The translations under genes and the position numbers were made by a program. DNA of 64,000 nt from Synechococcales cyanobacterium CNB (GTDB taxonomy: Bacteria > Planctomycetota > Phycisphaerae > Phycisphaerales > UBA1924). Shown here one piece after another: positions 1 to 64,000 of the stretch (the stretch's first letter is position 1; each line of letters begins with the position of its first letter). Under the pieces are notes generated by a model. That model saw nothing but the letters and a program-made list of their open reading frames with translations. It did no database searches and had not been told where the DNA came from. The stretch covers positions 62,001 through 126,000 of the forward strand of contig SZOZ01000011.1 of the NCBI GenBank assembly GCA_030263455.1. The letters are read 5' to 3'.

Positions 1-144
1 GTCGTTACCCGGATCGGTGCGGCGGATCACGGCGTCGCCGCGCGGATCGACCCACGTGGCGCAGTCTCTGCTGAGCGTGAGGGCATCGGCGGAGAGGCCG
101 CACGCGACAGCCAGCACGCCCGCGCTCCAGGCACTTCGCCTCAT
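1..144 (-). CDS. secreted protein, N-terminal fragment (cut by window edge)
   Basis: Only the first 48 codons are in the window. The product starts MRRSAWSAGVLAVACGLSA, a short Arg-rich N-region followed by a hydrophobic core and small residues, which reads as a signal peptide; the rest (DALTLSRDCATWVDPRGD) is not recognisable. The ATG overlaps the stop of the response-regulator gene upstream as ATGA, so the gene is translationally coupled to the two-component cluster. Function unknown; an exported protein controlled with the cluster is a reasonable inference. Confidence 0.6.
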   Translation of the reverse strand, partial: MRRSAWSAGVLAVACGLSADALTLSRDCATWVDPRGDAVIRRTDPGND

Positions 145-1589
145 CGCGTCAACTCCTGCACGAGCTCGTGGAGGTTGTAGCGTTCGATCCGGTAGCGCAG
201 GCTGCTCCGCTGCATGGAGATAAGCCTTGCGGCACGCGACACGTTGCCCCGCGTGCGAGCCAGAGCCTGAATGATGAGCTGCTTCTCAACTTCTTCGGCG
301 GTGTGAACGCCGTTGTCGAAGTCGAACACGAGACCACCCTGCTTCGGTGCGGCAGGCTGAGTCGGGATCGGCCTTGCCTTGAGCGGCCCGACACGCACGC
401 CGGCCAGTCCCAGCGTGGCGGGTCCGATCTCGTCGCCTTCGCACAGCAGCACGGCCCGCTGCACGGAGTTGATCAGTTCGCGCACGTTGCCCGGCCAGCC
501 GTGCCCGCGCACCGCGGTCTCGGCCTCCGAGGAAAGCCGTGTTCCAGCGCGACCGAACTGCCTCCCGAACCGCGCCGCCATCTCGCGAGCGATCAGCACC
601 GCGTCCTCGCCTCGCTCGCGCAGCGTGGGGATGGTCACGGTGAAGGCGTTGAGCCGATAGAAGAGGTCGCGTCTGAACTCGCCGCGCTCGACGCGATCGG
701 CGAGGTTGAGATTGGTCGCGGCGATCACGCGCGCCCTGACCCTGCGCGGCTTGGAGCCGCCGACGCGCCGGAACGCCCCTTCTTCGAGCACCGTCAACAG
801 CTTCGCCTGCAGGTCCGCGGGCATGTCGCCGATCTCGTCGAGGAAGATCGTGCCGCCGTCCGCCATCTCGAAGAGCCCCTCGCGTGCCGTCTTCGCATCG
901 GTGAAGGCCCCACGTTCGTGTCCGAACAACTCCGACTCGACGAGATTCGCCGGCAGCGCGGTGCAGTTGACGTGCACGAATGGAGCGTCCGGCGACTCGG
1001 ACGAGCGATGCACGTGCCGCGCGAGCAGTCCCTTCCCCGTCCCCGTTTCGCCGAGCAGGAGCACCGTCGGCAGCGAGACGCCCTCGGCTTTCGGGAGCGG
1101 CAGCTTTGCCAGCCGTTCTGCCAGCCGTACCGTCTCGCGCCACGCAGGGCTTTCGCCGAGCAGTTCTCGCTGGGCCTCGCGGGTGGATTCGAGCCGCTGG
1201 TACAGCCTCAGTCTCGTCTGGACCCGCCTCCCCTCGAGCAGGCGTTCCAGCAGCAGGCCGAGTTCTTCGAGGCTCACGGGCTTGAGAAGGTAGTCATCCG
1301 CCCCCTGCTTCATGGCCGTGACCGCGCCCTCGACGCTGCCGTACCCCGTGACGACGACGATCGCGCCTTCGAATCCTCGCTCACGCACCTGTTTGACGAC
1401 GGAAAGCCCGTCCGCGCCCGTACCGAGGTTCACGTCCGAGATGAGAGCATCGAACACGCCTTCCTCGACAGCCGCCAGCCCTCCCGCGGCCGTCGCCGAT
1501 TCGTCGACCTGGTGACCCGCTCTTTCGAGCGCCCGGCGCATGGAGAATCTCAGGTTTTCCTCGTCCTCAATGATCAGCACCCTCGCCAT
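141..1589 (-). CDS. NtrC-family sigma-54-dependent response regulator
   Basis: 482 residues with the full three-domain plan. The receiver domain (about 1-120) has acidic residues E8/D9, the phosphoacceptor Asp52 (LISDVN) and a Lys in LLKPVS. A AAA+ domain carries Walker A GETGTGKG and the Walker B region GTIFLDEIGD. The C-terminus is a Fis-type helix-turn-helix (TRGNVSRAARLISMQRSSL). It should activate sigma-54 RNA polymerase after phosphorylation by the kinase encoded just upstream, whose 3' end overlaps this start by 23 bases. The start ATG at 1589 is preceded by AGGACC. The sigma-54 contact loop reads GAFTDA rather than GAFTGA. Confidence 0.93.
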   Translation of the reverse strand: MARVLIIEDEENLRFSMRRALERAGHQVDESATAAGGLAAVEEGVFDALISDVNLGTGADGLSVVKQVRERGFEGAIVVVTGYGSVEGAVTAMKQGADDYLLKPVSLEELGLLLERLLEGRRVQTRLRLYQRLESTREAQRELLGESPAWRETVRLAERLAKLPLPKAEGVSLPTVLLLGETGTGKGLLARHVHRSSESPDAPFVHVNCTALPANLVESELFGHERGAFTDAKTAREGLFEMADGGTIFLDEIGDMPADLQAKLLTVLEEGAFRRVGGSKPRRVRARVIAATNLNLADRVERGEFRRDLFYRLNAFTVTIPTLRERGEDAVLIAREMAARFGRQFGRAGTRLSSEAETAVRGHGWPGNVRELINSVQRAVLLCEGDEIGPATLGLAGVRVGPLKARPIPTQPAAPKQGGLVFDFDNGVHTAEEVEKQLIIQALARTRGNVSRAARLISMQRSSLRYRIERYNLHELVQELTR

Positions 1590-3108
1590 GGTCTGGTCCT
1601 GTCTGGCCACCACTGGCCGTACCTGCCGCCACTCCGAGCGGCAACCTGAGCGTGAACACGGCCCCCGGTCCGTTCCAGCCCGCCGCTCCCGACCCATCGG
1701 GGCGGTTCTCGACCCAGACACGCCCGCCGTGCTGTCCAACGACACGCCTGACACTGGCAAGACCGATGCCAGACCCTCCCGGCTTTGTTGTGAAGTATGG
1801 ATCGAATATGCGCTCCCGCAACTGATCCGGCACTCCCCCTCCCTCATCCTCGACGATGACACCCCACCACGACCCGTCCGAGAATGCCCGAGCCTGAACG
1901 CGACCCCCCGTCGGGGTCGCCTCCAGCGCGTTCGTCAGCACCGCGACGACGGCCTGCTCCAAATGCTCTCGATCGAACACCGCGCTGCCTGGGGCTGCGC
2001 TCACGTCGAGTTCGAGCCGAACACCGCGCCCCTGGGCCATCGCGCGGTGCGTCTCGACGACGCTCTCCAGCCAACCCGTGACCTCCCCTTCGACGGGGTG
2101 CAGTTCGAGGGGTGTCGTTGCGCTCAGCAGCCCGTTGAGCCACGCCGAGAATCGGTCCACGGTCCGCACGATACGAGCCTGGTGGTCACGCACGGGCGAG
2201 TCCGAAGGCAGCTCGTCCGCCGAGAGTTCGGCCAGCGATCGGATGCCGCCGAGCGGGTTCCGGATGTTGTGGGCGACACTCCGCGCCATCTCGCCCACCG
2301 CGGCCAGCCGCTCACGCTCGATCCGCTCGGCCTGCATGTTGGCGATCGTCTGTGCCATGTCGTTCACTTCGCGGCTCAGCAGGCCGAGTTCGTCGCGAGC
2401 AAGCTCGGGCACACGGTGCTCGAAGTTCCCGCGGGCGATTTCGTCGGCCGCGACCCGCAGCAGCCCGACCGGCTTGAGAACCCAGCGCCGAAAGAGCACG
2501 ACCGCGAGCCACGCGGAAAGAACAACGACGACCAGCGAAGCTCCGAGCACGAACGACAACCTTCGCCGCAGGTCGGCGCCGTACTCCGCGGCCATCCGCG
2601 CGTCCGTGAGCAGCCTGCCCTCGATGCGCTCGATCAACTCGTGCAACTCGTACAGGTTCGTTCTGGCTCGCTCTCTCGCGGCCTCATCGCGGTGATCGAG
2701 CCACCTCGCAACCTCGTCGGCGGTCAGTTCGATCCTCGCTCGCAGATTCCTCGTGGTGCTGATGCCGGAGCGCACGACGTACGAACCCCCGGATTCGAGG
2801 TGGCCGATCTCGCGCTGCACGCGGTCAAGGAACGCCGCGAAGCGCTTCTGTACCTCGTTCGGGTCGGGGGGAGCGAACTCCTCCTCAGACTCACTCCCTT
2901 CCAGGACAGGGAGGTCGAGCATCTCGGCCAGATCCCAGAGCGAACGCTTGACGCGGCTCATCCCGGTCAGTACGCGCGTCAAGCCCTCGATCGGCTCGCG
3001 CTGCTCGCGGTCGAGCATGTTCACGACCCACACGGCAGCGCCCAGATTCGCGGCCACGGTCAGCCCCAGCAGGACCAGCAGCACCGCGAACTTTCGTTGC
3101 AGCGTCAT
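1567..3108 (-). CDS. membrane sensor histidine kinase (HAMP, HisKA, HATPase)
   Basis: 513 residues. One membrane helix at about 8-30, an extracytoplasmic helical sensor of about 150 residues, a second helix at about 184-206, then a HAMP linker. The phosphoacceptor is His280 in SVAHNIRNPLGG. The ATPase domain shows the N box (VLTNALEAT), G1 (EDEGGGVP) and G2 (GSGIGLASV). It autophosphorylates on His and passes the phosphate to the NtrC-type regulator that overlaps its 3' end. The sensed signal is unknown; the extracytoplasmic part resembles a four-helix-bundle sensor. Its start lies 12 bases after the prepilin stop, so all three genes probably form one operon. Confidence 0.93.
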   Translation of the reverse strand: MTLQRKFAVLLVLLGLTVAANLGAAVWVVNMLDREQREPIEGLTRVLTGMSRVKRSLWDLAEMLDLPVLEGSESEEEFAPPDPNEVQKRFAAFLDRVQREIGHLESGGSYVVRSGISTTRNLRARIELTADEVARWLDHRDEAARERARTNLYELHELIERIEGRLLTDARMAAEYGADLRRRLSFVLGASLVVVVLSAWLAVVLFRRWVLKPVGLLRVAADEIARGNFEHRVPELARDELGLLSREVNDMAQTIANMQAERIERERLAAVGEMARSVAHNIRNPLGGIRSLAELSADELPSDSPVRDHQARIVRTVDRFSAWLNGLLSATTPLELHPVEGEVTGWLESVVETHRAMAQGRGVRLELDVSAAPGSAVFDREHLEQAVVAVLTNALEATPTGGRVQARAFSDGSWWGVIVEDEGGGVPDQLRERIFDPYFTTKPGGSGIGLASVRRVVGQHGGRVWVENRPDGSGAAGWNGPGAVFTLRLPLGVAAGTASGGQTGPDHGEGADH

Positions 3109-3120
3109 GGCGGAGTGCGG

Positions 3121-3933
3121 CTAGCGGATGGGCTGGTAGCCCCAGCGCCAGCCGTCCTCGTCCAACGGTCGGCGCGACGACTCCACCCGTCCGTCCATGA
3201 ACGCGAAGTTCGCCGATCCGTTGTGCCGTAGCCCGGGGAACCAGTACGCGTCGCCGGCGTACGGGCCTTGGCTGTCCAGCGAGGGCGCGGAGAACACCGG
3301 CTCGACCCCCTTCTGTGCCGCGAGCGCGCCGTCCACGTCCCACGCCAGCGGGACGTCCGTCTGCGACAGGATGTCCTGCGTCAGCATCACGTACACCGCT
3401 TTCACCTTGCCATCCCCGCTCACGACCTCTGCCCGGTGCAGCCGTGAGTTGAAGCCGAACGAGACGTGCTCGGAAGGCGAGATCGCGCCGGGCTTTCCGC
3501 ACGGCAGATCCCGGCGCAGCGTCAGAGGCCCCTTGACCTCAGAACACCGCATCGGGTCGTAGCGTGACTCGTCAGGCACGGTGTGCGTCTCTTCACCTTC
3601 CCAGCGCCAGAACTCGTCGATGCCGTACTGGCTCTCCTGGAACGTGCTCAGCCGGAATCGGTTGCCCAAGGCCGCGTCGTCGCCCCGGTCGCCGTGCAGC
3701 GTGTCATCGGCGAAGACTGTGAAATCGAAGGCGACACTGCGCAGCGACATCTGGCATCGGAATCCGCGCGCCGACTTCATCGACATTGCCAGCCCGGGCA
3801 CGACCAGCCCGAGCAGCACCGCCACGATTGCGACGCTGACCAGGAGCTCAAGCAGCGTGAAGGCCCGCGGCGTGCGCACGACAACGGCCGCGCCGACGCG
3901 ACGCCCGCCCACGCGATGGCCTCTTCGATGCAT
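3121..3933 (-). CDS. prepilin-like protein, H-X9-DG family
   Basis: 270 residues. The type IV prepilin segment is RAFTLLELLVSVAIVAVLLG: the peptidase would cut after Ala24, leaving Phe as residue +1 and Glu29 at +5. The C-terminus has His followed after nine residues by Asp-Gly (H...MDGRVE), the signature of the processing-associated H-X9-DG pseudopilins abundant in Planctomycetes. It is probably assembled by a type II secretion or type IV pilus-like machine. Ala at -1 instead of Gly is unusual but tolerated. I chose ATG 3933; the frame stays open to 4038, so an earlier start is possible. First gene of the kinase/regulator operon. Confidence 0.85.
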   Translation of the reverse strand: MHRRGHRVGGRRVGAAVVVRTPRAFTLLELLVSVAIVAVLLGLVVPGLAMSMKSARGFRCQMSLRSVAFDFTVFADDTLHGDRGDDAALGNRFRLSTFQESQYGIDEFWRWEGEETHTVPDESRYDPMRCSEVKGPLTLRRDLPCGKPGAISPSEHVSFGFNSRLHRAEVVSGDGKVKAVYVMLTQDILSQTDVPLAWDVDGALAAQKGVEPVFSAPSLDSQGPYAGDAYWFPGLRHNGSANFAFMDGRVESSRRPLDEDGWRWGYQPIR

Positions 3934-4039
3934 CACGAACGCCCAGCCCGATCGGGCCACTCCTCGCCCGGCCCCGAAATCCGGACCCCACCAGTGTAGC
4001 AATCGTCCCCTCCCGCACAAGCCCCTTCCAACAGCCACA

Positions 4040-4112
4040 TGGCCCCGCCCGGATTCGAACCGGGGACCGAGCGATTATGAGTCGCCTGCTCTAACCGCTG
4101 AGCTACAGGGCC
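4040..4112 (-). tRNA. tRNA-Ile2 (anticodon CAT, lysidine-modified)
   Basis: 73 bases folding as a cloverleaf: acceptor stem GGCCCTG pairs with CGGGGCC, a standard D-arm (AGCTCAGCGGTTAGAGC), anticodon loop CTCATAA and T-arm GGTTCGAATCC. The body closely resembles E. coli tRNA-Ile2, including GCAGGCGACTCATAATCGC, so CAT is read as the lysidine-modified isoleucine tRNA for AUA and not as Met. The discriminator base is A. The 3' CCA is not encoded (TGT follows) and must be added by a nucleotidyltransferase. Confidence 0.93.
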
Positions 4113-4198
4113 TTTGGGGCATCATACCGAGCCGGGGGCGCGGTTCGCGAAAGCGGCGGCAGGGTGGGGAGATCGAGGATGCCCGCTGACCGAGTGAG

Positions 4199-6406
4199 TT
4201 ACCGGATCGCCAGCATCTCGCGGTACTTGGGGAGCGTCCAGAGGTCGTCCGCGATGTGCATCTCGAGTTCGTCGCCCAGTTCACGCAGGTCCGTCATGGC
4301 CGGACGGACCGCATGCTTGATGTGCTCGGCGTGCTTGTCCGGGTTGGACGATTCATGCCGGAGCGCCGCCTCGACACGGCCGATCGCCGCCCTGAACCGC
4401 GTCACGAGGTCCGCGAAGTCCTCCAGGGCCGCCCGAGCGTCGCCGGCGTCCACGTCCGCGGCCTCGGTTGCGGCGACCGTCTCCGCGATCTCCGCCTGCT
4501 GGCGGAGAGCCGCCGGCAGGATCATCGTCCGAGCCATGGACACCATCGTCTCGGCCTCGATGGTGACCTGCTTGACGTACTTCTCGACGAAGATGTGCGC
4601 GCGGCTCTCCAGTTCGGCCTTGCTCAGCACCTTGTGCCGCTTGAAGAGGTCGGCCGCCTTCTTCGACTTCAGCACGGGCAGCGCATCCACGGTGTCGCGC
4701 AGGTTTGGCAACCCTCGCTTCTCCGCCTCGGCGTGCCATGCGGTGTCGTACCCGTCGCCATTGAAGATCACGCGGCGGTGCTCCTTGACCACGCCCTGGA
4801 GCACCTTCCACACCGAGGTTTCCAGCTTCTGCGGGGTCGGGTTCGCGCCCGCTGCCTTCTCGAGTTCGTCCGCGATGTCGTGGAGCGAATCCGTGACGAT
4901 CGCGTTCAACACCGTCGTCGGCCATGCGACGCTCGCCGACGAGCCCACGGCACGGAACTCGAACTTGTTCCCCGTGAACGCGAACGGCGAGGTCCGGTTG
5001 CGGTCGCCGGTGTGCCGGGGAATCTGCGGCAGCGTAGCGGCGCCGAGGTCGAGTTTCCCGCCGCGCATGGTCTTCTTCGGCGCGCCCGCGGCCAGCTGCT
5101 CGATGATGTCCGTGAGCATGTCGCCCAGGAAGATCGAGATGATCGCCGGGGGCGCTTCGTTCGCCCCCAGGCGGTGATCGTTGCCCGCGCTCGCGACCGA
5201 GGCCCGCAGCAGGTCCGCGTGGAGGTCTACGGCGCGGATCACCGCGCACAGGAACGTCAGAAACTCCATGTTCGAGTGCGTGTCGTCCTGCGGGTCGAGG
5301 AGGTTCTCGCCCGTGTCGGTCGCCATCGACCAGTTCAGGTGCTTGCCCGAGCCGTTGATGCCCGCGAACGGCTTTTCGGCGAGCACGCACCGCAGTCCGT
5401 AGCGCGGCGCGACTCGCTTGAGCGTTTCCATGACGATCATCTGGTGATCGCAGGCCACGTTCGCCGTCTCGTAGTGCGCCGCCAGTTCAAACTGCCCCGG
5501 CGCGACCTCGTTGTGCCGCGTCTTCACCGGCACGCCCAGCCGATACAACTCACGCTCGCACTCGGCCATGAACGCGAGCACGCGGGGCGGGATCGATCCG
5601 AAGTAATGGTCCTCCAGCTGCTGCCCCTTGGGGGGCCTCGCGCCGAAGAGCGTCCTGTCGCAGGTCGAGAGGTCCGGGCGCGAGTAGAAGAGCGACTGAT
5701 CGACCAGGAAGTACTCCTGCTCCGCGCCGACCGTCGCGTACACGCGGCGCACGCCGGTGTCGCTGCCGAAGATGCGCAGCACGCGCAAGGCGGCGGCGGA
5801 GAGCGCGTCCATCGAGCGAAGCAGGGGCGTCTTCTTGTCGAGCGCTTCGCCGTTCCACGACACGAACGCCGTGGGGATGCACAGTGTCGCGTAGTTCGGG
5901 CCGCGCATCAGGAAGACAGGGCTGGTCGCGTCCCATGCGGTGTAGCCGCGGGCCTCGAACGTCGCCCGCAGGCCGCCCGACGGAAAACTCGACGCGTCCG
6001 GCTCGCCCTGCACGAGCATCGTGCCGGTGAACTCGCTGATCGCGCCGCCGTGACCGTCCGGCGTGAGGAACGTGTCGTGCTTCTCCGCCGTCAGCCCGGT
6101 GAGCGGCTGGAACCAGTGCGTGTAGTGCGTTGCGCCGTTCTCGACGGCCCAGTCCTTCATGGCCGCGGCGATGACGTCCGCGACCTCGATCTCGAGCGGA
6201 TCGCCGTGGTGGATCGTGCGGAGCAGGCGACGGAACACGTCCTTCGGCAGGCGCTGCTGCATGACGCGCTCGGTGAACACGTCGCAGGAGAAGGTCGCTT
6301 CCACGTCCTCCCATCGCGTCATGACAGTGCCCTCCGTGCCGTTGCGCGCCATCGTGCCGACGTATGCCGTGCGCGCACCGTTGCCGTTCAGCTCTCGCCG
6401 CGTCAT
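4199..6406 (-). CDS. glnN: glutamine synthetase type III
   Basis: 735 residues, matching the roughly 730 of GSIII and much longer than GSI or GSII. It makes glutamine from glutamate, ammonia and ATP in the cytoplasm. Visible signatures are [10 protein letters not shown], the [15 protein letters not shown] segment, the [12 protein letters not shown] active-site loop and the C-terminal helical GSIII extension. ATG 6406 was chosen because AGGAG lies about nine bases upstream; an in-frame ATG further inside ([10 protein letters not shown]) is also possible. A strong inverted repeat sits about 25 bases before the start. The gene stands alone, 164 bases downstream of trpA. Confidence 0.95.
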
Positions 6407-6430
6407 GCTCGCCGCTCCTCGCAACCCTTT

Positions 6431-6455
6431 GGATGCGCGTCTCCGACGCGCATCC
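6431..6455 (-). promoter_or_regulatory. perfect 11-bp inverted repeat in the glnN leader
   Basis: GGATGCGCGTC, a TCC loop, then GACGCGCATCC, located 25-49 bases before the glnN start. On the transcribed strand the hairpin is followed by AAAGGG and the ribosome binding site, not by a T run, so it is not a standard terminator for trpA. It could be an operator or a leader hairpin affecting glnN; which one cannot be decided from sequence. Confidence 0.45.
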
Positions 6456-6570
6456 GTGCGAAGTCGGGCCCCCGTCGGACCCGACGCGGGGATTGTTGCA
6501 TCCCCGGCGGACTTCGCAAGCCCGGCGGCCATTCCTCCACAAGATTTCGTGTCTCGGTCAGCCGGCCCCA

Positions 6571-7380
6571 TCAACCCCGCGTGTCGTGCAGGCCCGAGGC
6601 CAGTTCGCGGGTGAACGCGCCGGCGGCTTCCACGGCATCCTGCCCGGACTCAACGGCCTGCTCGATGCGGCGGACCAATGCGCTCCCGACGATGGCGGCA
6701 TCCGCGTGGGTCACGACCGCCCGAACATGGGCCGTCTTGGAAATGCCGAACCCGCAGGCGATGGGCAGATCGGTCGAACGCCGCAGGCTGGCGACGCGCT
6801 CCGCCACGTCCGGGGCGTCGTCGCGCTCTCCGGTAATCCCCGTCCTGGCAAGCAGGTAGACGAAGCCGGTCGAACTCCTCGCGAGCGCGGAGGCTCGGTC
6901 TCGAGGCGTCGTCGGCGCGACCAGGTACGAGAACGTCAATCCAAGCTCCCCGCAGCGGTCCCGAAAGGCTCCGCCCTCTTCCAGCGGCAGATCTGGCACG
7001 ATCATCCCGTCGAACCCGGCTTCCTTGGCTCGATCGAGAAACCCGTCGTGCCCTCCGAGGCGTTGCACGATCGAAACACTGACCATCGCGACAAGACCCA
7101 TTCCGATCGAATCCCGAACGGAACGGACTTCAGCGAAGATGCTGGCCGGGGTGGCTCCCGCCTGGATCGCGTCGTGCATGGCACCCGCAATGACGGGTCC
7201 GTCGGCAATCGGATCGGAGAACGGGATGCCGATCTCGACAATCGAGGCCCCATTCGTCTCGAGCGCGGCGAGCAGCGGTCCCGTCATGCCCGGCCGGGGA
7301 AATCCCCCGCACAGAAAGGGCATCAGCAAGCGCGTGTTCTTGGCGTGCGCGTCGCTGAATGCCGTCTCGATTCGGTTCAT
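6571..7380 (-). CDS. trpA: tryptophan synthase alpha subunit
   Basis: 269 residues, the usual length. It cleaves indole-3-glycerol phosphate to indole, which is channelled to TrpB. The catalytic Glu and Asp are in [15 protein letters not shown]; the phosphate loop is in CGFGIS, and the mobile loop in IVPDLPLEE is present. The start ATG 7380 follows the hexamer TACGCT by eight bases and has no ribosome binding site, which suggests a leaderless message. No other trp gene is in the window, so trpA is detached from an operon here. Confidence 0.96.
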
Positions 7381-7388
7381 GGTCGATC

Positions 7389-7394
7389 AGCGTA
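7389..7394 (-). promoter_or_regulatory. -10 box TACGCT of trpA
   Basis: Eight bases before the ATG at 7380; spacing fits transcription starting at the start codon. Confidence 0.45.
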
Positions 7395-7649
7395 GTGACC
7401 TCTCAGGGCATGGGTCGAGCGTGGAAAGAAGCCCTTGCATCTTGACGGGGGGTGTCCTCCAAAGTACTTTCAGGAATTGTGGCCCTGGAAGGGGGGCCTT
7501 TGCGGATACTCATGGGGGATTCGGTGTCCGTGCCGCCATGCATGGTCGAGATGCGCGGTCGCGCGTTGGCGTTGCCGGACGGACGGATCGGAGAAAGAGC
7601 CGGGCCGAGCGCCAGGCCGATGAGTCTCATGCGAAGAAAGGAACGAGGT

Positions 7650-9851
7650 ATGAAGTGGGCACGCGATCGGATCGCACTCTGTCTTGGCGCGCTCATGGCG
7701 TTCGCCGGCGCGTCGTCGGCGTCGGATGATGCGCTCTCGCTGCACATGGCCGGGATCGCACCGGAGAATCCCCGAGCCGCGCTGCACTCGCTGCTCGAGG
7801 ATCCGACGGTTCATCTCGAGTACGACCCGTTCACGATCCTCGTGCAGCTGACGCCGGGGACCGCGGCGGAGCCGGTCGCCGGGCTTATCGGGGGGCGCGT
7901 GCTCGACCGGTTCACGCTCGTTCCCGGCCTCGTGCATCTCAGCCTCGGCGGCGGAGTGAGCGTGAACGAGGCGATCGCGCTGCTCAGCGCGCCGGCGCTC
8001 TCGGGGTCGGTCGTCTATGCGGAACCGGACTACATCGTTCGCACCTGCGTCATCCCGAACGACACGCACTTCTCACGCCTCTGGGGCATGCACAACACAG
8101 GCCAGAACGTCAACGGAGTCAACGGCAAGGTCGATGCCGACATCGACGGACCCGAGGCTTGGGACGTCTACAAGGGCAACCCGAACTTCGTGGTGGCGAT
8201 CATCGACACCGGCATGAACTACAACCACCCGGACCTCGCCGCCAACCGCTGGGAGAACCCGGGCGAGATTCCAGGCAACGGCATCGACGACGACGGCAAC
8301 GGGTACATCGATGACATCTACGGGTACGACTTCTACAGCAACGACAACAACCCGTACGACACCGGCCACGGCACTCACGTCGCCGGCACCGTCGGCGCGG
8401 TCGGCAACAACGGCACCGGCGTCGTCGGCGTCAACTGGCAGTGCAAGCTCATGGCCCTCCGATTCCTCGGCTCAGGCGGCGGCACCATCTCAGGCGCCAT
8501 CAACAGCCTCCAGTACGCCGTCAACAAGCAGGTCAAGGTCTCCAACAACTCCTGGGGGGGCGGCAGCTACTCCTCGTCGCTCTACAACGCCATCGAGAAC
8601 TCGAAGTCCGTCGGCCACATCTACGTCTGCGCCGCGGGCAACAACGGCACGAACAACGATACCAGCCCCTTCTACCCCGCCTCCTACACCAACACCAACC
8701 TCCTCGCCATCGCTGCAACGACCAGCACGGACACCAAGCCCAGCTGGTCGAACTACGGCAAGAACTCCGTCGACATGGGCGCGCCCGGCGCGAACGTCTA
8801 CAGCACCTACGGCACCAACGGGTACGCGTTCATGGACGGCACGTCGATGGCGTCCCCGCACGCCGCGGGCGTCGTCGCGCTCGTCTACGGCAAGAACCCC
8901 AACGCACCCTGGTCATCGATCTACCAGCAGGTGATGAGCACGACGCGCCCCATCACCGCCCTCCAGAACAACACCGTGACCGGTGGCGTGGTCAACGCGG
9001 CCGCCGCGATCGGCTACACCCCCAACCAGCCCCCCGTCCTGACCGTCCTTTCTCCCTCGAACGGCTCGCAGTTCCTGCAAGGCTCGCCCGTCACCTTCTC
9101 GGGCACGGCGATCGACCCCGAGGACGGCGACATCTCCAGCCAGATCGTCTGGGTGTCGCACGTGGACGGCGTCATCGGTGTCGGCGCCAACGTGACGACC
9201 TCGTCCCTCTCCCTCGGCGTCCACTACATCATGCCCTCCGTCACGGACTCCGGGGGGCTGACCGACGATGACTTCTTCGCCATCTCCATCGTGCAAGGGA
9301 GCATCCCGGTCGCGCCCACCATCGTCTCGGGCGAGGAAGGCGGGCCGGGACAGGCCGTCGTCGTCTGGGCCGACAACTCGAACAACGAGACCGGCTTCCA
9401 GGTCCAACGGCAGGAGAAGGTGTCCGGCCAGTGGAAGAACGGCACGATCGTCGGCTCGGTCGGCGCGAACGTGACCACGTTCAGCGACAACGTCGGTCAG
9501 GGCGGATGGCGCTACAGAGTGCGCGCGAACGGGAGCGGCGGCGACTCGTCCTGGTCGGCATGGATCGTCCTCAGGGCCGCGACGCCAGCCAAGCCGACCG
9601 GCTCCGCCTCGGGCGGCACGATCTCGATCGCCTGGAACGACCCGTCCGGTATCGAGTCCGGCTTCGAGATCCAGCGCCAGCAGCGGGTCGGCAACTCCTG
9701 GACCAACACCACCTCCATCGGCACGGTCGGCGCCAACGTCACGGGCACGACCGACAGCCCGCCGTCGGGCCGCTGGCGCTACCGCGTGCGCACCCTCTGC
9801 GACGGGCGCAACAGCACGTGGTCGCCGTGGTCCGCTGCTATCGACAACTGA
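7650..9851 (+). CDS. secreted subtilisin-like serine protease (S8) with Ig-like and FnIII-like domains
   Basis: 733 residues. Signal peptide about 1-24, an inhibitor-like propeptide (about 55-130, VHLEYDPFTILVQL to YAEPDYIV), then the S8 catalytic domain with Asp186 (IIDTGMN), His243 (GHGTHVAGT) and Ser399 (GTSMASPHAAG). A D/N-rich insert (NGIDDDGNGYIDD) looks like a calcium loop. After the protease come a cadherin/PKD-like segment (about 505-590) and two related fibronectin-III-like repeats sharing GSVGANVT/GTVGANVT and GxWRYRVR. A degradative exoenzyme is likely. Start 7650 was chosen for the AAAGGAACGAGG site upstream. The 269 bases before it hold no gene; TTGACG at 7442 with TACTTT 17 bases on is a weak promoter candidate. 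Confidence 0.93.
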   Translation: MKWARDRIALCLGALMAFAGASSASDDALSLHMAGIAPENPRAALHSLLEDPTVHLEYDPFTILVQLTPGTAAEPVAGLIGGRVLDRFTLVPGLVHLSLGGGVSVNEAIALLSAPALSGSVVYAEPDYIVRTCVIPNDTHFSRLWGMHNTGQNVNGVNGKVDADIDGPEAWDVYKGNPNFVVAIIDTGMNYNHPDLAANRWENPGEIPGNGIDDDGNGYIDDIYGYDFYSNDNNPYDTGHGTHVAGTVGAVGNNGTGVVGVNWQCKLMALRFLGSGGGTISGAINSLQYAVNKQVKVSNNSWGGGSYSSSLYNAIENSKSVGHIYVCAAGNNGTNNDTSPFYPASYTNTNLLAIAATTSTDTKPSWSNYGKNSVDMGAPGANVYSTYGTNGYAFMDGTSMASPHAAGVVALVYGKNPNAPWSSIYQQVMSTTRPITALQNNTVTGGVVNAAAAIGYTPNQPPVLTVLSPSNGSQFLQGSPVTFSGTAIDPEDGDISSQIVWVSHVDGVIGVGANVTTSSLSLGVHYIMPSVTDSGGLTDDDFFAISIVQGSIPVAPTIVSGEEGGPGQAVVVWADNSNNETGFQVQRQEKVSGQWKNGTIVGSVGANVTTFSDNVGQGGWRYRVRANGSGGDSSWSAWIVLRAATPAKPTGSASGGTISIAWNDPSGIESGFEIQRQQRVGNSWTNTTSIGTVGANVTGTTDSPPSGRWRYRVRTLCDGRNSTWSPWSAAIDN

Positions 9852-9878
9852 CGTACCGATCGCATCGCACGATCGCGC

Positions 9879-9907
9879 GGGCCGGTCCGGAAGGGCCGGC
9901 CCTTTTT
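9879..9907 (+). terminator. intrinsic terminator after the subtilase gene
   Basis: A 10-bp stem (5' arm GGGCCGGTCC with one G-T pair) closed by a GGAA tetraloop and followed by five T. It lies 27 bases after the stop codon and just before the convergent map gene. Confidence 0.85.
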
Positions 9908-9914
9908 CCGCGCT

Positions 9915-10736
9915 TCAGCCCACTTCGTCGGGGAGAGACTCGAGTCCTTCGGTCAGCACGCGCGGGCCGGCTTCCGTGATCAAGACGTCGTGTTCATAGT
10001 GCACGCTCATCGAACCGTCCGCCGTGAAGATGGGCCATTCATGCCTCGCCTGCCTGGTGCGGCCCGTCCCGGCCGCGATCATCGGCTCGACCGCGACGAG
10101 CGTGCCTGGCCGGCACGGCTCCCCGCCGTCCGGCCACTCGAAGGGCGAGCCGGGCACGACGTTGGACACGAACGGCGGCTCGTGCAACCTCCGCCCGTAC
10201 CCGTGCCCACCCAGCCCGCGGACAAGATGGAAGCCGCACTCGCCTTCGACGTGGCTCTGCACCGCGCGCGCCCAAGCCATGTAGGTGTTGCCCGGCCGGA
10301 GTTCCGCGATGCCCCGCCGGATCGCCTCTTTGCCGCACGCCATGAGCCGCCGGACTACGTCGGATGGGCGGCCGAATGAATAGGTCCACGCGGCGTCGCC
10401 GATCCATCCGCGATGGACGACGCCGACGTCGACCTTGAGCACGTCCCCCTCGGCGAGCGGCCGCGTGAGGTACCCTGCCGTGCCGTGGACGATACAGTCG
10501 TTGACGCTCAGACAGGCATGCGATGGGAAGGGGGGCGTCTTGGGCACCTTGTAGTGAAGGAAGCACGACCGGCAACGCAGATCCTCGAGCGTGCGAGCCA
10601 CGAAACGGTCGATGTCCGCGAGGGACTGGCCGACGCGCAGAAACGAAGCGAGACGGTAGTGAGTCTCGACGACACACTGTGCCGCTGCAAGGGCGAGTTC
10701 GGTGTCGGTCTCGGTGACGATGGTCGGCCGCGGCAT
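9915..10736 (-). CDS. map: methionine aminopeptidase type I
   Basis: 273 residues. It removes the initiator methionine from new proteins. The five metal ligands are visible: Asp in KVDVGVV, Asp in IGDAAWT, His in GGHGYG, Glu in AVEPMI and Glu in VHYEHDVLIT; the substrate-contact His is in IVHGTAG. The start ATG 10736 is seven bases after TACCAT and lacks a ribosome binding site. Divergent from the lipid-kinase gene, with 46 bases between starts. It is not placed with ribosomal protein genes as map often is, so it may be one of several paralogues. Confidence 0.94.
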   Translation of the reverse strand: MPRPTIVTETDTELALAAAQCVVETHYRLASFLRVGQSLADIDRFVARTLEDLRCRSCFLHYKVPKTPPFPSHACLSVNDCIVHGTAGYLTRPLAEGDVLKVDVGVVHRGWIGDAAWTYSFGRPSDVVRRLMACGKEAIRRGIAELRPGNTYMAWARAVQSHVEGECGFHLVRGLGGHGYGRRLHEPPFVSNVVPGSPFEWPDGGEPCRPGTLVAVEPMIAAGTGRTRQARHEWPIFTADGSMSVHYEHDVLITEAGPRVLTEGLESLPDEVG

Positions 10737-10743
10737 GGCGGCA

Positions 10744-10749
10744 ATGGTA
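10744..10749 (-). promoter_or_regulatory. -10 box TACCAT of map
   Basis: Seven bases before the ATG at 10736, no Shine-Dalgarno in between; the divergent neighbour has its own box at 10768. Confidence 0.45.
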
Positions 10750-10767
10750 GCGGCCCGTGGCGTCCGC

Positions 10768-10773
10768 TACGCT
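10768..10773 (+). promoter_or_regulatory. -10 box TACGCT of the lipid-kinase-like gene
   Basis: Nine bases before the GTG at 10783; supports that start over the upstream in-frame ATG codons. Confidence 0.4.
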
Positions 10774-10782
10774 CTCACGCGC

Positions 10783-11685
10783 GTGAGAGTTGCGGTCCTC
10801 GTCAATGAGCGGTCTGGCAGAGGGCGAGCGAGGCTGCTCGGCGCATCTGCCGCCGCCGCCCTGAGCCGTGCCGGGCACCATCCGCTTGTCGTGCCCGTGG
10901 GGCCGGGGAGCGACGGCCAGGCTGCCGCCGGGGCGCTCGGCGACTGCTCGCTCGCCGTGATTGTCGGCGGCGACGGGACCGTCAACCACCTCCTCCAGAC
11001 CTTGACGACACTCGGCGTCCCGCTCTATCACCTGCCGACCGGCAACGAGAACCTGCTCGCGTGTGAGTTCAACATGAGCGTGAGCGTGCCGCGACTGCTC
11101 GCCGCCGTCGAGCGCGGTCGTGTCGTCCGCATGGACCTTGCCCGGTGCAACGGACGCGCCTTCGTGCTGATGGCCTCGATCGGCCCAGATGCCGGCGTCA
11201 TCCACCGCCTCGACGCTTCGCGGTCGAGGGCGATCGGGCACGCGGCCTATGTCTGCCCCGTGCTCTCCGAAGTGGTTCGGCCCCATCTGCCTCGAATGAC
11301 GATGATTGTCGATGGCGAGCAGGTCGTCGAAGGGAAGCGAGGGTTCGCCGTCATCGCCAACAGCCGTCATTACGGCCTGCGGATCGACCCCTGCCCCGCG
11401 GCCGACGTCTCCGACGGTCTGCTCGACTCCGTGTTCTTCCCCGCTTCCTCGTCCCTGGCCGTGATCGCGTGGATGGCGGTCGCACGCTTCGGCCGGCAGT
11501 TCACGCGCCCCTCGTGCGTGCGTGCGCGTGGACGCGTGGTCGAGGTTCGCAGCGACGAGGTTGACGCTCCCTGCCAGATCGACGGCGAGGTCGGCCCTGC
11601 GGGCGTTCCTGTCGGCGATCAGAATCAGGCAACGTGGCGATGCGCGGTGGAGCCGCGGGCCATCTCGGTCCTCGTTCCTGGATGA
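10783..11685 (+). CDS. diacylglycerol kinase / sphingosine kinase family protein
   Basis: 300 residues from GTG 10783. The N-terminal nucleotide-binding domain has VLVNERSGRGRA, the glycine loop VGGDGTVNHLL and PTGNENLLACEF, which replaces the more common GTGND triad. The second half is the beta-sandwich lipid-binding domain (VIANSRHYG, DGLLDSVFF). The family phosphorylates diacylglycerol or related lipids with ATP at the membrane; the actual substrate is unknown. The frame is open for 27 codons upstream, but the TACGCT box nine bases before the GTG supports this start. Confidence 0.85.
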   Translation: MRVAVLVNERSGRGRARLLGASAAAALSRAGHHPLVVPVGPGSDGQAAAGALGDCSLAVIVGGDGTVNHLLQTLTTLGVPLYHLPTGNENLLACEFNMSVSVPRLLAAVERGRVVRMDLARCNGRAFVLMASIGPDAGVIHRLDASRSRAIGHAAYVCPVLSEVVRPHLPRMTMIVDGEQVVEGKRGFAVIANSRHYGLRIDPCPAADVSDGLLDSVFFPASSSLAVIAWMAVARFGRQFTRPSCVRARGRVVEVRSDEVDAPCQIDGEVGPAGVPVGDQNQATWRCAVEPRAISVLVPG

Positions 11686-11702
11686 CCGCAACGCCGACGG
11701 CG

Positions 11703-12926
11703 TCAAGACTCCAGCACCAGTCCCCCGCAAACCACGAGGTCCGCAGCCTCCATGCCGAACTCCCACGCGAGCGTGCGTTCGTCCGTGTGCCTGAGCAAGA
11801 CCAGGTCGGCCCGCATCCCGGGGGAGACGATGCCGCGGTCGCGCAGTCCGAGCACGCACGCCGCGTTCACGGTTGCGGCGCAGACGGCCTCGCCGACGGT
11901 GAGGCCGCACATCCGCACACCGAGCGCGACGGCCATCGGCATGGAGCCGCACGGAGCGCTCCCGGGATTCCAGTTCGTCGCCAGGGCAACGACCCCACCA
12001 GCGTCAATCACGGCGCGACCGTCGGCGTAGCGACCGTCGAGGTGGAAGCCAGAGCATGGCAGCAGGACGGCAGCCGTGACCGAGGCGGCGAGCGCTTGGG
12101 CGTCTTCGCTCACGCTCGCCTCGAGGTGGTCAACGCTCGCGAAGCGGCGTCGCACGGCTTCGGAAGTCATGCCGAGCCGTGTGAACTGGTCCGCGTGGAC
12201 TCGGCAGGGATGCCCGCGTGCCATAGCCGCGTCGAAAACGCGAAGACACTCCTCGACCGTCCACGCGCCGCTCTCGCAATAGGCATCGATGGCGATGCCG
12301 GGGAACTCGTCCGAGATCGCGGGCAGAGTCTCCTTGATCGTTCGACGCACGAAGGATTCGCGTGGCACGTCCGGATCGATGGCGTGTCCGATGCAGGCCG
12401 TGGGGACGACCGTGCCCTTCCACGCCTCGCCCGCGAGCCGGATCGCCCGGAGCATCTTCATCTCGTCCGCCGTGGTCAGGCCGTAGCCGCTCTTGACCTC
12501 GATCGTGGTCGTGCCGGAGCGCAGCACGCGGTCGAGACGTTCGACGAGTCCATCGGCAAGTTCGCGCTCGCTCGCCGATCGCACGGCCCGCACCGTCGTC
12601 ATGATGCCGCTGCCGCGCCGTAGCGTGTCGAGGTACGTTTCCCCGCGGAGTCGTGCTTCCCACTCGTCAAGCCTGCTGCCCGCCCAGCAGGCGTGCGTGT
12701 GGCAGTCGACGAAGCCGGGCAGGAGAACGCGCCCACGGGCGTCGATCATCTGTGCGCCGGCGGGCGGCCGAATCCCGCCTCCCTGAGAAACCGCTTCGAT
12801 CGTGCTCCCTCGCACCAGCACGTCCGCCCGGTCGATCACGCCGATCGCGTGCATGTCTTCGCCGCGGCGCGGCACAGGCGAACCCGCCATGGTTACCAGC
12901 CGTGCATTGCGGATCAGCAGGCTCAC
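11703..12926 (-). CDS. hutI: imidazolonepropionase
   Basis: 407 residues, the family length. It opens imidazolonepropionate to N-formimidoyl-glutamate in histidine degradation. The amidohydrolase metal motif is GFVDCHTHACWAGSR; also visible are IEVKSGYG, VHADQFTRLG and the NPGSAP motif. The Asp that normally precedes NPG and binds metal is Asn here (ATNWNPG). The GTG start overlaps the stop of the ureohydrolase gene as GTGA, so the two are co-translated. Convergent with the lipid-kinase gene. Confidence 0.92.
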   Translation of the reverse strand: MSLLIRNARLVTMAGSPVPRRGEDMHAIGVIDRADVLVRGSTIEAVSQGGGIRPPAGAQMIDARGRVLLPGFVDCHTHACWAGSRLDEWEARLRGETYLDTLRRGSGIMTTVRAVRSASERELADGLVERLDRVLRSGTTTIEVKSGYGLTTADEMKMLRAIRLAGEAWKGTVVPTACIGHAIDPDVPRESFVRRTIKETLPAISDEFPGIAIDAYCESGAWTVEECLRVFDAAMARGHPCRVHADQFTRLGMTSEAVRRRFASVDHLEASVSEDAQALAASVTAAVLLPCSGFHLDGRYADGRAVIDAGGVVALATNWNPGSAPCGSMPMAVALGVRMCGLTVGEAVCAATVNAACVLGLRDRGIVSPGMRADLVLLRHTDERTLAWEFGMEAADLVVCGGLVLES

Positions 12927-13807
12927 GGCTCGCGCTCCGCCAGGCCGCGCAGGAACTCGAGGGCCAGCCACGCAGCAAGGCGGGCCGTGCGCCCGCCCTC
13001 ATCGGCCGAGGGGTTCAGTTCCATGATGTCGAAACAGACGACCCGCGGGCATCGGCCGACCTCGCGCACGGCCTCGGCGGCCTCGGCCGCCGACCAGCCG
13101 GCCGGGTTCATGGCGCTGACGCCCGGCGCGTGGGTCATGTCGATCACGTCCAGATCGAACGTCACGAAGAGCGGGGTGTCGCCGTCAGCCAACACGGATC
13201 GCAACTCGCTCCGCGCTCGAACGCGTCCGCCGTGCTCGACAAACCACCGCGTGTGCTCTGCGCTGTTGACCAGAGGCGAGTAGCCGAACAGGTCCAGGCG
13301 TCGGACGCCGCACCGCTCGATCAACGCCCTCATGGGCATCCCGCTGCCCGGTTGTTCACGCACGTCGAGGTGGGGATCGAATGAAATCCCCGCCAGCCCT
13401 GGCCGTCGTTCAGCCACCGCGCTCACGAGCGCGAAGGTCAGATCGTGGCCCCCCCCGACGCCGAGAGGGAGCAACCCGGCGTCGATCAAGGCTCGGGCCG
13501 CTTCCGTGACGCGTCGATGTGACTCGTCCAGATTGTCGCGGACGATCAGCACGTCCCCTGCATCGACGACGGCCGGCCACTCGAATCCATCCGGCCGAGC
13601 CGCGCCCAAACGGGCGAGTGCGTCTCGAAAGGCTCCCGGCCCGCCGGCCGCCCCGGATCGGCCGCCGTTCAGCCGCACGCCGGTGTCGTCCGGCATTCCC
13701 AGCAGCGCAACACGGCACCCGTCCGCCCGATCGGTGCGCACGAGCGACGCGAACCTTCCCGCGGCCCGATTCGGCCAGTCAGCGGCCTGAACGTGTGGCA
13801 CATTCAC
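12923..13807 (-). CDS. hutG: formimidoylglutamase-like ureohydrolase (arginase superfamily)
   Basis: 294 residues. Mn-binding motifs are GGGHD, SFDPHLDVRE (Pro replacing the usual Ala in DAHLD) and TFDLDVIDMTHAPG. Together with the overlapping hutI this points to formimidoylglutamase, which releases formamide and glutamate; agmatinase or arginase activity cannot be excluded by sequence alone. GTG 13807 was chosen because TATGCT lies six bases upstream. An earlier in-frame GTG at 13867 would overlap guaA. hutH and hutU are not in the window. Confidence 0.8.
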   Translation of the reverse strand: MNVPHVQAADWPNRAAGRFASLVRTDRADGCRVALLGMPDDTGVRLNGGRSGAAGGPGAFRDALARLGAARPDGFEWPAVVDAGDVLIVRDNLDESHRRVTEAARALIDAGLLPLGVGGGHDLTFALVSAVAERRPGLAGISFDPHLDVREQPGSGMPMRALIERCGVRRLDLFGYSPLVNSAEHTRWFVEHGGRVRARSELRSVLADGDTPLFVTFDLDVIDMTHAPGVSAMNPAGWSAAEAAEAVREVGRCPRVVCFDIMELNPSADEGGRTARLAAWLALEFLRGLAEREP

Positions 13808-13813
13808 GATGGG

Positions 13814-13819
13814 AGCATA
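13814..13819 (-). promoter_or_regulatory. -10 box TATGCT of the hutG-hutI pair
   Basis: Six bases before the GTG at 13807 and inside the 50-base gap after guaA. Confidence 0.4.
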
Positions 13820-13857
13820 GTGCGAGCCGAGCGATGCCGGGTTCGGTCGTGGGGGAT

Positions 13858-15432
13858 TCACTCCCACTCGATGGTGGCGGGCGGCTTGCTGGAGATGTCG
13901 TAGACGACGCGGTTTACCCCGCGCACCTCATTGATGATCCGGCCCGAGATCGTCGCCAGCACGCTGAACGGGATGCGCGCCCAGTCCGCGGTCATGAAGT
14001 CCTGCGTTTCGACGGCGCGGATAGCGACCACGGACTCGTAGGTGCGGCCGTCGCCCATTACGCCCACCGATTGCACCGGCAGGAGCACGGCGAAGACCTG
14101 GCTGGTCTTGCGATAGAGGTCGGCGGCCACGATCTCTTCCAGCAGGATCTCGTCGCATTCGCGGAGCAGGTCGAGTTTCTCGCGTGTGACTTCGCCAAGG
14201 ATGCGCACCGCCAGCCCCGGGCCGGGGAACGGGTGCCGCCAGATGATCTGGTCGGGCAGGCCCAGCACTTCGCCGAGCTTGCGGACTTCGTCCTTGAAGA
14301 GGTCGCGGAGCGGTTCGACAAGCTCGAAGGCGAGGTCCGAAGGCAGCCCGCCGACGTTATGGTGGAGCTTGATGCCCGCCGACTTGCCCCCCACGGAGTG
14401 GCCCGACTCGATCACGTCCGGGTAGAGCGTGCCCTGCGCGAGAAAGCGGGCGTGCCTGCCCTGGGACGCGATGCGGGCCGCCTCGGCGTTGAAGACCTCG
14501 ATGAACCTGTGGCCGATCCGGCGACGCTTCTCCTGCGGCTCCGTCACACCCGCGAGATCGGCGAGAAAGGCGCCCGCAGCGTCAATGACGCGAAGGTCGA
14601 TGTGGAAATGGTCGCGGAAGGTGGTTTCAACCAGGTGACGCTCGTTCTTGCGCAGCAGTCCGGTGTCCACGAAAACGCAGGTGAGGTGGTCGCCAATAGC
14701 GTGGTGCAGCAGGGCGGCCGTGACGGACGAGTCGACGCCACCCGAGAGGCCGCAGATGACGTGCCCGTCGCCGACCTGCGCCCGGATGCGCTCCGAGGCG
14801 GTCTGGGCGTAGTCGGCCATCCGCCATGCGCCCCGGCAACGGCAGATTTCGTAGAGGAAGTTGCGGATGACGTCGATGCCGTGAGGGGTGTGGGTCACCT
14901 CCGGGTGGAACTGCACGCCGAAGAACCGGCGGGCAGGATCGGCGGACCGGACGGCAGCGTGCGGACAGGTCGGCGTCGACGCGATCGTCTCCAAGCACGC
15001 GACGGTGAGGTTCTCGACCTGATCGCCGTGCGACATCCAGACAGTCGTGCGGTTCGGGACCGCTGCGAAGAGATCGCCCGAATCCGAGATGTCGAGGTGG
15101 GCACGGCCGAACTCGCGCCGGTGGGCACGGGCGATCCGTGCGCCGAGCATCTGGCAGGCCAGTTGCATGCCGTAGCAGATGCCGAGGACGGGGACGCCCA
15201 GGTCGAGGATGGCAGGATCACACGTAGGCGCGCCTGACTCGTAGACGCTGGCCGGTCCACCGGACAGGATGATGCCCTTGGGGTTGAGGGCCTTGATCTC
15301 GCTCACGGGCGTGTCCGGCGCGAGGAGCAGCGAGAACGCCCCTGCCTCGCGGACGCGGCGCGCGATCAGTTGGGCAGTCTGCGACCCGAAGTCGAGAATG
15401 GGGATGACTTCATCATGCGGGAGAGGGGGCAT
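13858..15432 (-). CDS. guaA: GMP synthase (glutamine-hydrolysing)
   Basis: 524 residues. Converts XMP to GMP. The N-terminal class I glutamine amidotransferase has the Cys nucleophile in GICYGMQ and His/Glu in FHPEVT; the ATP pyrophosphatase domain has the PP-loop [10 protein letters not shown]; the C-terminal dimerisation domain ends with the conserved KPPATIEWE. Complete. The start ATG 15432 has neither a clear ribosome binding site nor a TANNNT box close by. Divergent from the HEAT lipoprotein gene. Confidence 0.97.
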
Positions 15433-15478
15433 GAGCGGCGTCCGATTGGGGGGGCTGTCCGGGGGTTGGGGAAAGGGT

Positions 15479-15484
15479 TAGCAT
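15479..15484 (+). promoter_or_regulatory. -10 box TAGCAT of the HEAT lipoprotein operon
   Basis: Seven bases before the GTG at 15492. Confidence 0.45.
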
Positions 15485-15491
15485 ACGCTCC

Positions 15492-15848
15492 GTGGCGAGC
15501 AGTCGGCCGATCATCACGGCATTGATGGGAAGTGTGTGCCTCAGCGTCTCTGCCGGGTGTGTGGACATCCCGCGCGGCTTCGACTCGCCCGAGCCTGCGG
15601 CCCGCATCGACGCGGCGGCAAAGGCGGCACGCGAAGGCGACCTCGGGTCGCTGGCAGAGTTGATCCGGCTGCTGGAGAGCAGCGACCCCGCCGCGCGGCT
15701 GGCGGCTATCCGGGCGTTGGAGCGGCTCACGGGGCAGACAATGGGCTATGAACACGCTGGCGCGGTGCCCGAACGGGCCGCAGCTGTCGAGCGGTGGTGG
15801 GTGTGGTACGGTGAGGCGGGGTCGAGATCGGTGGCGGAGGCGCCATGA
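15492..15848 (+). CDS. small lipoprotein with a HEAT-like repeat
   Basis: 118 residues. A hydrophobic N-terminus ends in the lipobox SVSAGC (Cys23), so a lipid-anchored protein is likely. The rest is two to three helices with a HEAT-like pattern (LIRLLESSDPAARLAAIRALERLTG). The GTG start sits seven bases after TAGCAT. Its stop overlaps the next ATG as ATGA. Exact function unknown; the coupling suggests a role with the downstream ATPase, STAS and MlaE-like proteins. Confidence 0.8.
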   Translation: MASSRPIITALMGSVCLSVSAGCVDIPRGFDSPEPAARIDAAAKAAREGDLGSLAELIRLLESSDPAARLAAIRALERLTGQTMGYEHAGAVPERAAAVERWWVWYGEAGSRSVAEAP

Positions 15849-16321
15849 CGGACGGTCGGCCGCACATCACGGTCGAAATGCTGAGCAACCCCGTCTACCT
15901 GAGCGGGGCGAGGCAGCTGGTGTCGAGCGTCGCGCAGCGGCTGGGCTTTGACGAGTTGGCGTGCTCACAGATCGCGCTCGCGGTGGACGAGGCGCTCTGC
16001 AACGTGATCCGGCACGGGTACGACCGGGCTGCCGACCGGCCGATCTGGCTGAGCCTCTGGCCGGTGGAAGAGGGCAAGGGCGGGCTTCGGATCGTGATCG
16101 AGGACGAGGCGAAGCAGGTGGACGTGGACGCGATCAAGGGCCGGAAACTGGAGGACGTGCGACCCGGGGGCCTGGGGGTCCACATCATCCGTGAGGTCAT
16201 GGACGAGGTGAAGTACGAGCGACGCGAGGGCGTGGGGATGAGGCTGACGCTCGTGAAGCGTGTGCCGATGTCGGCGGGACCGAAAGTGACTCCGAAGTGC
16301 GAGCGAGGGTGCGATGGCTGA
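15845..16321 (+). CDS. RsbW-like anti-sigma factor / ATP-binding protein
   Basis: 158 residues with the GHKL ATPase fold of anti-sigma serine kinases: N box AVDEALCNVIRHGYD, G1 region IEDEAKQVD, G2 GGLGVHIIREVMDEV. Such proteins bind a sigma factor or phosphorylate a STAS-domain partner, and the next gene encodes one. No sigma factor gene is adjacent. The last 20 residues (after LVKRVP) go beyond the fold and overlap the next gene by eight bases. Confidence 0.88.
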   Translation: MTDGRPHITVEMLSNPVYLSGARQLVSSVAQRLGFDELACSQIALAVDEALCNVIRHGYDRAADRPIWLSLWPVEEGKGGLRIVIEDEAKQVDVDAIKGRKLEDVRPGGLGVHIIREVMDEVKYERREGVGMRLTLVKRVPMSAGPKVTPKCERGCDG

Positions 16322-16604
16322 GAGGACCGGGCTGGCGATCGGGCGGGAGGAGCGCGTGCGCGACGCGATCCGCCGCGCCCAGGACGCGCGGCCAAAGCGG
16401 CTCGTCATCGACCTGTCGGCCGTCGAGTACATGGACAGTTCCGGGCTTGCAACGCTGGTTGAGGCGATGAAGGTGGCTCGCGGGCAGAAGGCCGCGTTGG
16501 TGCTGTGCAACATGAGCGCGAAGGTCCGGGCGATCTTCGAGATCGCGCGGCTGCATCACTACTTCACCATCACCGGAACGGTCGAGGACGCGATGATCGG
16601 CTGA
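16314..16604 (+). CDS. STAS-domain protein (anti-sigma antagonist or MlaB-like)
   Basis: 96 residues. The core STAS motif with the phosphorylatable Ser is plain: RLVIDLSAVEYMDSSGLATLVEA. The first beta-hairpin usual in SpoIIAA-type proteins is shortened; only about 15 residues precede the first helix, and a stop codon blocks an earlier start. It could be the antagonist of the RsbW-like protein. Because the MlaE permease gene follows after 18 bases, it could instead be the MlaB-type regulatory subunit of a lipid ABC transporter. Confidence 0.82.
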   Translation: MAERTGLAIGREERVRDAIRRAQDARPKRLVIDLSAVEYMDSSGLATLVEAMKVARGQKAALVLCNMSAKVRAIFEIARLHHYFTITGTVEDAMIG

Positions 16605-16622
16605 GCGCGAGGAGTGGATCGC

Positions 16623-17483
16623 ATGGCGGACGGGGCGGGGGCAGGTCGCGGCGGGGACGGACGCGCCGCAATGGGCGCGCCGCTCAGGGCGGTTGCGGCG
16701 GTGGGGGGGCGCACGCTCGGGCTGATCGACCACGTCGGCGGGGCAGTGAACCTCTTCCTCGACGCGCTCCGGTGGGTCTGGCGAGGGCTGACCGAGAAGC
16801 GGGTGCGGCTCGGCGTGCCGGCGATGGCCGCGCAGATCATCCGCGTCGGCGTGCGCTCCATCTTCATCGTCTCGCTGGTTTCAGGCTGCGTCGGACTGAT
16901 CCTCGCCCTGCAGCTCGCCCCGCCGCTGGACGAACTCGGGCAGCGCGACAAGGTGGCGAACATCGTGGGCGTGGCCGTGCTGCGCGAACTCGGCCCGCTC
17001 ATCGGGGCCATCGTGCTCACCGGGTTCGCTGGTGCGTCCATCGCGGCGGAGATCGGCACAATGGTCGTCAGCGAGGAGATCGAGGCCCTGGAGGCGCACG
17101 CGCTCAACCCGGTGCGGTTCCTCGTCGTGCCGCGGGTCACGGCAACGATCCTGAGCATGACTGTGCTGGGCGTGCTGTCGGACGTAGTCTCGATCGTGGC
17201 CGCGATCGGCGTGTCGATCTCGCTCCTCGACATCCCCTATTCGCTCTTCATGACCAACATGCTCATGCAGGTCGAACTGGTCGACTTTCTCACGGGCGTC
17301 GGCAAGGCCACCATCTTCGGGATGCTCATCGGCGTCATCGCCTGCACCAACGGCCTGAAGGTCACTGGCGGGGCGGCCGGTGTCGGCAACGCCACCACGC
17401 AGACCGTCGTTCAGTGCGTGGTCGCGATCGTGATCGCAGACCTCGTCTTCACCGCGATCTTTTACGCCCTCAAACTGTTTTGA
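16623..17483 (+). CDS. mlaE: MlaE/YrbE-family ABC transporter permease
   Basis: 286 residues with about five hydrophobic helices and the family pattern (LQLAPPLDELG, VLRELGPLIGAIVLTGFAGASIAAEIGTM, ALNPVRFLVVPRV). In Mla systems this subunit moves phospholipids between membranes with an ATPase (MlaF), an MCE protein (MlaD) and a STAS protein (MlaB). Here only a STAS gene is adjacent; ATPase and MCE genes are not in the window. ATG 16623 was preferred because AGGAG lies eight bases upstream. Last gene of its unit. Confidence 0.9.
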   Translation: MADGAGAGRGGDGRAAMGAPLRAVAAVGGRTLGLIDHVGGAVNLFLDALRWVWRGLTEKRVRLGVPAMAAQIIRVGVRSIFIVSLVSGCVGLILALQLAPPLDELGQRDKVANIVGVAVLRELGPLIGAIVLTGFAGASIAAEIGTMVVSEEIEALEAHALNPVRFLVVPRVTATILSMTVLGVLSDVVSIVAAIGVSISLLDIPYSLFMTNMLMQVELVDFLTGVGKATIFGMLIGVIACTNGLKVTGGAAGVGNATTQTVVQCVVAIVIADLVFTAIFYALKLF

Positions 17484-17513
17484 CGATTCCCCGTCGGGGC
17501 ATGACCGTGCGGC

Positions 17514-19466
17514 TTAGACAGCCTGGCGTCTCGCGCCCGCCCCCATGAGCCACCGCGTCACGTCGCCGTCGGCCGCGACGCGCCGCCATTCCTCGTCGTC
17601 GCGCTCGTAGCGGCGGCGGATGGCGGCCGCCACCAGCCCCATGAAGAGCGGCTGCGGGCGAAGCGGCCGGCTCGTCAACTCGGGATGGAACTGCGCCCCC
17701 ACGAAGAACGGGTGCACGGCCCGCGCCCGCGGCTCGTCGTCCACGACGCCCTCGGGCCGGACGGTCGGCAGTTCGAGCACCTGCATGATCGGTTGCGACG
17801 GGTGTCGGCCGGAGAAGACCAGGCCGCCGGCCTCCAGCCGCTCGATGTAGGTGGGATCGACCTCGTAGCGGTGGCGGAACCGCTCGCGGACCGTGCCACC
17901 GCTCATCCGCTCGCGGAACAGGAACGCGGCCAGCGTGTCCGGGGCGATCAGCACGTCCTGCGCCCCAAGGCGCATCGTGCCCCCGAGACCCTCGATCCTC
18001 TTCTGCTCGGGCAGTTCGCTGATGACGGGCGTGGGGCACTCCGGGTCGAACTCCGCACTCGAAGCATCCGCCCAGCGCAGCACGTTCCGCGCGAACTCGA
18101 TGACGGCGACTTGGAAGCCAAGGCAGATGCCGAGGTAGGGCACGCCGCCCTCGCGGCAGTGGCGGACGCAGGCGATCTTGCCCTCCACCCCGCGGCTGCC
18201 GAACCCACCGGGGACGATCACGGCGTCAACGCCCGAAAGCCGGTCGGCGACGTTCTGATCCGTGACCTCGGTCGTCTCAATCCACCGCTGCTCGACCGCG
18301 CATCGCAGGTGCGCGGAACAGTGCTCCAGCGCCTTCTCGATCGATGCGTAGGCGTCACGCAACTGGGCGTACTTGCCCGTCACGCCGATCGTCACCTTGC
18401 GCGTGTGCGACGTGGTCAGCCGCGTGATGAAGCGTGACCATCGCTCCCTGGCGCGGTCCTCCTTGACGGCGTCCACCCGCTCGTGCAGGCCCAACAGCGT
18501 CAGCACCTCCCGGTCCAAGCCCTCGGCCCGCAGCTCGTCCGGGATCGTGTAGATGCTCGGCCGGTCGTGCATCGAGAAGACACGCCGCAGCGGCACGTTG
18601 GAGAACATGGCGATCTTTTCCAGCACCGTTGGCTGCACCGGGTTCGTCGCCCGGCACGCGATCATGTGCGGCTGGATGCCGGCTTCGAGCAGCCGCTTGA
18701 TGCCGAGTTGGGCGGCCTTGGACTTCTGCTCGCCCAGCGCCTTCGGCTCGATCACGTAGGTCAGCGCGACGAAGCAGACCGAACCCGGCCCCTCCTCGAA
18801 GGCCAGTTCACGCAGGGCCTCGATGTAGAACCCGTTCTCGTAGTCACCCACCGTGCCGCCGACCTCGACGAAGACGACGTCCGCCGGTTTCTGCCCGTCG
18901 CCCCGGATGGCGAGTTCGCGCAGTTTCCGCTTCACCTCGCCGGTGACGTGCGGGATCATCTGCACGTCGCGCCCGAGGTACATGCCGTGCCGTTCGCGGT
19001 CGAGGATCTCCGCGAAGATCCGGCCGGAGGTCGTGAAGTTCCACGTGCTCAGGTCCTGGTCGAGCATGCGCTCGTAGGTGCCCAGGTCCATGTCGCACTC
19101 GGTGCCGTCGTCGAGGACGAAGACCTCGCCGTGGCGGTACGGGTTCAGCGTGCCGGAGTCGATGTTGAGGTAGCCCTCCATCTTGATGGGGGCGACGACG
19201 AGGCCCTTGTCCTTGAGCATCTTGGCGACGCTGGACGAGAAGATGCCCTTGCCCAGCCCGCTCATCACCGTACCGACGACGGCGACGTACTTGTGCCAGC
19301 CCTTGCGGTAGCCGTCGGGAACCGGCGAGTAGAACTCGGTGTAGGTGGAAGTATCGGCGACGGATGCGAGCAGTTCGGTGGCGTCGATCGGCTCACGGCG
19401 GCCCGTGCCGACGCCGCCACGCCTGCTCGCGCCGGCGCCCGGCTTGGGGTCTGGTGATGGGGGCAT
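17514..19466 (-). CDS. pyrG: CTP synthase
   Basis: 650 residues against roughly 540 for most bacteria. Makes CTP from UTP, ATP and glutamine. The synthase domain has a variant P-loop (VVGTVMSGLGKGIFSSS) preceded by about 55 extra N-terminal residues; the glutaminase domain has Cys in GICLGFQVA and His/Glu in QFHPELTSRP. Extra sequence also occurs near the C-terminus (about 530-600). The start ATG 19466 is five bases after TACGAT. An in-frame ATG at 19481 lies upstream of that box and is less likely. Confidence 0.95.
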   Translation of the reverse strand: MPPSPDPKPGAGASRRGGVGTGRREPIDATELLASVADTSTYTEFYSPVPDGYRKGWHKYVAVVGTVMSGLGKGIFSSSVAKMLKDKGLVVAPIKMEGYLNIDSGTLNPYRHGEVFVLDDGTECDMDLGTYERMLDQDLSTWNFTTSGRIFAEILDRERHGMYLGRDVQMIPHVTGEVKRKLRELAIRGDGQKPADVVFVEVGGTVGDYENGFYIEALRELAFEEGPGSVCFVALTYVIEPKALGEQKSKAAQLGIKRLLEAGIQPHMIACRATNPVQPTVLEKIAMFSNVPLRRVFSMHDRPSIYTIPDELRAEGLDREVLTLLGLHERVDAVKEDRARERWSRFITRLTTSHTRKVTIGVTGKYAQLRDAYASIEKALEHCSAHLRCAVEQRWIETTEVTDQNVADRLSGVDAVIVPGGFGSRGVEGKIACVRHCREGGVPYLGICLGFQVAVIEFARNVLRWADASSAEFDPECPTPVISELPEQKRIEGLGGTMRLGAQDVLIAPDTLAAFLFRERMSGGTVRERFRHRYEVDPTYIERLEAGGLVFSGRHPSQPIMQVLELPTVRPEGVVDDEPRARAVHPFFVGAQFHPELTSRPLRPQPLFMGLVAAAIRRRYERDDEEWRRVAADGDVTRWLMGAGARRQAV

Positions 19467-19471
19467 GACAC

Positions 19472-19477
19472 ATCGTA
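19472..19477 (-). promoter_or_regulatory. -10 box TACGAT of pyrG
   Basis: Five bases before the ATG at 19466, without a ribosome binding site between. Confidence 0.45.
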
Positions 19478-19545
19478 CCATGCCCGGCCGCCGCAACAAG
19501 CCCTGCCCGCCTGTACCCTTTCGAACCGCCCTTCTGGAGCCGTGC

Positions 19546-21534
19546 ATGATCCGCCGACCCTGCCTAGCCGCGTGTGCGATCGCTCTGCTGCTCACCCTTG
19601 TCGTGCCGTGCACATTCGCCCAGGAGGCGCCGGGCAGTGTCTACGACCCGGCAACGGGGCGTGACCTCTCCGCCTGGCCGCCGGATCGCCACTTCGACCA
19701 CCTCCACATGCTCCTCGAACTCGACCTGCCCGATGTTGTGAACCAGCCGACAGCGATGGGGCGGGTGACGCTGACCGTCACGCCCCTCGGCCGTGAGCGG
19801 GGTAGCCTCGTGCTCAACGCCGAGGGGATGCGGATCGACAGTGTCGCCGTCGCGCGCGGCACGGCGACCCGGCCGGCGGCGTTCACCCACGCTGACGACC
19901 TGCTGACGATCAAGATCAGCCCTCCCGCCGGGCCTGGCGAGACCTTCAAGATCGTCATTGATTACGCCATCGAGCAGTTGCGCTTCGATGGCACCGGCCT
20001 GACCTGGTCGCCGCCGACACGCCGGCCTTCCAACGCCTCGGAGGAAGTGCCGATGCTGCACACCCAGGGGCAGCCCGAGTACGCCCGTCGATGGTTCCCC
20101 TGCCATGACTTTCCGAACGAACGGCTAGCGACTGAGCTGGTGGTGACCGTGGACAGCGACTTCCAGACCATCTCCAACGGTCGGCTTATCGACCGGCGGA
20201 TGATGGCAGACGGTCGAACGCGATGGCATTGGAAGCAGGATCTGCCGCACGCCAACTACCTCGTTTCACTCGTCGTGGGCAAGTTCGACGTGGTCGAGGT
20301 CGGCGGGCAGCAGTCCGCACGCCCGGGCCTCGACATGCCCGTCTACACACCGGTCGGTACCGCTGCGAACGCGGCCCGGGCCTTCGGCCGCACGCCCGAG
20401 ATGATCGCCTTCTTTGAGCGCTACTTCGACGAGCCGTACCCGTGGGACAAGTACGCCCAGACGATCGTCCGCGGTTTCCAGGCCGGCGCGATGGAGAACA
20501 CCTCGGCTTCGACGTTCAACGCCTTCGCCGCAGCGGCGGGACGCGATGCCCTCGAAGACATCATCGCCCACGAACTCGTCCACCAGTGGACGGGCAACCT
20601 GCTGACCTGCAAATCGTGGGAGCACCTCTGGCTCAACGAAGGCTGGGCTTCCATGGGCGAGGCGCTGTGGGCTGAGGAGGCCGCGCGGCTCGAAGCAGTG
20701 GCGCGCGGCGCCAGCGCGGAGGAGGCAGACGCGGCCATGCGGCGAGCCTACCACCGTGCCATCCACGGCTCGTTCGTCGGGCAGCGCGGCGGCAACCGCG
20801 CGACAGCGCCGGACATGCCCGCGCTCGCCAGCAACCGCTACGTCGACCCCGAGACGAACTTCATGAAACTTGACAACCCGTACGGCAAGGGGGCCTGCGT
20901 TCTTCACATGCTCCGCGCGCGGCTGGGCGACTCGATTTTCCTTGAAGGCGTCCGTCTCTACATCAAGCGCCACCGCTTCGGCGAGGTTGAGACCGACGAT
21001 TTGCGCAAGGCCCTCGAAGACGTGTCCGGCCAGTCGCTCGAACGCTTCTTTGAGCAGTGGGTCTACCGCCCCGGCATCGCTCGCTTCAACGTCGATCTGG
21101 CATGGACCGGGCCGGACGAAGGCCCGGGCACGCTCACCGTGCGGGCCGAACAGGTTCAGCCCATCGACGCGGACAACCCGGCCTACGCCGTCACGCTGCC
21201 GATCTACATCTCGTTCCCCGACGGATCGGGCGACTACTACTATCTCGTCACCGACGAGCGCGTTGCGGAGTCCGCGTTCGAACTGCACGCGCGCCCTTCG
21301 GACGCCGTTATCGATCCCGGGCTGCACGTTCTGGCGGACTACGCGGTCAAGAAACCCTTCGCGTGGTGGCTGCGACAACTGGAATCCGGCCCGACCTTCG
21401 CCGCCCAGGTACACGCCGCCGAACACCTCTCCGCCCTGGACGATCCGCGTGCCCTCGCCGCGCTCGCGGCAGCCGATCCCGAAGTCCTTGCTGTCGCCGA
21501 ACTCGCCCGCCCGCAACCAGCGGCCGCCCGCTAA
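19546..21534 (+). CDS. exported M1-family zinc aminopeptidase
   Basis: 662 residues. Signal peptide about 1-25. The M1 catalytic set is present: exopeptidase motif GAMEN (as GAMENTSAS), zinc motif HELVHQW followed by the third ligand Glu in NEGWAS, and a later Tyr region. It should trim N-terminal residues from peptides outside the cytoplasm. The start is supported by CTGGAG upstream. Seventeen bases separate it from a second M1 gene with matching segments (CHDFPNERL, NYLVSLVVGKFDVV, DEPYPWD), so the pair arose by tandem duplication. Confidence 0.93.
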   Translation: MIRRPCLAACAIALLLTLVVPCTFAQEAPGSVYDPATGRDLSAWPPDRHFDHLHMLLELDLPDVVNQPTAMGRVTLTVTPLGRERGSLVLNAEGMRIDSVAVARGTATRPAAFTHADDLLTIKISPPAGPGETFKIVIDYAIEQLRFDGTGLTWSPPTRRPSNASEEVPMLHTQGQPEYARRWFPCHDFPNERLATELVVTVDSDFQTISNGRLIDRRMMADGRTRWHWKQDLPHANYLVSLVVGKFDVVEVGGQQSARPGLDMPVYTPVGTAANAARAFGRTPEMIAFFERYFDEPYPWDKYAQTIVRGFQAGAMENTSASTFNAFAAAAGRDALEDIIAHELVHQWTGNLLTCKSWEHLWLNEGWASMGEALWAEEAARLEAVARGASAEEADAAMRRAYHRAIHGSFVGQRGGNRATAPDMPALASNRYVDPETNFMKLDNPYGKGACVLHMLRARLGDSIFLEGVRLYIKRHRFGEVETDDLRKALEDVSGQSLERFFEQWVYRPGIARFNVDLAWTGPDEGPGTLTVRAEQVQPIDADNPAYAVTLPIYISFPDGSGDYYYLVTDERVAESAFELHARPSDAVIDPGLHVLADYAVKKPFAWWLRQLESGPTFAAQVHAAEHLSALDDPRALAALAAADPEVLAVAELARPQPAAAR

Positions 21535-21551
21535 CGGAAACCGGAGCCTCC

Positions 21552-24161
21552 ATGCGTACCCTCCACCATTCGACTCGACTGGCGCTCGGCATGTTCGTGC
21601 TGTTCTCGCCAGCGACCTTCGGGGACGATCTCGACTGCCTGCACTGCCGCCTCGAATCGTGGGCGTGGCGGCAACCCGTGCGCGATCGTTCGGGCCACTT
21701 CGACGAAGCGACCGGGAGGGACCTGCGGAACTACCCGCCGCACCGCTGGGCGGACCACGGCCGGATGACGCTCGAACTCTTCATTCAGGACATGGACACG
21801 CCCGTCGCGGAGGCCAAGCAGACGTTAACGATCACGCCGATCGCCGAGCCGCTCGACGAACTCCGCCTCGACGCGAGGTTGCTCGACATCCGCTCCGTGT
21901 CAGTCAACGGTTTGCCGTCCCGGTTCACGAACGACGGCCGCCACCTGCGGATCGCGCTCTCGCCGCCGCTGCCGCCGGACGTTCCGGCGACGATCGTGAC
22001 GACCTACGTCATCAACGACCCGCCGGACGGGTTGTTCTGGACACCGTCGTCGTCCGCGTGGCCCGGTCGCCCGCCGCAGATCCACTCGCAGGGCCAGCCC
22101 GAGACGAACAGCTACTGGTTTCCGTGCCACGATTTCCCGAACGAGCGGCTGGAGACCGAAATCATAGCGACGGTGCCTGCCGGCTACCTTGTCAGTTCCA
22201 ACGGCCGGCTCGTCTCGCAGCGGCGCTCCGTGCGTCGCGTGACCGACGCGGCGGGTGCGTCGGTGCTGCGAGGGTACGACACCTTCCATTGGCTTCAGGA
22301 CAAGCCGCACGTCAACTACCTCGTCTCGCTGGTTGTGGGCAAGTTTGACGTGGTTGACGTGGGGCGCCCGGGCCTGTCGATGCCGGTCTACGTCCCACCG
22401 GGCCGCGGCCCGGACGTGCGCGGCACCTACGGGCGCACGGCCGAGATGACCGCCCTCTTCGAGCGGCTCTTCGACGAGCCGTACCCCTGGGACCGCTACG
22501 CGCAACTCGTGGTCTGGAACTTCGGCGCGGGCGGCATGGAGAACACCTCCGCCACCACGATGTTCGATACGGCCATCATCTCGCCGGACGGACTCATCGA
22601 CCACGATCTCGAAGGGCTGATCTCGCACGAACTCGCCCACCAGTGGTTCGGCGACCTCATCACCTGCAACTCGTGGGACCACATCTGGCTCAACGAGGGC
22701 TTCGCGACGTACCTCACCGCCCTCTGGTTCGAGCGATCGCGCGGTCGCGATGCCTACGACTCCTCCGTTCTCGGAAGTTTCGACGCTGTGATCGCGCGAG
22801 ACGAGGCGATCGCACCGTTCCAACCCGCGATGGTCAGCCGCGAGTACGCCGAGCCGTGGGACGTCTTCCGCCGCGCCGCGAACCCGTACCCGAAGGGCGC
22901 AAGCGTGCTGCACATGCTCCGCCGACGGCTCGGCGACGAGGCGTTCTTCCGCGCCGTGGGCGTGTACGTCGATCGCTTCAAGGGCCGCACTGCCGAGACG
23001 GACGACTTCCGCAAGGTTCTGGAGGAAGTTTCCGGCGAGTCTCTCGAGCGCTTCTTCCGCCAGTGGTGCTACAGGCCGGGCGTACCGCGGCTCCACATTC
23101 ACGCCGCGTGGGACTCCGCCGCGGGCGAACTCCGTCTCGACGTCCGGCAGACGCAGAACATCGACGAACGAAACCCGGCGTTCGTCTTCGATCTTCCCGT
23201 GCTGATCCGGGTCCGTAACGAGGGCGAGTGGCGCCGCCTGCGTGTTGACACGCGCGACACGACGCTCTCGATTCCCCTTGCTGCGGAGCCGGACATGGTC
23301 GCAATCGACCCGAACCTCGAAGTGTTGGCGGCGATCGACGTGGATGCGCCCTCGGGCTGGCTGGCGGAACAGGCTCTGCGCGGGCCGACGCACGCCTCGC
23401 GCGTGCGGGCCGTGCGCGCCCTCGGCACGCTGGATACCGACGCGCCCGGCACGACTGCGCTGGAGGCGATCGCGTCCGATCGCGCCCGACACCGCGACCT
23501 GCGTTCTGAGGCCGTGCGAGCGCTCGCGGCCCGTCGTGCCCCGGACGCCGCTCGGCTCGTCGCGTCGCTCGACCCCGATGACCCGTTCGTCCGCGAGACC
23601 GTTCTGGCGGCCCTGGCCGATCTTGCCTCGGGCGATGCGCCCCCGCTCGGACGTGACGCCGTCGCCGACCGCCTCTCCCGCGCCGCGATCAACGACACAA
23701 GTTCCCGCGTTCGAGCTGCGGCCGTCCGAGGGCTGGCTCGCATGAACGCGGTCGATCGCCTGCCCGTGATCCTGGCCGCGCTGGAGCAGGAGTCGCAGCA
23801 CGACACGGTGCGCCAGGCCGTGCTCGGCTCGCTGGCGGACCTTGACCAGCCGGGGACGCTGGTGCACGCGATTCGCTTCACGCGAGCGGGAACGCTCAGC
23901 CGGACTCGTGCGGTCGCGGCGGGTATCGTCGGCAGACTGGGCAAGCACGACCCTGACTCCGCGCTGGCCGCGCTGTTGCCGCTGCTCGACGACCGCGAGA
24001 TGCGGACGCGCAACGCCGCGGGCGATGCGATTGTCGTGCTGGGCGACGCGAGGGCGATCGAGCGGCTCGAATCGCTCGCCGCGACGGCACGCGATCCCGC
24101 CTGGGCGAATCGGCTTCGCCAGTGGGCTGATCGGCTCAGGGAGAAACCCGCTGCGGACTGA
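21552..24161 (+). CDS. exported M1-family aminopeptidase with C-terminal HEAT repeats
   Basis: 869 residues. A hydrophobic export signal about 1-24, then an M1 domain with GGMENTSAT, HELAHQWFGD and NEGFATY. After about residue 590 an all-helical HEAT-repeat region continues for some 270 residues (repeats such as RVRAVRALGTL, SRVRAAAVRGLARM, DTVRQAVLGSLADL). The HEAT part replaces the usual M1 C-terminal helical domain and may shape substrate access or dock partners. Start supported by GGAGCCTCC. Paralogue of the preceding gene and probably co-transcribed. Confidence 0.93.
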   Translation: MRTLHHSTRLALGMFVLFSPATFGDDLDCLHCRLESWAWRQPVRDRSGHFDEATGRDLRNYPPHRWADHGRMTLELFIQDMDTPVAEAKQTLTITPIAEPLDELRLDARLLDIRSVSVNGLPSRFTNDGRHLRIALSPPLPPDVPATIVTTYVINDPPDGLFWTPSSSAWPGRPPQIHSQGQPETNSYWFPCHDFPNERLETEIIATVPAGYLVSSNGRLVSQRRSVRRVTDAAGASVLRGYDTFHWLQDKPHVNYLVSLVVGKFDVVDVGRPGLSMPVYVPPGRGPDVRGTYGRTAEMTALFERLFDEPYPWDRYAQLVVWNFGAGGMENTSATTMFDTAIISPDGLIDHDLEGLISHELAHQWFGDLITCNSWDHIWLNEGFATYLTALWFERSRGRDAYDSSVLGSFDAVIARDEAIAPFQPAMVSREYAEPWDVFRRAANPYPKGASVLHMLRRRLGDEAFFRAVGVYVDRFKGRTAETDDFRKVLEEVSGESLERFFRQWCYRPGVPRLHIHAAWDSAAGELRLDVRQTQNIDERNPAFVFDLPVLIRVRNEGEWRRLRVDTRDTTLSIPLAAEPDMVAIDPNLEVLAAIDVDAPSGWLAEQALRGPTHASRVRAVRALGTLDTDAPGTTALEAIASDRARHRDLRSEAVRALAARRAPDAARLVASLDPDDPFVRETVLAALADLASGDAPPLGRDAVADRLSRAAINDTSSRVRAAAVRGLARMNAVDRLPVILAALEQESQHDTVRQAVLGSLADLDQPGTLVHAIRFTRAGTLSRTRAVAAGIVGRLGKHDPDSALAALLPLLDDREMRTRNAAGDAIVVLGDARAIERLESLAATARDPAWANRLRQWADRLREKPAAD

Positions 24162-24178
24162 CAGGCACGGCGAGTCTG

Positions 24179-24198
24179 CCGGAGGACGGCTCCGGTTT
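24179..24198 (+). terminator. weak bidirectional-type hairpin between the M1 genes and ftsY
   Basis: CCGGAG, five-base loop, CTCCGG, then TTT, lying between convergent genes. The stem is only 6 bp and the T tract short. Confidence 0.3.
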
Positions 24199-25127
24199 CA
24201 TTCGGCGAAGAGCGCCTCGACGAACGCCCGCGGATCGAACGGCTCCACGTCTTCGGGCGTCTCGCCGACGCCGACGAACTTGACGGGCACGTCCGTTGTT
24301 TCGCGGATGGCGACAACCACGCCGCCCTTGGCCGTGCCGTCGAGCTTGGCGAGGAAGATGCCTGTCACGCCGACCGCCCGCGTGAACTCCTCGGCCTGTC
24401 GCAGGGCGTTCTGCCCGCTGGTGGCGTCGAGAACCAGCAGCGTCTCGTGCGGCCCGCCCGGAATCTGCTTCTCTACGACCTTGCGAATCTTCTCCAGTTG
24501 CCGCATGAGCGGGTCTTGCGTGTGCAGGCGTCCGGCCGTGTCGAGAATGAGCACATCCACGCCGCGTGCCTTGGCTGCGGCGCAGGCGTCGAACGCGACG
24601 GCCGCGGGGTCGCCGCCCTGCTGGCCCTTCACGACCTCGACGCCGAGCCGCTCAGCCCAGATTTCGAGTTGTCGTGTCGCTCCGGCACGGAAGGTGTCGC
24701 ACGCGCCGAGCAGCACGCGCTTGCCGTCCGCTCGGAGCAGGGCGCAGAGTTTGGCGATGCTGGTGGTCTTGCCCACGCCGTTGACGCCGGTCACGAGCAC
24801 GACGGTCGGGCCTTGTCCCGCCGGGGCGAAACGAAGCCGCCGGTCCTCCTCGGTCCACATCGCGGCGATCTCACGCTTGAGGTAGTCGAGGGCATCCTCG
24901 CCGCGCGACATCTTCCCCGCCCGGAAGTCGGCGCGAATGCCGTCGATAAGCCGCCGGGTCGTCCGTACGCCGACGTCACCGCGGATCAGCCGGGCCTCGA
25001 TCTCGCGGATCAGGCCCTCATCCAGCCTCCGGCCCAGCAGCACGGATCGCAGACCGGAGACGAACGACTCTCGCGTCCGCTCCAGCCCCTTACGAAACTT
25101 CGAGATGGCGCTCTTCAGAAGCCGCAT
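24198..25127 (-). CDS. ftsY: signal recognition particle receptor FtsY
   Basis: 309 residues: N domain (about 1-95) plus G domain with G1 GVNGVGKTTSIAK, DTFRAGATRQLE, DTAGR and TKLD-equivalent AKLDGTAKGG. GTPase that docks ribosome-SRP complexes at the membrane for co-translational insertion. The acidic A domain of E. coli FtsY is absent and replaced by a short basic-amphipathic N-terminus (MRLLKSAISKFRKGLERT) that could bind membrane directly. Last gene of a ribH-nusB-ftsY run, 20 bases after nusB. Confidence 0.96.
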   Translation of the reverse strand: MRLLKSAISKFRKGLERTRESFVSGLRSVLLGRRLDEGLIREIEARLIRGDVGVRTTRRLIDGIRADFRAGKMSRGEDALDYLKREIAAMWTEEDRRLRFAPAGQGPTVVLVTGVNGVGKTTSIAKLCALLRADGKRVLLGACDTFRAGATRQLEIWAERLGVEVVKGQQGGDPAAVAFDACAAAKARGVDVLILDTAGRLHTQDPLMRQLEKIRKVVEKQIPGGPHETLLVLDATSGQNALRQAEEFTRAVGVTGIFLAKLDGTAKGGVVVAIRETTDVPVKFVGVGETPEDVEPFDPRAFVEALFAE

Positions 25128-25147
25128 GCCGCTCCCGCCTTTTCGAC

Positions 25148-25654
25148 CTACACCGTCTCGTCGGCGCCCGATGCCTGGTGCCCAATGCCGCCTTCGCCCT
25201 TCTCTCTCTCCCCATCCCTCCTCTTCAACAACTTGTCCAGCACGCCGTTGATAAACGCCGGTGAACGATCGGTACTGAATGCCTTGGCCAGTTCGACGGC
25301 CTCATTCACCGCGACCTTCGGCGGCACGCCGACTTCCATCTCGTGGTAGGCAAGCCGCAGGATCGCTCGGTCGATCGCGGGTTGGCGGTGTGTCGGCCAG
25401 TCCGGGGCGAGTTCGGCGACCGCATCGTCCGCTTGCTTGCGACGCTCGTAGGCCGCGCACGCCGAGGCGAACGCCGTGTCCAGTTCCGTCTGGCTGAAGT
25501 CCGTGCGTGCATCGACGAAAACCGGGCCTTCCTCGGCGAGCGTGCCGCAGTCGTCGAGCGACTGGCGGACCTGTTCGCGGTCGCCGCCGCCCCGTGCGTC
25601 GATCTGGTAGAGCGCGAGCAGGGTGAGTCGGCGTAGGTCGCGTGCGGACGCCAT
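25148..25654 (-). CDS. nusB: transcription antitermination factor NusB
   Basis: 168 residues from ATG 25654. All-helical NusB fold with the conserved N-terminal [12 protein letters not shown] and C-terminal INEAVELAK-type segment ([24 protein letters not shown]). Part of the rRNA antitermination complex with NusE. The start overlaps the ribH stop by one base (TGATG), so translation is coupled. The last about 20 residues are a charged tail not usual for the family. Confidence 0.92.
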
Positions 25655-26169
25655 CACACGCCCCCGACCTTGTCACCGGGCACGCGCCCTGCGCCGATGC
25701 GAGCGCCGCCCGTGCCTGCCCTGAGGCGCTGCATGACGTCGAGCACGTCGAGCAGAGCATCCATCGCGTCCGCCCCCTTGTTCCCCTTCCGCCCTCCGGC
25801 CCGCTCCATCGCCTGTTCGACCGTTTCGACCGTCAGCACGCCGAACGTGACGGGGACACCCGTTTCGATGGAGACCGAGGCGAGTCCGTTCGCCACTGCC
25901 GACGCGATGTGTCGGTCGTGCTCGGTCTCGCCGCGGATGACGCACCCAAGGGCAACCACGCCGCAGAAGTCCCCAGCAAGACGCCGCGCGAGAACGACCA
26001 TTTCGAATGCCCCCGGCGCCTCGACGACCACGGGCGGCGGAACGTCCCCCGGGAATCGGCGGCCGAACGCCGCCAGCGCTCCGTCCAGCAGCCGCTCCGT
26101 GATCGTCGCGTTGTAGCGGCTGACGACCACGGCGACCCGCGGTCCAAGGTTCTTCCTCGCTGCGTCCAT
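25654..26169 (-). CDS. ribH: 6,7-dimethyl-8-ribityllumazine synthase
   Basis: 171 residues. Penultimate step of riboflavin synthesis. Conserved segments are [41 protein letters not shown] with the active-site His, and [11 protein letters not shown]. The start ATG is nine bases after TACGAT and has no ribosome binding site. The C-terminal Gly/Arg-rich tail (after MQRLRAG) is extra. First gene of the ribH-nusB-ftsY run and divergent from the UbiA-family gene. Confidence 0.95.
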
Positions 26170-26178
26170 CGGCGGCCG

Positions 26179-26184
26179 ATCGTA
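26179..26184 (-). promoter_or_regulatory. -10 box TACGAT of ribH-nusB-ftsY
   Basis: Nine bases before the ATG at 26169. Confidence 0.4.
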
Positions 26185-26210
26185 TGCCACTGCCCCCCGC
26201 CGACCCGCCG

Positions 26211-26216
26211 TACCAT
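26211..26216 (+). promoter_or_regulatory. -10 box TACCAT of the UbiA-family gene
   Basis: Eight bases before the ATG at 26225; faces away from the ribH box 27 bases to the left. Confidence 0.45.
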
Positions 26217-26224
26217 CCCGCACG

Positions 26225-27244
26225 ATGGAGTCGCTCCTCCGCCGCGTCAGCCCGATCCTCCGCCTGACGCGTGTCACGACCGCTTTCGCGGCCGTGGGGA
26301 ACGTCTGGTTCGTGATTCTCTGGACGCGGGCGAACCCCGAGGAGCAGGCCTCGGGTCCGATCGTCGAGCGCCCGGCGTGGCTGCTGCTCGTGGCCGGTGC
26401 GCTCTCGGCCGTTGCGCTGTACGCGTTCGGCGCGTGCCTCAACGACGTTCTCGACGCGCGCCGCGACCGCGCCCTGCGCCCCGACCGTCCGATCGCCGCC
26501 GGGCAGGTCTCCCTCGACGCCGCCGCTGTTACCATCGCCTGCACGCTCATCTTTGCCGTGCTCGGATCGACCGTCTTCGGCCCGTCGGCCGTGCTGATGA
26601 CCCTGCTCGTAGCCGGGGCGATCCTCTTCTTCAACGTCGCCGCAAAGTTCATCCCGGCGATCGGGCTCGTTGTCCTCGGTCTCATCTACGGCGGGCACAT
26701 GCTCGTCCCGAACGTCGGACTGCACTTCCTCTGGCCAGTCTGGCTCGTCATGACCCACGCCTTGATCGTCGGCGGCATCGCGCACTCTCTGGCGCGAAAG
26801 GTACCGCCCATCTCCGGGCGGGCGGTCGCTGTCGCTGTCGCGGGATGGGTCTTCTGGTCCGGCGTGCTGCTGGTGGTGGGGTGGGGCAGGGCGGCGAGCA
26901 TCGGGGGGCTTGGCCCGGTTCGACGCGAGGATCTCGCAGGCGGCCCGTGGCCGGACTGGCTCGACCTCACGATCGCGCTCCCACCGGCGATCCTCGCGTT
27001 CCTGTTCGCGCTGTTCGCATGGCGGAAACTTCGGATCGCCGGCGCGGGGCCGCGCGCTGCGGAGAAAATCCAGCGCTATGGCTCCCTCTGGCTCACGCTC
27101 TACGCCACCACGTGGATGCTCGCCGCGGGCCACGTCGGTGAGGCGGCCATCCTCGGCGCGCTCGCTTTCGCCGGCTTCCTCGGCATGACCATCCTCCGCG
27201 AGTTGTACGGCCTGGCCGAGCAGCCGCTCGGGTATCGAAGGTAG
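26225..27244 (+). CDS. UbiA-family membrane prenyltransferase
   Basis: 339 residues with about eight to nine membrane helices. The first Asp-rich motif is clear: NDVLDARRDRALRPDRPIAAG, matching NDxxDxxxDxxxxRP. The second motif is poorly conserved. Members attach prenyl chains to aromatic acceptors (quinones, heme o) or sugar phosphates, or act in hopanoid or carotenoid-like pathways. The neighbours do not narrow the substrate. Start supported by the TACCAT box. Confidence 0.87.
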   Translation: MESLLRRVSPILRLTRVTTAFAAVGNVWFVILWTRANPEEQASGPIVERPAWLLLVAGALSAVALYAFGACLNDVLDARRDRALRPDRPIAAGQVSLDAAAVTIACTLIFAVLGSTVFGPSAVLMTLLVAGAILFFNVAAKFIPAIGLVVLGLIYGGHMLVPNVGLHFLWPVWLVMTHALIVGGIAHSLARKVPPISGRAVAVAVAGWVFWSGVLLVVGWGRAASIGGLGPVRREDLAGGPWPDWLDLTIALPPAILAFLFALFAWRKLRIAGAGPRAAEKIQRYGSLWLTLYATTWMLAAGHVGEAAILGALAFAGFLGMTILRELYGLAEQPLGYRR

Positions 27245-27253
27245 GCTGCGTGC

Positions 27254-27913
27254 TCAGGCGGCCCGCCGCGCGAGCCACTCCGCGGCGTCGAGAAGGATCA
27301 CCGCTGAGAGGCGGTCCGGCCTGCCCAGCGCGACGATCGAGTTGTGCACGAGCGTGCCCGCGTGCGAGTGGGCGGCCGGGTCGCCGGTGCGATGCGCGAG
27401 ATCCGCAAAGACATGGACGGCCCAGGGACGGTTCGTGGCGTTGTCCGGCTGAAGCTCGTCGAGATGCCATCGGGCCGCAGACTCAACGCGAGCGGCGAGG
27501 CGCGACGTCTCAGGACGGATCGCGTGCCACGAGAGGGCATGGAGTGCGGCCAGCTCGCCCTCCGACCAGACCTCCACGCCCAGTCGGCGCAGCGAAGGAA
27601 CAAGCGGGCCTTCACAGACCTCGATCAGCGAGGACGGGTCGAACGAGCCGTCGTGCAGCGCCCACCAGAGCGCGGCGTCGGGGTGGAGGCTGATTGGCGG
27701 CTCGCCCGGCTCGACACCGAGCAACCGAGCGAGAAGAGGCGCGTCCGTGGCTCGCCTGTGTCCGAGCTCGTCCCGAAAGTTCGCAACGGCCCGAACCCGG
27801 TCGGAATAGGGAGCGGCAGGATCGAGGGCGGGTACGACAGGGGCAGCGAGTCGGCGCAGGTCCGCGGCAAGCGCAGCGAGGGGAGGCACCGGTGCCGTTC
27901 GGTCGTCGTTCAC
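27254..27913 (-). CDS. conserved hypothetical protein, mostly helical
   Basis: 219 residues from a GTG start. No signal peptide or membrane segment; rich in Ala, Leu, His and Trp, with a C-terminal part (HVFADLAHRTGDPAAHSHAGTLV) that looks like a compact helical domain. I do not recognise the family. The GTG lies six bases after TAGCAT, which supports the start. Convergent with the prenyltransferase gene, nine bases apart, and divergent from the zinc-ribbon gene. Confidence 0.7.
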   Translation of the reverse strand: MNDDRTAPVPPLAALAADLRRLAAPVVPALDPAAPYSDRVRAVANFRDELGHRRATDAPLLARLLGVEPGEPPISLHPDAALWWALHDGSFDPSSLIEVCEGPLVPSLRRLGVEVWSEGELAALHALSWHAIRPETSRLAARVESAARWHLDELQPDNATNRPWAVHVFADLAHRTGDPAAHSHAGTLVHNSIVALGRPDRLSAVILLDAAEWLARRAA

Positions 27914-27919
27914 CGCGAG

Positions 27920-27925
27920 ATGCTA
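27920..27925 (-). promoter_or_regulatory. -10 box TAGCAT of the helical hypothetical gene
   Basis: Six bases before the GTG at 27913. Confidence 0.4.
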
Positions 27926-27979
27926 CCGGGCAGCGTGCCGTCTGAGACAAGGGTCTGGAATCGGGGGATTGGCTTGCGG

Positions 27980-27985
27980 TAGACT
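27980..27985 (+). promoter_or_regulatory. -10 box TAGACT of the zinc-ribbon gene
   Basis: Seven bases before the ATG at 27993. Confidence 0.4.
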
Positions 27986-27992
27986 GCAGCCG

Positions 27993-28271
27993 ATGGCCCT
28001 GCTGCGTACCGAGCGCGTGCGTTGGACGCTGGTGCGACGGTGTCGCCGATGCGGGCACGACGGTCAGGACGTGCAGGGTGATCGGGGCGGCATCGTGTAC
28101 GAATGCCCGGTGTGCGGCGAAGACCTGTACGCCCGACCCGCGATGAGTTACGCGGAAATGGAAGGGTTTGTCGCCGCAACCGCGCCCGCTGAGCGTGGTC
28201 GCGTTTCGGTCGGGCGGCGTGCGCTTCGGCGTGTGGCCGCGCTGATCCGCCGAATGCTCACCCGGGGATGA
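27993..28271 (+). CDS. small zinc-ribbon protein
   Basis: 92 residues. Two Cys pairs (CRRCGHDG and CPVCGED) about 24 residues apart form a probable zinc ribbon in the N-terminal half; the C-terminus is a basic helix (RRALRRVAALIRRML). A nucleic-acid or protein-binding role is likely, but the partner is unknown. The last 14 bases overlap the 3' end of the convergent glycosyltransferase gene. Confidence 0.68.
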   Translation: MALLRTERVRWTLVRRCRRCGHDGQDVQGDRGGIVYECPVCGEDLYARPAMSYAEMEGFVAATAPAERGRVSVGRRALRRVAALIRRMLTRG

Positions 28272-29202
28272 CCTCGATGCAAGGCTCCGGCTGCGGGGCG
28301 GGGGTTGACCACCCGACCTCGGCCCGGATCGGTCGCGGTGTGGTGAAGCGAGCGTGACCGGGGTTGTCTTGTGGACGTAGCGCGGCGCGCGACGGATGCC
28401 ACAGGTGAAACGCAATGATCTCTGCGACCGCGATGGCGACGCGCGGCGGGGGACTGAGCGCATGAAGCCGCCGACCCAGGTCGTCGTCCTCGTAGCCGTA
28501 GGCGGTGAACTGCTCGTCAAAGGCGTTCACTCGCCGCAGCGCCGCAACCGCGACGGCCGCGTGACATGAGATGAGCTTGGGCTTGTGAGGCTTCACCGGG
28601 CAGAGCGGTCCCGGCAGCAGTCGGCGCAAACGCAGTTGCCTCTCATACTTGCGATGACGGGCGTGCAACGACTCCAGCTCGGTCGGCGTCAGGAGCGAGG
28701 CCGTGCGGAAGGTGGGTGAGAGGATCGCTTCAGGCTTGATGCCGGCGGTTGTTGCTTCATCGAGGTTCGCGCGAAAGCCGATGACAAGCCCGTAGCCAGC
28801 GGTCGCGAGAGCGTGGTGTCGTGCGCACGCGGTCTCGCTCAGCAACATGTCGCCGTCGATGAAGAGGGCCTGACCACGATCGCGCAGCTCTCCCGCGGCG
28901 TCGAGCACGCGGAGCGCGTTGTTGCGGACCTGGGCAGGCCTCGCCTCCCCCTGGTGCGGCCGCTGAACGACGCGCAACGGCGGCACGGGTTGCGCCCGGG
29001 CACCCAGGCACGCGGCAACCCGAGGCCAGGTTTCCCGGATCGTGCCCAGGATGGCCGAATCGTCGGTGTCGCACGAGACAGTGACGGTGTCAGGGGGCCG
29101 CGTCTGGTTCGCCAGTGACGCGAGGCACGGCGCGAGATGGCGCGCCGTGTGCGTGGCGATCACAAGATGAAGGCGGAGCGGGTTTGCCGACGGAGTTTGC
29201 AT
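28258..29202 (-). CDS. family 2 glycosyltransferase
   Basis: 314 residues, GT-A fold. N-terminus LVIATHTARHLAPCLASLANQT, nucleotide-sugar motif in VSCDTDD, metal-binding region FIDGDMLL, and an acceptor-side EDDDLGRRL. No membrane segments. It transfers a sugar from a nucleotide donor to a surface glycan or protein; the acceptor is unknown. The start ATG is five bases after TAGACT without a ribosome binding site. Confidence 0.82.
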   Translation of the reverse strand: MQTPSANPLRLHLVIATHTARHLAPCLASLANQTRPPDTVTVSCDTDDSAILGTIRETWPRVAACLGARAQPVPPLRVVQRPHQGEARPAQVRNNALRVLDAAGELRDRGQALFIDGDMLLSETACARHHALATAGYGLVIGFRANLDEATTAGIKPEAILSPTFRTASLLTPTELESLHARHRKYERQLRLRRLLPGPLCPVKPHKPKLISCHAAVAVAALRRVNAFDEQFTAYGYEDDDLGRRLHALSPPPRVAIAVAEIIAFHLWHPSRAALRPQDNPGHARFTTPRPIRAEVGWSTPAPQPEPCIEVIPG

Positions 29203-29207
29203 GTTGG

Positions 29208-29213
29208 AGTCTA
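29208..29213 (-). promoter_or_regulatory. -10 box TAGACT of the glycosyltransferase gene
   Basis: Five bases before the ATG at 29202. Confidence 0.45.
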
Positions 29214-29265
29214 CTTGAGGTGTGGCCGGAGGCGGATGGCGGCAGGAGAGGTCGGTCGATGCCGC

Positions 29266-29271
29266 TAGTGT
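29266..29271 (+). promoter_or_regulatory. -10 box TAGTGT of panC
   Basis: Six bases before the ATG at 29278. The alternative GTG start at 29272 would directly abut the box. Confidence 0.4.
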
Positions 29272-29277
29272 GTGGGC

Positions 29278-30126
29278 ATGGACGTGCGAGTGGTTCGGAC
29301 GGCGGAGGAACTCCGCCGGGAGGTCGGGGGCGGGTCCGTGTTTGTGCCCACGATGGGCGCGCTGCACGAGGGGCATGCCTCGCTCATGCGCATCGCCCGG
29401 CTGGAGTCCCTGCGCCGGGGCGGGACGATGTGCGTCGTCAGCGTCTTCGTGAATCCCACGCAGTTCACCGAGAGCGAGGACTTCGCCGCGTATCCGAAGA
29501 CGCTCAACGCGGATCTGGCCGTGTGCGAACGCGAAGGAATGGACGCCGTATTCGTGCCGGGCGTCGAGGAGGTGTATCCGCGCGGCGTGGAGGTTCGTGT
29601 CCCCTCGCTTCCGGCGGTGGCGACCGAGCCGGGCCTCGAGGACCGCTGTCGGCCGGGTCACTTCGCCGGCGTGTGCCAGGTCGTGCTTCGGCTCTTTGAG
29701 ATGGTACGTCCCGCAGCAGCCGTCTTCGGTGAAAAGGACTGGCAGCAGTTGCAGATGGTTCGCGCGATGGTGAGGCAGGAAGGGATGGGCATCGAGATCG
29801 TGCCGGGACCGACGGTGCGCGATGTTGACGGCCTGGCGCTGAGCAGCCGAAACGTTCGGCTCGGCTCGGACGAGCGTCGCATCGCGATCGCGTTCTATCG
29901 GGCCTTGCAGCTGGCCGCCCAGGCGCCGGACCCGGCCGGCGCGGAACGCTCGATGCAGGACGAACTGAACTCCTCCACTGTTGAGGTCGATTACGCGGTT
30001 GTTCGGGATGCGGAGACGCTGGGACCGCCGCAAGGCTCTCGGACCTGCCGGGCGTTGGTTGCCGGGAGAGTGGGGAAGGTGCGCCTGATCGACAACGCAG
30101 GCTGGCCGATGGAAGCAACGGGATGA
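29278..30126 (+). CDS. panC: pantothenate synthetase
   Basis: 282 residues. Joins pantoate and beta-alanine with ATP in coenzyme A synthesis. Family signatures: PTMGALHEGHASL (HIGH-type motif), VNPTQF, FVPGVEEVYP, GHFAGVCQVV, VFGEKDWQQL and LSSRN. Complete. panB and panD are not nearby. ATG 29278 is preferred over the GTG six bases earlier because of the -10 box spacing. Confidence 0.96.
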   Translation: MDVRVVRTAEELRREVGGGSVFVPTMGALHEGHASLMRIARLESLRRGGTMCVVSVFVNPTQFTESEDFAAYPKTLNADLAVCEREGMDAVFVPGVEEVYPRGVEVRVPSLPAVATEPGLEDRCRPGHFAGVCQVVLRLFEMVRPAAAVFGEKDWQQLQMVRAMVRQEGMGIEIVPGPTVRDVDGLALSSRNVRLGSDERRIAIAFYRALQLAAQAPDPAGAERSMQDELNSSTVEVDYAVVRDAETLGPPQGSRTCRALVAGRVGKVRLIDNAGWPMEATG

Positions 30127-30193
30127 ACGAACCCGGGTCAAGGGGGACCGATCGGGTGTCGATCGGTCTTGATGCCGGGGGGGCACTCACCAC

Positions 30194-30688
30194 ATGAGCA
30201 CGAACGACCGAAGCGTCGCGCGGAAGTATCTGGTCGCGGAGAGCGTCAAGGAGCGACGCTCGGACTCACAAGCCGATACGTCCGAAGGATCGGACGCCTC
30301 GGGGCAGGGTACGTCGGGGGCGGGGAGCGAAGAGTCGATGAGATGCAGGCGAACGCACGATCGGCAAGGCGTCGAGTTGCCCGTGGTCTTGGCGGAACTG
30401 AGCCGCAACGGGGAACCGAGCGAGCCTTGGGAGGCCGTCTCGCTCGACCTGAGCAGGTCGGGGGTAGGGTTGCGTTCGAGGCGGATGGTTCACAAGGGCC
30501 GGCTGGTATTGCTCGCGGTGCCGCCGAAGGGGAATCGCCCGGGGCGACTCTACTGCGGCAAGGTGATGCAGTCGCGTTACGCGGAGGGGATCGGGTACAT
30601 CGTCGGGCTTCGGTTCGAGGAGTGCCCCGAGGGCATCCACATCGACCGGTGGTGGAACAAGCACATGAAGGGTAAGCGGGCGGCGTAG
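30194..30688 (+). CDS. PilZ-domain protein (c-di-GMP binding)
   Basis: 164 residues. A disordered Ser/Gly/Asp-rich N-terminus (about 1-48) precedes a PilZ domain whose c-di-GMP signature is visible as RRTHDRQG (RxxxR) and, further on, DLSRSGVGL (DxSxxG). It likely senses c-di-GMP and controls surface or motility functions through an unidentified partner. No c-di-GMP synthesis gene is adjacent. Confidence 0.8.
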   Translation: MSTNDRSVARKYLVAESVKERRSDSQADTSEGSDASGQGTSGAGSEESMRCRRTHDRQGVELPVVLAELSRNGEPSEPWEAVSLDLSRSGVGLRSRRMVHKGRLVLLAVPPKGNRPGRLYCGKVMQSRYAEGIGYIVGLRFEECPEGIHIDRWWNKHMKGKRAA

Positions 30689-30769
30689 CCGCGCGTGGAC
30701 CGATCGGATAGTCTCGGTTGCCGCCCGGCGTGCGCGGGAGCGTTCGCTGGGGCACGCGGAGGCTGTCCT

Positions 30770-31897
30770 GTGCATCGATCCCCGCTCCATGCATTCCACG
30801 TCGAGCACGGCGCCCGCCTGGTGGATTTCGCCGGGTGGGAGATGCCGATGGTGTATTCGAGCATCCACGAGGAGCACCGGCAGGTCCGCGAGTCGGGAGG
30901 CGTCTTCGATGTCTCGCACATGGGACGGGTCAAGATCGTCGGTCGGCACGCGCGCCGGCTGCTGGAACGTGTCTGCACTCGCCGCATCGGCGACATGGAA
31001 CCTGGCCAGTGCCGCTACAGCCTCGCCTGCAACGAGCGCGGCGGTGTCCGCGACGACGTGATCGTCTACCGCGTGGACGACGACGACTTTCTCGTCGTGG
31101 TCAACGGCGCGAACCGCGAGAAGATGCTTGCGCACTTCGAACGGGTCCGGTCGGCGGCTGACCTCGCTGCGAAGATCGACGACACGACCACCAAGACGGC
31201 CATGGTCGCCCTGCAAGGCCCGAAGGTCATGGACCTGATCGGCCGGTTCAGCAAGGAGATCCCGACGCTCAAACGGTACCGCTTCACCGTGAAGAACCTG
31301 CTCGTCCTCAAGCTCATCGTCTCACGGACGGGGTACACAGGCGAGGACGGCGTTGAAGTGATCCTGCCCTCGAACGCGATCGAGATGGCGATGAAACTGC
31401 TGCTCAGGGACGTGGACCTGCGTGCGCAGACCGCTTTGCTCAAGCCCGCGGGGCTGGGCGCCCGCGACACGCTCCGCCTCGAGGCGGGCATGCCGCTCTA
31501 CGGGCACGAACTGGGCGAGGAGATCAACGCGCTCTCATGCGGCGTGGACTTCGCCATCAGCCTCGACAAACACGCGACTGGGGGCGGTGAGCGGTTCATC
31601 GGGCAGGATGCGCTCGAACGCACGAAGGCAGAGGGCGGGCCTGCGCGGCTCCTGGTGGGCATCGAGTTCGAGGGCAAACGCACGCCGCGCCAGGGGATGA
31701 AGGTCCACTCCGGCGGGTGTGAGGTCGGCGAGGTCACGAGCGGGTGTCTCAGCCCGACGCTGGGCGTGCCGATCGCGATGGCGTTCGTCGACCGTGGCAC
31801 GTCCGCGGTGGGTACAGCCGTCGAGGTCGATACAGGCAAGGGGATGCTGGGGGGCAGGGTCCGCCCGCTGCCGTTCTACAAGCGACCGAAGGCGTGA
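30770..31897 (+). CDS. gcvT: glycine cleavage system T protein (aminomethyltransferase)
   Basis: 375 residues from GTG 30770, which has GGAGG seven bases upstream. Transfers the methylene carbon of glycine from lipoylated H protein to tetrahydrofolate. Conserved segments are VDFAGWEMPMVY, FDVSHMGRV, SRTGYTGEDG and LGARDTLRLEAGMPLYGHEL. gcvH and gcvP are not in the window. The enclosing frame is open 25 codons upstream, but without a ribosome site. Confidence 0.95.
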   Translation: MHRSPLHAFHVEHGARLVDFAGWEMPMVYSSIHEEHRQVRESGGVFDVSHMGRVKIVGRHARRLLERVCTRRIGDMEPGQCRYSLACNERGGVRDDVIVYRVDDDDFLVVVNGANREKMLAHFERVRSAADLAAKIDDTTTKTAMVALQGPKVMDLIGRFSKEIPTLKRYRFTVKNLLVLKLIVSRTGYTGEDGVEVILPSNAIEMAMKLLLRDVDLRAQTALLKPAGLGARDTLRLEAGMPLYGHELGEEINALSCGVDFAISLDKHATGGGERFIGQDALERTKAEGGPARLLVGIEFEGKRTPRQGMKVHSGGCEVGEVTSGCLSPTLGVPIAMAFVDRGTSAVGTAVEVDTGKGMLGGRVRPLPFYKRPKA

Positions 31898-31908
31898 ATC
31901 AGCGCGCG

Positions 31909-31914
31909 TAGGAT
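31909..31914 (+). promoter_or_regulatory. -10 box TAGGAT of the cysteine desulfurase gene
   Basis: Eight bases before the ATG at 31923, within the 25-base gap after gcvT. Confidence 0.45.
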
Positions 31915-31922
31915 CGCGCGAG

Positions 31923-33149
31923 ATGCCCCAGCCGATCTACCTCGACAACGCCGCGACGAGTTTCCCGAAGCCCGCATGCGTTCACGAGGCGGTGCTGGAC
32001 TACATGCGCCGTGTCGGAGCGTCGCCGGGGCGGGGCGCCTACTCGACAGCGCGGGAGGGGGCGGCCATCGTCTCCCGCTGCCGGACGCGGCTCAGCGAAC
32101 TCATCGGCGGCGAGCGCGGTGGGCAGGTCGTCTTCACGCTCAATGCGACCGACGCTCTCAACCTGGGCATGAAGGGTGTCGTGCGGGCCTGGAATCGCCG
32201 GAATCCTGGCCGCACTGCGCACGTCGTCACCACGGCGATGGACCACAACTCCGTGCTGCGTCCCCTCAACGCCATGGCCGAGAGCGGCGAGGCGTCGTGG
32301 ACGTGCGTGGACGCCGACCCCGAGAGTGGGCTGGTCGAAGCAGCAGACGTAGAAGCGGCGATCGTCCCCTGGACGGCACTCGTCATCGTCGTTCACGCCA
32401 GCAACGTGACGGGCACGATCCAGCCGGTCGAGGGCATCGGTTCCGCGTGCAAAAGGCTCGGCGTGCCTTTGCTGGTCGATGCGTCGCAGTCGCTCGGCCA
32501 CCTGCCGATGAACGTGACGTCGATGGGGATCGACCTGCTTGCCTTCCCGGGACACAAGGGGCTGCTCGGTCCGCTCGGCACGGGTGGTTTGTACCTCCGG
32601 CCCGGCATGGAGACTCTGCTCGAACCGCTGCGGGAAGGCGGGACCGGCAGCGCGAGCGAATCAGACGTGCAACCGGTCGCGCTCCCGGATCGCTTCGAGC
32701 CGGGTTCGCACAACACGCCCGGCATCGCGGGGCTGTCCGCTGCGGCCGACTGGCTGCTCGACCGCGGCGTGGATCGTTTGCGGACGCACGAGGCTCGACT
32801 GATCGAAGCAGTGCTCGACGCGATGCCCGGCGCCAGAGACGGGTTTCGCCTGCTCGGGCCAGACTGTGTTGAGGGCCGTGTCGGCGTATTCTCATTCACA
32901 CACGAGGCGGTTGGACCCGCGGTCCTTGCGTCGGGCCTCGAGGAGCGAGGATTTCTGACGCGGGCGGGGCTGCATTGTGCCCCGCGAGCGCACGCCGCGC
33001 TCGGCACGCTTGAGAGCGGCGGGGCTGTTCGCCTGAGCATCGGGCCGTTTGTCGACGAGCAAGCCGTCCGTGGCGCGATGCGAGCGATGGTCGCGGCCGC
33101 GTCGGAAGCGAGGAGCGAGCGATCGGTCGGCTTCGGCAGGGCGCGGTAG
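31923..33149 (+). CDS. cysteine desulfurase-type class V aminotransferase
   Basis: 408 residues. PLP enzyme with YLDNAATSFPKP at the N-terminus, ATDALNLG, the cofactor Lys in FPGHKGLLGPLGTGG and the active-site Cys in RAGLHCAPRAH. This Cys context matches SufS/Csd-like group II desulfurases, which release sulfur from cysteine for Fe-S clusters or thionucleosides. No suf or isc genes adjoin it, so the sulfur acceptor is unknown. Convergent with phoU. Confidence 0.88.
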   Translation: MPQPIYLDNAATSFPKPACVHEAVLDYMRRVGASPGRGAYSTAREGAAIVSRCRTRLSELIGGERGGQVVFTLNATDALNLGMKGVVRAWNRRNPGRTAHVVTTAMDHNSVLRPLNAMAESGEASWTCVDADPESGLVEAADVEAAIVPWTALVIVVHASNVTGTIQPVEGIGSACKRLGVPLLVDASQSLGHLPMNVTSMGIDLLAFPGHKGLLGPLGTGGLYLRPGMETLLEPLREGGTGSASESDVQPVALPDRFEPGSHNTPGIAGLSAAADWLLDRGVDRLRTHEARLIEAVLDAMPGARDGFRLLGPDCVEGRVGVFSFTHEAVGPAVLASGLEERGFLTRAGLHCAPRAHAALGTLESGGAVRLSIGPFVDEQAVRGAMRAMVAAASEARSERSVGFGRAR

Positions 33150-33163
33150 TCGATGCGATGCCG

Positions 33164-33874
33164 TCAGTTGCGGGCGATGTCGGGCAGATCGACCCAGCCG
33201 GCATCGGTGTGACGGACGATCGCGCCAGAGGCGAGATAGATGACCTGTTCCGCGATGTTCGTCGCGTGGTCGGCGATTCGCTCGCACTGGTTCGCCAGTT
33301 CGTGCAGCACGAAGGCGAGATCGACGGGCATGGTCCCCGCGGCGACTCGTTCCTCGGCCTCGCGGAGCAGGCCGCTCTTGAACGCCTCGACCGTGTCCTC
33401 GCTCTGAAGAACGAGCCGCGCGAGGGCGGCATCGTTCCGCTCGAAAGCCCGGTTCACGTCGCGGAGGATGCCGACGACGCTGTTCGTGAGCACGCGAAAG
33501 GTTCCCGGGATCGATTCCCGGAACGGGCGGATGGCGGGCACGCACTCGGCGATGACGACTGCGGCGTCCGCGGCACGCTCGAGTTCGTTGTTGACCTTCA
33601 CCACGGTCAAGACAGCGCGGAGTTGGGCGGCGTCGAGGGCTGCGCCGTCGTTGGTGGCGTCCGTGAGGAGTTTCACCGATGCCTTCTCGATGGCGACGTC
33701 CACGCGGTCGATCTCGTCATCGCGCTCGACGACCGAGGAGGCCGCGCCCTCGTCCCCCGCGAAGACCGCCTCGCAGGCGTCCTCGAACATCGCCTGCACG
33801 CGGCCGCCCTGGGCCGCCAGATCGGCCTTCAGCCGGAGCAGTCGCTGCGAGAAGCCTTCGTGGGTCGTGGGCAT
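33164..33874 (-). CDS. phoU: phosphate transport regulator PhoU
   Basis: 236 residues forming two similar three-helix PhoU repeats; the metal-binding signature occurs as ERAADAAVVIAE and CERIADHATNIAE. PhoU links the Pst phosphate transporter to the PhoR kinase. No pst or pho genes are adjacent. ATG 33874 was chosen for GAGAAGGTG upstream. Confidence 0.92.
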   Translation of the reverse strand: MPTTHEGFSQRLLRLKADLAAQGGRVQAMFEDACEAVFAGDEGAASSVVERDDEIDRVDVAIEKASVKLLTDATNDGAALDAAQLRAVLTVVKVNNELERAADAAVVIAECVPAIRPFRESIPGTFRVLTNSVVGILRDVNRAFERNDAALARLVLQSEDTVEAFKSGLLREAEERVAAGTMPVDLAFVLHELANQCERIADHATNIAEQVIYLASGAIVRHTDAGWVDLPDIARN

Positions 33875-33972
33875 GGGCACCTTCTCGGGAAGTGTAGAAA
33901 CATACCACCCCCGAGGGAGCGGGCAAGGCGGCGGAACAGATTGACCGGCGGCTATGCTGCGGTCCACGCTGA

Positions 33973-35307
<1,335 letters not shown>

Positions 35308-35372
35308 CGAACGTGCAACCGCGTTCGCATCGGTTGGTTTGATGTTCAAGGCGGCCAGCAGGTGAACGGTCG

Positions 35373-36431
35373 ATGATGCGCGGCGCGGACAGGCACGGGT
35401 CGGTCGAGCCTCCTTCGTGGGACAGCCGCGGAGGAGGGTGGTTTCGGCACACCCTGCGTCGTGTCTTTGGCGACGGCGAGAACCCGTTGACCTGGGCCGT
35501 GCCGCTCTACTCGGCGTGGGGCATCCGCGTGCGATTGCACGTGGTCTTCATCCTGATGGTCGTCGGGCAGATCGTGCATTCGCTGTGGCTGGACATCGGC
35601 CCGCTCTACACCGCGACGGGGCTGGGCTGTCTCTTTCTGCTCGTACTCCTGCACGAGTACGGGCACTGCTTCACGGCCAGACGCATCGGCGGCGACGCGG
35701 ACGAAATTGTCATGTGGCCCCTCGGCGGGCTGGCGATGTGCCAGGTGCCCGACGACTGGCGGGCGCACCTCTGGACAGCCCTCGGCGGACCGCTCGTGAA
35801 CGTCGTCCTGCTTCCCGTGCTGGCAACCGCGGTTTATCTCGCCACGGGAGAGTGGTCCGCGGTCTTTTTCAACCCCTTCAGACCCGAACTCGCGCTCGGC
35901 GGCTTTTCGGCATCCAACAGTCTCGTGCTCTGGCTCGTGGTGGCAGCCTGGTGGCTCCACTACATGAACGTCGTGCTCCTCGCTTTCAACCTCCTCGTGC
36001 CGATGTTCCCCATGGATGGCGGGCGAATCCTTCAGGCCTCGCTCTGGGCGAGGTCGGGGTACGCGGCATCCATGCGGACGGCCTGCGTCGTTGGGCTGGT
36101 CGCCGCCGTCGCTCTCTTCGTCGTCGCGGCGATCGGGCGCGAAACGGTGCTCATGGCGATCGCCCTGTTCGGCGGGCTGGTCTGCTGGTTCGAGCGTCGC
36201 CGGCTGGCGCTGGTCGCGGGCGAAGAGAGCGAGTTCGCCTCGTCCCTCCGGGACGAGCCGCCCGAAGAGCCGAGCAGGGCCGACGAACGACGCCGCCAGC
36301 GCGAGGCGGAGGAACAGGCCGAGGTTGACCGCATCCTCGCCAAGATCAGCGAGCAGGGAATGGACAGCCTGACGCGGGCCGAGCGCAAGGCTCTCCAGCG
36401 GGCGACGGAGCGCAAGCGCACGGGCGGCTAG
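35373..36431 (+). CDS. M50 site-2-type intramembrane metalloprotease
   Basis: 352 residues with about six membrane helices. The zinc motif is LLHEYGHCF in the second helix region and the third ligand is in MFPMDGGRIL. The cytoplasmic C-terminus is charged and ends in a short domain, DRILAKISEQGMDSLTRAERKAL, that recurs at the end of the rhomboid protein encoded next. It probably cuts membrane-bound regulatory proteins. Followed 62 bases later by the rhomboid gene. Confidence 0.9.
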   Translation: MMRGADRHGSVEPPSWDSRGGGWFRHTLRRVFGDGENPLTWAVPLYSAWGIRVRLHVVFILMVVGQIVHSLWLDIGPLYTATGLGCLFLLVLLHEYGHCFTARRIGGDADEIVMWPLGGLAMCQVPDDWRAHLWTALGGPLVNVVLLPVLATAVYLATGEWSAVFFNPFRPELALGGFSASNSLVLWLVVAAWWLHYMNVVLLAFNLLVPMFPMDGGRILQASLWARSGYAASMRTACVVGLVAAVALFVVAAIGRETVLMAIALFGGLVCWFERRRLALVAGEESEFASSLRDEPPEEPSRADERRRQREAEEQAEVDRILAKISEQGMDSLTRAERKALQRATERKRTGG

Positions 36432-36493
36432 GATGGGCGACTCGGCGGCCGGGGCAGGGCCGGCGCATCCACGGAACGGAGCGGCGCGGCGCG

Positions 36494-37381
36494 ATGGGCA
36501 TCTACGACCGTGAATACGCACGACGCGATGGCGGCGGGGGCGGCGTGCCCGGACGGCGTGTCGCTCGCGTCAGCGCGCTCTCCATCAACACCTGGCTCAT
36601 CATCGTCAACGTCGCAATCCACGTGCTGGCGAACACGGTGCTGTTCCCCTGGCTCTACGAGGTCGGCCACTTCTCCACGAAGAAGGGGTTCCAGGAACTC
36701 GAAGTGTGGCGACTGGTCACGTTCCAGTTCCTCCACAGCCCGAGCACGATCTGGCACCTCTTCTTCAACATGTTCGGCCTGTTCGTCTTCGGCGGTCTCG
36801 TCGAGCAATACCTCGGTCGAAAAAAATACCTCGCCTTCTACCTCGTCTGTGGCATCTTCGGCGGCCTCGCCTACCTCCTGCTGAATCTGCTCGGGCAGAT
36901 CCCGGGACTCGCGCTGCCGGGCGTGCTCTTCCACGACGCGGCCACCCCGCTCGTCGGCGCCTCAGCGGGCGTCTTCGGCGTCATCATGGCCTGCGCCTAC
37001 ATCGCCCCGAACACGATCGTTCAACTCATCTTCCCGCCCATCCCGCTCCGGATGAAGTGGTTTGCCTACGGCTACGTCGCGCTGGCCGCGGTCAACCTGC
37101 TCGCTGGAGGGGCGAATGCCGGCGGCGATGCGGCTCACCTCGGTGGCGCGGCCGCGGGGTTCTTCTTCATCCGCAACTCGCACCTTCTGCGAGACTTCTT
37201 CGACGTGCTGAAGGATTCGCGGCGCGAGGGCGGCTCGCAGCGCGCCGAACGCCGCTCGACCAACGAGGATGAGGTCGGCAGAGTGCTGGAGAAGGTCCGA
37301 CAAGAGGGCCTTGGAAGCCTGACCGAACGCGAGAAGCGCATCCTTCAGCGCGAAACCGAATCCAAACGCGGCACCAGGTAG
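36494..37381 (+). CDS. rhomboid-family intramembrane serine protease
   Basis: 295 residues, about six membrane helices. The catalytic Ser is in VGASAGVFG and the His in DAAHLGGA; WHLFFNMFGLFVFG matches the conserved oxyanion-helix region. The C-terminal tail (about 260-290, VLEKVRQEGLGSLTEREKRIL) resembles the tail of the preceding metalloprotease. GGAGCGGCGCGGCG precedes the ATG. Substrates are unknown. Confidence 0.93.
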   Translation: MGIYDREYARRDGGGGGVPGRRVARVSALSINTWLIIVNVAIHVLANTVLFPWLYEVGHFSTKKGFQELEVWRLVTFQFLHSPSTIWHLFFNMFGLFVFGGLVEQYLGRKKYLAFYLVCGIFGGLAYLLLNLLGQIPGLALPGVLFHDAATPLVGASAGVFGVIMACAYIAPNTIVQLIFPPIPLRMKWFAYGYVALAAVNLLAGGANAGGDAAHLGGAAAGFFFIRNSHLLRDFFDVLKDSRREGGSQRAERRSTNEDEVGRVLEKVRQEGLGSLTEREKRILQRETESKRGTR

Positions 37382-37399
37382 GCCGGGTCGGAGTGGCGA

Positions 37400-38653
37400 A
37401 TGGGTGGTGCCTTGCGGTTCGAAATCCATGCCCGATCGCGCCGATCCGGTGCACGCGTGGGACGGATCACGACGCCCCACGGATCGTTCGAGACGCCTGC
37501 GTTCATGGCCGTCGGCACCAAGGGTACGGTCAAGGGTATCGTGCCGCCGCTGCTGGCCGCGACGGGAACCGAGGTGATGCTCTGCAACACCTTTCACCTG
37601 CTGCTCCGCCCGGGCGAGCAGGTCATCCGCTCACTCGGCGGGCTGCATCGCTTCACGGGCTGGGCCGGGCCGATTCTCACCGACTCCGGCGGCTACCAGG
37701 CCTACTCGATGGCCGACCGCAATGCCATCGACGACGACGGCGTCACGTTCCGCTCGATCGTGGACGGCGGCAGTGTGCGACTCACGCCCGAGCGGTCGAT
37801 CGAGGTCCAGAACGCCCTTGGCGCGGACATCATCATGGCCTTCGACGACTGCCCACCCTCGATCGATCCGACGGCCGGCGCGGCCAACCAGACACGCCTC
37901 CGACTCGCGGCGGCCCGCGATTCGGCCGGGCAGGGTGAATACGACCACGCCGCTCGTTTGCGCGCAGCGAACGAACGCACGATCCGGTGGCTCGAACGGT
38001 GCAGGCAGGCCCACGCCCGCCCGAACGATCAAGCGCTCTTCGGCATCGTGCAGGGCGGCACGGACCTCGACGCGCGGGCGTGGTGTGTCGAGCGTGTCTG
38101 CGGCGTGGACCTGCCGGGCTACGCCATCGGCGGGGTCGCAGTCGGTGAAGACCACGCCCGAATTGCCGAGGTCACGGCGTTCACCGCGCCGAGACTGCCG
38201 ACGGACAAGCCTCGCTATCTGATGGGTGTCGGCTACGAGCGAGACCTCGTAGCGGCGGTGCTCGCCGGCGTGGACATGTTCGACTGCGTCCTGCCGACCC
38301 GAAACGGCCGCAACGGTCAGGCCTTCACGCGAACCGGCATCCTCCGTCTTCGCAACGCGGAGCACACGACCGACCCCCAGCCGATCGAGCCGGGATGCGA
38401 CTGCCCGGCCTGCGACCCGGCCCACCACGGGTGGGGGGCGCCGAAGGGGGACTGTTTCTCTCGGGGCTACATCCGGCATCTGTTCATGGCCGAGGAGATG
38501 CTCGGGCCGATCCTGGTCAGCTTGCACAACCTCCGGCTCTTCCAGAGGGTGATGTTTGATATCCGGCGGGCGGTGGTAGAAGATGACTGGCTCTCGCTTG
38601 CCCGGGCGTGGCCCCGGGCGGCGGAGGGACTGCCGGCGTCCCTGCGGTCGTAG
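37400..38653 (+). CDS. tgt: queuine/7-deazaguanine tRNA-ribosyltransferase
   Basis: 417 residues. Exchanges G34 for preQ1 in tRNAs with GUN anticodons. Visible are FMAVGTKGTVKG, the nucleophile region LTDSGGYQ, IIMAFDDCPP, GIVQGGTDLDAR, GGVAVGE and the zinc site CDCPAC with the later YIRHLF...SLHNL block. In many bacteria tgt heads a yajC-secDF cluster, as here. Confidence 0.96.
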   Translation: MGGALRFEIHARSRRSGARVGRITTPHGSFETPAFMAVGTKGTVKGIVPPLLAATGTEVMLCNTFHLLLRPGEQVIRSLGGLHRFTGWAGPILTDSGGYQAYSMADRNAIDDDGVTFRSIVDGGSVRLTPERSIEVQNALGADIIMAFDDCPPSIDPTAGAANQTRLRLAAARDSAGQGEYDHAARLRAANERTIRWLERCRQAHARPNDQALFGIVQGGTDLDARAWCVERVCGVDLPGYAIGGVAVGEDHARIAEVTAFTAPRLPTDKPRYLMGVGYERDLVAAVLAGVDMFDCVLPTRNGRNGQAFTRTGILRLRNAEHTTDPQPIEPGCDCPACDPAHHGWGAPKGDCFSRGYIRHLFMAEEMLGPILVSLHNLRLFQRVMFDIRRAVVEDDWLSLARAWPRAAEGLPASLRS

Positions 38654-38753
38654 GGCGAGGCCTTGGTGGTGGGCGTCGAAGGTGACGCTTGGCAGGTGGG
38701 TAGCCCCGGTCGGGCCGGATCGATGGCCTTCCGGGGGATGGGAGCCGCAACGG

Positions 38754-39218
38754 ATGGTCGAGAATGCGAGCATCATCGTCCCATGGACCCTGGCCCAGGA
38801 TGCGGGGGAGGGATACGTGCCCGGTCTCCAGGGAAACGGTTCAGCGGGTCTGCCGCCGGCGGGGCCGCAGGGAGCGCCGCCTTCGATGTTCGGCGGATCG
38901 TTCATCTTCATCCTGCTGGGCCTGATGGTGTTCATGCTGGTGATGACTGCGATGCAGGGCCGCAAGGAGAAGCGGCGCGTGGCCGAGATGCTCGCCGCTC
39001 TCAAGAAGGGCGACCGCGTGCAGATGATCGGCGGGATGCAGGGCGTCATTCACGAGCTGAGGGACGACACGGTGCTGCTCCGCGTGGACGAGCACAACAA
39101 CACGCGGATCCGGTTCGCGCGGAGCGCGGTCCAGACGGTGCTGCGGGAGAGCCGGGACCGTTCGTCGAACGGGGCCGAGGACAAATCGGAAGAAGAAGCG
39201 GAAACGGCCTCGGTGTGA
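38754..39218 (+). CDS. yajC: preprotein translocase accessory subunit YajC
   Basis: 154 residues: a Gly/Pro-rich N-terminus, a single membrane helix (about 50-68, FIFILLGLMVFMLVMTAM), then a small cytoplasmic beta domain (KKGDRVQMIGGMQGVI). Binds SecDF at the Sec translocon. The N-terminal part before the helix (about 48 residues) is longer than usual. GGGAG precedes the ATG. Placed between tgt and secDF. Confidence 0.92.
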   Translation: MVENASIIVPWTLAQDAGEGYVPGLQGNGSAGLPPAGPQGAPPSMFGGSFIFILLGLMVFMLVMTAMQGRKEKRRVAEMLAALKKGDRVQMIGGMQGVIHELRDDTVLLRVDEHNNTRIRFARSAVQTVLRESRDRSSNGAEDKSEEEAETASV

Positions 39219-39275
39219 CGGCCAGCGCGACGCCGGCACGCACTGGCCGGCACCCCTGAACAAAGACGGACGGCC

Positions 39276-42200
39276 ATGCGGAACCTCGGTCTGAGAGCGG
39301 CGTTGGTGATCGTGGCGCTCCTGTTCTTCGGGCTGGCCATCGTGCCGCCGGAGAAGAAACTGCGCCTTGGCAAGGACCTGAGCGGTGGTGTCAGCCTGAT
39401 CTACTCGGTGGCGATCGGCCCCGAGGAGAACGCCTCCGAAACCATGTCTCGCGTCATCGAGGTGCTCAAACGCCGCGTCGACCCGAACGGGCTGTACCAG
39501 ATCACGATGGTCTCGCAGGGGCGCGACCGGATCGAGATCACGATGCCCCTGCCCGGTCCGCGTGTGAAGGAGAAGCGGGCCGAGTACGAGGCGATGCTGG
39601 ACTCGGTCGGCGAGATGGCGATCCCTCGTCAGCGGCTCGAACGAGTGATCGCCATGCCTCCCGAGAGACGTGAGGCCGAACTTGCCCGCCTCGCTGGCGG
39701 AAACGAGGCCCGCGCCGCACGCCTGCGCGAACTGGCGGCGGTCTACGACACCGCCCGGATGGCCCGCGCCGCGTACGACGCCGCGGCCGGCGCGGAGCAG
39801 CCGGATACCGACGAGCTTCTCCGTCTCGCCCGCGCTGCCGCCGAGGCCGAACTCGCCTACGACACGGCCCGCGACGACCTGTTGCGAGCGTCGCTCACAC
39901 CCGCGGAACTTCGCCGCGCCGTCGAGCAGTCCAGCCGCCGGCGTACGCTTCGCGACTCGCAGACGAACACCTACGTCGAACTGCCCAGCCCCCGCGACCG
40001 GGCGCTCTCAAGGCTGAAGGAACGCTACCCCACCTACGCCGATTCGATCGACCGCGTGAGGGCGAGTTACGAGGCGTACGAGGCGGTCCGGACGACGCTG
40101 GACGATCCGTCGGACCTGGTGAGGTTGCTGCGTGCGTCGGGCGTGCTCGCGTTCCGGATCACGGTCGATCCGGGCGACGATCCGGCCGAGGAGGCGCGCC
40201 TTCGGGCTGAGTTGCTCGAGAGCGGACCGCGCAGCGCGAGATCGCGCGATAAGGCGTGGTACAAGATCAACCGGGTCGAGAACTGGTACAACGACGTGCA
40301 GGAACTCCGTGCCCTGGAGGCGAACCCTGCGGAGTACTTCCGCGCCCGGGGCTACGTTGTCGACGAGTACGACGGCGAGTACTACATGCTCTGCTGGGAC
40401 CGGGCCGGCTACAGGCTCGCGCCGGACCCGGATCGTCCATGGCAGGTTGCCCGCGCTCGCCAGGGAGCGGACGAGGTCGGCAAGCCCGCGATCGCCTTCG
40501 AGATGGACACGGTGGGCGCCTCGTTGCTCGGCGCGCTCACCGAAAAGCACGTCGGGAAGAAGATGGCGATCGTGCTCGACGACGAGGTCTACACCGCACC
40601 CACGCTGCGCAGCCGCATCTCGAGGTCGGGCCTGATCTCCGGCGACTTCTCGAACGAGGAGCTGCGCTACATCATCCAGGTGCTGGCCGCCGGCGCGCTG
40701 CAGAACAAGCTCTCCCCCGAGCCGATCAGCCGCAACACCGTCGGCCCGGACTTCGGCGCGGACAAGCTGCGGGAGGGCCTGCGCGCGGGCATCATCGCGT
40801 TCGTCGCCGTCGCGGGGTTCATGGTCGTGTACTACTTCCGATGCGGCGCGCTGGCCGTCGTCGGGCTGTGCTGCAACGCCATGCTGCTCCTCGGCGCGAT
40901 GGCGCTGAACTCGGCCGCGTTCACGCTGCCCGGCATCGCCGGGATCATCCTGACCTTCGGCATGGCGGTGGACGCAAACGTCCTGATCTACGAGCGCATC
41001 CGCGAGGAGTTGCGGGCCGGGCTGGACATCCGCCCTGCCGTGCGCCTCGGCTTCTCGAAGGCGATGTCCAGCATCGTGGACGGCAACGTCACGAACCTCA
41101 TCGTCTGCGTGGTCCTGGCATACCTCGGGACGCAGGAGATCCGCGGATTCGCCATCACCCTCGGCATCGGCGTCGTGACGACCATGTTCTCCGCCCTCGT
41201 TATCACGCGGCTGATGTTCGATGCTCTCCTCGAGTTCGGCATGTGGCGCCGCATCCGGATGCTGCCCACCGTCCTGCCCGCGATCGACCGGGCCCTCGAA
41301 CCGAAGATCAACTGGCTGCGGATGCGCTACGGCTTCATTGTCATTTCCTCCATCTACGTCGGCATCGGGCTGTGGATGGTCTACTTTCAGCGCGGCGAGA
41401 TGTTCGACACCGAGTTCCGCGGCGGCACGAAGGTCACGCTCCAGTTCAGCATCGACGAGGAAACGGGACGCCGCGTGACGCTGACACGCCCCGAGGTCGA
41501 GAGCCGCGTCCGCGCTCTGGGCGAGGGTACGGGGCAGGAGGCACGCCTCGCCGAGCTGCGCCGGGCACAGATCGTCACCATCGATCCCGCAACCGACGGC
41601 ATCACCTCCGATCGCTTCGAGATCAAGAGCCTCGTGACCGACGAAACGACCGTCGTCAACGCCCTGGCAACCGCCTTCGCCGACGTGCTCGATTCACGCC
41701 CCCCGCTTGTCTTCCGCGGGGCCGGCCTCGACCTCGCCGCCGCCCCTGTCTACCCGCTGCTCAACGTCCGCGGCATCCTCGGCGAGGACATCAACCGCCC
41801 CCAGTACCGCGACGTAGTGCGTGAATACACCGGCGGCGTCGCGATCGTCATCGAAGACCTCGACCCGAGACCGACCCTCGAGGGCCTGCGAACCCGGATC
41901 GAGCAGATGCGTCAGCAGCAGGATTTCAGCGACACCCTCGGCAGGACGTGGGAGGTCCGGGCGCTCGAGGAGGACGCGAGCGGCGTGCGCACCGCCGTGC
42001 TGCTCGCGGCCGAGGAGGGCGTGAACTACCTCGAGAACGAGGATCGGTGGCGTGCCGAACTGGCGATGCGCGAATGGCAACTCGTCAACGAGGCCCTCGG
42101 ACGCACGACCACGCTCGCCAGCGTGCAGAGCTTCAGCCCCGCGATCGCCGAGACCTTCCGCGCCCAGGCGATTGTCGCGGTCTTCCTCTCGCTCCTGCTC

Positions 42201-42731
42201 ATCATGATCTACATCTGGGTCCGATTCGGGTCGGCACGCTACTCGCTCGCGGCCATCATCTGCCTCGTCCACGACTGCCTCACCTGCATCGGACTGATCG
42301 CGCTGGCTGAGATCGTCTACGACTGGGGGCCAACGCAGGGGGTTGCGCAGGCTCTCGGCATCCTCCCCTTCAAGATCGACCTCACGCTCGTAGCCGCGCT
42401 GCTCACCATCATCGGATACTCGCTCAACGATACCATCATCGTCATGGACCGCGTCCGCGAGAACCGCGGCAAGCTGCCTTACGCGAGCGCGGAGGTCATC
42501 AACCTCTCGATTAACCAGACCATCAGCCGAACGGTCATCACGTCCGGCACGACACTCCTGGCGATTTTGATCATGTACGTCTACGGCGGCGACGGCGTGC
42601 GTGGATTCGCCTACGCCATGCTCATAGGGATCGGCATCGGCACCTACTCGTCGATCGCCGTGGCCGCGCCGCTCGTGTGGTCGCACAGGGCGGATCGCTC
42701 CACTGCACCGCCGCCCGAAGAGCCGGCGTGA
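39276..42731 (+). CDS. secDF: SecDF protein-export membrane protein, fused
   Basis: 1151 residues carrying SecD then SecF, twelve predicted membrane helices. SecD motifs: KDLSGGVSLIY, AIVLDDEVYTAPTL, FGMAVDANVLIYERIREE. SecF motifs: TEFRGGTKVTLQF, IGYSLNDTIIVMDRVRENRGK. Uses the proton gradient to pull proteins through SecYEG. Between about residues 100 and 290 the first periplasmic domain contains an extra Ala/Arg-rich helical insert. The stop overlaps the next possible ATG (TGATG). Confidence 0.95.
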   Translation: MRNLGLRAALVIVALLFFGLAIVPPEKKLRLGKDLSGGVSLIYSVAIGPEENASETMSRVIEVLKRRVDPNGLYQITMVSQGRDRIEITMPLPGPRVKEKRAEYEAMLDSVGEMAIPRQRLERVIAMPPERREAELARLAGGNEARAARLRELAAVYDTARMARAAYDAAAGAEQPDTDELLRLARAAAEAELAYDTARDDLLRASLTPAELRRAVEQSSRRRTLRDSQTNTYVELPSPRDRALSRLKERYPTYADSIDRVRASYEAYEAVRTTLDDPSDLVRLLRASGVLAFRITVDPGDDPAEEARLRAELLESGPRSARSRDKAWYKINRVENWYNDVQELRALEANPAEYFRARGYVVDEYDGEYYMLCWDRAGYRLAPDPDRPWQVARARQGADEVGKPAIAFEMDTVGASLLGALTEKHVGKKMAIVLDDEVYTAPTLRSRISRSGLISGDFSNEELRYIIQVLAAGALQNKLSPEPISRNTVGPDFGADKLREGLRAGIIAFVAVAGFMVVYYFRCGALAVVGLCCNAMLLLGAMALNSAAFTLPGIAGIILTFGMAVDANVLIYERIREELRAGLDIRPAVRLGFSKAMSSIVDGNVTNLIVCVVLAYLGTQEIRGFAITLGIGVVTTMFSALVITRLMFDALLEFGMWRRIRMLPTVLPAIDRALEPKINWLRMRYGFIVISSIYVGIGLWMVYFQRGEMFDTEFRGGTKVTLQFSIDEETGRRVTLTRPEVESRVRALGEGTGQEARLAELRRAQIVTIDPATDGITSDRFEIKSLVTDETTVVNALATAFADVLDSRPPLVFRGAGLDLAAAPVYPLLNVRGILGEDINRPQYRDVVREYTGGVAIVIEDLDPRPTLEGLRTRIEQMRQQQDFSDTLGRTWEVRALEEDASGVRTAVLLAAEEGVNYLENEDRWRAELAMREWQLVNEALGRTTTLASVQSFSPAIAETFRAQAIVAVFLSLLLIMIYIWVRFGSARYSLAAIICLVHDCLTCIGLIALAEIVYDWGPTQGVAQALGILPFKIDLTLVAALLTIIGYSLNDTIIVMDRVRENRGKLPYASAEVINLSINQTISRTVITSGTTLLAILIMYVYGGDGVRGFAYAMLIGIGIGTYSSIAVAAPLVWSHRADRSTAPPPEEPA

Positions 42732-42748
42732 TGGGGCAGGAGGTCGAG

Positions 42749-43366
42749 ATGCGCGGCGGAGCGTACCGGCTTCTGGGTGGGTTCGCGGCGTTGGCGCTGG
42801 TGTGGGTCGCCGTCTACTGGGCGGTCGAGCCGCCAGCGCCGCCGATCTCCTTCGGCGGTGTGGCCGACGCAGCGGACGCGATCGCGGACGGCGACGATGC
42901 ACCGATCGAAACCGGCACGGCAGCGGCGCCGCCCGATCGCCGAGGCCCCGCGGTTGAGCCTCCGGAGTTCGAGGAATACGTCGTCAAGGGGAGGGACACG
43001 TTCCAGTCGATCGCCCGCGCCCGCTACGGCAGCGCTCGCTACGCCGAGGCTGTAGCGCGAGCGAACCCGTTCGTCAGCCCGGATCGGTTGCGGGCGGGGC
43101 AGACCCTTCGCCTTCCTGTTGATCCGACGAACGTGCAGGGGAGGCCGATCGCGGGAGAAGCGCCCACCGAGCCGCTGATGCCTGTGGAGTACGTGGTGAA
43201 GCAGGGCGACACGCTGACGGGCATCGCCAGAACCTTCTACGGCACCACACGCGAGGCCGACCGCATCTTCGAGGCGAACCGGGACCGCCTGCGTTCGCGC
43301 GACAGCCTGCGCGTCGGACAGGTGATCCTGCTCCCACCGCGCGGCGGGCCGCCGGGGAGCGGGTGA
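42749..43366 (+). CDS. membrane-anchored protein with two LysM domains
   Basis: 205 residues. One N-terminal hydrophobic helix (about 8-24), a Pro/Ala-rich linker, then two LysM modules: EEYVVKGRDTFQSIARARYG and, about 60 residues later, VEYVVKQGDTLTGIARTFYG. LysM binds N-acetylglucosamine chains, so this is probably a cell-wall or periplasmic scaffold. Start 42749 is preferred for AGGAGG five bases upstream; ATG 42731, overlapping the secDF stop, is the alternative. Confidence 0.85.
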   Translation: MRGGAYRLLGGFAALALVWVAVYWAVEPPAPPISFGGVADAADAIADGDDAPIETGTAAAPPDRRGPAVEPPEFEEYVVKGRDTFQSIARARYGSARYAEAVARANPFVSPDRLRAGQTLRLPVDPTNVQGRPIAGEAPTEPLMPVEYVVKQGDTLTGIARTFYGTTREADRIFEANRDRLRSRDSLRVGQVILLPPRGGPPGSG

Positions 43367-44556
43367 GCCTGATGGCGGCGAGCGCGAGGATTGACGTAGC
43401 GATCGTGGGTGGGGGCGTGACCGGGCTGTGGACGCTCGCGCTGGCCGTTCGGCGCGGGCTGGCCGCGGTTCTCTTCGAGCGAACCGCGCTCGGCGACGGC
43501 CAGACCATCGCCTCGCAGGGGATCCTCCACGCGGGCGTGAAGTACGCTCTCCCCGGCGAGGCCGCACGCGAGGCTCGCGCCTTGGGCGAGGCGGCACGAG
43601 TGTGGGATGCGTGCCTCAGTGGACACGGAGAGATCGACCTGCAAACCGTGCGCATCCTCTCGACACGCACGCACCTGTGGACCGCGCCGGAGGCAGGCGC
43701 GAGGCTGGCGGCACGAGGCGCCGCCGCGGTGTTTCGATCGAGCGTGCGCAGGCTGCGGGGCACGGAGGTGCCGAGCGCGTTCGCGAGCGCGCCGCGCGGG
43801 GTGGAGGTGTACGAGGCCGACGAGCGCGTGATCGAGCCGGCAGACCTGGTGCGCGCTCTCGCGGCGGCCGGTGAAGAACGAGTGTGCCAGGTCGATGAGG
43901 CGCGACTGGAACCGGCGGCTTCGGACTCGTGGGCGTGCGTCGTGCGGTTCGGTGATGAGATGGTCAGCGTGCAGGCCGCGTCGGTCGTGCTCGCCGCAGG
44001 TGACAGAAATGCCGCCCTCCTCGCCGGCATCACGGCCGCCGATTCCACCATGCAGCGTCGGCCGCTGCATCAGGTGATGATCGACCGTGCGCCCGTGCGA
44101 GTGTTCGGCCACTGCGTCGGCCTGTCCGGCGTGCCGAGACTGACCGTGACGAGCGCGTCGTGGCAGGACCGGACCGTCTGGTACCTCGGCGGCGGCATCG
44201 CGGAGTCAGGCGTTGATCTGTCCGCGAGCGAGCAGGTCGATCGAGCAAAGTCGGAGCTCGCCGCGTGCCTGCCTTGGCTCGACCTGCGCGAGGCCCGATG
44301 GGCAACGCTTCGGATCGACCGCGCCGAGGGTCGGATGGCGGGCAGAAAGCGGCCGGAGTCGTTCATCGTGCGGCGGTTCGGGAACGTGTCCGCGGTGTGG
44401 CCGACGAAACTTGCCCTCGCACCGCTCGCCGCGGCCGAAGTCGCGGCATCATGGCACGACGCGGGAACGAACGCTGACGTTCGCGCGTTGCAGGGTCGCG
44501 ACGTGCCTCCCGTAGCGCGGCCGCCGTGGGAGCGGCCGGACGTCGAGTGGCGGTAG
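43363..44556 (+). CDS. FAD-dependent oxidoreductase (DAO family)
   Basis: 397 residues. N-terminal Rossmann motif DVAIVGGGVTGLWTLALAV, then ERTALGDGQTIASQG as in glycerol-3-phosphate or 2-hydroxyglutarate oxidoreductases, and a C-terminal substrate domain. The electron acceptor and substrate are not evident. The GTG overlaps the LysM gene stop as GTGA; ATG 43372 is an alternative start. Confidence 0.82.
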   Translation: MSLMAASARIDVAIVGGGVTGLWTLALAVRRGLAAVLFERTALGDGQTIASQGILHAGVKYALPGEAAREARALGEAARVWDACLSGHGEIDLQTVRILSTRTHLWTAPEAGARLAARGAAAVFRSSVRRLRGTEVPSAFASAPRGVEVYEADERVIEPADLVRALAAAGEERVCQVDEARLEPAASDSWACVVRFGDEMVSVQAASVVLAAGDRNAALLAGITAADSTMQRRPLHQVMIDRAPVRVFGHCVGLSGVPRLTVTSASWQDRTVWYLGGGIAESGVDLSASEQVDRAKSELAACLPWLDLREARWATLRIDRAEGRMAGRKRPESFIVRRFGNVSAVWPTKLALAPLAAAEVAASWHDAGTNADVRALQGRDVPPVARPPWERPDVEWR

Positions 44557-44600
44557 CCGCCGGCGGCGTATTGTCCTCGTTCGCAGATTCGGAGCGTTCG

Positions 44601-45371
44601 ATGCCGCAGCGTGCGCTGGGAAGAACCGGGATCGTGGTCAGCCCGCTCGGGCTGGGCACGGTTGCGCTCGGACGGGCGGAAGGGCTGAAGTATCCGCGAC
44701 CGGTTCGCATTCCTACCGACGAAGATGCGCTCGAACTGCTGTCGCGCGCCCGCGCAGTCGGCGTCAACCTGATTGACACCGCGCCCGCGTACGGACTGGC
44801 GGAAGAGCGGCTCGGCTCGCTCCTGCCGGGCCGGCGCGAGGATTGGGTCATCGCGACGAAAGCGGGCGAGGAGTACTACCAGCGGTACGACTTCTCTCCC
44901 GGATCGCTCTTGCGCAGCGTCGAGCGCAGCCTGACTCGTCTACGCACGGACTACCTCGACGTGGTGCTGCTGCACTCGGACGGCGTCGTCGAGGCCGGCG
45001 CGGCCGCGGACGACGCATACGATGTCCTCGCTCGCCTGCGTGAACGAGGGCTGACGCGGGCGATCGGGGCTTCGACGAAGACCGAAGCGGGGGCGGATCG
45101 TGCGATCGGACGATGCGATGTGGTCATGCTGACGTACAACGAGCAGGATGCAGGAATGGCGGGCGCGATCGCACGGGCGCACGCCCGCGGCCTCGGCGTG
45201 CTCGTGAAAAAGCCGCTCGCCGGCGGGCACGCCGGGGATGCGGACCGCGCGCTCCGCTTCGTCTTCGACTGCCCCGGAGTCACCGCGGCTATCGTGGGAA
45301 CGACAAACCCGGATCATCTCGTGTACAACGTGCGCGCGGCCGAGCGCGCGATCGGCGGAGTGAAATCGTGA
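44601..45371 (+). CDS. aldo/keto reductase
   Basis: 256 residues, a TIM-barrel NADPH oxidoreductase. Catalytic tetrad positions are seen as Asp and Tyr in LIDTAPAYG, Lys in VIATKAGEE and His in VLLHSDG. Shorter than the typical 300-plus residues: the cofactor-binding C-terminus is reduced but keeps [11 protein letters not shown]. Start has GGAGCG upstream. Its end overlaps the next GTG (GTGA). Confidence 0.88.
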
Positions 45372-46339
45372 GCATCAAGCGTGTGCTGGTGACGGGCGGC
45401 GCGGGGTTTCTCGGATCGCACCTGTGCGACCGGCTGGTGCAGGCCGGTCACGACGTGGTCTGCGTGGACAACTTCTTCACGAGTCAGAAGCAGAACGTCG
45501 CGCACCTGCTCGCTCGGCCGAACTTCGAACTGATCCGCCATGACGTGACACACCCCCTCTTCCTGGAAGTGGACGAGATCTACAACCTGGCCTGCCCCGC
45601 CGCGCCGGGGCACTACCAGTACAACCCGATCAAGACGATGAAGACGTCGGTGCTCGGTGCGATCCACGCGCTGGGCATGGCGCGCCGATGCCGCGCGAAG
45701 GTGCTGCAGGCCTCGACGAGCGAGGTGTACGGCGACCCCGACGTGCACCCGCAGCCCGAAAGCTACCGCGGCAGCGTGAACCCGATCGGGCCGCGGGCCT
45801 GCTACGACGAGGGCAAGCGGGCGGCCGAGACGCTCTTCTTCGACTACCACCGCATGAACCGGATCAACATCCGCGTGGTGAGAATCTTCAACACCTACGG
45901 CCCTCGGATGCACCCGTTCGACGGTCGCGTGGTCTCTAACTTCATCCGCCAGGCGCTTAACGGCGAGGACGTCACCCTCTTCGGCGACGGCAGCCAGACC
46001 CGCTCGTTCTGTTACGTGGACGACCTCGTGGACGGGATGCTGCGGATGATGGCCGCGCCGGACACGCTCGTCGGTCCGGTCAATCTCGGCAATCCCATCG
46101 AAGTGACGATGCGGGAACTGGCGGAACGCATCGTCGAACTGACGGGCAGCCGGTCAAGGCTCGTCTATCGTCCGATCCCGCAGGACGACCCGCGTCGCCG
46201 CTGCCCGGACATCTCGCTCGCGAAGCGGGAACTGGGCTGGGAGCCGCGCACGCCGCTAGCCGAGGGTCTGGCCAAGACGATCGAGTACTTCCGGACGATC
46301 CGTTTCGATGATTTCCGCGCGCCGACGCCGAACTACTAG
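45368..46339 (+). CDS. UDP-glucuronate decarboxylase-type NAD-dependent sugar epimerase
   Basis: 323 residues, short-chain dehydrogenase fold. Motifs: [17 protein letters not shown] (NAD), [36 protein letters not shown], the catalytic YDEGKRAAE (YxxxK) and [10 protein letters not shown]. The CPAAP and [11 protein letters not shown] blocks are typical of UDP-xylose synthases. Supplies UDP-xylose for surface polysaccharide. GTG start coupled to the aldo/keto reductase stop. Confidence 0.92.
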
Positions 46340-46368
46340 TCCGGATGAGAGCGGGGAGGGTGACGGGC

Positions 46369-46833
46369 ATGGAAGTCGTCGTAGCGCCGATCCGTCGCGA
46401 GCAGGCCGAGGCGTGGGTGCGCATGCGCGGACGGCTCGGCCCCGAGTGGTTCGTGAGCAGACTCGACAAGTTCGTGTGTGAGTACTTTGATGCTGGCCGC
46501 ATCGACGGTCTGCGGCACGTTGTCCTCCTGGCAACGCGCCCAGACGGCGCTCCGATCGGATTCGCGGAGGTTTCGTTGCGGGATTTCGCGGAGGGCTGCG
46601 GCGTCGGACCCGTCGGCTATCTCGAAGGGTGGTTCGTCGAGGAGGAAGCACGTGGTGCGGGAGTCGGACGAACGCTTGTCGCCGCGGCCGAACGCTGGGC
46701 TGCAGAGCAGGGCTGCACGGAGTTCGCCTCGGACGCTGAACTGAGCAACCCCGCCGGGCTTCGGGCGCACCTGGCCCTCGGATTCGAGCCGGTGTGCGAC
46801 ATCCGCTGCTTCCGCAAGCCGATCCGGCCCTGA
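46369..46833 (+). CDS. GNAT acetyltransferase resembling aminoglycoside 6'-N-acetyltransferases
   Basis: 154 residues. Full-length GNAT with the acetyl-CoA loop VEEEARGAGVGRTLV. The order GPVGYLEGWFV, then CTEFASDAELSN and LGFEPVCDIRCFRKPI, follows the AAC(6')-I pattern. Whether it modifies aminoglycosides is unproven; many relatives have other substrates. ATG 46369 was chosen for GGGGAGGG upstream; an in-frame ATG lies at 46345. Follows the sugar-nucleotide gene by 30 bases. Confidence 0.8.
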   Translation: MEVVVAPIRREQAEAWVRMRGRLGPEWFVSRLDKFVCEYFDAGRIDGLRHVVLLATRPDGAPIGFAEVSLRDFAEGCGVGPVGYLEGWFVEEEARGAGVGRTLVAAAERWAAEQGCTEFASDAELSNPAGLRAHLALGFEPVCDIRCFRKPIRP

Positions 46834-46842
46834 GACGTCCGC

Positions 46843-46848
46843 TATCGT
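46843..46848 (+). promoter_or_regulatory. -10 box TATCGT of the epimerase-thpR pair
   Basis: Six bases before the ATG at 46855. Confidence 0.4.
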
Positions 46849-46854
46849 GCCCGC

Positions 46855-47766
46855 ATGAGAGTTGCCGTTACCGGGGTTTCAGGGTTCATCGGCTCCGCGA
46901 TCGCCTGTCAGCTCGCAAGTGCGGGTCATCGCGTCACCGGCCTCGTACGACCGACCAGCCGTCGCGACCACGTCGAAGCGTTCGTGGATCGTTTCGTCAT
47001 CGGCTCGCACGATGACGATTCGTGTTGGCCTGCCCTGCTCGAGGGCGCCGAGTGCATCATTCACAACAGCATCGACTGGACGCCGTTGCGTGCCAGGCCG
47101 GTGGACCTCGCATGGCATCTGCGAACAAACCTGGACGCGTCCATTCGACTGCTGCACGCATCTGCGCCGCGCCAGTTCGTCTTCATCAGCACGATCGCGG
47201 TACACCACGACATGCTGCCCCGCCCGAAGGACGGCTCGGGCCGATGCGTCATCACCGAGGACCATCCCCTGAGGCCGAACTCCGTGTACGGTGCGCACAA
47301 GGCCGCCATCGAGGCATTCCTCTGGGCGGAGCGCGCCGGATCGGGGCGGAACACGTGCGCGCTGCGGCCGTGCGGCGTGTACGGCATCGAGCCGGACCCT
47401 GCCGACTCGCACGGCGCGGACATCGTCGCTGAACTTCGAAGAACCGGCCGTTACTCCAAGCCCGGGGGAGGGAAGTGGGTCCACGTCGCGGACGTCGCGG
47501 CGGCTGCGGTCGCGGCGGTCGGCAACGACCGCGTCGCCGGACAACCCTTCAACCTCGTCGATTGCTACGCGCGCCACGCCGATTGGGCACGGCTGGCCGC
47601 GGAGGAACTCGGCGTGCGGGCCGACATCGACACGAGCAGCCCGGAACAGCCGAACAACACGTTCGACGTCTCGGCAGCCCGTGACCTGCTCGGTGTCTCG
47701 CTCGACCGAGGCCACGGGGGCATCCGTCGTCATCTGCGTGAACTCATCGGGACCATCGGATCGTGA
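46855..47766 (+). CDS. NAD-dependent epimerase/dehydratase family protein
   Basis: 303 residues. Rossmann motif VTGVSGFIGSAIACQLASAG; catalytic YGAHKAAIE (YxxxK) and Ser/Thr in FISTIAVH. An extended SDR acting on a nucleotide sugar or related compound; the substrate cannot be told. The stop overlaps the thpR GTG (GTGA). Confidence 0.83.
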   Translation: MRVAVTGVSGFIGSAIACQLASAGHRVTGLVRPTSRRDHVEAFVDRFVIGSHDDDSCWPALLEGAECIIHNSIDWTPLRARPVDLAWHLRTNLDASIRLLHASAPRQFVFISTIAVHHDMLPRPKDGSGRCVITEDHPLRPNSVYGAHKAAIEAFLWAERAGSGRNTCALRPCGVYGIEPDPADSHGADIVAELRRTGRYSKPGGGKWVHVADVAAAAVAAVGNDRVAGQPFNLVDCYARHADWARLAAEELGVRADIDTSSPEQPNNTFDVSAARDLLGVSLDRGHGGIRRHLRELIGTIGS

Positions 47767-48317
47767 GCGGCAACGAAGCGAGAGCGAGACTGTTCGTCGC
47801 CGTCTATCCGCCTGATGAGACCGTCCGCGTGCTTCGTTGTGCCGTGAGCCGGCTGGCGCTCGGTGCCGGGCGCGACACGCACGCCGAGCAGGTCCACCTC
47901 ACGCTGCTTTTCATCGGCGATCGTGCTCCCTGTGAACTCGCGGCGGTCGCGGAGTCGGTCGAGCGGTCGTGCGCCGGCTTCGGGGCGTTCTGGCTCACGC
48001 CGCGCCGGCTCATCACCCTCCCAGAACGTGGGCGGCCTCGCCTCGTCGCCGCCGAAACCGACGCGCCAGCGCCGCTTCTGGAGATTCGGCGTCGCCTCGC
48101 CAGGCGGCTCGCCCGAAACTCGCGAGAGGCAGAACGATTCCGACCGCACCTCACCCTCCTCCGGTTTCAACCGGGCGACCGGCCGGATCGCCTTGACGAG
48201 CCTGTCGAGTGCGAGCCGTTCGTCGTCGATCGGGTCACGCTGATGCGCAGCGTGCTCAAGCCCATCGGGGCGGAGCACCGCGAGGTTGCCTGTGTCGCGC
48301 TCGACCGCGGCGATTGA
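47763..48317 (+). CDS. thpR: RNA 2',3'-cyclic phosphodiesterase
   Basis: 184 residues of the 2H phosphoesterase family: the two catalytic motifs are HLTLLFIGD and HLTLLRF. Opens 2',3'-cyclic phosphates at RNA ends. Starts with GTG, GTGA-coupled to the upstream epimerase gene, though no functional link between the two is evident. Convergent with the sirtuin gene. Confidence 0.92.
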   Translation: MSGNEARARLFVAVYPPDETVRVLRCAVSRLALGAGRDTHAEQVHLTLLFIGDRAPCELAAVAESVERSCAGFGAFWLTPRRLITLPERGRPRLVAAETDAPAPLLEIRRRLARRLARNSREAERFRPHLTLLRFQPGDRPDRLDEPVECEPFVVDRVTLMRSVLKPIGAEHREVACVALDRGD

Positions 48318-48325
48318 ACGCCCGC

Positions 48326-49093
48326 TCACCCGAGGCAGACGCGTGCGCACAACTGGGGAAGCAACTCGCCCGATGGCGCGGCGAACCGCCACGTCGCCAG
48401 GTGCGAGAGCGGCGTCGGGTGGGGATTGATCTCGATGATCCTCGCGCCGACACTCGCAGCCGTCTCGACGAACCCCGCGGCGGGATAGACGACGCTGCTC
48501 GTGCCGATCGTGAGGAACAGGTCGCAGGATGCCGCGGCGAGCGACGCGCGCCGAACCGCTTCAGCCGGCAGGGCCTCGCCGAACCACACGACCCCAGGCC
48601 GGTACAGCCCACCGGCTTCGCTCGGCATCGGATAGCAGGGAAGCGGCATGGGCAAGTCGTCGCGCTCCTTGCCCGTCGCCGTGCAGCGCCACGCAAACAG
48701 CGAGCCGTGCAGCTCAACGATCCGCTCGCTCCCCGCCCGTCGATGCAGCCGATCGACGTTCTGTGTGAGGAGCGTGAACGATCTCCCTCGAGCCGTGATC
48801 GCCCGCTCGATGCTCGAAAGTGCCGAGTGTCCCGCGTTCGGCACGCACCCAGCGCACCTCATGCGGCGTTCGTCGTACCAGCGCGAAACCAGCGCGGGAT
48901 CGCGTTCGAAGGCCTCGCGCGTGGCGAGCCGCTGGGCGTCGAACCTCGCCCACAAGCCTGTCATCGCGTCGCGAAACGTAGGGACGCCGCTCTCTGCGCT
49001 GACGCCCGCGCCGGTCAGGGCGACGACCGACCGTGCGCCCGCGAGGGCTTCGGCGGCTTCCCGCGAGGCGGCTTCATCAATCCGGGGAGTCAT
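48326..49093 (-). CDS. Sir2-family NAD-dependent protein deacylase
   Basis: 255 residues. NAD motifs TGAGVSAESGVPTFRD and TQNVDRLHRRAG, catalytic His in VELHGS, and GTSSVVYPAAGF. WYDERR provides the Tyr-x-x-Arg pair that lets class III (SIRT5/CobB) enzymes remove succinyl or malonyl groups. Only two of the four zinc Cys are evident (WRCTATGK and PCYPMP), so the zinc ribbon appears degenerate. The start has no clear ribosome site; TATCGT lies 11 bases upstream. Confidence 0.9.
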   Translation of the reverse strand: MTPRIDEAASREAAEALAGARSVVALTGAGVSAESGVPTFRDAMTGLWARFDAQRLATREAFERDPALVSRWYDERRMRCAGCVPNAGHSALSSIERAITARGRSFTLLTQNVDRLHRRAGSERIVELHGSLFAWRCTATGKERDDLPMPLPCYPMPSEAGGLYRPGVVWFGEALPAEAVRRASLAAASCDLFLTIGTSSVVYPAAGFVETAASVGARIIEINPHPTPLSHLATWRFAAPSGELLPQLCARVCLG

Positions 49094-49134
49094 GTATGCT
49101 CATCACGATACAGAACCCTGATCGGGAGTGCATC

Positions 49135-50667
49135 ATGGCGCGAGTGAGACGATCGGCCGGGATGTTCGCGGCGGCGGCCCTCTGCTGGGGGGCGGCGTGC
49201 GTGCTCGGGCAAGGAAACTCCGACGACAAGCCCAAGGCCGATACGCCCGTGCAGTCCGAATCGGTTTCGGTCACGAAACACGCCGTGACGATCGATGGCC
49301 GCGAAATCGAGTACTCCGCTGCGGCGGGCTACTTGCAACTGCCAGACTACGAGGGCAAGCCCCGAGCAAACGTCTTTTACGTCGCCTACACGATTGAAGG
49401 CGTGGATCCTGCCGAACGTCCGGTGACGTTCACCTTCAACGGCGGGCCTGGCTCGTCGAGCGTCTGGCTGCACATGGGCGCGCTCGGACCGCGTCGAGTG
49501 GACATGGGAGTCGAAGGGTTCGACCAGTCTCCACCGTTCCGCGTCGTGCCCAACGAGCACTCATGGCTGGACCTGACGGACCTCGTCTTCATCGATCCGG
49601 TCAGCACGGGCTACAGCCGACCGGTCGAGGGGCAGGACGCGAAGCAGTTTCACGGACTGGAAGAGGACTTGTCGTCCGTCGGCGACTTCATCCGCCTCTG
49701 GACGACACGCCACGAACGGTGGCTCTCCCCGAAGTTCTTGGCTGGCGAGAGCTACGGCACGACACGGGCCGCGGGGCTGTCGGCCTACCTCCAGGACACA
49801 CACGGGATGTACCTCAACGGCCTGCTGCTCATCTCCTCCGTGTTGAACTTCCAGACAATCCGCTTCGGAGAGGGAAACGACGACCCGTACTGGCTCTTCC
49901 TGCCGACTTACACCGCGACGGCGTGGTACCACGGCAAACTCGCACCCGACTTGCAGCGCGACCTGCGGACCACGCTGACGGAGGTTGAGGGGTGGGCGTC
50001 CACCGGCTACCTGCTCGCGCTGGCGAAGGGGGATTCGCTGACACCGGAGGAGCGGCGCGAGGTTGTCCATCGTCTGGCGCGGTACACGGGCCTGTCCGAG
50101 CGGTTTGTCGAGTTGAGCGGGCTGCGGATCGATATCTTCCGGTTCACGAAGGAGTTGCTGCGCAACGAGGGCCGCACGGTCGGTCGCCTCGACAGCCGGT
50201 TCAAGGGGATGGACCGCGACGGCACGAGCGCGGGGTTCGACTATGACCCGAGCATGACCGCGATCACAGGCCCCTTCACCGCGGGCCTGAACGACTACGT
50301 CCGCCGAGAACTCGGATACCGCAACGATCTGCCCTACGAGATCCTGACCGGGCGTGTTCACCCGTGGAGTTACCGCACCTCGGAGAACCGGTACGTCAAC
50401 GTTGCGACGAGGCTCCGCGATGCGATGCACAAGAATCCGGCCTTGATGGTCTTCGTCGCGAGCGGGTACTACGACCTGGCCACGCCCTACTTCGCCACGG
50501 ACAACACGCTGGCACGCCTCGGCGTGGACGCGTCGCTGCGAGGCAACGTGCATGTGTCGTACTACGAGTCAGGGCACATGATGTACATCCGCGAATCGGA
50601 CTTGGCGAAGCTCAAGCGGGACGTCGTGCCGTTCTACCGCGACGCCGCGAGGGTGGGGGGGAAGTGA
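49135..50667 (+). CDS. exported S10-family serine carboxypeptidase
   Basis: 510 residues. Signal peptide about 1-26 (FAAAALCWGAACVLGQ). Catalytic triad regions: Ser in LAGESYGTTR, Asp in SGYYDLATP, His in ESGHMMY; oxyanion motif FNGGPGSSSVW. Alpha/beta hydrolase trimming C-terminal residues from peptides in the periplasm or outside. ATG 49135 is favoured by GGGAG six bases upstream; an in-frame ATG exists 13 codons earlier. Divergent from the sirtuin gene. Confidence 0.92.
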   Translation: MARVRRSAGMFAAAALCWGAACVLGQGNSDDKPKADTPVQSESVSVTKHAVTIDGREIEYSAAAGYLQLPDYEGKPRANVFYVAYTIEGVDPAERPVTFTFNGGPGSSSVWLHMGALGPRRVDMGVEGFDQSPPFRVVPNEHSWLDLTDLVFIDPVSTGYSRPVEGQDAKQFHGLEEDLSSVGDFIRLWTTRHERWLSPKFLAGESYGTTRAAGLSAYLQDTHGMYLNGLLLISSVLNFQTIRFGEGNDDPYWLFLPTYTATAWYHGKLAPDLQRDLRTTLTEVEGWASTGYLLALAKGDSLTPEERREVVHRLARYTGLSERFVELSGLRIDIFRFTKELLRNEGRTVGRLDSRFKGMDRDGTSAGFDYDPSMTAITGPFTAGLNDYVRRELGYRNDLPYEILTGRVHPWSYRTSENRYVNVATRLRDAMHKNPALMVFVASGYYDLATPYFATDNTLARLGVDASLRGNVHVSYYESGHMMYIRESDLAKLKRDVVPFYRDAARVGGK

Positions 50668-50886
50668 CGCGGCGCGCAATCAGGCGGCCTGGGCGCGTCG
50701 GCGCCGAGAATCGACGCCGACACGCTCCAGGCCCGGGTGGTGGGGCGGGATCAGTGGCCCTCCATCGCAAGTCGTTGATCGGCATCGACTTAGGCAAGGC
50801 GGCCTCCCGAAAGGTACACCGAACTCTCCGACGTGCAACCTTTCTGTTCACCTCGTTTCAGCGTGCGAGAAGCCGGGCAGTTCGGG

Positions 50887-50892
50887 TAGGAT
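50887..50892 (+). promoter_or_regulatory. -10 box TAGGAT of the QueC-like gene
   Basis: Six bases before the ATG at 50899. The 230-base gap before it holds no convincing gene. Confidence 0.42.
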
Positions 50893-50898
50893 GCGCGT

Positions 50899-51537
50899 AT
50901 GGTCGGCCGGAGTGTGGTTCTCTCGGACGGCGGATTGGCGTCGTTGGTTGCAGCGGCAGCCGAGGTTGAAGGTACGCTCGCCACAGGGGATCCTTCCGCG
51001 CCGCTGCCTCTTCTCATCGAATGGCCCGGCTTGGACCGGGCAGGCTCGGCTGCCGTCCGGCGACAGGCCGAGGCCCTCGGTCTGATGGCCCGAGAGTTGC
51101 CCGAGTCATCGACCATCGAATCCGCCGGAGGGCGTGAAGCAGCGGCTCTCCTCCAAGCAGCGTATCTGGCAATGGCTTCCGGGTGCGGACGCGTCGTCTG
51201 GCCCGTGCAGTTCACGACAGCCGCGCCGGACGGAGAGTGCGACCTCGAACGCGAGGCGATCGCCGTCGATCGGGCTTTGCTCGTTTCTCGCCTGGCGACG
51301 CTCGACGCGGGTTCCTTCGGTTTGCCTGAACTGCGCGTCGAGACACCGCTGGTCGGCATGACGGACCACCAGGTCGCGGAACTCGCCTTGGACCTCGGCG
51401 TGTCGGTCGAGTGCTGCGAGTGGTGGGATGCAGGACGCCGTGCGGAGCGAGAACGGTGGATGTCGGCTCTGGATGCGGCAGGCTGGATTCCGCCGGAACC
51501 AATCCCCAGGGCGGTTACGCGCGCCGGCGACGGGTGA
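50899..51537 (+). CDS. QueC-like protein lacking the PP-loop
   Basis: 212 residues. The N-terminus VVLSDGGLASLVAAA aligns by eye with the VLLSGGLDS start of 7-cyano-7-deazaguanine synthase, but the ATP-binding SGGxDS is lost (SDGGLAS). The C-terminal half has ETPLVGMTDHQVAELALDLGV, like the PLIGLTK..IV.LG..LGV block of QueC; the zinc Cys cluster is largely absent (a lone ECCEWW). Catalytic queuosine-precursor synthesis is unlikely. A conserved non-catalytic relative is my best reading. Its last 23 bases overlap the convergent PEP-CTERM gene. Confidence 0.6.
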   Translation: MVGRSVVLSDGGLASLVAAAAEVEGTLATGDPSAPLPLLIEWPGLDRAGSAAVRRQAEALGLMARELPESSTIESAGGREAAALLQAAYLAMASGCGRVVWPVQFTTAAPDGECDLEREAIAVDRALLVSRLATLDAGSFGLPELRVETPLVGMTDHQVAELALDLGVSVECCEWWDAGRRAERERWMSALDAAGWIPPEPIPRAVTRAGDG

Positions 51538-52468
51538 GCGTGCAGCCGGCCGCGGTCAGCAGCAGCACGAGCGTGCCGGGCGTCGGGATCACAGGCTCGG
51601 TGGGCACGTCCGGCGGCGGCATGTCCGGCGGGGGCGGCGCTTCGGGCGGCTCAGGTGGAATGAACGGTGTGCGACCGCCCGACCCCGGTGTCCGCGATCC
51701 GCGACCCCCGCCAAGGCCGGGCGTCTTCCGGAACGATCCGAAGGCCTGCAGATCCTCGGTCTCCTGATGGCCCTCCATCACGATGCTGACGTCGTCCATC
51801 AGGTCCACGACGATCGGCTCCTCACCCGAAGCGCCTAAGTCGTCCACCCTCGCGGTGATGATGATGGAGTCACCCTGGTTGACGATCACGTTGCGGAGTT
51901 CAATCGGTACCACCAGCCCGCGATTCGCCGTCTCACCGACCTCTTCAGGGGTCAGCGACTGCGTGTACAGCGGCCGGACGTTGCCCCAGCGATCGGTGAC
52001 GGCGACCACCAGTTCCAGGCCCGCCTCCGCTGAGTCCGAATCCACCTGGAATCGAACACGACCCGTGATGCTGATGGGTGACCCGTCGCCCGCTGGGTTG
52101 GACCATCGCGCGACAGGAGAGACGGCCTCGTCGCCACCGATGACTCGGGCACGGTCGCGTTGGAAGATCGCATCGCCGTCTGGGCCGGCAACCCACTTTC
52201 CCTGACCGGCTGCTTCCGGGTCGGGCTGCCAGCGTGCAGGCTCGGTCGGTTGGGCGAACCACGGTGTGTCGGCTGACAGGCGAGTCAGGCTGATGGTCTC
52301 GTACCGCCAGACTGCACGGCTTGGATTCGCCGGCACGGTCGCGGGGTCGGACCAGTCGATGAAGCGGTTCCAGAGACCGCCGTTGACGAACTGGGCGGAT
52401 GCCGCCGATCCGGTCGCGGAAAGGAGCGTGAACGCGGCCAGCGAAACGATGCAGTTCTTCGTTTTCAT
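51515..52468 (-). CDS. secreted protein with PEP-CTERM-like sorting signal
   Basis: 317 residues. Signal peptide about 1-25 ending SAASA-Q. The middle is a beta-rich domain (about 60-230, ISLTRLS to VSIVMEG) of unknown type. A Gly/Pro-rich linker leads to a C-terminal tail: PTPGT, a short hydrophobic helix and RRRRA, the arrangement of exosortase-processed proteins, though the canonical VPEP is replaced by IPTP. The product probably reaches the cell surface or extracellular matrix. GGAAGAAC precedes the ATG. Confidence 0.8.
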   Translation of the reverse strand: MKTKNCIVSLAAFTLLSATGSAASAQFVNGGLWNRFIDWSDPATVPANPSRAVWRYETISLTRLSADTPWFAQPTEPARWQPDPEAAGQGKWVAGPDGDAIFQRDRARVIGGDEAVSPVARWSNPAGDGSPISITGRVRFQVDSDSAEAGLELVVAVTDRWGNVRPLYTQSLTPEEVGETANRGLVVPIELRNVIVNQGDSIIITARVDDLGASGEEPIVVDLMDDVSIVMEGHQETEDLQAFGSFRKTPGLGGGRGSRTPGSGGRTPFIPPEPPEAPPPPDMPPPDVPTEPVIPTPGTLVLLLTAAGCTLTRRRRA

Positions 52469-52644
52469 CGGGTTCTTCCTAAACCCCACGTGGGCAACGA
52501 CTTGCGGCCGTCCGGGCCTCCTTTCCCAATATGCCCCCGATTCGGTGACCTGCCACCGTTTCAGGTGCTTTCCAGTGGGACTGTGCGGCTCTGGTGAGCC
52601 TGGCAGCACCGTTCGAACATGCGGGGATTGACGGCTGTGGGGGC

Positions 52645-52650
52645 TACGAT
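52645..52650 (+). promoter_or_regulatory. -10 box TACGAT of proS
   Basis: Eight bases before the ATG at 52659, no ribosome binding site. Confidence 0.45.
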
Positions 52651-52658
52651 CCGGCCCT

Positions 52659-54485
52659 ATGAGTCAGAAATCGCACCCGGCGGGTACGGTCCAGCGGTGG
52701 ACACGAACCCTGATCCCCACCCTTCGAGACGCTCCCGCCGAGGCCACCACGCCGAGCCACGCCCTCCTGCTTCGGGCCGGCTTCATGCGGCAGGTGGCAG
52801 CCGGGGTCTACGACTACCTCCCCCTGGCCTGGCGCGTCCTCACGAAGGTCACTCGGATCGTCCGCGAAGAAATGGACGCGACCGGCGCGAGCGAGATGCT
52901 CATGCCCGCCCTCCAGCCGATGGAGCTCTTCGAGCAGACAGGCCGGGCGGAGGACTACGGCGACAATCTCTTTTGCCTGCGCGACCGGCACGGACGCGAG
53001 ACCGCTCTCGGACCCACGCACGAGGAGGTCATCACGGACCTGCTGCGCACGGCGATCACCAGTTACCGGCAACTGCCGCTGATTCTGTACCAGGTGCAGA
53101 CGAAGTTCCGCGACGAGCCGCGCCCGAGGGGGGGTCTGCTGCGCGGGCGCGAGTTCATCATGAAGGACGCGTACTCGTTCCACCTGGCCGTCGAAGGGGC
53201 GGGGGGGCTGAACGAGGCGTACGACGCCATGTACCGGGCGTACTCGAACATCTTCCGCCGGTGCGGTCTGGACTTCACGGTCGTCGAGGCCGAGAGCGGG
53301 CCGATCGGCGGCTCGGCGAGCCACGAGTTCATGGTCAACTGCGAGACGGGCGAGGACACGATCCTGCGGTGCCCTGAGAGCGGCTATGCCGCCAACGTCG
53401 AGAAGTGCGAGATCGGCGAGCGGAAGTGGGGTTTCGACCGTGGGGCCGGCACTCCTTCCGCCTTACTCGAAAGAGTCCACACCCCCGACATGCCCGGGAT
53501 CGAGGGCGTCGCCCAGTTCCTCGGCGTCACGCCCGATCGGATGCTCAAGACCATCGTGTTCGAGGCGGCGGATGCCGTGACAAGCGGTGGGGTGAAGTGG
53601 GTGCTTGCCGTTGTGCGCGGTGATCACGAGGTGAACGAGGGCAAGGTCAAGGCCGCGATCGGGTTCAGGGCCAAACTCGCCGACGAAGCGAGGGCGAAGC
53701 AGGCCGGATTCGCCATCGGCTACGTCAGCCCTGCAGTCGTGCAACGAACCGGTCTGCGCCCGGAGGACGGCGTGCGAGTCATCATCGACCCGGACGCCGC
53801 ACAGGGGAACATCGCGTGGGCAACGGGAGCGGACGAGCGCGACCACCACGTCCGCGGCTTCGACTGGCGGCGCGAGATGGGAGCGATACTCGACGACCAG
53901 CGTTATGTAAAGGTGGCCGACATCCGCAACGCTCGGGCAGGCGATCCCTCGCCCCGAGCCCCCGGATCGAAACTCGTCGAACAGCGGGGAATCGAGGTCG
54001 GGCACATCTTCAAACTCGGCACCAAGTACTCCGATGCGATGGGTCTGGCCGTCCTCGACGAAGGGCAGCAGAGGCGATCCGTCATCATGGGGTGCTACGG
54101 CATCGGCGTCAGCAGGACCATGGCCGCCTGCGTCGAGATGAGCCACGACGCTGAGGGCATCATCTGGCCGGCTGCTATCGCCCCGTACCACATCCTGCTG
54201 ACGGTGATGAAGCCCGACGATGCCGCGCAGATACAGGCGGCGCAACGGCTTGCCTCCGATCTGGGCGAGGCGGGCTTGGACGTTCTCATCGACGACCGGG
54301 ACGAGCGACCCGGTGTCAAGTTCAAGGACGGCGACCTGATCGGTCTCCCCGTCCGCCTCACCGTGGGCGACAAAGCCCTTGCAGCAGGGGGGGTGGAGTT
54401 CAAGCACAGGTCGGAGGCCGGCAAGGGGGAGGTCGTCCCGCTGGGCGATGCGGTGGCGCGGTGCGTGACGGCCGTGCGGGCATGA
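52659..54485 (+). CDS. proS: prolyl-tRNA synthetase, bacterial type
   Basis: 608 residues. Class II motifs: PTHEEVITDLL (motif 2 region), RGREFIMKDAYSFH, and motif 3 near CYGIGVSRTMAACVE. A YbaK-like editing insertion lies between motifs 2 and 3 (about 245-400), as in E. coli ProS. The C-terminal anticodon-binding domain has DVLIDDRDERPGVKFKDGDLIG. Charges tRNA-Pro and clears mis-charged alanine. Confidence 0.97.
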   Translation: MSQKSHPAGTVQRWTRTLIPTLRDAPAEATTPSHALLLRAGFMRQVAAGVYDYLPLAWRVLTKVTRIVREEMDATGASEMLMPALQPMELFEQTGRAEDYGDNLFCLRDRHGRETALGPTHEEVITDLLRTAITSYRQLPLILYQVQTKFRDEPRPRGGLLRGREFIMKDAYSFHLAVEGAGGLNEAYDAMYRAYSNIFRRCGLDFTVVEAESGPIGGSASHEFMVNCETGEDTILRCPESGYAANVEKCEIGERKWGFDRGAGTPSALLERVHTPDMPGIEGVAQFLGVTPDRMLKTIVFEAADAVTSGGVKWVLAVVRGDHEVNEGKVKAAIGFRAKLADEARAKQAGFAIGYVSPAVVQRTGLRPEDGVRVIIDPDAAQGNIAWATGADERDHHVRGFDWRREMGAILDDQRYVKVADIRNARAGDPSPRAPGSKLVEQRGIEVGHIFKLGTKYSDAMGLAVLDEGQQRRSVIMGCYGIGVSRTMAACVEMSHDAEGIIWPAAIAPYHILLTVMKPDDAAQIQAAQRLASDLGEAGLDVLIDDRDERPGVKFKDGDLIGLPVRLTVGDKALAAGGVEFKHRSEAGKGEVVPLGDAVARCVTAVRA

Positions 54486-54657
54486 CAATGGACGAAAAAC
54501 CGGTGGCGGTTGACAGGCCTGCGCGGTATATAGTCATTCCCATGGACGGAGCCTGCCGCGGCCTTCGCCGAGCGTGAGGCGCGGCGGCGTGTGGGTTCCG
54601 GCTCCCGTGCCGAGCGAGCGGCGCGGGTCACACGGAGGTAGGCATTCCCGCCACCCC

Positions 54658-56274
54658 ATGGACAGTGACGAGGGGCTTGATGCAAGCCTCGCGCCGGTAC
54701 GGCTGAGCGACCGGCCGATCTTCGACGAAGCGTTCTCACAACTCCGCGAGCCGATCTCCGACAGCTGCTACGCCAGCACGTATGTGTGGGTGGGCGCGCT
54801 GCGGATCTTCTGGGCCAGCATCGACCGACACTTGTGCGTGTTCGCGAACACCACGGGCGACCTGACGATGCTGCTGCCGCCCTTGCCGCAGCCCGGCGCG
54901 GAGGACCGCTCGCTGCCAAGCGTCGTCGGCGCATGCTTCGAGATCATGGACGCCTACAACGCACGGCACGCGACGGTTGAGCGGTCGCGCATCGAGTACG
55001 TCTCCGACGAGATGCTCGAGCGATTCAGCGCGTCGAGCGCGACGCTCAGCGCGACACCGATGTGGGGCGACTACGTCTACGAGACCGCCAGAATGATCGA
55101 CCTCGCGGGCGGACCCCTCAAATCGAAGCGTCACGCGCGATCGAGGTTCGTACGCGAACACCCCGACCATCGCGTGGAGGAGATGAGCGACGAGCACGTG
55201 CCCGCGTGCCTGGAACTGCTCGATACCTGGGCGCAGCACGGCGATGAAATGCACGAGGGCGAGGTGAGCGACGTGCACGTCGGCACCGATGTGCTGCGCG
55301 AGCGGGACCGGCTCTCGACCCGGCGCGCTCTCGAACATCGCCGCGAGATCGGCCTGACCGGCATGACCCTGCTCGTGGAGGGCCGGGTTGCGGGCTTCAC
55401 CCTCGGGCAGCCCCTCACGCCGACCCAGGCGATGGTGCTCGTCGAGAAGGCCGACCCGGCGTTCCCGGGCGCGGCCCAGTTCATCTTTTCCGAGTTCTGC
55501 CGGTTGCACTGGGCGTCCTACCCGGAGGTGAACGCGGGCGACGACTGGGGTATCCCGAGCCTTCGGTTCACGAAGCAGAGTTACCGGCCGCGCCGACTGC
55601 TGAGCAAGTACGTCCTCACACGACAGCCGGTGCCCGTGCTGTCAACGTCCATCCCGATGGACCTGCCCGTGCGAAACCCCCGTCACACCGTCGGCACCGA
55701 GGCGGTGGCAGGCGAGACGACTTCCGCCGATTCGCAGGTGCGTGTGACGCTTCGCCGTGGCGCCGCGTCAGATGCCGATCCGATCATCGAGATCGAGTTG
55801 TCGTGCTTCGATGCCCCCGATGAACTGTTCACACGCAGGCAAGTTCGGCGACTGATCGACAACCCCCGTGCGACCGTCACCGTGGCGGAACTCGACGGCC
55901 GCGTCGTCGGCTGGGCGGTGGGGCTGGTTCGCCAGCACCGCCGCACCAGGTCGGGACGGCTCTACGCGGTCGCGGTGCATCCGTCCGCCCGAGGGCGGCA
56001 TGCCGGAAGGCTGCTCGTCGAGGCCACCATTGCCGCCCTCAAGGCCAAAGGTGTCGAGCGTGTTTACCTCGAAGTCCGCCGCGACAATGAGACCGCCATC
56101 GCGCTCTACGAGAAACTCGGCTTCGTGCCGACCCAGAGCCTTCCGGGCTACTACGGCGTGGATCGCGACGGCCTGCGTATGCGGCTCGGCGATGGGCCGG
56201 GCGGTAGACTCGCCCCGCGTCGGCATGGGCACGACGCTTTGGGCGAAGGATCGCTCTTCACACAGCTGCCGTAG
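54658..56274 (+). CDS. DUF2156 (LPG synthase-like) and GNAT fusion protein
   Basis: 538 residues in two parts. About 1-350: a DUF2156 acyl-CoA N-acyltransferase-like domain with GGPLKSKRHARSRFVREHP and ELLDTWAQHG, related to the C-terminal domain of phosphatidylglycerol lysyltransferases but without membrane helices. About 370-520: a complete GNAT domain (VAVHPSARGRHAGRLLVEA, YLEVRRDNETAIALYEKLGF) resembling RimI. Substrates unknown. GGAGG lies 19 bases before the ATG, further than usual, so the start is uncertain. Confidence 0.8.
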   Translation: MDSDEGLDASLAPVRLSDRPIFDEAFSQLREPISDSCYASTYVWVGALRIFWASIDRHLCVFANTTGDLTMLLPPLPQPGAEDRSLPSVVGACFEIMDAYNARHATVERSRIEYVSDEMLERFSASSATLSATPMWGDYVYETARMIDLAGGPLKSKRHARSRFVREHPDHRVEEMSDEHVPACLELLDTWAQHGDEMHEGEVSDVHVGTDVLRERDRLSTRRALEHRREIGLTGMTLLVEGRVAGFTLGQPLTPTQAMVLVEKADPAFPGAAQFIFSEFCRLHWASYPEVNAGDDWGIPSLRFTKQSYRPRRLLSKYVLTRQPVPVLSTSIPMDLPVRNPRHTVGTEAVAGETTSADSQVRVTLRRGAASDADPIIEIELSCFDAPDELFTRRQVRRLIDNPRATVTVAELDGRVVGWAVGLVRQHRRTRSGRLYAVAVHPSARGRHAGRLLVEATIAALKAKGVERVYLEVRRDNETAIALYEKLGFVPTQSLPGYYGVDRDGLRMRLGDGPGGRLAPRRHGHDALGEGSLFTQLP

Positions 56275-56291
56275 CAGCAGGGGCAGGTACG

Positions 56292-56813
56292 ATGGGATTG
56301 CCGCAAGGGCTCCGCGAGGTGCGGATCGGAATCGTGTTCGCCCTGGCGACCATGCTTCTCGGGTTCGGGCTAGGAGGCGTGTTCGGGCTGGCGGAGGAGT
56401 CGCTCAAGGGTGACCTGGACCGGCGCGGCAAGGCCGTGTTGGAGAGCGTCTACGCGGGCAACGACGCCAAACGGATCGAGACCAGGGACAAGGCATGGAC
56501 GTACTACAAGCGAGCCCACCTGCACGCAGGAGCCATGGGAACCTCCGCCTTGGCGATGTCGATGCTACTGGCCAAGCTGCCAGGCGCGACGCGGCTGCGG
56601 TCGAGTATTGCGATCGCCCTGGGAATCGGCGGGCTTGGCTACGGCCTGTTCTGGCTGCTGGCGGGAATGCGTGCGCCCGGACTGGGGAGCACGGGATTGG
56701 CGAAGGAGTCGCTGAAGTTGCTCTCGATGCCTTCTGCCGGCCTGTTTCTCCTGGGAACATTGCTGGTCATGGCACTGTTCGCCAAGGAGTCATGGGCAGG
56801 CAGCAAATCCTGA
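56292..56813 (+). CDS. small integral membrane protein of unknown function
   Basis: 173 residues with about four membrane helices (about 12-33, 75-92, 100-122, 145-163). YYKRAHLHAGAMG before the second helix carries two His residues that could bind a metal or heme, but I do not recognise a family. GGGCAGG precedes the ATG. It is the last chromosomal gene before the dif-like site, and its final 47 bases lie opposite the 3' end of the first element gene. Confidence 0.65.
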   Translation: MGLPQGLREVRIGIVFALATMLLGFGLGGVFGLAEESLKGDLDRRGKAVLESVYAGNDAKRIETRDKAWTYYKRAHLHAGAMGTSALAMSMLLAKLPGATRLRSSIAIALGIGGLGYGLFWLLAGMRAPGLGSTGLAKESLKLLSMPSAGLFLLGTLLVMALFAKESWAGSKS

Positions 56814-57243
56814 GGGCGACCCGGTCGCGGCGGGTACGGTCGATTCGCAGGCCTTGTTTAACATAACCGCTATTCTCGGACGAATGGCGCGCCGTATCCT
56901 CATCGGTGGTGCATGTATCCGCCGATTTTGAAGCGCCTCGCATTTGGCGCGCTGGCGCGCCACTAATGGCGCGCTGGCGCGCCACGATCCGAAAAACTCG
57001 CGGAATCACTGCATCATTTTCGATGCGCAGCCAGCCCGCCTTCTGGAGGCTCGCGGTGTGGCGCGGGATCGTGTTGCGGTCGTCCATCCCAGTCAACTCG
57101 GCCAGCATCTTGTTCGTTGCCCGGATCAGCCCATCGGAATCGGCCAGAGTATCGAGGGCTACCAGCACCTTCAACTCAGGCCCGGAAAGGTCGCTCAGCA
57201 GGCGATTGGTGTCAAGCTCGGGGTGGACTATCTGCTGCGCCAT
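56767..57243 (-). CDS. winged-helix DNA-binding protein reading through the attachment site
   Basis: 158 residues. About 12-70 is a winged helix (LSGPELKVLVALDTLA, MLAELTGMDDRNTIPRHTASLQKAGWLRI), similar in style to phage replication or control proteins. The rest is basic and low in structure. Residues encoded across the dif-like site read NSGYVKQG; the last about 28 residues come from chromosomal sequence, so the natural C-terminus in the circular element would differ. ATG 57243 is preferred over ATG 57285, which directly abuts the predicted -10 box. Confidence 0.65.
   Translation of the reverse strand: MAQQIVHPELDTNRLLSDLSGPELKVLVALDTLADSDGLIRATNKMLAELTGMDDRNTIPRHTASLQKAGWLRIENDAVIPRVFRIVARQRAISGAPARQMRGASKSADTCTTDEDTARHSSENSGYVKQGLRIDRTRRDRVALRICCLPMTPWRTVP
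56856..56883 (-). other. dif-like XerCD recombination site (putative attL)
   Basis: Read on the minus strand: an 11-base XerC-type arm TCGTCCGAGAA, a 6-base centre TAGCGG, and an 11-base XerD arm TTATGTTAAAC. The XerD arm matches the E. coli dif arm TTATGTTAAAT at 10 of 11 positions and the 11-6-11 spacing is exact. The XerC arm is more divergent, which is common between phyla. It sits where chromosomal genes end and the viral gene block begins. Confidence 0.7.
56886..56984. repeat. cluster of GGCGCGCC palindromes and a 18-bp direct repeat
   Basis: GGCGCGCC occurs at 56886, 56954 and 56976. The 18-base unit TGGCGCGCTGGCGCGCCA is repeated exactly at 56945-56962 and 56967-56984, and each copy can fold into a GGCGCG/CGCGCC hairpin with a CTGG loop. 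The cluster lies inside the winged-helix gene, 3-100 bases from the dif-like site. It could be a binding site for that protein, an origin element or a recombination accessory site. Confidence 0.6.
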
Positions 57244-57285
57244 GGAGGGGGGCTGCTCCACGACCCGTGGTAGGTCGCCGGGCAT

Positions 57286-57314
57286 GGTATACTGCCCATC
57301 GACGGACTTGGCAA
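57286..57314 (-). promoter_or_regulatory. promoter of the winged-helix gene
   Basis: TTGCCA (-35) and TATACC (-10) separated by exactly 17 bases. Transcription would begin a few bases inside the ATG at 57285, which argues for the downstream ATG 57243. Confidence 0.5.
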
Positions 57315-57465
57315 GCGGGGCTGCTGCCAGCCGTCAAGCCCCCCGCCTGCCCGATGTTGCCGGGGGGCAACTCGCGGTCGTCGGCCGACTCGGCCGGCGG
57401 TCGCTTTCATCGGCCTGGCCGAGGCCAGACTTCCACTTTTTGACACACACGCGAGGCGCTTCGGT

Positions 57466-57499
57466 GGCCCGGCCTCCCAATCCCCCGGGAGGCCGGGCC
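57466..57499 (-). terminator. terminator-like hairpin after the structural operon
   Basis: A perfect 13-bp stem (GGCCCGGCCTCCC with its complement) around an 8-base loop, 14 bases beyond the stop of the lectin-domain gene. No T tract follows on either strand, so it may be a factor-dependent or RNA-stabilising hairpin. Confidence 0.55.
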
Positions 57500-57513
57500 T
57501 GGCGGAAGGCGAC

Positions 57514-58368
57514 TCAGGCGCGGACGCTGAACGAGTTGAACGCCCGGCCGCTGAGGGCGAAGGTGCCCAGGCCGGCGAACCCCGGGCCGGCATGGGTCGC
57601 GTCGATCAGACTGATGACGCCGGCCCCGTTCTTCTCGACCTCCAGGGTGGTTCCCGTCGCGCGGATGCGCATCTCATCGCCGATGGCGTAGCCGGTCGGG
57701 ATGGTCGTGAGCGCCGTAGCGACGTTGGCCGTGACGACGTAGAGCACGGTGCTCAGGGTCGTAGCGCGCGCAAAGTAGCCGCTCAGCGTGCCCCCCCCCG
57801 AGTCGGTTACGCGCAGGCCGACCAGGTGCTCGCCTGCGGCGCTGCCGATGACGATGGCGGCCTCACCATCCGCGAACTCGAGCGCGTTGTAGAGCAGGCA
57901 CGAACGCGGGTTGCCCGCGGCCTCGACCGCAGTCGCCGAGCACTGCCCCCCCCCTTCGGTGAAGGCTCCGCGTGCCTGCGTCCACCACGGGTTGAGGCTG
58001 CCCACCTCGAACGCATCATCGAAGTTGCTGTTGCGCCAGACGACGACGTTCTGTACGCCGCCGGTGGATTCGAGCGATCCGCCGTGGGATCCGCCGTTGG
58101 AGCCTCCGCCGCTCCCTCCGCTCCCTCCGAGTCCGCCGCCGCCGTCGTCTCCCCCCGCGAGGATGGCGGCCGCGACGTGGCCCGCGTAGGCGACGTCGCG
58201 CGGATAGCGCCGGCGCCGGGGCATCCGTCCGAGCTGTCGGCCTCCGCCGGCCGCGACCGGGCGCCGCGGTGCAGACTGGTGAGGGGGGGGCACCGCCGGC
58301 GTCTTACCCGGCATGTAGCGGTCGAGAAACTCCCCCACCAGCCGGTAGTAGTCGAGCGGCGAAGCCAT
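57514..58368 (-). CDS. probable virion spike / receptor-binding protein, LamG-like C-terminus
   Basis: 284 residues. N-terminal helix (MASPLDYYRLVGEFLDRYMPG), a Pro/Arg-rich stretch, a Gly/Ser hinge at about 75-98, then a C-terminal beta-sandwich (about 108-284). Its ending (GDEMRIRATGTTLEVEKNG, then GPGFAGLGTFALSG) is the last part of concanavalin/laminin-G-like folds common in phage host-binding proteins. A hinge plus lectin fold suggests host recognition. ATG overlaps the upstream stop (TGATG). It contains two 9-G tracts on the coding strand. Confidence 0.55.
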   Translation of the reverse strand: MASPLDYYRLVGEFLDRYMPGKTPAVPPPHQSAPRRPVAAGGGRQLGRMPRRRRYPRDVAYAGHVAAAILAGGDDGGGGLGGSGGSGGGSNGGSHGGSLESTGGVQNVVVWRNSNFDDAFEVGSLNPWWTQARGAFTEGGGQCSATAVEAAGNPRSCLLYNALEFADGEAAIVIGSAAGEHLVGLRVTDSGGGTLSGYFARATTLSTVLYVVTANVATALTTIPTGYAIGDEMRIRATGTTLEVEKNGAGVISLIDATHAGPGFAGLGTFALSGRAFNSFSVRA

Positions 58369-59054
58369 CAGCGCAGCACCGAGTCCGGGTACGGCGGGGC
58401 GACGGCCACCTGAACGATGACGCCACCGGTGAGCGTGCCGGTCTGTCCATTGATCTGCGAGCCGCGCACGACCAGGCACATATCGAGCGAGTCGCCGCGG
58501 CGTAGGCGCGCCGGGTGCGGGAAGTACCGCACCGGCGCGCCCTTGTTCGGCGCGGCATCGTTGTACTTCCCCGTGGGGAACGTCGTCACGAAGAGCGATT
58601 CAAGCGTCGATCGTCCGAGCAAGAGGCTCACGCCGGACGTTTCGACACCGACGACGTTGGAGGGGTAGGAGTACCACTCCTGGAACGGACCGGGCAGGTT
58701 GCGGCCGATGACGATGGCCGCGCCGTGCCCCCTCGCGTCGCCCCAGGCGATGCCTGCCGATCCGGCGTTGTCGGTCGGCAGCATTTCGACGCCGATCCAG
58801 CTCACCGCGGACGGCTGGGCCAACTCGCCGTCGATGCCGACGCGGAGGCTCTGGAACTTGAACCAGGCGGACGCGCCGATGGTCGGGTTGCTCACGGCGA
58901 TCGCGGTGAAGCCGCCGACCTTGACGCTGGTGTCGGCGGCTCCCAGGAGCGCATCCGCGGCGCCGCCGGCCGCTCCCGCGCCGCCGCCGGCGCCGGCCTG
59001 GTGCGGCGGGACGACGCCCGGCGCGATCAGTCTTGGGTCGGTCCACCAGCTCAT
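58368..59054 (-). CDS. beta-rich putative structural protein A
   Basis: 228 residues. A Gly/Ala-rich N-terminal linker (about 12-40) is followed by a beta-rich body with no membrane helix: VGGFTAIAVSNP, WFKFQSLRVGIDG, GHGAAIVIGRNLPG, and a C-terminal strand pair ending GGVIVQVAV. Size and strand pattern fit a single jelly-roll capsid or penton-type protein, but no motif proves this. The start overlaps the preceding stop as ATGA. Confidence 0.5.
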   Translation of the reverse strand: MSWWTDPRLIAPGVVPPHQAGAGGGAGAAGGAADALLGAADTSVKVGGFTAIAVSNPTIGASAWFKFQSLRVGIDGELAQPSAVSWIGVEMLPTDNAGSAGIAWGDARGHGAAIVIGRNLPGPFQEWYSYPSNVVGVETSGVSLLLGRSTLESLFVTTFPTGKYNDAAPNKGAPVRYFPHPARLRRGDSLDMCLVVRGSQINGQTGTLTGGVIVQVAVAPPYPDSVLR

Positions 59055-59533
59055 GCGCGGTAACGCCGCTTGCCCCAGAAGACCAGCTGGGCGCGCACGC
59101 TCTCCCCGGAGTCGTTGTAGAGGATGCCCCGCACCGTCACGTTCTCGGGGATGGTGTGGCGCGTCGTGAAGTACCCAGGGTCACGCCCGTCGCCAACCAG
59201 CAGGTTGAGCCGGACGGGCGCGTCGAACCACGGCTCACCCGCGGTGAACAACTCGACGCGGAACGCGGCGAGCGTCATAAATGTGTTGGAGTCGCGGGTC
59301 GCCACCGCGTCCCGAGGCGCCGGCGTGAACGCCACAGCGGACCCGCTTGCCGACGGGATGTACACAGCGGCGCGGAGACTCTCCAGAATGAACGTTCCAT
59401 TCTGGCTGAACGCCTTCGACGCCTGGGCGTTCGCGCCCGCGGCGATGGTCGTGGCCCAGTCGAGCGTGTAGGCGTACACGCGCTCGGCCATCCGTGCGCC
59501 CAGGTCTCCGGCTACGTCGGCTACGTCAGTCAT
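59051..59533 (-). CDS. beta-rich putative structural protein B
   Basis: 160 residues. An N-terminal helix (about 1-25) then beta strands: GTFILESLRAAVYIPS, FMTLAAFRVELFTAG, PVRLNLLVGDG, VTVRGILYNDSG and AQLVFWGKRRY. Soluble. The alternation and length fit a capsid, penton or decoration protein. GGGAG lies before the ATG; an in-frame start eight codons earlier lacks a good site. A 60-base gap separates it from the putative major capsid gene upstream. Confidence 0.5.
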   Translation of the reverse strand: MTDVADVAGDLGARMAERVYAYTLDWATTIAAGANAQASKAFSQNGTFILESLRAAVYIPSASGSAVAFTPAPRDAVATRDSNTFMTLAAFRVELFTAGEPWFDAPVRLNLLVGDGRDPGYFTTRHTIPENVTVRGILYNDSGESVRAQLVFWGKRRYRA

Positions 59534-59593
59534 GGCGGTGCTCCCATTTGCGGTCAATGCCCCGGGCCGGCTTTCGCCGGCACGGGGGGGGGA

Positions 59594-60301
59594 TCAGTAC
59601 TTCTCGACGGTGCAGAGCTGGCCGAACAGGCCGACGCGCACGACCAGGTCGGCGAAGGTGTCGAGCGTCAACTCGCTCCAGTCGATCGACAGGTTGATGC
59701 GCTTGAGCGGCAGGATGATGGTCGGAGGATCGAACCAGTAGCCGTCCTGCGTCGAGTGCGCCACGCGAGTCGAGGCGAACTGCCGGTGAACGGTTGTGTT
59801 GGTGTCGTGCGTGGCGCCGTCGATGTGCGGCGTGGACGGCCAGGGGAAGTTGTGAACGCCGAAGACGTTCTCGATGGGCCGTCGATTGCCGACGCGCATG
59901 TTGACGACACCGTGCGCGTAGAGCAGACGCCTGGCCTCGGCGGCCTCGCCGGCGGAGTCTGTCGGAACGGCGGTGCCCTCCACGTACTCCTGGTGGGTGG
60001 CGATCGCGGCGCCGGCGAGCGAGCGGCCGGCCTCGATGTAGATGCCGACGCGCTGCAGCGCGAAGTAGTACTGGCTGGGAAGCTGCGAGGCCTGCGGCAT
60101 GTTCGTGACGCGAGGCGCGTTGGCCGCGTTGAAGAACTCCAGGCGACCCGGCGTGCCGGTTGCTCCGCCGGTGTCGGGCAGCGCGGTGCGGAACCAGTAG
60201 CACTCCGGCCTGACGTAGTAATCGGCATCGTTGTACGGGCTGCCGTTCAGCGACGCGATCAGCGTGCGGTGAGCGGGGTGAAGACCTTTGTGAATCTGCA
60301 T
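59594..60301 (-). CDS. candidate major capsid protein
   Basis: 235 residues, soluble, with the clearest stand-alone ribosome site of the block (GGAGGTCC before the ATG). Predicted mostly beta: YYFALQRVGIYIEAG, LLYAHGVVNMRVGN, then TIILPLKRINLSIDW and FADLVVRVGLFGQL near the end. It shows no HK97-fold or known motif I can recognise. Size and beta content would fit a jelly-roll capsid protein of a tailless phage; this assignment is an inference from position and composition. A 9-G tract follows the stop. Confidence 0.45.
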   Translation of the reverse strand: MQIHKGLHPAHRTLIASLNGSPYNDADYYVRPECYWFRTALPDTGGATGTPGRLEFFNAANAPRVTNMPQASQLPSQYYFALQRVGIYIEAGRSLAGAAIATHQEYVEGTAVPTDSAGEAAEARRLLYAHGVVNMRVGNRRPIENVFGVHNFPWPSTPHIDGATHDTNTTVHRQFASTRVAHSTQDGYWFDPPTIILPLKRINLSIDWSELTLDTFADLVVRVGLFGQLCTVEKY

Positions 60302-60362
60302 GGCGGACCTCCACTTGTTGCCGGGGGAACAGGTGCGAGGTCAACGGGCCGGAGGCCCACGA

Positions 60363-60989
60363 TCAGCCGGCGTACTCCATCTCGGCCTCCTGGCCGGTGA
60401 GCGACGGGTCGTCCGGTGCGGGAAGCGCGGCGTAGCCGAGGCCGGTGAGCGTCGGATCGTTGGCGGCGGGGTACGCCGCGTAGCCGAGTCCGCTCATTGC
60501 GCGCTGGGCCTGCCAGGTGCGAACCAGGTCGATCGCGGCACCGGCCAGCGCTCCGACCATCAGCCCGGTCGCGGCCTTCGTGCCGATGAATCGACGCGCG
60601 GCGATCGAGGCCGCCAGGCCCACGCCGGCCTTGGCGATCAGGCGTCGATTGCCGACTCGCCAGTCCATCGGCGCGAACCGATCGAAGATCATGTCGGCGC
60701 CGACGACGCCGGCGGCCGTGGCCGCCACCGCGGGCAGAGTACCGGCCGGAAGGAACGCGAACCCACGCCGCCTGACCGGAGAACGTCGGCGGGTCGCACG
60801 GCGCCGAGCAGTCGAGCGGCGCTTCGCCATTGGAACACCTCCCCGGCGCTTCTTCGCCGGACGTGAGCCGGCCCGCGGACGGCGCTTACGCCGCGCCGCC
60901 GCGAGCATCCTGGCCGTGGCGCGACGCTGGGCCGCGCTTCGAGCCTTCTTCCGACGCCGGGGGGGGGGATTCGGGATGACCAACTGCAC
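60363..60989 (-). CDS. arginine-rich, membrane-associated virion-type protein, two possible starts
   Basis: 208 residues from GTG 60989 (GGAGG upstream) or 155 from ATG 60830 (GGAGGTG five bases upstream). Residues 1-75 are extremely basic (runs of Arg/Lys, protamine-like). About 80-160 is hydrophobic and Ala/Gly-rich, with two possible helices (LPAVAATAAGVVGADMIF, GLMVGALAGAAIDLV). The C-terminus has two tandem 16-residue repeats starting LGYAAYPA and LGYAALPA, each ending DPTLTG or DPSLTG. A genome-condensing or membrane-lining role is plausible. A 10-C run lies eight codons after the GTG. Confidence 0.55.
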   Translation of the reverse strand: MQLVIPNPPPRRRKKARSAAQRRATARMLAAARRKRRPRAGSRPAKKRRGGVPMAKRRSTARRRATRRRSPVRRRGFAFLPAGTLPAVAATAAGVVGADMIFDRFAPMDWRVGNRRLIAKAGVGLAASIAARRFIGTKAATGLMVGALAGAAIDLVRTWQAQRAMSGLGYAAYPAANDPTLTGLGYAALPAPDDPSLTGQEAEMEYAG

Positions 60990-60992
60990 TGC

Positions 60993-61241
60993 TCAGCCCT
61001 CCAGGTACACGGTGCGGGATCGACGGGTCACCTTCACGGGCGATGCGACGAGCACCCCCGGAGCAGCCTGGCTGACGTAGACGCGCGGCCGTCGCTTGAA
61101 CTTGTGCTCGTAGCGCTTGCCGTCGCGTTCGTAGATGACCGAGCAGAGGTTGCCCAGGTCGATCGCCTCGACGGCCGGCGACTCTTCGCGCCGGTGCCCA
61201 CCGCGGCGCGGCCGGATTTCTGCGGGGAGTCGCTTGCTCAC
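60993..61241 (-). CDS. small basic protein of unknown function
   Basis: 82 residues from a GTG that overlaps the upstream stop (GTGA). Arg/Lys-rich N-terminus (KRLPAEIRPRRGGHRR), then a compact beta-like domain: CSVIYERDGKRYEHKF, RVYVSQAAPGVLVAS, VYLEG. Not recognised. Position between membrane and basic proteins suggests a virion or morphogenesis role. Confidence 0.5.
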   Translation of the reverse strand: MSKRLPAEIRPRRGGHRREESPAVEAIDLGNLCSVIYERDGKRYEHKFKRRPRVYVSQAAPGVLVASPVKVTRRSRTVYLEG

Positions 61242-61888
61242 CGGCGCCCTCCCTTCCGCCTGAAGGCGATGAGCAACAGGCCCATGCCGAGCATGATCAA
61301 CGGGAGGGGCGGGGATGGGGACGGATCGCCACCCCCGCCCGCGTGCCCCGGAGAGACCAGGCTGGCCGGGGGGATCGGCGCCATGAGCGACTGGATCACC
61401 GACACGGCCCCAGCCGCCGCCCCCGCGGCCGCGGAAGCGACCCGCGAGGCCGGCCCAGGAGCCGTCTGGACGGGCGGGGTGGACCCGGGAGCCAGCCCGA
61501 GCCGCGAGAGCGCAGCGGCCGTCCTGGAGGCGTACAGCGGGTGGGCCAGGGCGAGCGTCACCGCGGCCTCCAGGCTCTTCTTGTCCGGGATCGGTCCCTT
61601 GCCGGCGGCGGCCGCCTCCAGGCCAGCCACCAACTTCGCCATATGCGGCCAGGTCGCGGGCCACTGACGCGGGGCCGCGGCCGTCGCCGCGGCGATCGCC
61701 GTGCGCGCATCGGGGGCGATCTTCTGGACAAAGAGCGTTCCCGCCCAGGCCTCGCAGGCCGCGCCGCCTTCGTTCCGGCAGACAGCCTCGTACATGAGCC
61801 GCGGTGCGGGGTAGCGCGTGCGCGGGTACCGACGCGCCGTGCCGGCGTTCAGCCACAAAGCCGTGTCCATGACGGGGAGACGGCTCAT
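61238..61888 (-). CDS. predicted membrane protein with C-terminal anchor
   Basis: 216 residues from ATG 61888 (ATGA overlap with the upstream stop). The N-terminal half contains Trp, Tyr and Cys residues (MYEAVCRNEGGAACEAW). About 140-165 is an Ala/Gly helix (ASAAAGAAAGAVSVIQSL) similar to one in the 160-residue protein upstream; a Pro/Gly linker leads to a C-terminal membrane helix (LPLIMLGMGLLLIAF) followed by RRKGGRR. This topology fits a virion-membrane protein. Confidence 0.55.
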   Translation of the reverse strand: MSRLPVMDTALWLNAGTARRYPRTRYPAPRLMYEAVCRNEGGAACEAWAGTLFVQKIAPDARTAIAAATAAAPRQWPATWPHMAKLVAGLEAAAAGKGPIPDKKSLEAAVTLALAHPLYASRTAAALSRLGLAPGSTPPVQTAPGPASRVASAAAGAAAGAVSVIQSLMAPIPPASLVSPGHAGGGGDPSPSPPLPLIMLGMGLLLIAFRRKGGRR

Positions 61889-62544
61889 GCGGGACTCCGG
61901 CGACGGGGACGAAAGTGCAGCATCGCAAGAAACGCACCGACGATCAGCACGCCACCGAATCCGATCGCTGTAGCCTGGACGAGCGGCGGCGCAGGCTGGG
62001 TCGGGCGAGAGAGAGTGGGGAGTGTACTCGGAAGCGGCTGCTGTGCTTCTAACTTCGCCTTCAGCAGCAGCTCCCACATACGCAGAGCAGTAGCATTCTG
62101 CTCCTTGTTGATCTTGACATCCGCGTTCGCATCAACGTGATTCCAGAGCACGACCGTCGCCGCGGCTACGACGGCCAGCACCAGCACTACGGCCACGATG
62201 GGGATGGCCGCGAGTCCAGATATCCTGGCTGGATGCTGGTCGGCCCGAATCAGCCCTCGGCGCACCGCCTCGTCGTACTTCGCCAGGTGTACAGATACGC
62301 GCTGCCTCAGACGTTCGCCGAACGTCTCAACCCATCTATCCATCGCCTGGAGCTGAGCGCGCCGTCCAGGGGCCAACCGTGTTCGGTCAATGCTCGGGAG
62401 CTCAGTGACGATCTTGTTGTACAGCCTGGTGACGGTAGTGAGTCCCATCATCGACCGTACCATTTGATCGCGTAGCCCCGGGAAGAGACGCCACCACAAC
62501 CCAAGGTCTACAGAGCCGGTATTGTGTGTGGGGTCAACGTACAT
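61885..62544 (-). CDS. predicted two-pass membrane protein
   Basis: 219 residues. A soluble helical N-terminal part (about 1-105), a membrane helix at about 108-132 (AAIPIVAVVLVLAVVAAATVV), a short loop, and a second helix near 193-210 (AIGFGGVLIVGAFLAML) followed by RPRRRSP. Lower GC than neighbours. No Shine-Dalgarno before ATG 62544, so a start further inside is possible. Stop overlaps the next ATG. Confidence 0.55.
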   Translation of the reverse strand: MYVDPTHNTGSVDLGLWWRLFPGLRDQMVRSMMGLTTVTRLYNKIVTELPSIDRTRLAPGRRAQLQAMDRWVETFGERLRQRVSVHLAKYDEAVRRGLIRADQHPARISGLAAIPIVAVVLVLAVVAAATVVLWNHVDANADVKINKEQNATALRMWELLLKAKLEAQQPLPSTLPTLSRPTQPAPPLVQATAIGFGGVLIVGAFLAMLHFRPRRRSPA

Positions 62545-62555
62545 AGGGAGAACCG

Positions 62556-62792
62556 ATGCTGCTCACATTCAACTGGTTGGAACTCAGGCCAAAGACGCGG
62601 GGGGAAGTCGTCCTGGACAAACTCGCAGACTCGGCGCCGGAACTCGTACTGGCATTCATCGGCCTCATCGCTGTACTCGCCGTCTGTGAGACGATCAACT
62701 GGGTTTGCAAACGCGCGATGCGAACCAAGGGGACTTTTACTCCTCCCACCCCAACTGACGACTCACCGACTCCAGGTCGCCATCCACGTTGA
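62556..62792 (+). CDS. small single-pass membrane protein on the opposite strand
   Basis: 78 residues; AGGGAG lies five bases before the ATG. One membrane helix at about 29-48 (LVLAFIGLIAVLAVCETINW), then a Lys/Arg cluster and a Pro/Thr-rich tail. It is the only plus-strand gene in the element. It starts 12 bases from the divergent two-pass protein and its 3' end overlaps the minus-strand gene beyond by 56 bases. Holin, immunity or virion protein are all possible. Confidence 0.45.
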   Translation: MLLTFNWLELRPKTRGEVVLDKLADSAPELVLAFIGLIAVLAVCETINWVCKRAMRTKGTFTPPTPTDDSPTPGRHPR

Positions 62793-63027
62793 TCGCGGTG
62801 CCGCCCGCCAGGTGGAGCGTGACCGTGTCGCCGCGCGTGCTCTCGATGGCGAGCACGTGGCCGACCTTCACGCGCACGGCGCCGTGTGGCCCGCTGAAGT
62901 AGGCCGAACGCTTCGACCTCTCCACGCTCTCGGCGACGCGCTCCAGGGCGTTGAAGGTCTTGGCCGCAGCCTCTTCGATCATCGAGTCTGGTGGCTGCGG
63001 AAGGGCACCGTTGAGTCCGTCCATCAT
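62737..63027 (-). CDS. small protein with FlbD-like beta domain
   Basis: 96 residues. N-terminal helix (about 15-40, EEAAAKTFNALERVAESVERS) then VRVKVGHVLAIESTRGDTV and LHLAGGTAINVDGDLESV. The second part looks by eye like the FlbD family pattern (I..Ie..pDT.I.L.nG....V..S...v). Function in the element unknown. The start is three bases after the upstream stop. Confidence 0.5.
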   Translation of the reverse strand: MMDGLNGALPQPPDSMIEEAAAKTFNALERVAESVERSKRSAYFSGPHGAVRVKVGHVLAIESTRGDTVTLHLAGGTAINVDGDLESVSRQLGWEE

Positions 63028-63030
63028 GGT

Positions 63031-63513
63031 TCACCTCATCAACGCGAGCAGTGCGAGTGCGCCGAAGCCTACGAGCATCAGCGTGTTGTCCTGGCGAGCC
63101 GGCTGCGCCGCCGGCTGCATCGGGGGCAGCATCGTCGCCACCTGGCCCGCGGCTACGGGGAGTTGGCCGGGGAGAAGGCTCCGGATCGCGGGGCCGACGA
63201 CGGGGATGGCACCGGCCGCCGCGCCCGCCGCCGCGACCGCCATCGGCCGCAGCGCGTTCTTGATGTTCTTGAAGAGGTTCGAGAACAGCCCTTCAAGCTG
63301 CTCATCGTCGCCGGCCAGGCCGTTGAGTCCGCGCATGCGCATGTAGCGGTACAGCGCCACGACGTTATCCGCGGGCATGGCCGCGAGGATGCGGCGCTGC
63401 TCGGCGTCGGGCAGGTTGACCAGGGCGGCCGGGCTGATCGGCGCAGCGCCGAGGCCGCGGACACCGCGGCCGCAGACGCGCCGAACACACTTGCAGCGCC
63501 CCAGGTCGGTCAT
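63031..63513 (-). CDS. predicted membrane-associated protein with GAAAGAI helix
   Basis: 160 residues. N-terminal Cys/Arg-rich segment (MTDLGRCKCVRRVCGRG), a helical middle (LPDAEQRRILAAMPADN and LEGLFSNLFKNIKNALRP), an amphipathic Ala/Gly helix (AVAAAGAAAGAIPVVGPAIR), and a C-terminal hydrophobic helix (LMLVGFGALALLALMR). Such peptides can perforate or line membranes, as expected of an internal-membrane phage or a lysis factor. ATGA overlap with the gene upstream. Confidence 0.52.
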   Translation of the reverse strand: MTDLGRCKCVRRVCGRGVRGLGAAPISPAALVNLPDAEQRRILAAMPADNVVALYRYMRMRGLNGLAGDDEQLEGLFSNLFKNIKNALRPMAVAAAGAAAGAIPVVGPAIRSLLPGQLPVAAGQVATMLPPMQPAAQPARQDNTLMLVGFGALALLALMR

Positions 63514-63758
63514 CGCGCCCGCTCCAGCAGAGCGGCCTCCAGCGCGGCGACGCGCTGGCGGAGCTTGAGCGCCTCGCCCTTCCAGTACCCCATTGAGCGG
63601 CGCATGTGCTGGTACTTCCGCACCATCTTCGCGGCCGGTGAGCCGGGCTGGAACGTGACGCCCTGGAGGCCGTTGGATCGGCCCAGGCCGTCGAGCTCGC
63701 CGCTCTCGTCCTCGCCGAGTCCGTTCAGGATGTCCGACGCCTCATCGCGCGTGAGCAT
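63510..63758 (-). CDS. small coiled-coil protein
   Basis: 82 residues. N-terminal acidic LTRDEASDILNGLGEDESGELDG, middle basic, C-terminal heptad pattern (LKLRQRVAALEAALLERAR) suggesting a coiled coil. GGAGG precedes the ATG. Function unknown. Confidence 0.5.
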   Translation of the reverse strand: MLTRDEASDILNGLGEDESGELDGLGRSNGLQGVTFQPGSPAAKMVRKYQHMRRSMGYWKGEALKLRQRVAALEAALLERAR

Positions 63759-63760
63759 GG

Positions 63761-63919
63761 TCAATCCTCCAGGCCGATCTTGCGGAGAATGCGGCCCAGC
63801 GCACGCTCCATCGTCTTCAGCCGTTCGTCGTGTCTGCCGAGCTGGACGGCGTTGGCGACCGCCGCGGCGACGCCCGCCGCTATGACGATGACGTTGACGC
63901 CGATGAGCAGGTCCTGCAT
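63761..63919 (-). CDS. 52-residue single-pass membrane protein
   Basis: Starts MQDLLIGVNVIVIAAGVAAA: one N-terminal membrane helix (about 4-24), then a charged helical tail (GRHDERLKTMERALGRILRK). The layout resembles small phage membrane proteins such as XhlA-type lysis accessories or minor coat proteins; neither can be confirmed. ATG overlaps the upstream stop (TGATG). Confidence 0.5.
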   Translation of the reverse strand: MQDLLIGVNVIVIAAGVAAAVANAVQLGRHDERLKTMERALGRILRKIGLED

Positions 63920-64000
63920 CACGACTTCGCCTTGGTGCTCGCCTCATCCCAGGCCGCGTCCGCGGCGCGGTGGACGCGCGCTCGGGCGGTCCACCCCCCC
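63919..64000 (-). CDS. C-terminal fragment of a further element gene
   Basis: Open from the window edge to a TGA that overlaps the next ATG. The visible end reads WTARARVHRAADAAWDEASTKAKS. Too short to identify; overlap style matches the rest of the operon. Confidence 0.4.
   Translation of the reverse strand, partial: GGWTARARVHRAADAAWDEASTKAKS

What the first reader, a model, noticed from the sequence alone, without database searches (positions are those of the whole stretch)
56856..56883. dif-like XerCD site exactly at the boundary of a virus-like gene block
Seen: an 11-6-11 site whose XerD arm matches E. coli dif at 10 of 11 bases, placed where chromosomal genes stop and a compact minus-strand block of membrane and beta-rich proteins begins. 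Known: IMEX phages and islands integrate at dif with host XerC/XerD and carry no integrase. Inference: this is attL of such an element, and the locus marks the replication terminus of the chromosome.
Basis: partly seen in the sequence, partly recalled or inferred. Interest (0 to 1): 0.85.

Follow-up and report, generated by a model that had tools for sequence, protein, structure and literature searches.

The report
Integrase-free phage in planctomycete dif
A 12-kb phage-like element with no recognisable integrase gene sits exactly in the chromosome-dimer-resolution site (dif) of a planctomycete, and relatives of it were found beside dif in four other bacteria and as an apparent circle in a fifth, so it most likely borrows the host's XerC/XerD enzymes to integrate.

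Summary
The site at 56856-56883 is a real dif: the motif occurs in 34 of 61 genomes searched (own included), normally once. A second copy lies 11,987 bp to the right, 4.8 kb beyond the window; the two share 18 bp, TAACCGCTATTCTCGGAC. In both congeners examined the element's flanks adjoin at one intact, empty dif. No tyrosine recombinase gene lies on the contig; the host encodes XerC and a XerD-like protein.

Six of 400 genomes of the order, own included, carry related elements. Five lie beside dif; one is a contig with a 21-bp terminal repeat (apparent circle) bearing attP.

One shared protein is homologous to structural protein gp34 of Salisaeta icosahedral phage 1; two others model, weakly, as single jelly-roll capsid proteins. 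Best reading: provirus of an undescribed small tailless phage lineage that integrates by host XerCD, its attP resembling those of TLCphi and the gonococcal island. Virions, packaging without a recognisable ATPase, and XerCD dependence are inferred. Host: by its closest named relatives, Phycisphaerales, Planctomycetota.

The parts
56856..56883 (+). attL: chromosomal dif XerD-side arm (GTTTAACATAA), 6-bp core CCGCTA, XerC-side arm TTCTCGGAC + element bases
   Evidence: the partner attR is outside the window at window-equivalent 68843-68870 (L002:14843-14870)
56864..56881 (+). 18-bp direct repeat TAACCGCTATTCTCGGAC shared by attL and attR
56767..57285 (-). ORF V: winged-helix protein resembling phage replication initiators (phrog_270, 1.1e-5; Pfam HTH_36 0.00042, below its cut-off); its reading frame crosses attL into host DNA
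57514..58368 (-). ORF U: Gly-rich, beta-rich protein found in 5 of the 6 related elements, own included (spike/fibre-like, inferred)
58368..59054 (-). ORF T: beta-rich protein found in all 6 related elements; used as family marker
59051..59533 (-). ORF S: putative small capsid protein, predicted jelly roll (pLDDT 78.5); SPV1, HHIV-2, P23-77 and SH1 capsid proteins among the fold matches, tied with unrelated folds
59594..60301 (-). ORF R: putative major capsid protein, predicted jelly roll at low confidence (pLDDT 57); best fold match a capsid protein of SPV1
60363..60989 (-). ORF Q: very basic N-terminus plus hydrophobic stretch (by eye); weak homologue in L042 (E 0.001)
60993..61241 (-). ORF P, small basic protein, no family match
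61238..61888 (-). ORF O, membrane protein by eye, no family match
61885..62544 (-). ORF N, membrane protein by eye; similar-looking ORFs at the same place in L042 and L044
62737..63027 (-). ORF M, small protein, no family match
63031..63513 (-). ORF L, C-terminal hydrophobic segment by eye; weak homologue in L042 (8.7e-4)
63510..63758 (-). ORF K, small protein, no family match
63919..64000 (-). ORF J (lipoprotein-like by eye), cut by the window end. The element goes on for 4.85 kb with ORFs I, H, G, F, E (SSIP-1 gp34 homologue), D, C, B, A
52659..54485 (+). host proS (proline--tRNA ligase), a left neighbour of dif

Best explanation
This is an IMEX-type provirus: an 11,987-bp element, circular when free, integrated into the chromosomal dif of a Phycisphaerales bacterium (Planctomycetota). 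Shown: two dif-like sites bracket it, congeners have an empty dif, no tyrosine recombinase gene lies on the contig, the host has XerC and a XerD-like protein, relatives are also at dif. Inferred mechanism: host XerC/XerD pair the element's attP (TTTTGACGTAA-CCGCTA-TTCTCGGACGA) with chromosomal dif. attP and dif share the core and XerC arm while the XerD arm is degenerate, as in TLCphi and the gonococcal island, so a XerD-first, reversible reaction that leaves a full dif beside the element is the likeliest route. The element's genes encode jelly-roll-like capsid candidates, small membrane proteins and a putative replication initiator, so it is probably the provirus of a small tailless icosahedral phage, perhaps with an internal membrane, distantly related to Salisaeta icosahedral phage 1.
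For: Second site and 18-bp repeat. dif motif in 34 of 61 genomes against 1 of 61 with the reversed control pattern. G001 and G002 (same genus) carry the two flanks beside one intact dif: left flank 85-86% identical, ending about 50-80 bp short of dif; right flank 77-80%; no element match in the 20.0 and 17.9 kb held around their dif, and no R or T match in these genomes. Related elements in 6 of 400 order genomes: four have both att sites (G000, G068, G256, G316; core 6 of 6 identical in each pair), G020 has dif 2.6 kb from the match at a contig end, G038 has a 10,807-bp contig with a 21-bp terminal repeat carrying attP and another contig with attL. In 20 of the other genomes with dif no second site and no element gene lies in the 7.7-19.9 kb held right of dif. 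No PF00589 match on C11. XerC over its NCBIfam cut-off, XerD just under it. Protein E against SSIP-1 gp34: tblastn 4e-4, HMM 6.2e-20, HHalign 98%. Jelly-roll models of R and S.
Against: No test of recombination or virions. The fold matches are marginal: no Foldseek hit at E below 0.001, VIA Z under 8, and for S unrelated PHM monooxygenase chains score as high and lead the Foldseek list. No plausible packaging ATPase motif in G000. R and S show no clear sequence homology to the 28 of 57 SSIP-1 proteins compared. In G000 the XerD arm of attP still matches the host arm at 8 of 11, so the TLCphi-type label is graded; the second sites of G068 and G256 match the first at 7 and 8 of 9 XerC-arm bases, not all. 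G316 has the reverse arrangement (XerD arm 8 of 11, XerC arm 1 of 9). XerD scored 319.7 against a cut-off of 329.6. 27 of 61 genomes gave no dif match at this stringency.
Confidence: 0.84

Rival explanations
1. A satellite or domesticated island: it entered dif by XerCD but no longer makes its own virions, relying on a helper for packaging or serving the host.
For: No plausible packaging ATPase or large replication enzyme; small size; most proteins match no described family.
Against: R, S and T are kept as open reading frames over divergent relatives (22-34% identity to the G000 copies), and R, S, T, U keep their order; an apparently circular form exists in G038.
Confidence: 0.2
2. The element is placed at dif by its own unrecognised recombinase or transposase, not by host XerCD.
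For: In Vibrio, tailless prophages at dif regularly carry integrases and their route is undecided (PMC11630473, passages). Most genes here are of unknown function. The DNA-binding ORF next to attL has weak excisionase matches (G000 phrog_4764, 0.31; G256 phrog_4691, 0.0084).
Against: No tyrosine recombinase on the contig; no recombinase among PHROG matches of its 22 ORFs or Pfam matches of 10 of them. The junctions are the dif core and arms, as expected for Xer strand exchange.
Confidence: 0.07
3. A ssDNA phage whose attP folds into a hairpin, as in CTXphi, making integration effectively one-way.
For: Inverted repeats flank the G000 attP (TGAGGATACGCC / GCCGTATCCTCA) and the 218-nt region folds better than 60 base shuffles, z -5.6 and -3.9 on the two strands; G316 gives -3.8 and -3.3.
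Against: The fold signal is weak or absent in G038 and G256 (z -1.3 to 0.0), and part of it in G000 comes from palindromes outside attP; attP already carries a linear core plus XerC arm; no HUH motif in G000.
Confidence: 0.1
4. An ordinary dif next to unrelated chromosomal genes; no mobile element.
For: Base composition of the block is close to the host's (69% against about 67% GC).
Against: Flanking repeats, empty sites, relatives at dif, absence in the two congeners.
Confidence: 0.01

Closest known systems
TLCphi and the gonococcal genomic island (IMEX with XerC arm + core matching dif, XerD arm divergent; PMC5357621 and PMC4246890, passages)
   Same: attP keeps core and XerC arm identical to dif; no recognisable integrase; host XerCD present; a dif-like site remains at one end
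   Different: Those are a filamentous-phage satellite in Vibrio and an island with T4SS genes in Neisseria; here capsid-type genes in Planctomycetota. The XerD arm of G000 attP is only partly degenerate (8 of 11)
Salisaeta icosahedral phage 1 (NC_017983)
   Same: Protein E is homologous to structural protein gp34; B weakly to its neighbour gp33, same order; described as a two-capsid-protein membrane phage (PMC4958249, PMC6356626, passages)
   Different: 43.8 kb, annotated integrase and ATPase; R, S, T, U not clearly alignable with the 28 proteins compared
Enterogokushoviruses such as EC6098 (PMC7062461, passages)
   Same: Tailless icosahedral phage using a dif-like motif and host XerC/XerD
   Different: Microviridae, typically 4-6 kb ssDNA genomes; different capsid and replication genes (recalled)
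Tailless Vinavirales prophages at dif in Vibrio (PMC11630473, passages)
   Same: 12-15 kb tailless prophages, a few at dif
   Different: Double jelly-roll capsids and, in that report, regularly with integrase genes
Sphaerolipoviridae / P23-77 and SPV1
   Same: Their capsid proteins are among the best fold matches of R and S
   Different: Sphaerolipoviruses have a putative packaging ATPase (PMC5332951, passages); none found here

Membership tests
IMEX (element exploiting host Xer at dif) | integrated precisely in dif, bounded by two dif-like sites | tested here: met
IMEX (element exploiting host Xer at dif) | no integrase of its own | tested here: met
   9 PF00589 matches in the genome, none on C11; other recombinase classes only by PHROG scan of 22 ORFs and Pfam scan of 10
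IMEX (element exploiting host Xer at dif) | host has XerC and XerD | tested here: met
   XerC 338.6 bits over cut-off 335.15; XerD-like 319.7, just under 329.6, but over the NF001399 cut-off
IMEX (element exploiting host Xer at dif) | integration depends on XerC/XerD | not testable with these tools
   needs a recombination assay
TLCphi/GGI attP type | core and XerC arm match dif, XerD arm divergent | tested here: met
   core 6/6 in all; XerD arm 8/11 in G000, 7 in G038, 4 in G256, 3 in G068; XerC arm 9, 9, 8, 7 of 9; G316 differs
Sphaerolipoviridae-like (two single jelly-roll MCPs + ATPase) | packaging ATPase | tested here: not met
   no plausible Walker A motif in G000, G038, G068; motif and profile search only
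Sphaerolipoviridae-like (two single jelly-roll MCPs + ATPase) | two vertical single jelly-roll capsid proteins | tested here: inconclusive
   R and S models, VIA Z at most 7.9
Salisaeta icosahedral phage 1 lineage | shared structural genes in order | tested here: inconclusive
   E-gp34 clear; B-gp33 0.00031 by HMM but not by HHalign; R, S, T, U not (28 of 57 proteins compared)
Microviridae | HUH replication protein | tested here: not met
   no HUH motif in G000 by pattern

The most novel reading that the evidence does not exclude
A new lineage of small tailless phages, seen so far only in this order of Planctomycetota, that integrates at dif with no integrase, packages DNA without a recognisable ATPase, and in at least one member places attP inside its putative replication-initiator gene. 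In G316 the winged-helix-like part (V) and the C-terminal part (A) are one 434-codon open frame only in the circle; integration brings in a TAA stop from the host's XerD arm and parts the halves, so integration itself would switch replication off. In G000 the same two ORFs meet across attP, but in different frames. The initiator identity of the G316 V rests on a weak match (phrog_31115, 0.02).
Probability: 0.25. Interest if true: 0.78.

Novelty: new variant of a known kind. Interest (0 to 1): 0.62.

Why it matters
It extends Xer-exploiting elements to a phylum in which a systematic dif prediction had failed (1 genome, 0 predicted; PMC3025954, passages) and gives a consensus dif for this order. 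It offers tailless-type proviruses without an integrase, the case left open in Vibrio, where dif-located tailless prophages regularly carry integrases (PMC11630473, passages). Members with opposite attP arrangements (XerC-arm type and XerD-arm type) would allow a direct test of how arm loss sets the order of Xer strand exchange.

Tried and rejected
Phage and virus collections: R (G000), T (its G038 homologue) and E (G000) against 50,697 phage records gave only SSIP-1, two records of one phage, with E; the G057 capsid candidate gave none. Five scans of IMG/VR with R, T and E queries confirmed no relative; these scans need near-exact peptides, so absence is weak evidence. Genome contigs with the G068 T protein: none. 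PHROG on the 22 ORFs and Pfam on 10: little beyond the HTH and weak matches under the cut-offs (transglutaminase 0.038; head-and-packaging 0.026 for U and 0.27 for B). The phylum sample added no new carrier (2 of 392, both already known). Two alignments were not conserved enough to scan with.

R alone matched 9 of 400 genomes (own included) and missed G256, which T found; four of the nine (G162, G125, G218, G268, E 0.004-0.008) are unconfirmed. In the G162 and G268 contigs no other element protein matched; G125 and G218 were not fetched beyond the small loci.

I first thought the G038 circle and its attL contig were one element in two states. Their shared part is only 82-87% identical, so they are two related elements. 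I first thought V and A were fused in the G000 circle; they are in different frames.

Considered and rejected: chance site; microvirus-type ssDNA phage with HUH Rep; tailed prophage (no tail or terminase match among the G000 ORFs; the G256 HTH ORF has a weak terminase-small-subunit match, 0.0048, beside its excisionase match).

Literature searched for a published planctomycete dif element or such a provirus; none listed. Only open-licence PMC full text is covered; the papers cited were seen as passages, the others only in listings.

Full report
Observation. Bases 56856-56883 read GTTTAACATAA-CCGCTA-TTCTCGGACGA. The XerD-side arm occurs exactly once in the 3.2-Mb genome. The pattern GTTTAACATAA-N6-TTCTCGGAC with up to 3 mismatches is found in 34 of 61 genomes (own, same genus, family and order), as one copy in 32 of the 34; the reversed control pattern matched in 1 of 61. 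27 of 61 had no match at that stringency. The consensus of 26 sites from other genera is GTTTTACATAACATGTATTATCGGAC; the arms are conserved and the core varies more. This is what a chromosomal dif should look like. A large dif prediction had failed for Planctomycetes, 0 of 1 genome (PMC3025954, passages). By the proline--tRNA ligase at 52659-54485 (named) the closest named genomes are Phycisphaerales and Phycisphaeraceae MAGs, up to 68% identical.

Second site. The window ends inside the block, so I took the rest of the contig. A second copy starts at L002:14843 (window-equivalent 68843) and shares TAACCGCTATTCTCGGAC with the first; the repeats are 11,987 bp apart, in direct orientation, and occur nowhere else in the 20-kb locus. 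On the 190-kb contig the two sites score 39.5 and 25.7 and the next best place 0.9.

Empty sites. In G001 and G002, the two same-genus genomes searched, the left flank of the element (85-86% identical) and the right flank (77-80%) lie on the two sides of one intact dif; the left match ends some 50-80 bp before dif. No part of the element matches the 20.0 and 17.9 kb held around their dif.

Terminus. Cumulative GC skew along the contig has its maximum at 141,070, on a broad plateau of about 120-170 kb, and falls after 175 kb; the site is at 118,856. The curve is not smooth: it reaches 2414 at 60 kb, dips to 1869 at 90 kb, then rises to 2924. This fits a terminus but covers 190 kb of 3.2 Mb.

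Relatives. A profile of ORF T matches 6 of 400 genomes of the order, own included, and 2 of 392 in a phylum sample, both already among those six. Both att sites are seen in G000 (11,987 bp), G068 (about 11.4 kb; gene order inverted relative to dif), G256 (about 14.2 kb) and G316 (about 15.4 kb). In G020 the element runs off the contig start; the T match is 2.6 kb from dif. In G038 a 10,807-bp contig with a 21-bp exact terminal repeat carries attP, and another contig carries attL with an 82-87% identical element end. None of the six was found at another chromosomal place. As a control, 20 of the other genomes have neither a second site nor an element gene in the 7.7-19.9 kb held right of dif; their left sides were not checked.

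att anatomy. From attL and attR, the element's attP in G000 is TTTTGACGTAA-CCGCTA-TTCTCGGACGA and the host's dif GTTTAACATAA-CCGCTA-TTCTCGGACTG. Core and XerC arm are shared; the XerD arm matches at 8 of 11. In G038, G256 and G068 the XerD arms match at 7, 4 and 3 of 11 and the XerC arms at 9, 8 and 7 of 9; the core is identical in every pair. G316 is the reverse: XerD arm 8 of 11, core identical, XerC arm replaced by GAGCAAGGT, 1 of 9. Core plus XerC arm with a divergent XerD arm is the arrangement described for TLCphi and the gonococcal island; TLCphi integration is described as XerD-first, FtsK-independent and reversible (PMC4246890, PMC5357621, passages).

Recombinases. The genome has 9 PF00589 matches, none on this contig. 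One is XerC by NCBIfam (338.6 bits, cut-off 335.15); another is XerD-like (319.7, cut-off 329.6).

Gene content. I picked 22 minus-strand ORFs by eye and start signals, not with a trained gene caller. V is a winged-helix protein with matches to phage replication initiators (phrog_270, 1.1e-5); the ORF at that place in G038 gives similar weak matches (phrog_345, 0.00063). E has a sub-threshold transglutaminase match (0.038); its only relative among 50,697 phage records (E up to 0.1) is gp34, annotated as a structural protein, of Salisaeta icosahedral phage 1; profile comparison confirms this (6.2e-20 in a set of 28 of the 57 proteins of that phage; HHalign 98%). B resembles the neighbouring gp33 only weakly (0.00031 by HMM, not by HHalign). 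R models as a jelly roll at low confidence (pLDDT 57), best matches SPV1 (Z 7.9, 131 aligned, 3.2 A) and HHIV-2 (Z 7.7, 117 aligned, 4.6 A). S models better (pLDDT 78.5); SPV1 (Z 7.9) and HHIV-2 (Z 7.8) are on top, a P23-77 VP16-VP17 entry and SH1 at 7.3 and 7.2, but unrelated PHM chains reach 7.7 and lead Foldseek's own list, so the fold is only consistent. No packaging ATPase motif is convincing in the G000 element.

Working model. Shown: precise placement in dif, absence of a recognisable integrase, host Xer proteins, recurrence at dif, an apparently circular relative. Inferred: XerCD catalysis, reversibility, virion formation, tailless morphology. A possible switch is seen in G316: V and A form one 434-codon frame across attP in the circle, and integration ends V with a TAA from the host arm. 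G000 has the two ORFs in different frames, and in G038 attP lies outside the corresponding ORF, so the switch is not general.

A second, unrelated element. G057 carries an 11.15-kb element between two dif-like sites with the same 18-bp arrangement. It encodes a P-loop protein, a protein with a weak phage-endonuclease match and a capsid candidate by my reading; no protein of the first family matched it. dif in this order is therefore used by at least two kinds of element.

Verdict. IMEX phages and icosahedral phages at dif are known (PMC7062461, PMC11630473, passages). What appears new here is the lineage, its host phylum and the integrase-free type with these capsid candidates; in the open-licence papers I searched I saw no report of it.

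Noticed in passing
L047:100-11290 (G057:C1): A different 11.15-kb element sits between dif-like sites sharing TAACAGGCATTATCGGAC. It has a P-loop ORF (GQTQSGKT), a 644-aa protein with a weak endonuclease match (phrog_33635, 3.5e-5) and a 392-aa capsid candidate by my reading (phrog_28223, unknown function). Contigs C10 and C1 overlap by exactly 127 bp at this dif, as at an assembly branch.
   Followed up: partly
L044:965-16345 (G316): attP lies inside an open frame joining ORF V and ORF A; a stop in the host's XerD arm ends V after integration. This element also carries a cytosine DNA methyltransferase gene.
   Followed up: partly
window 56884-56990: The left end of the element is rich in GGCGCGCC-type palindromes, and attP is flanked by an inverted repeat (TGAGGATACGCC / GCCGTATCCTCA); strong predicted hairpins in G000, weaker in G316, not in G038 or G256.
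   Followed up: partly
window 56864-64000 and L002:10000-14850: C runs of 7 or more are about 13 times denser in the element than in the rest of the contig (5.84 against 0.45 per 10 kb) and G runs about 4 times; one C run lies 2 bp before the start of ORF H.
   Followed up: partly
window 52659-56883; L043, L096, L098, L099, L107, L121; L002, L044, L065: dif lies near proS in G000, G020 and three of four named Phycisphaerales/Phycisphaerae loci and, with a divergent site, in a Geobacter and a Desulfuromonadales MAG; hutH is on the other side in G000, G316 and G256. A conserved terminus neighbourhood.
   Followed up: partly
L065:4024-4971 (G256; scanned as L062:11524-12471): The related element in G256 encodes a protein matching Pfam Glyco_hydro_56 (4.7e-6), possibly a cell-wall or capsule enzyme.
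   Followed up: no
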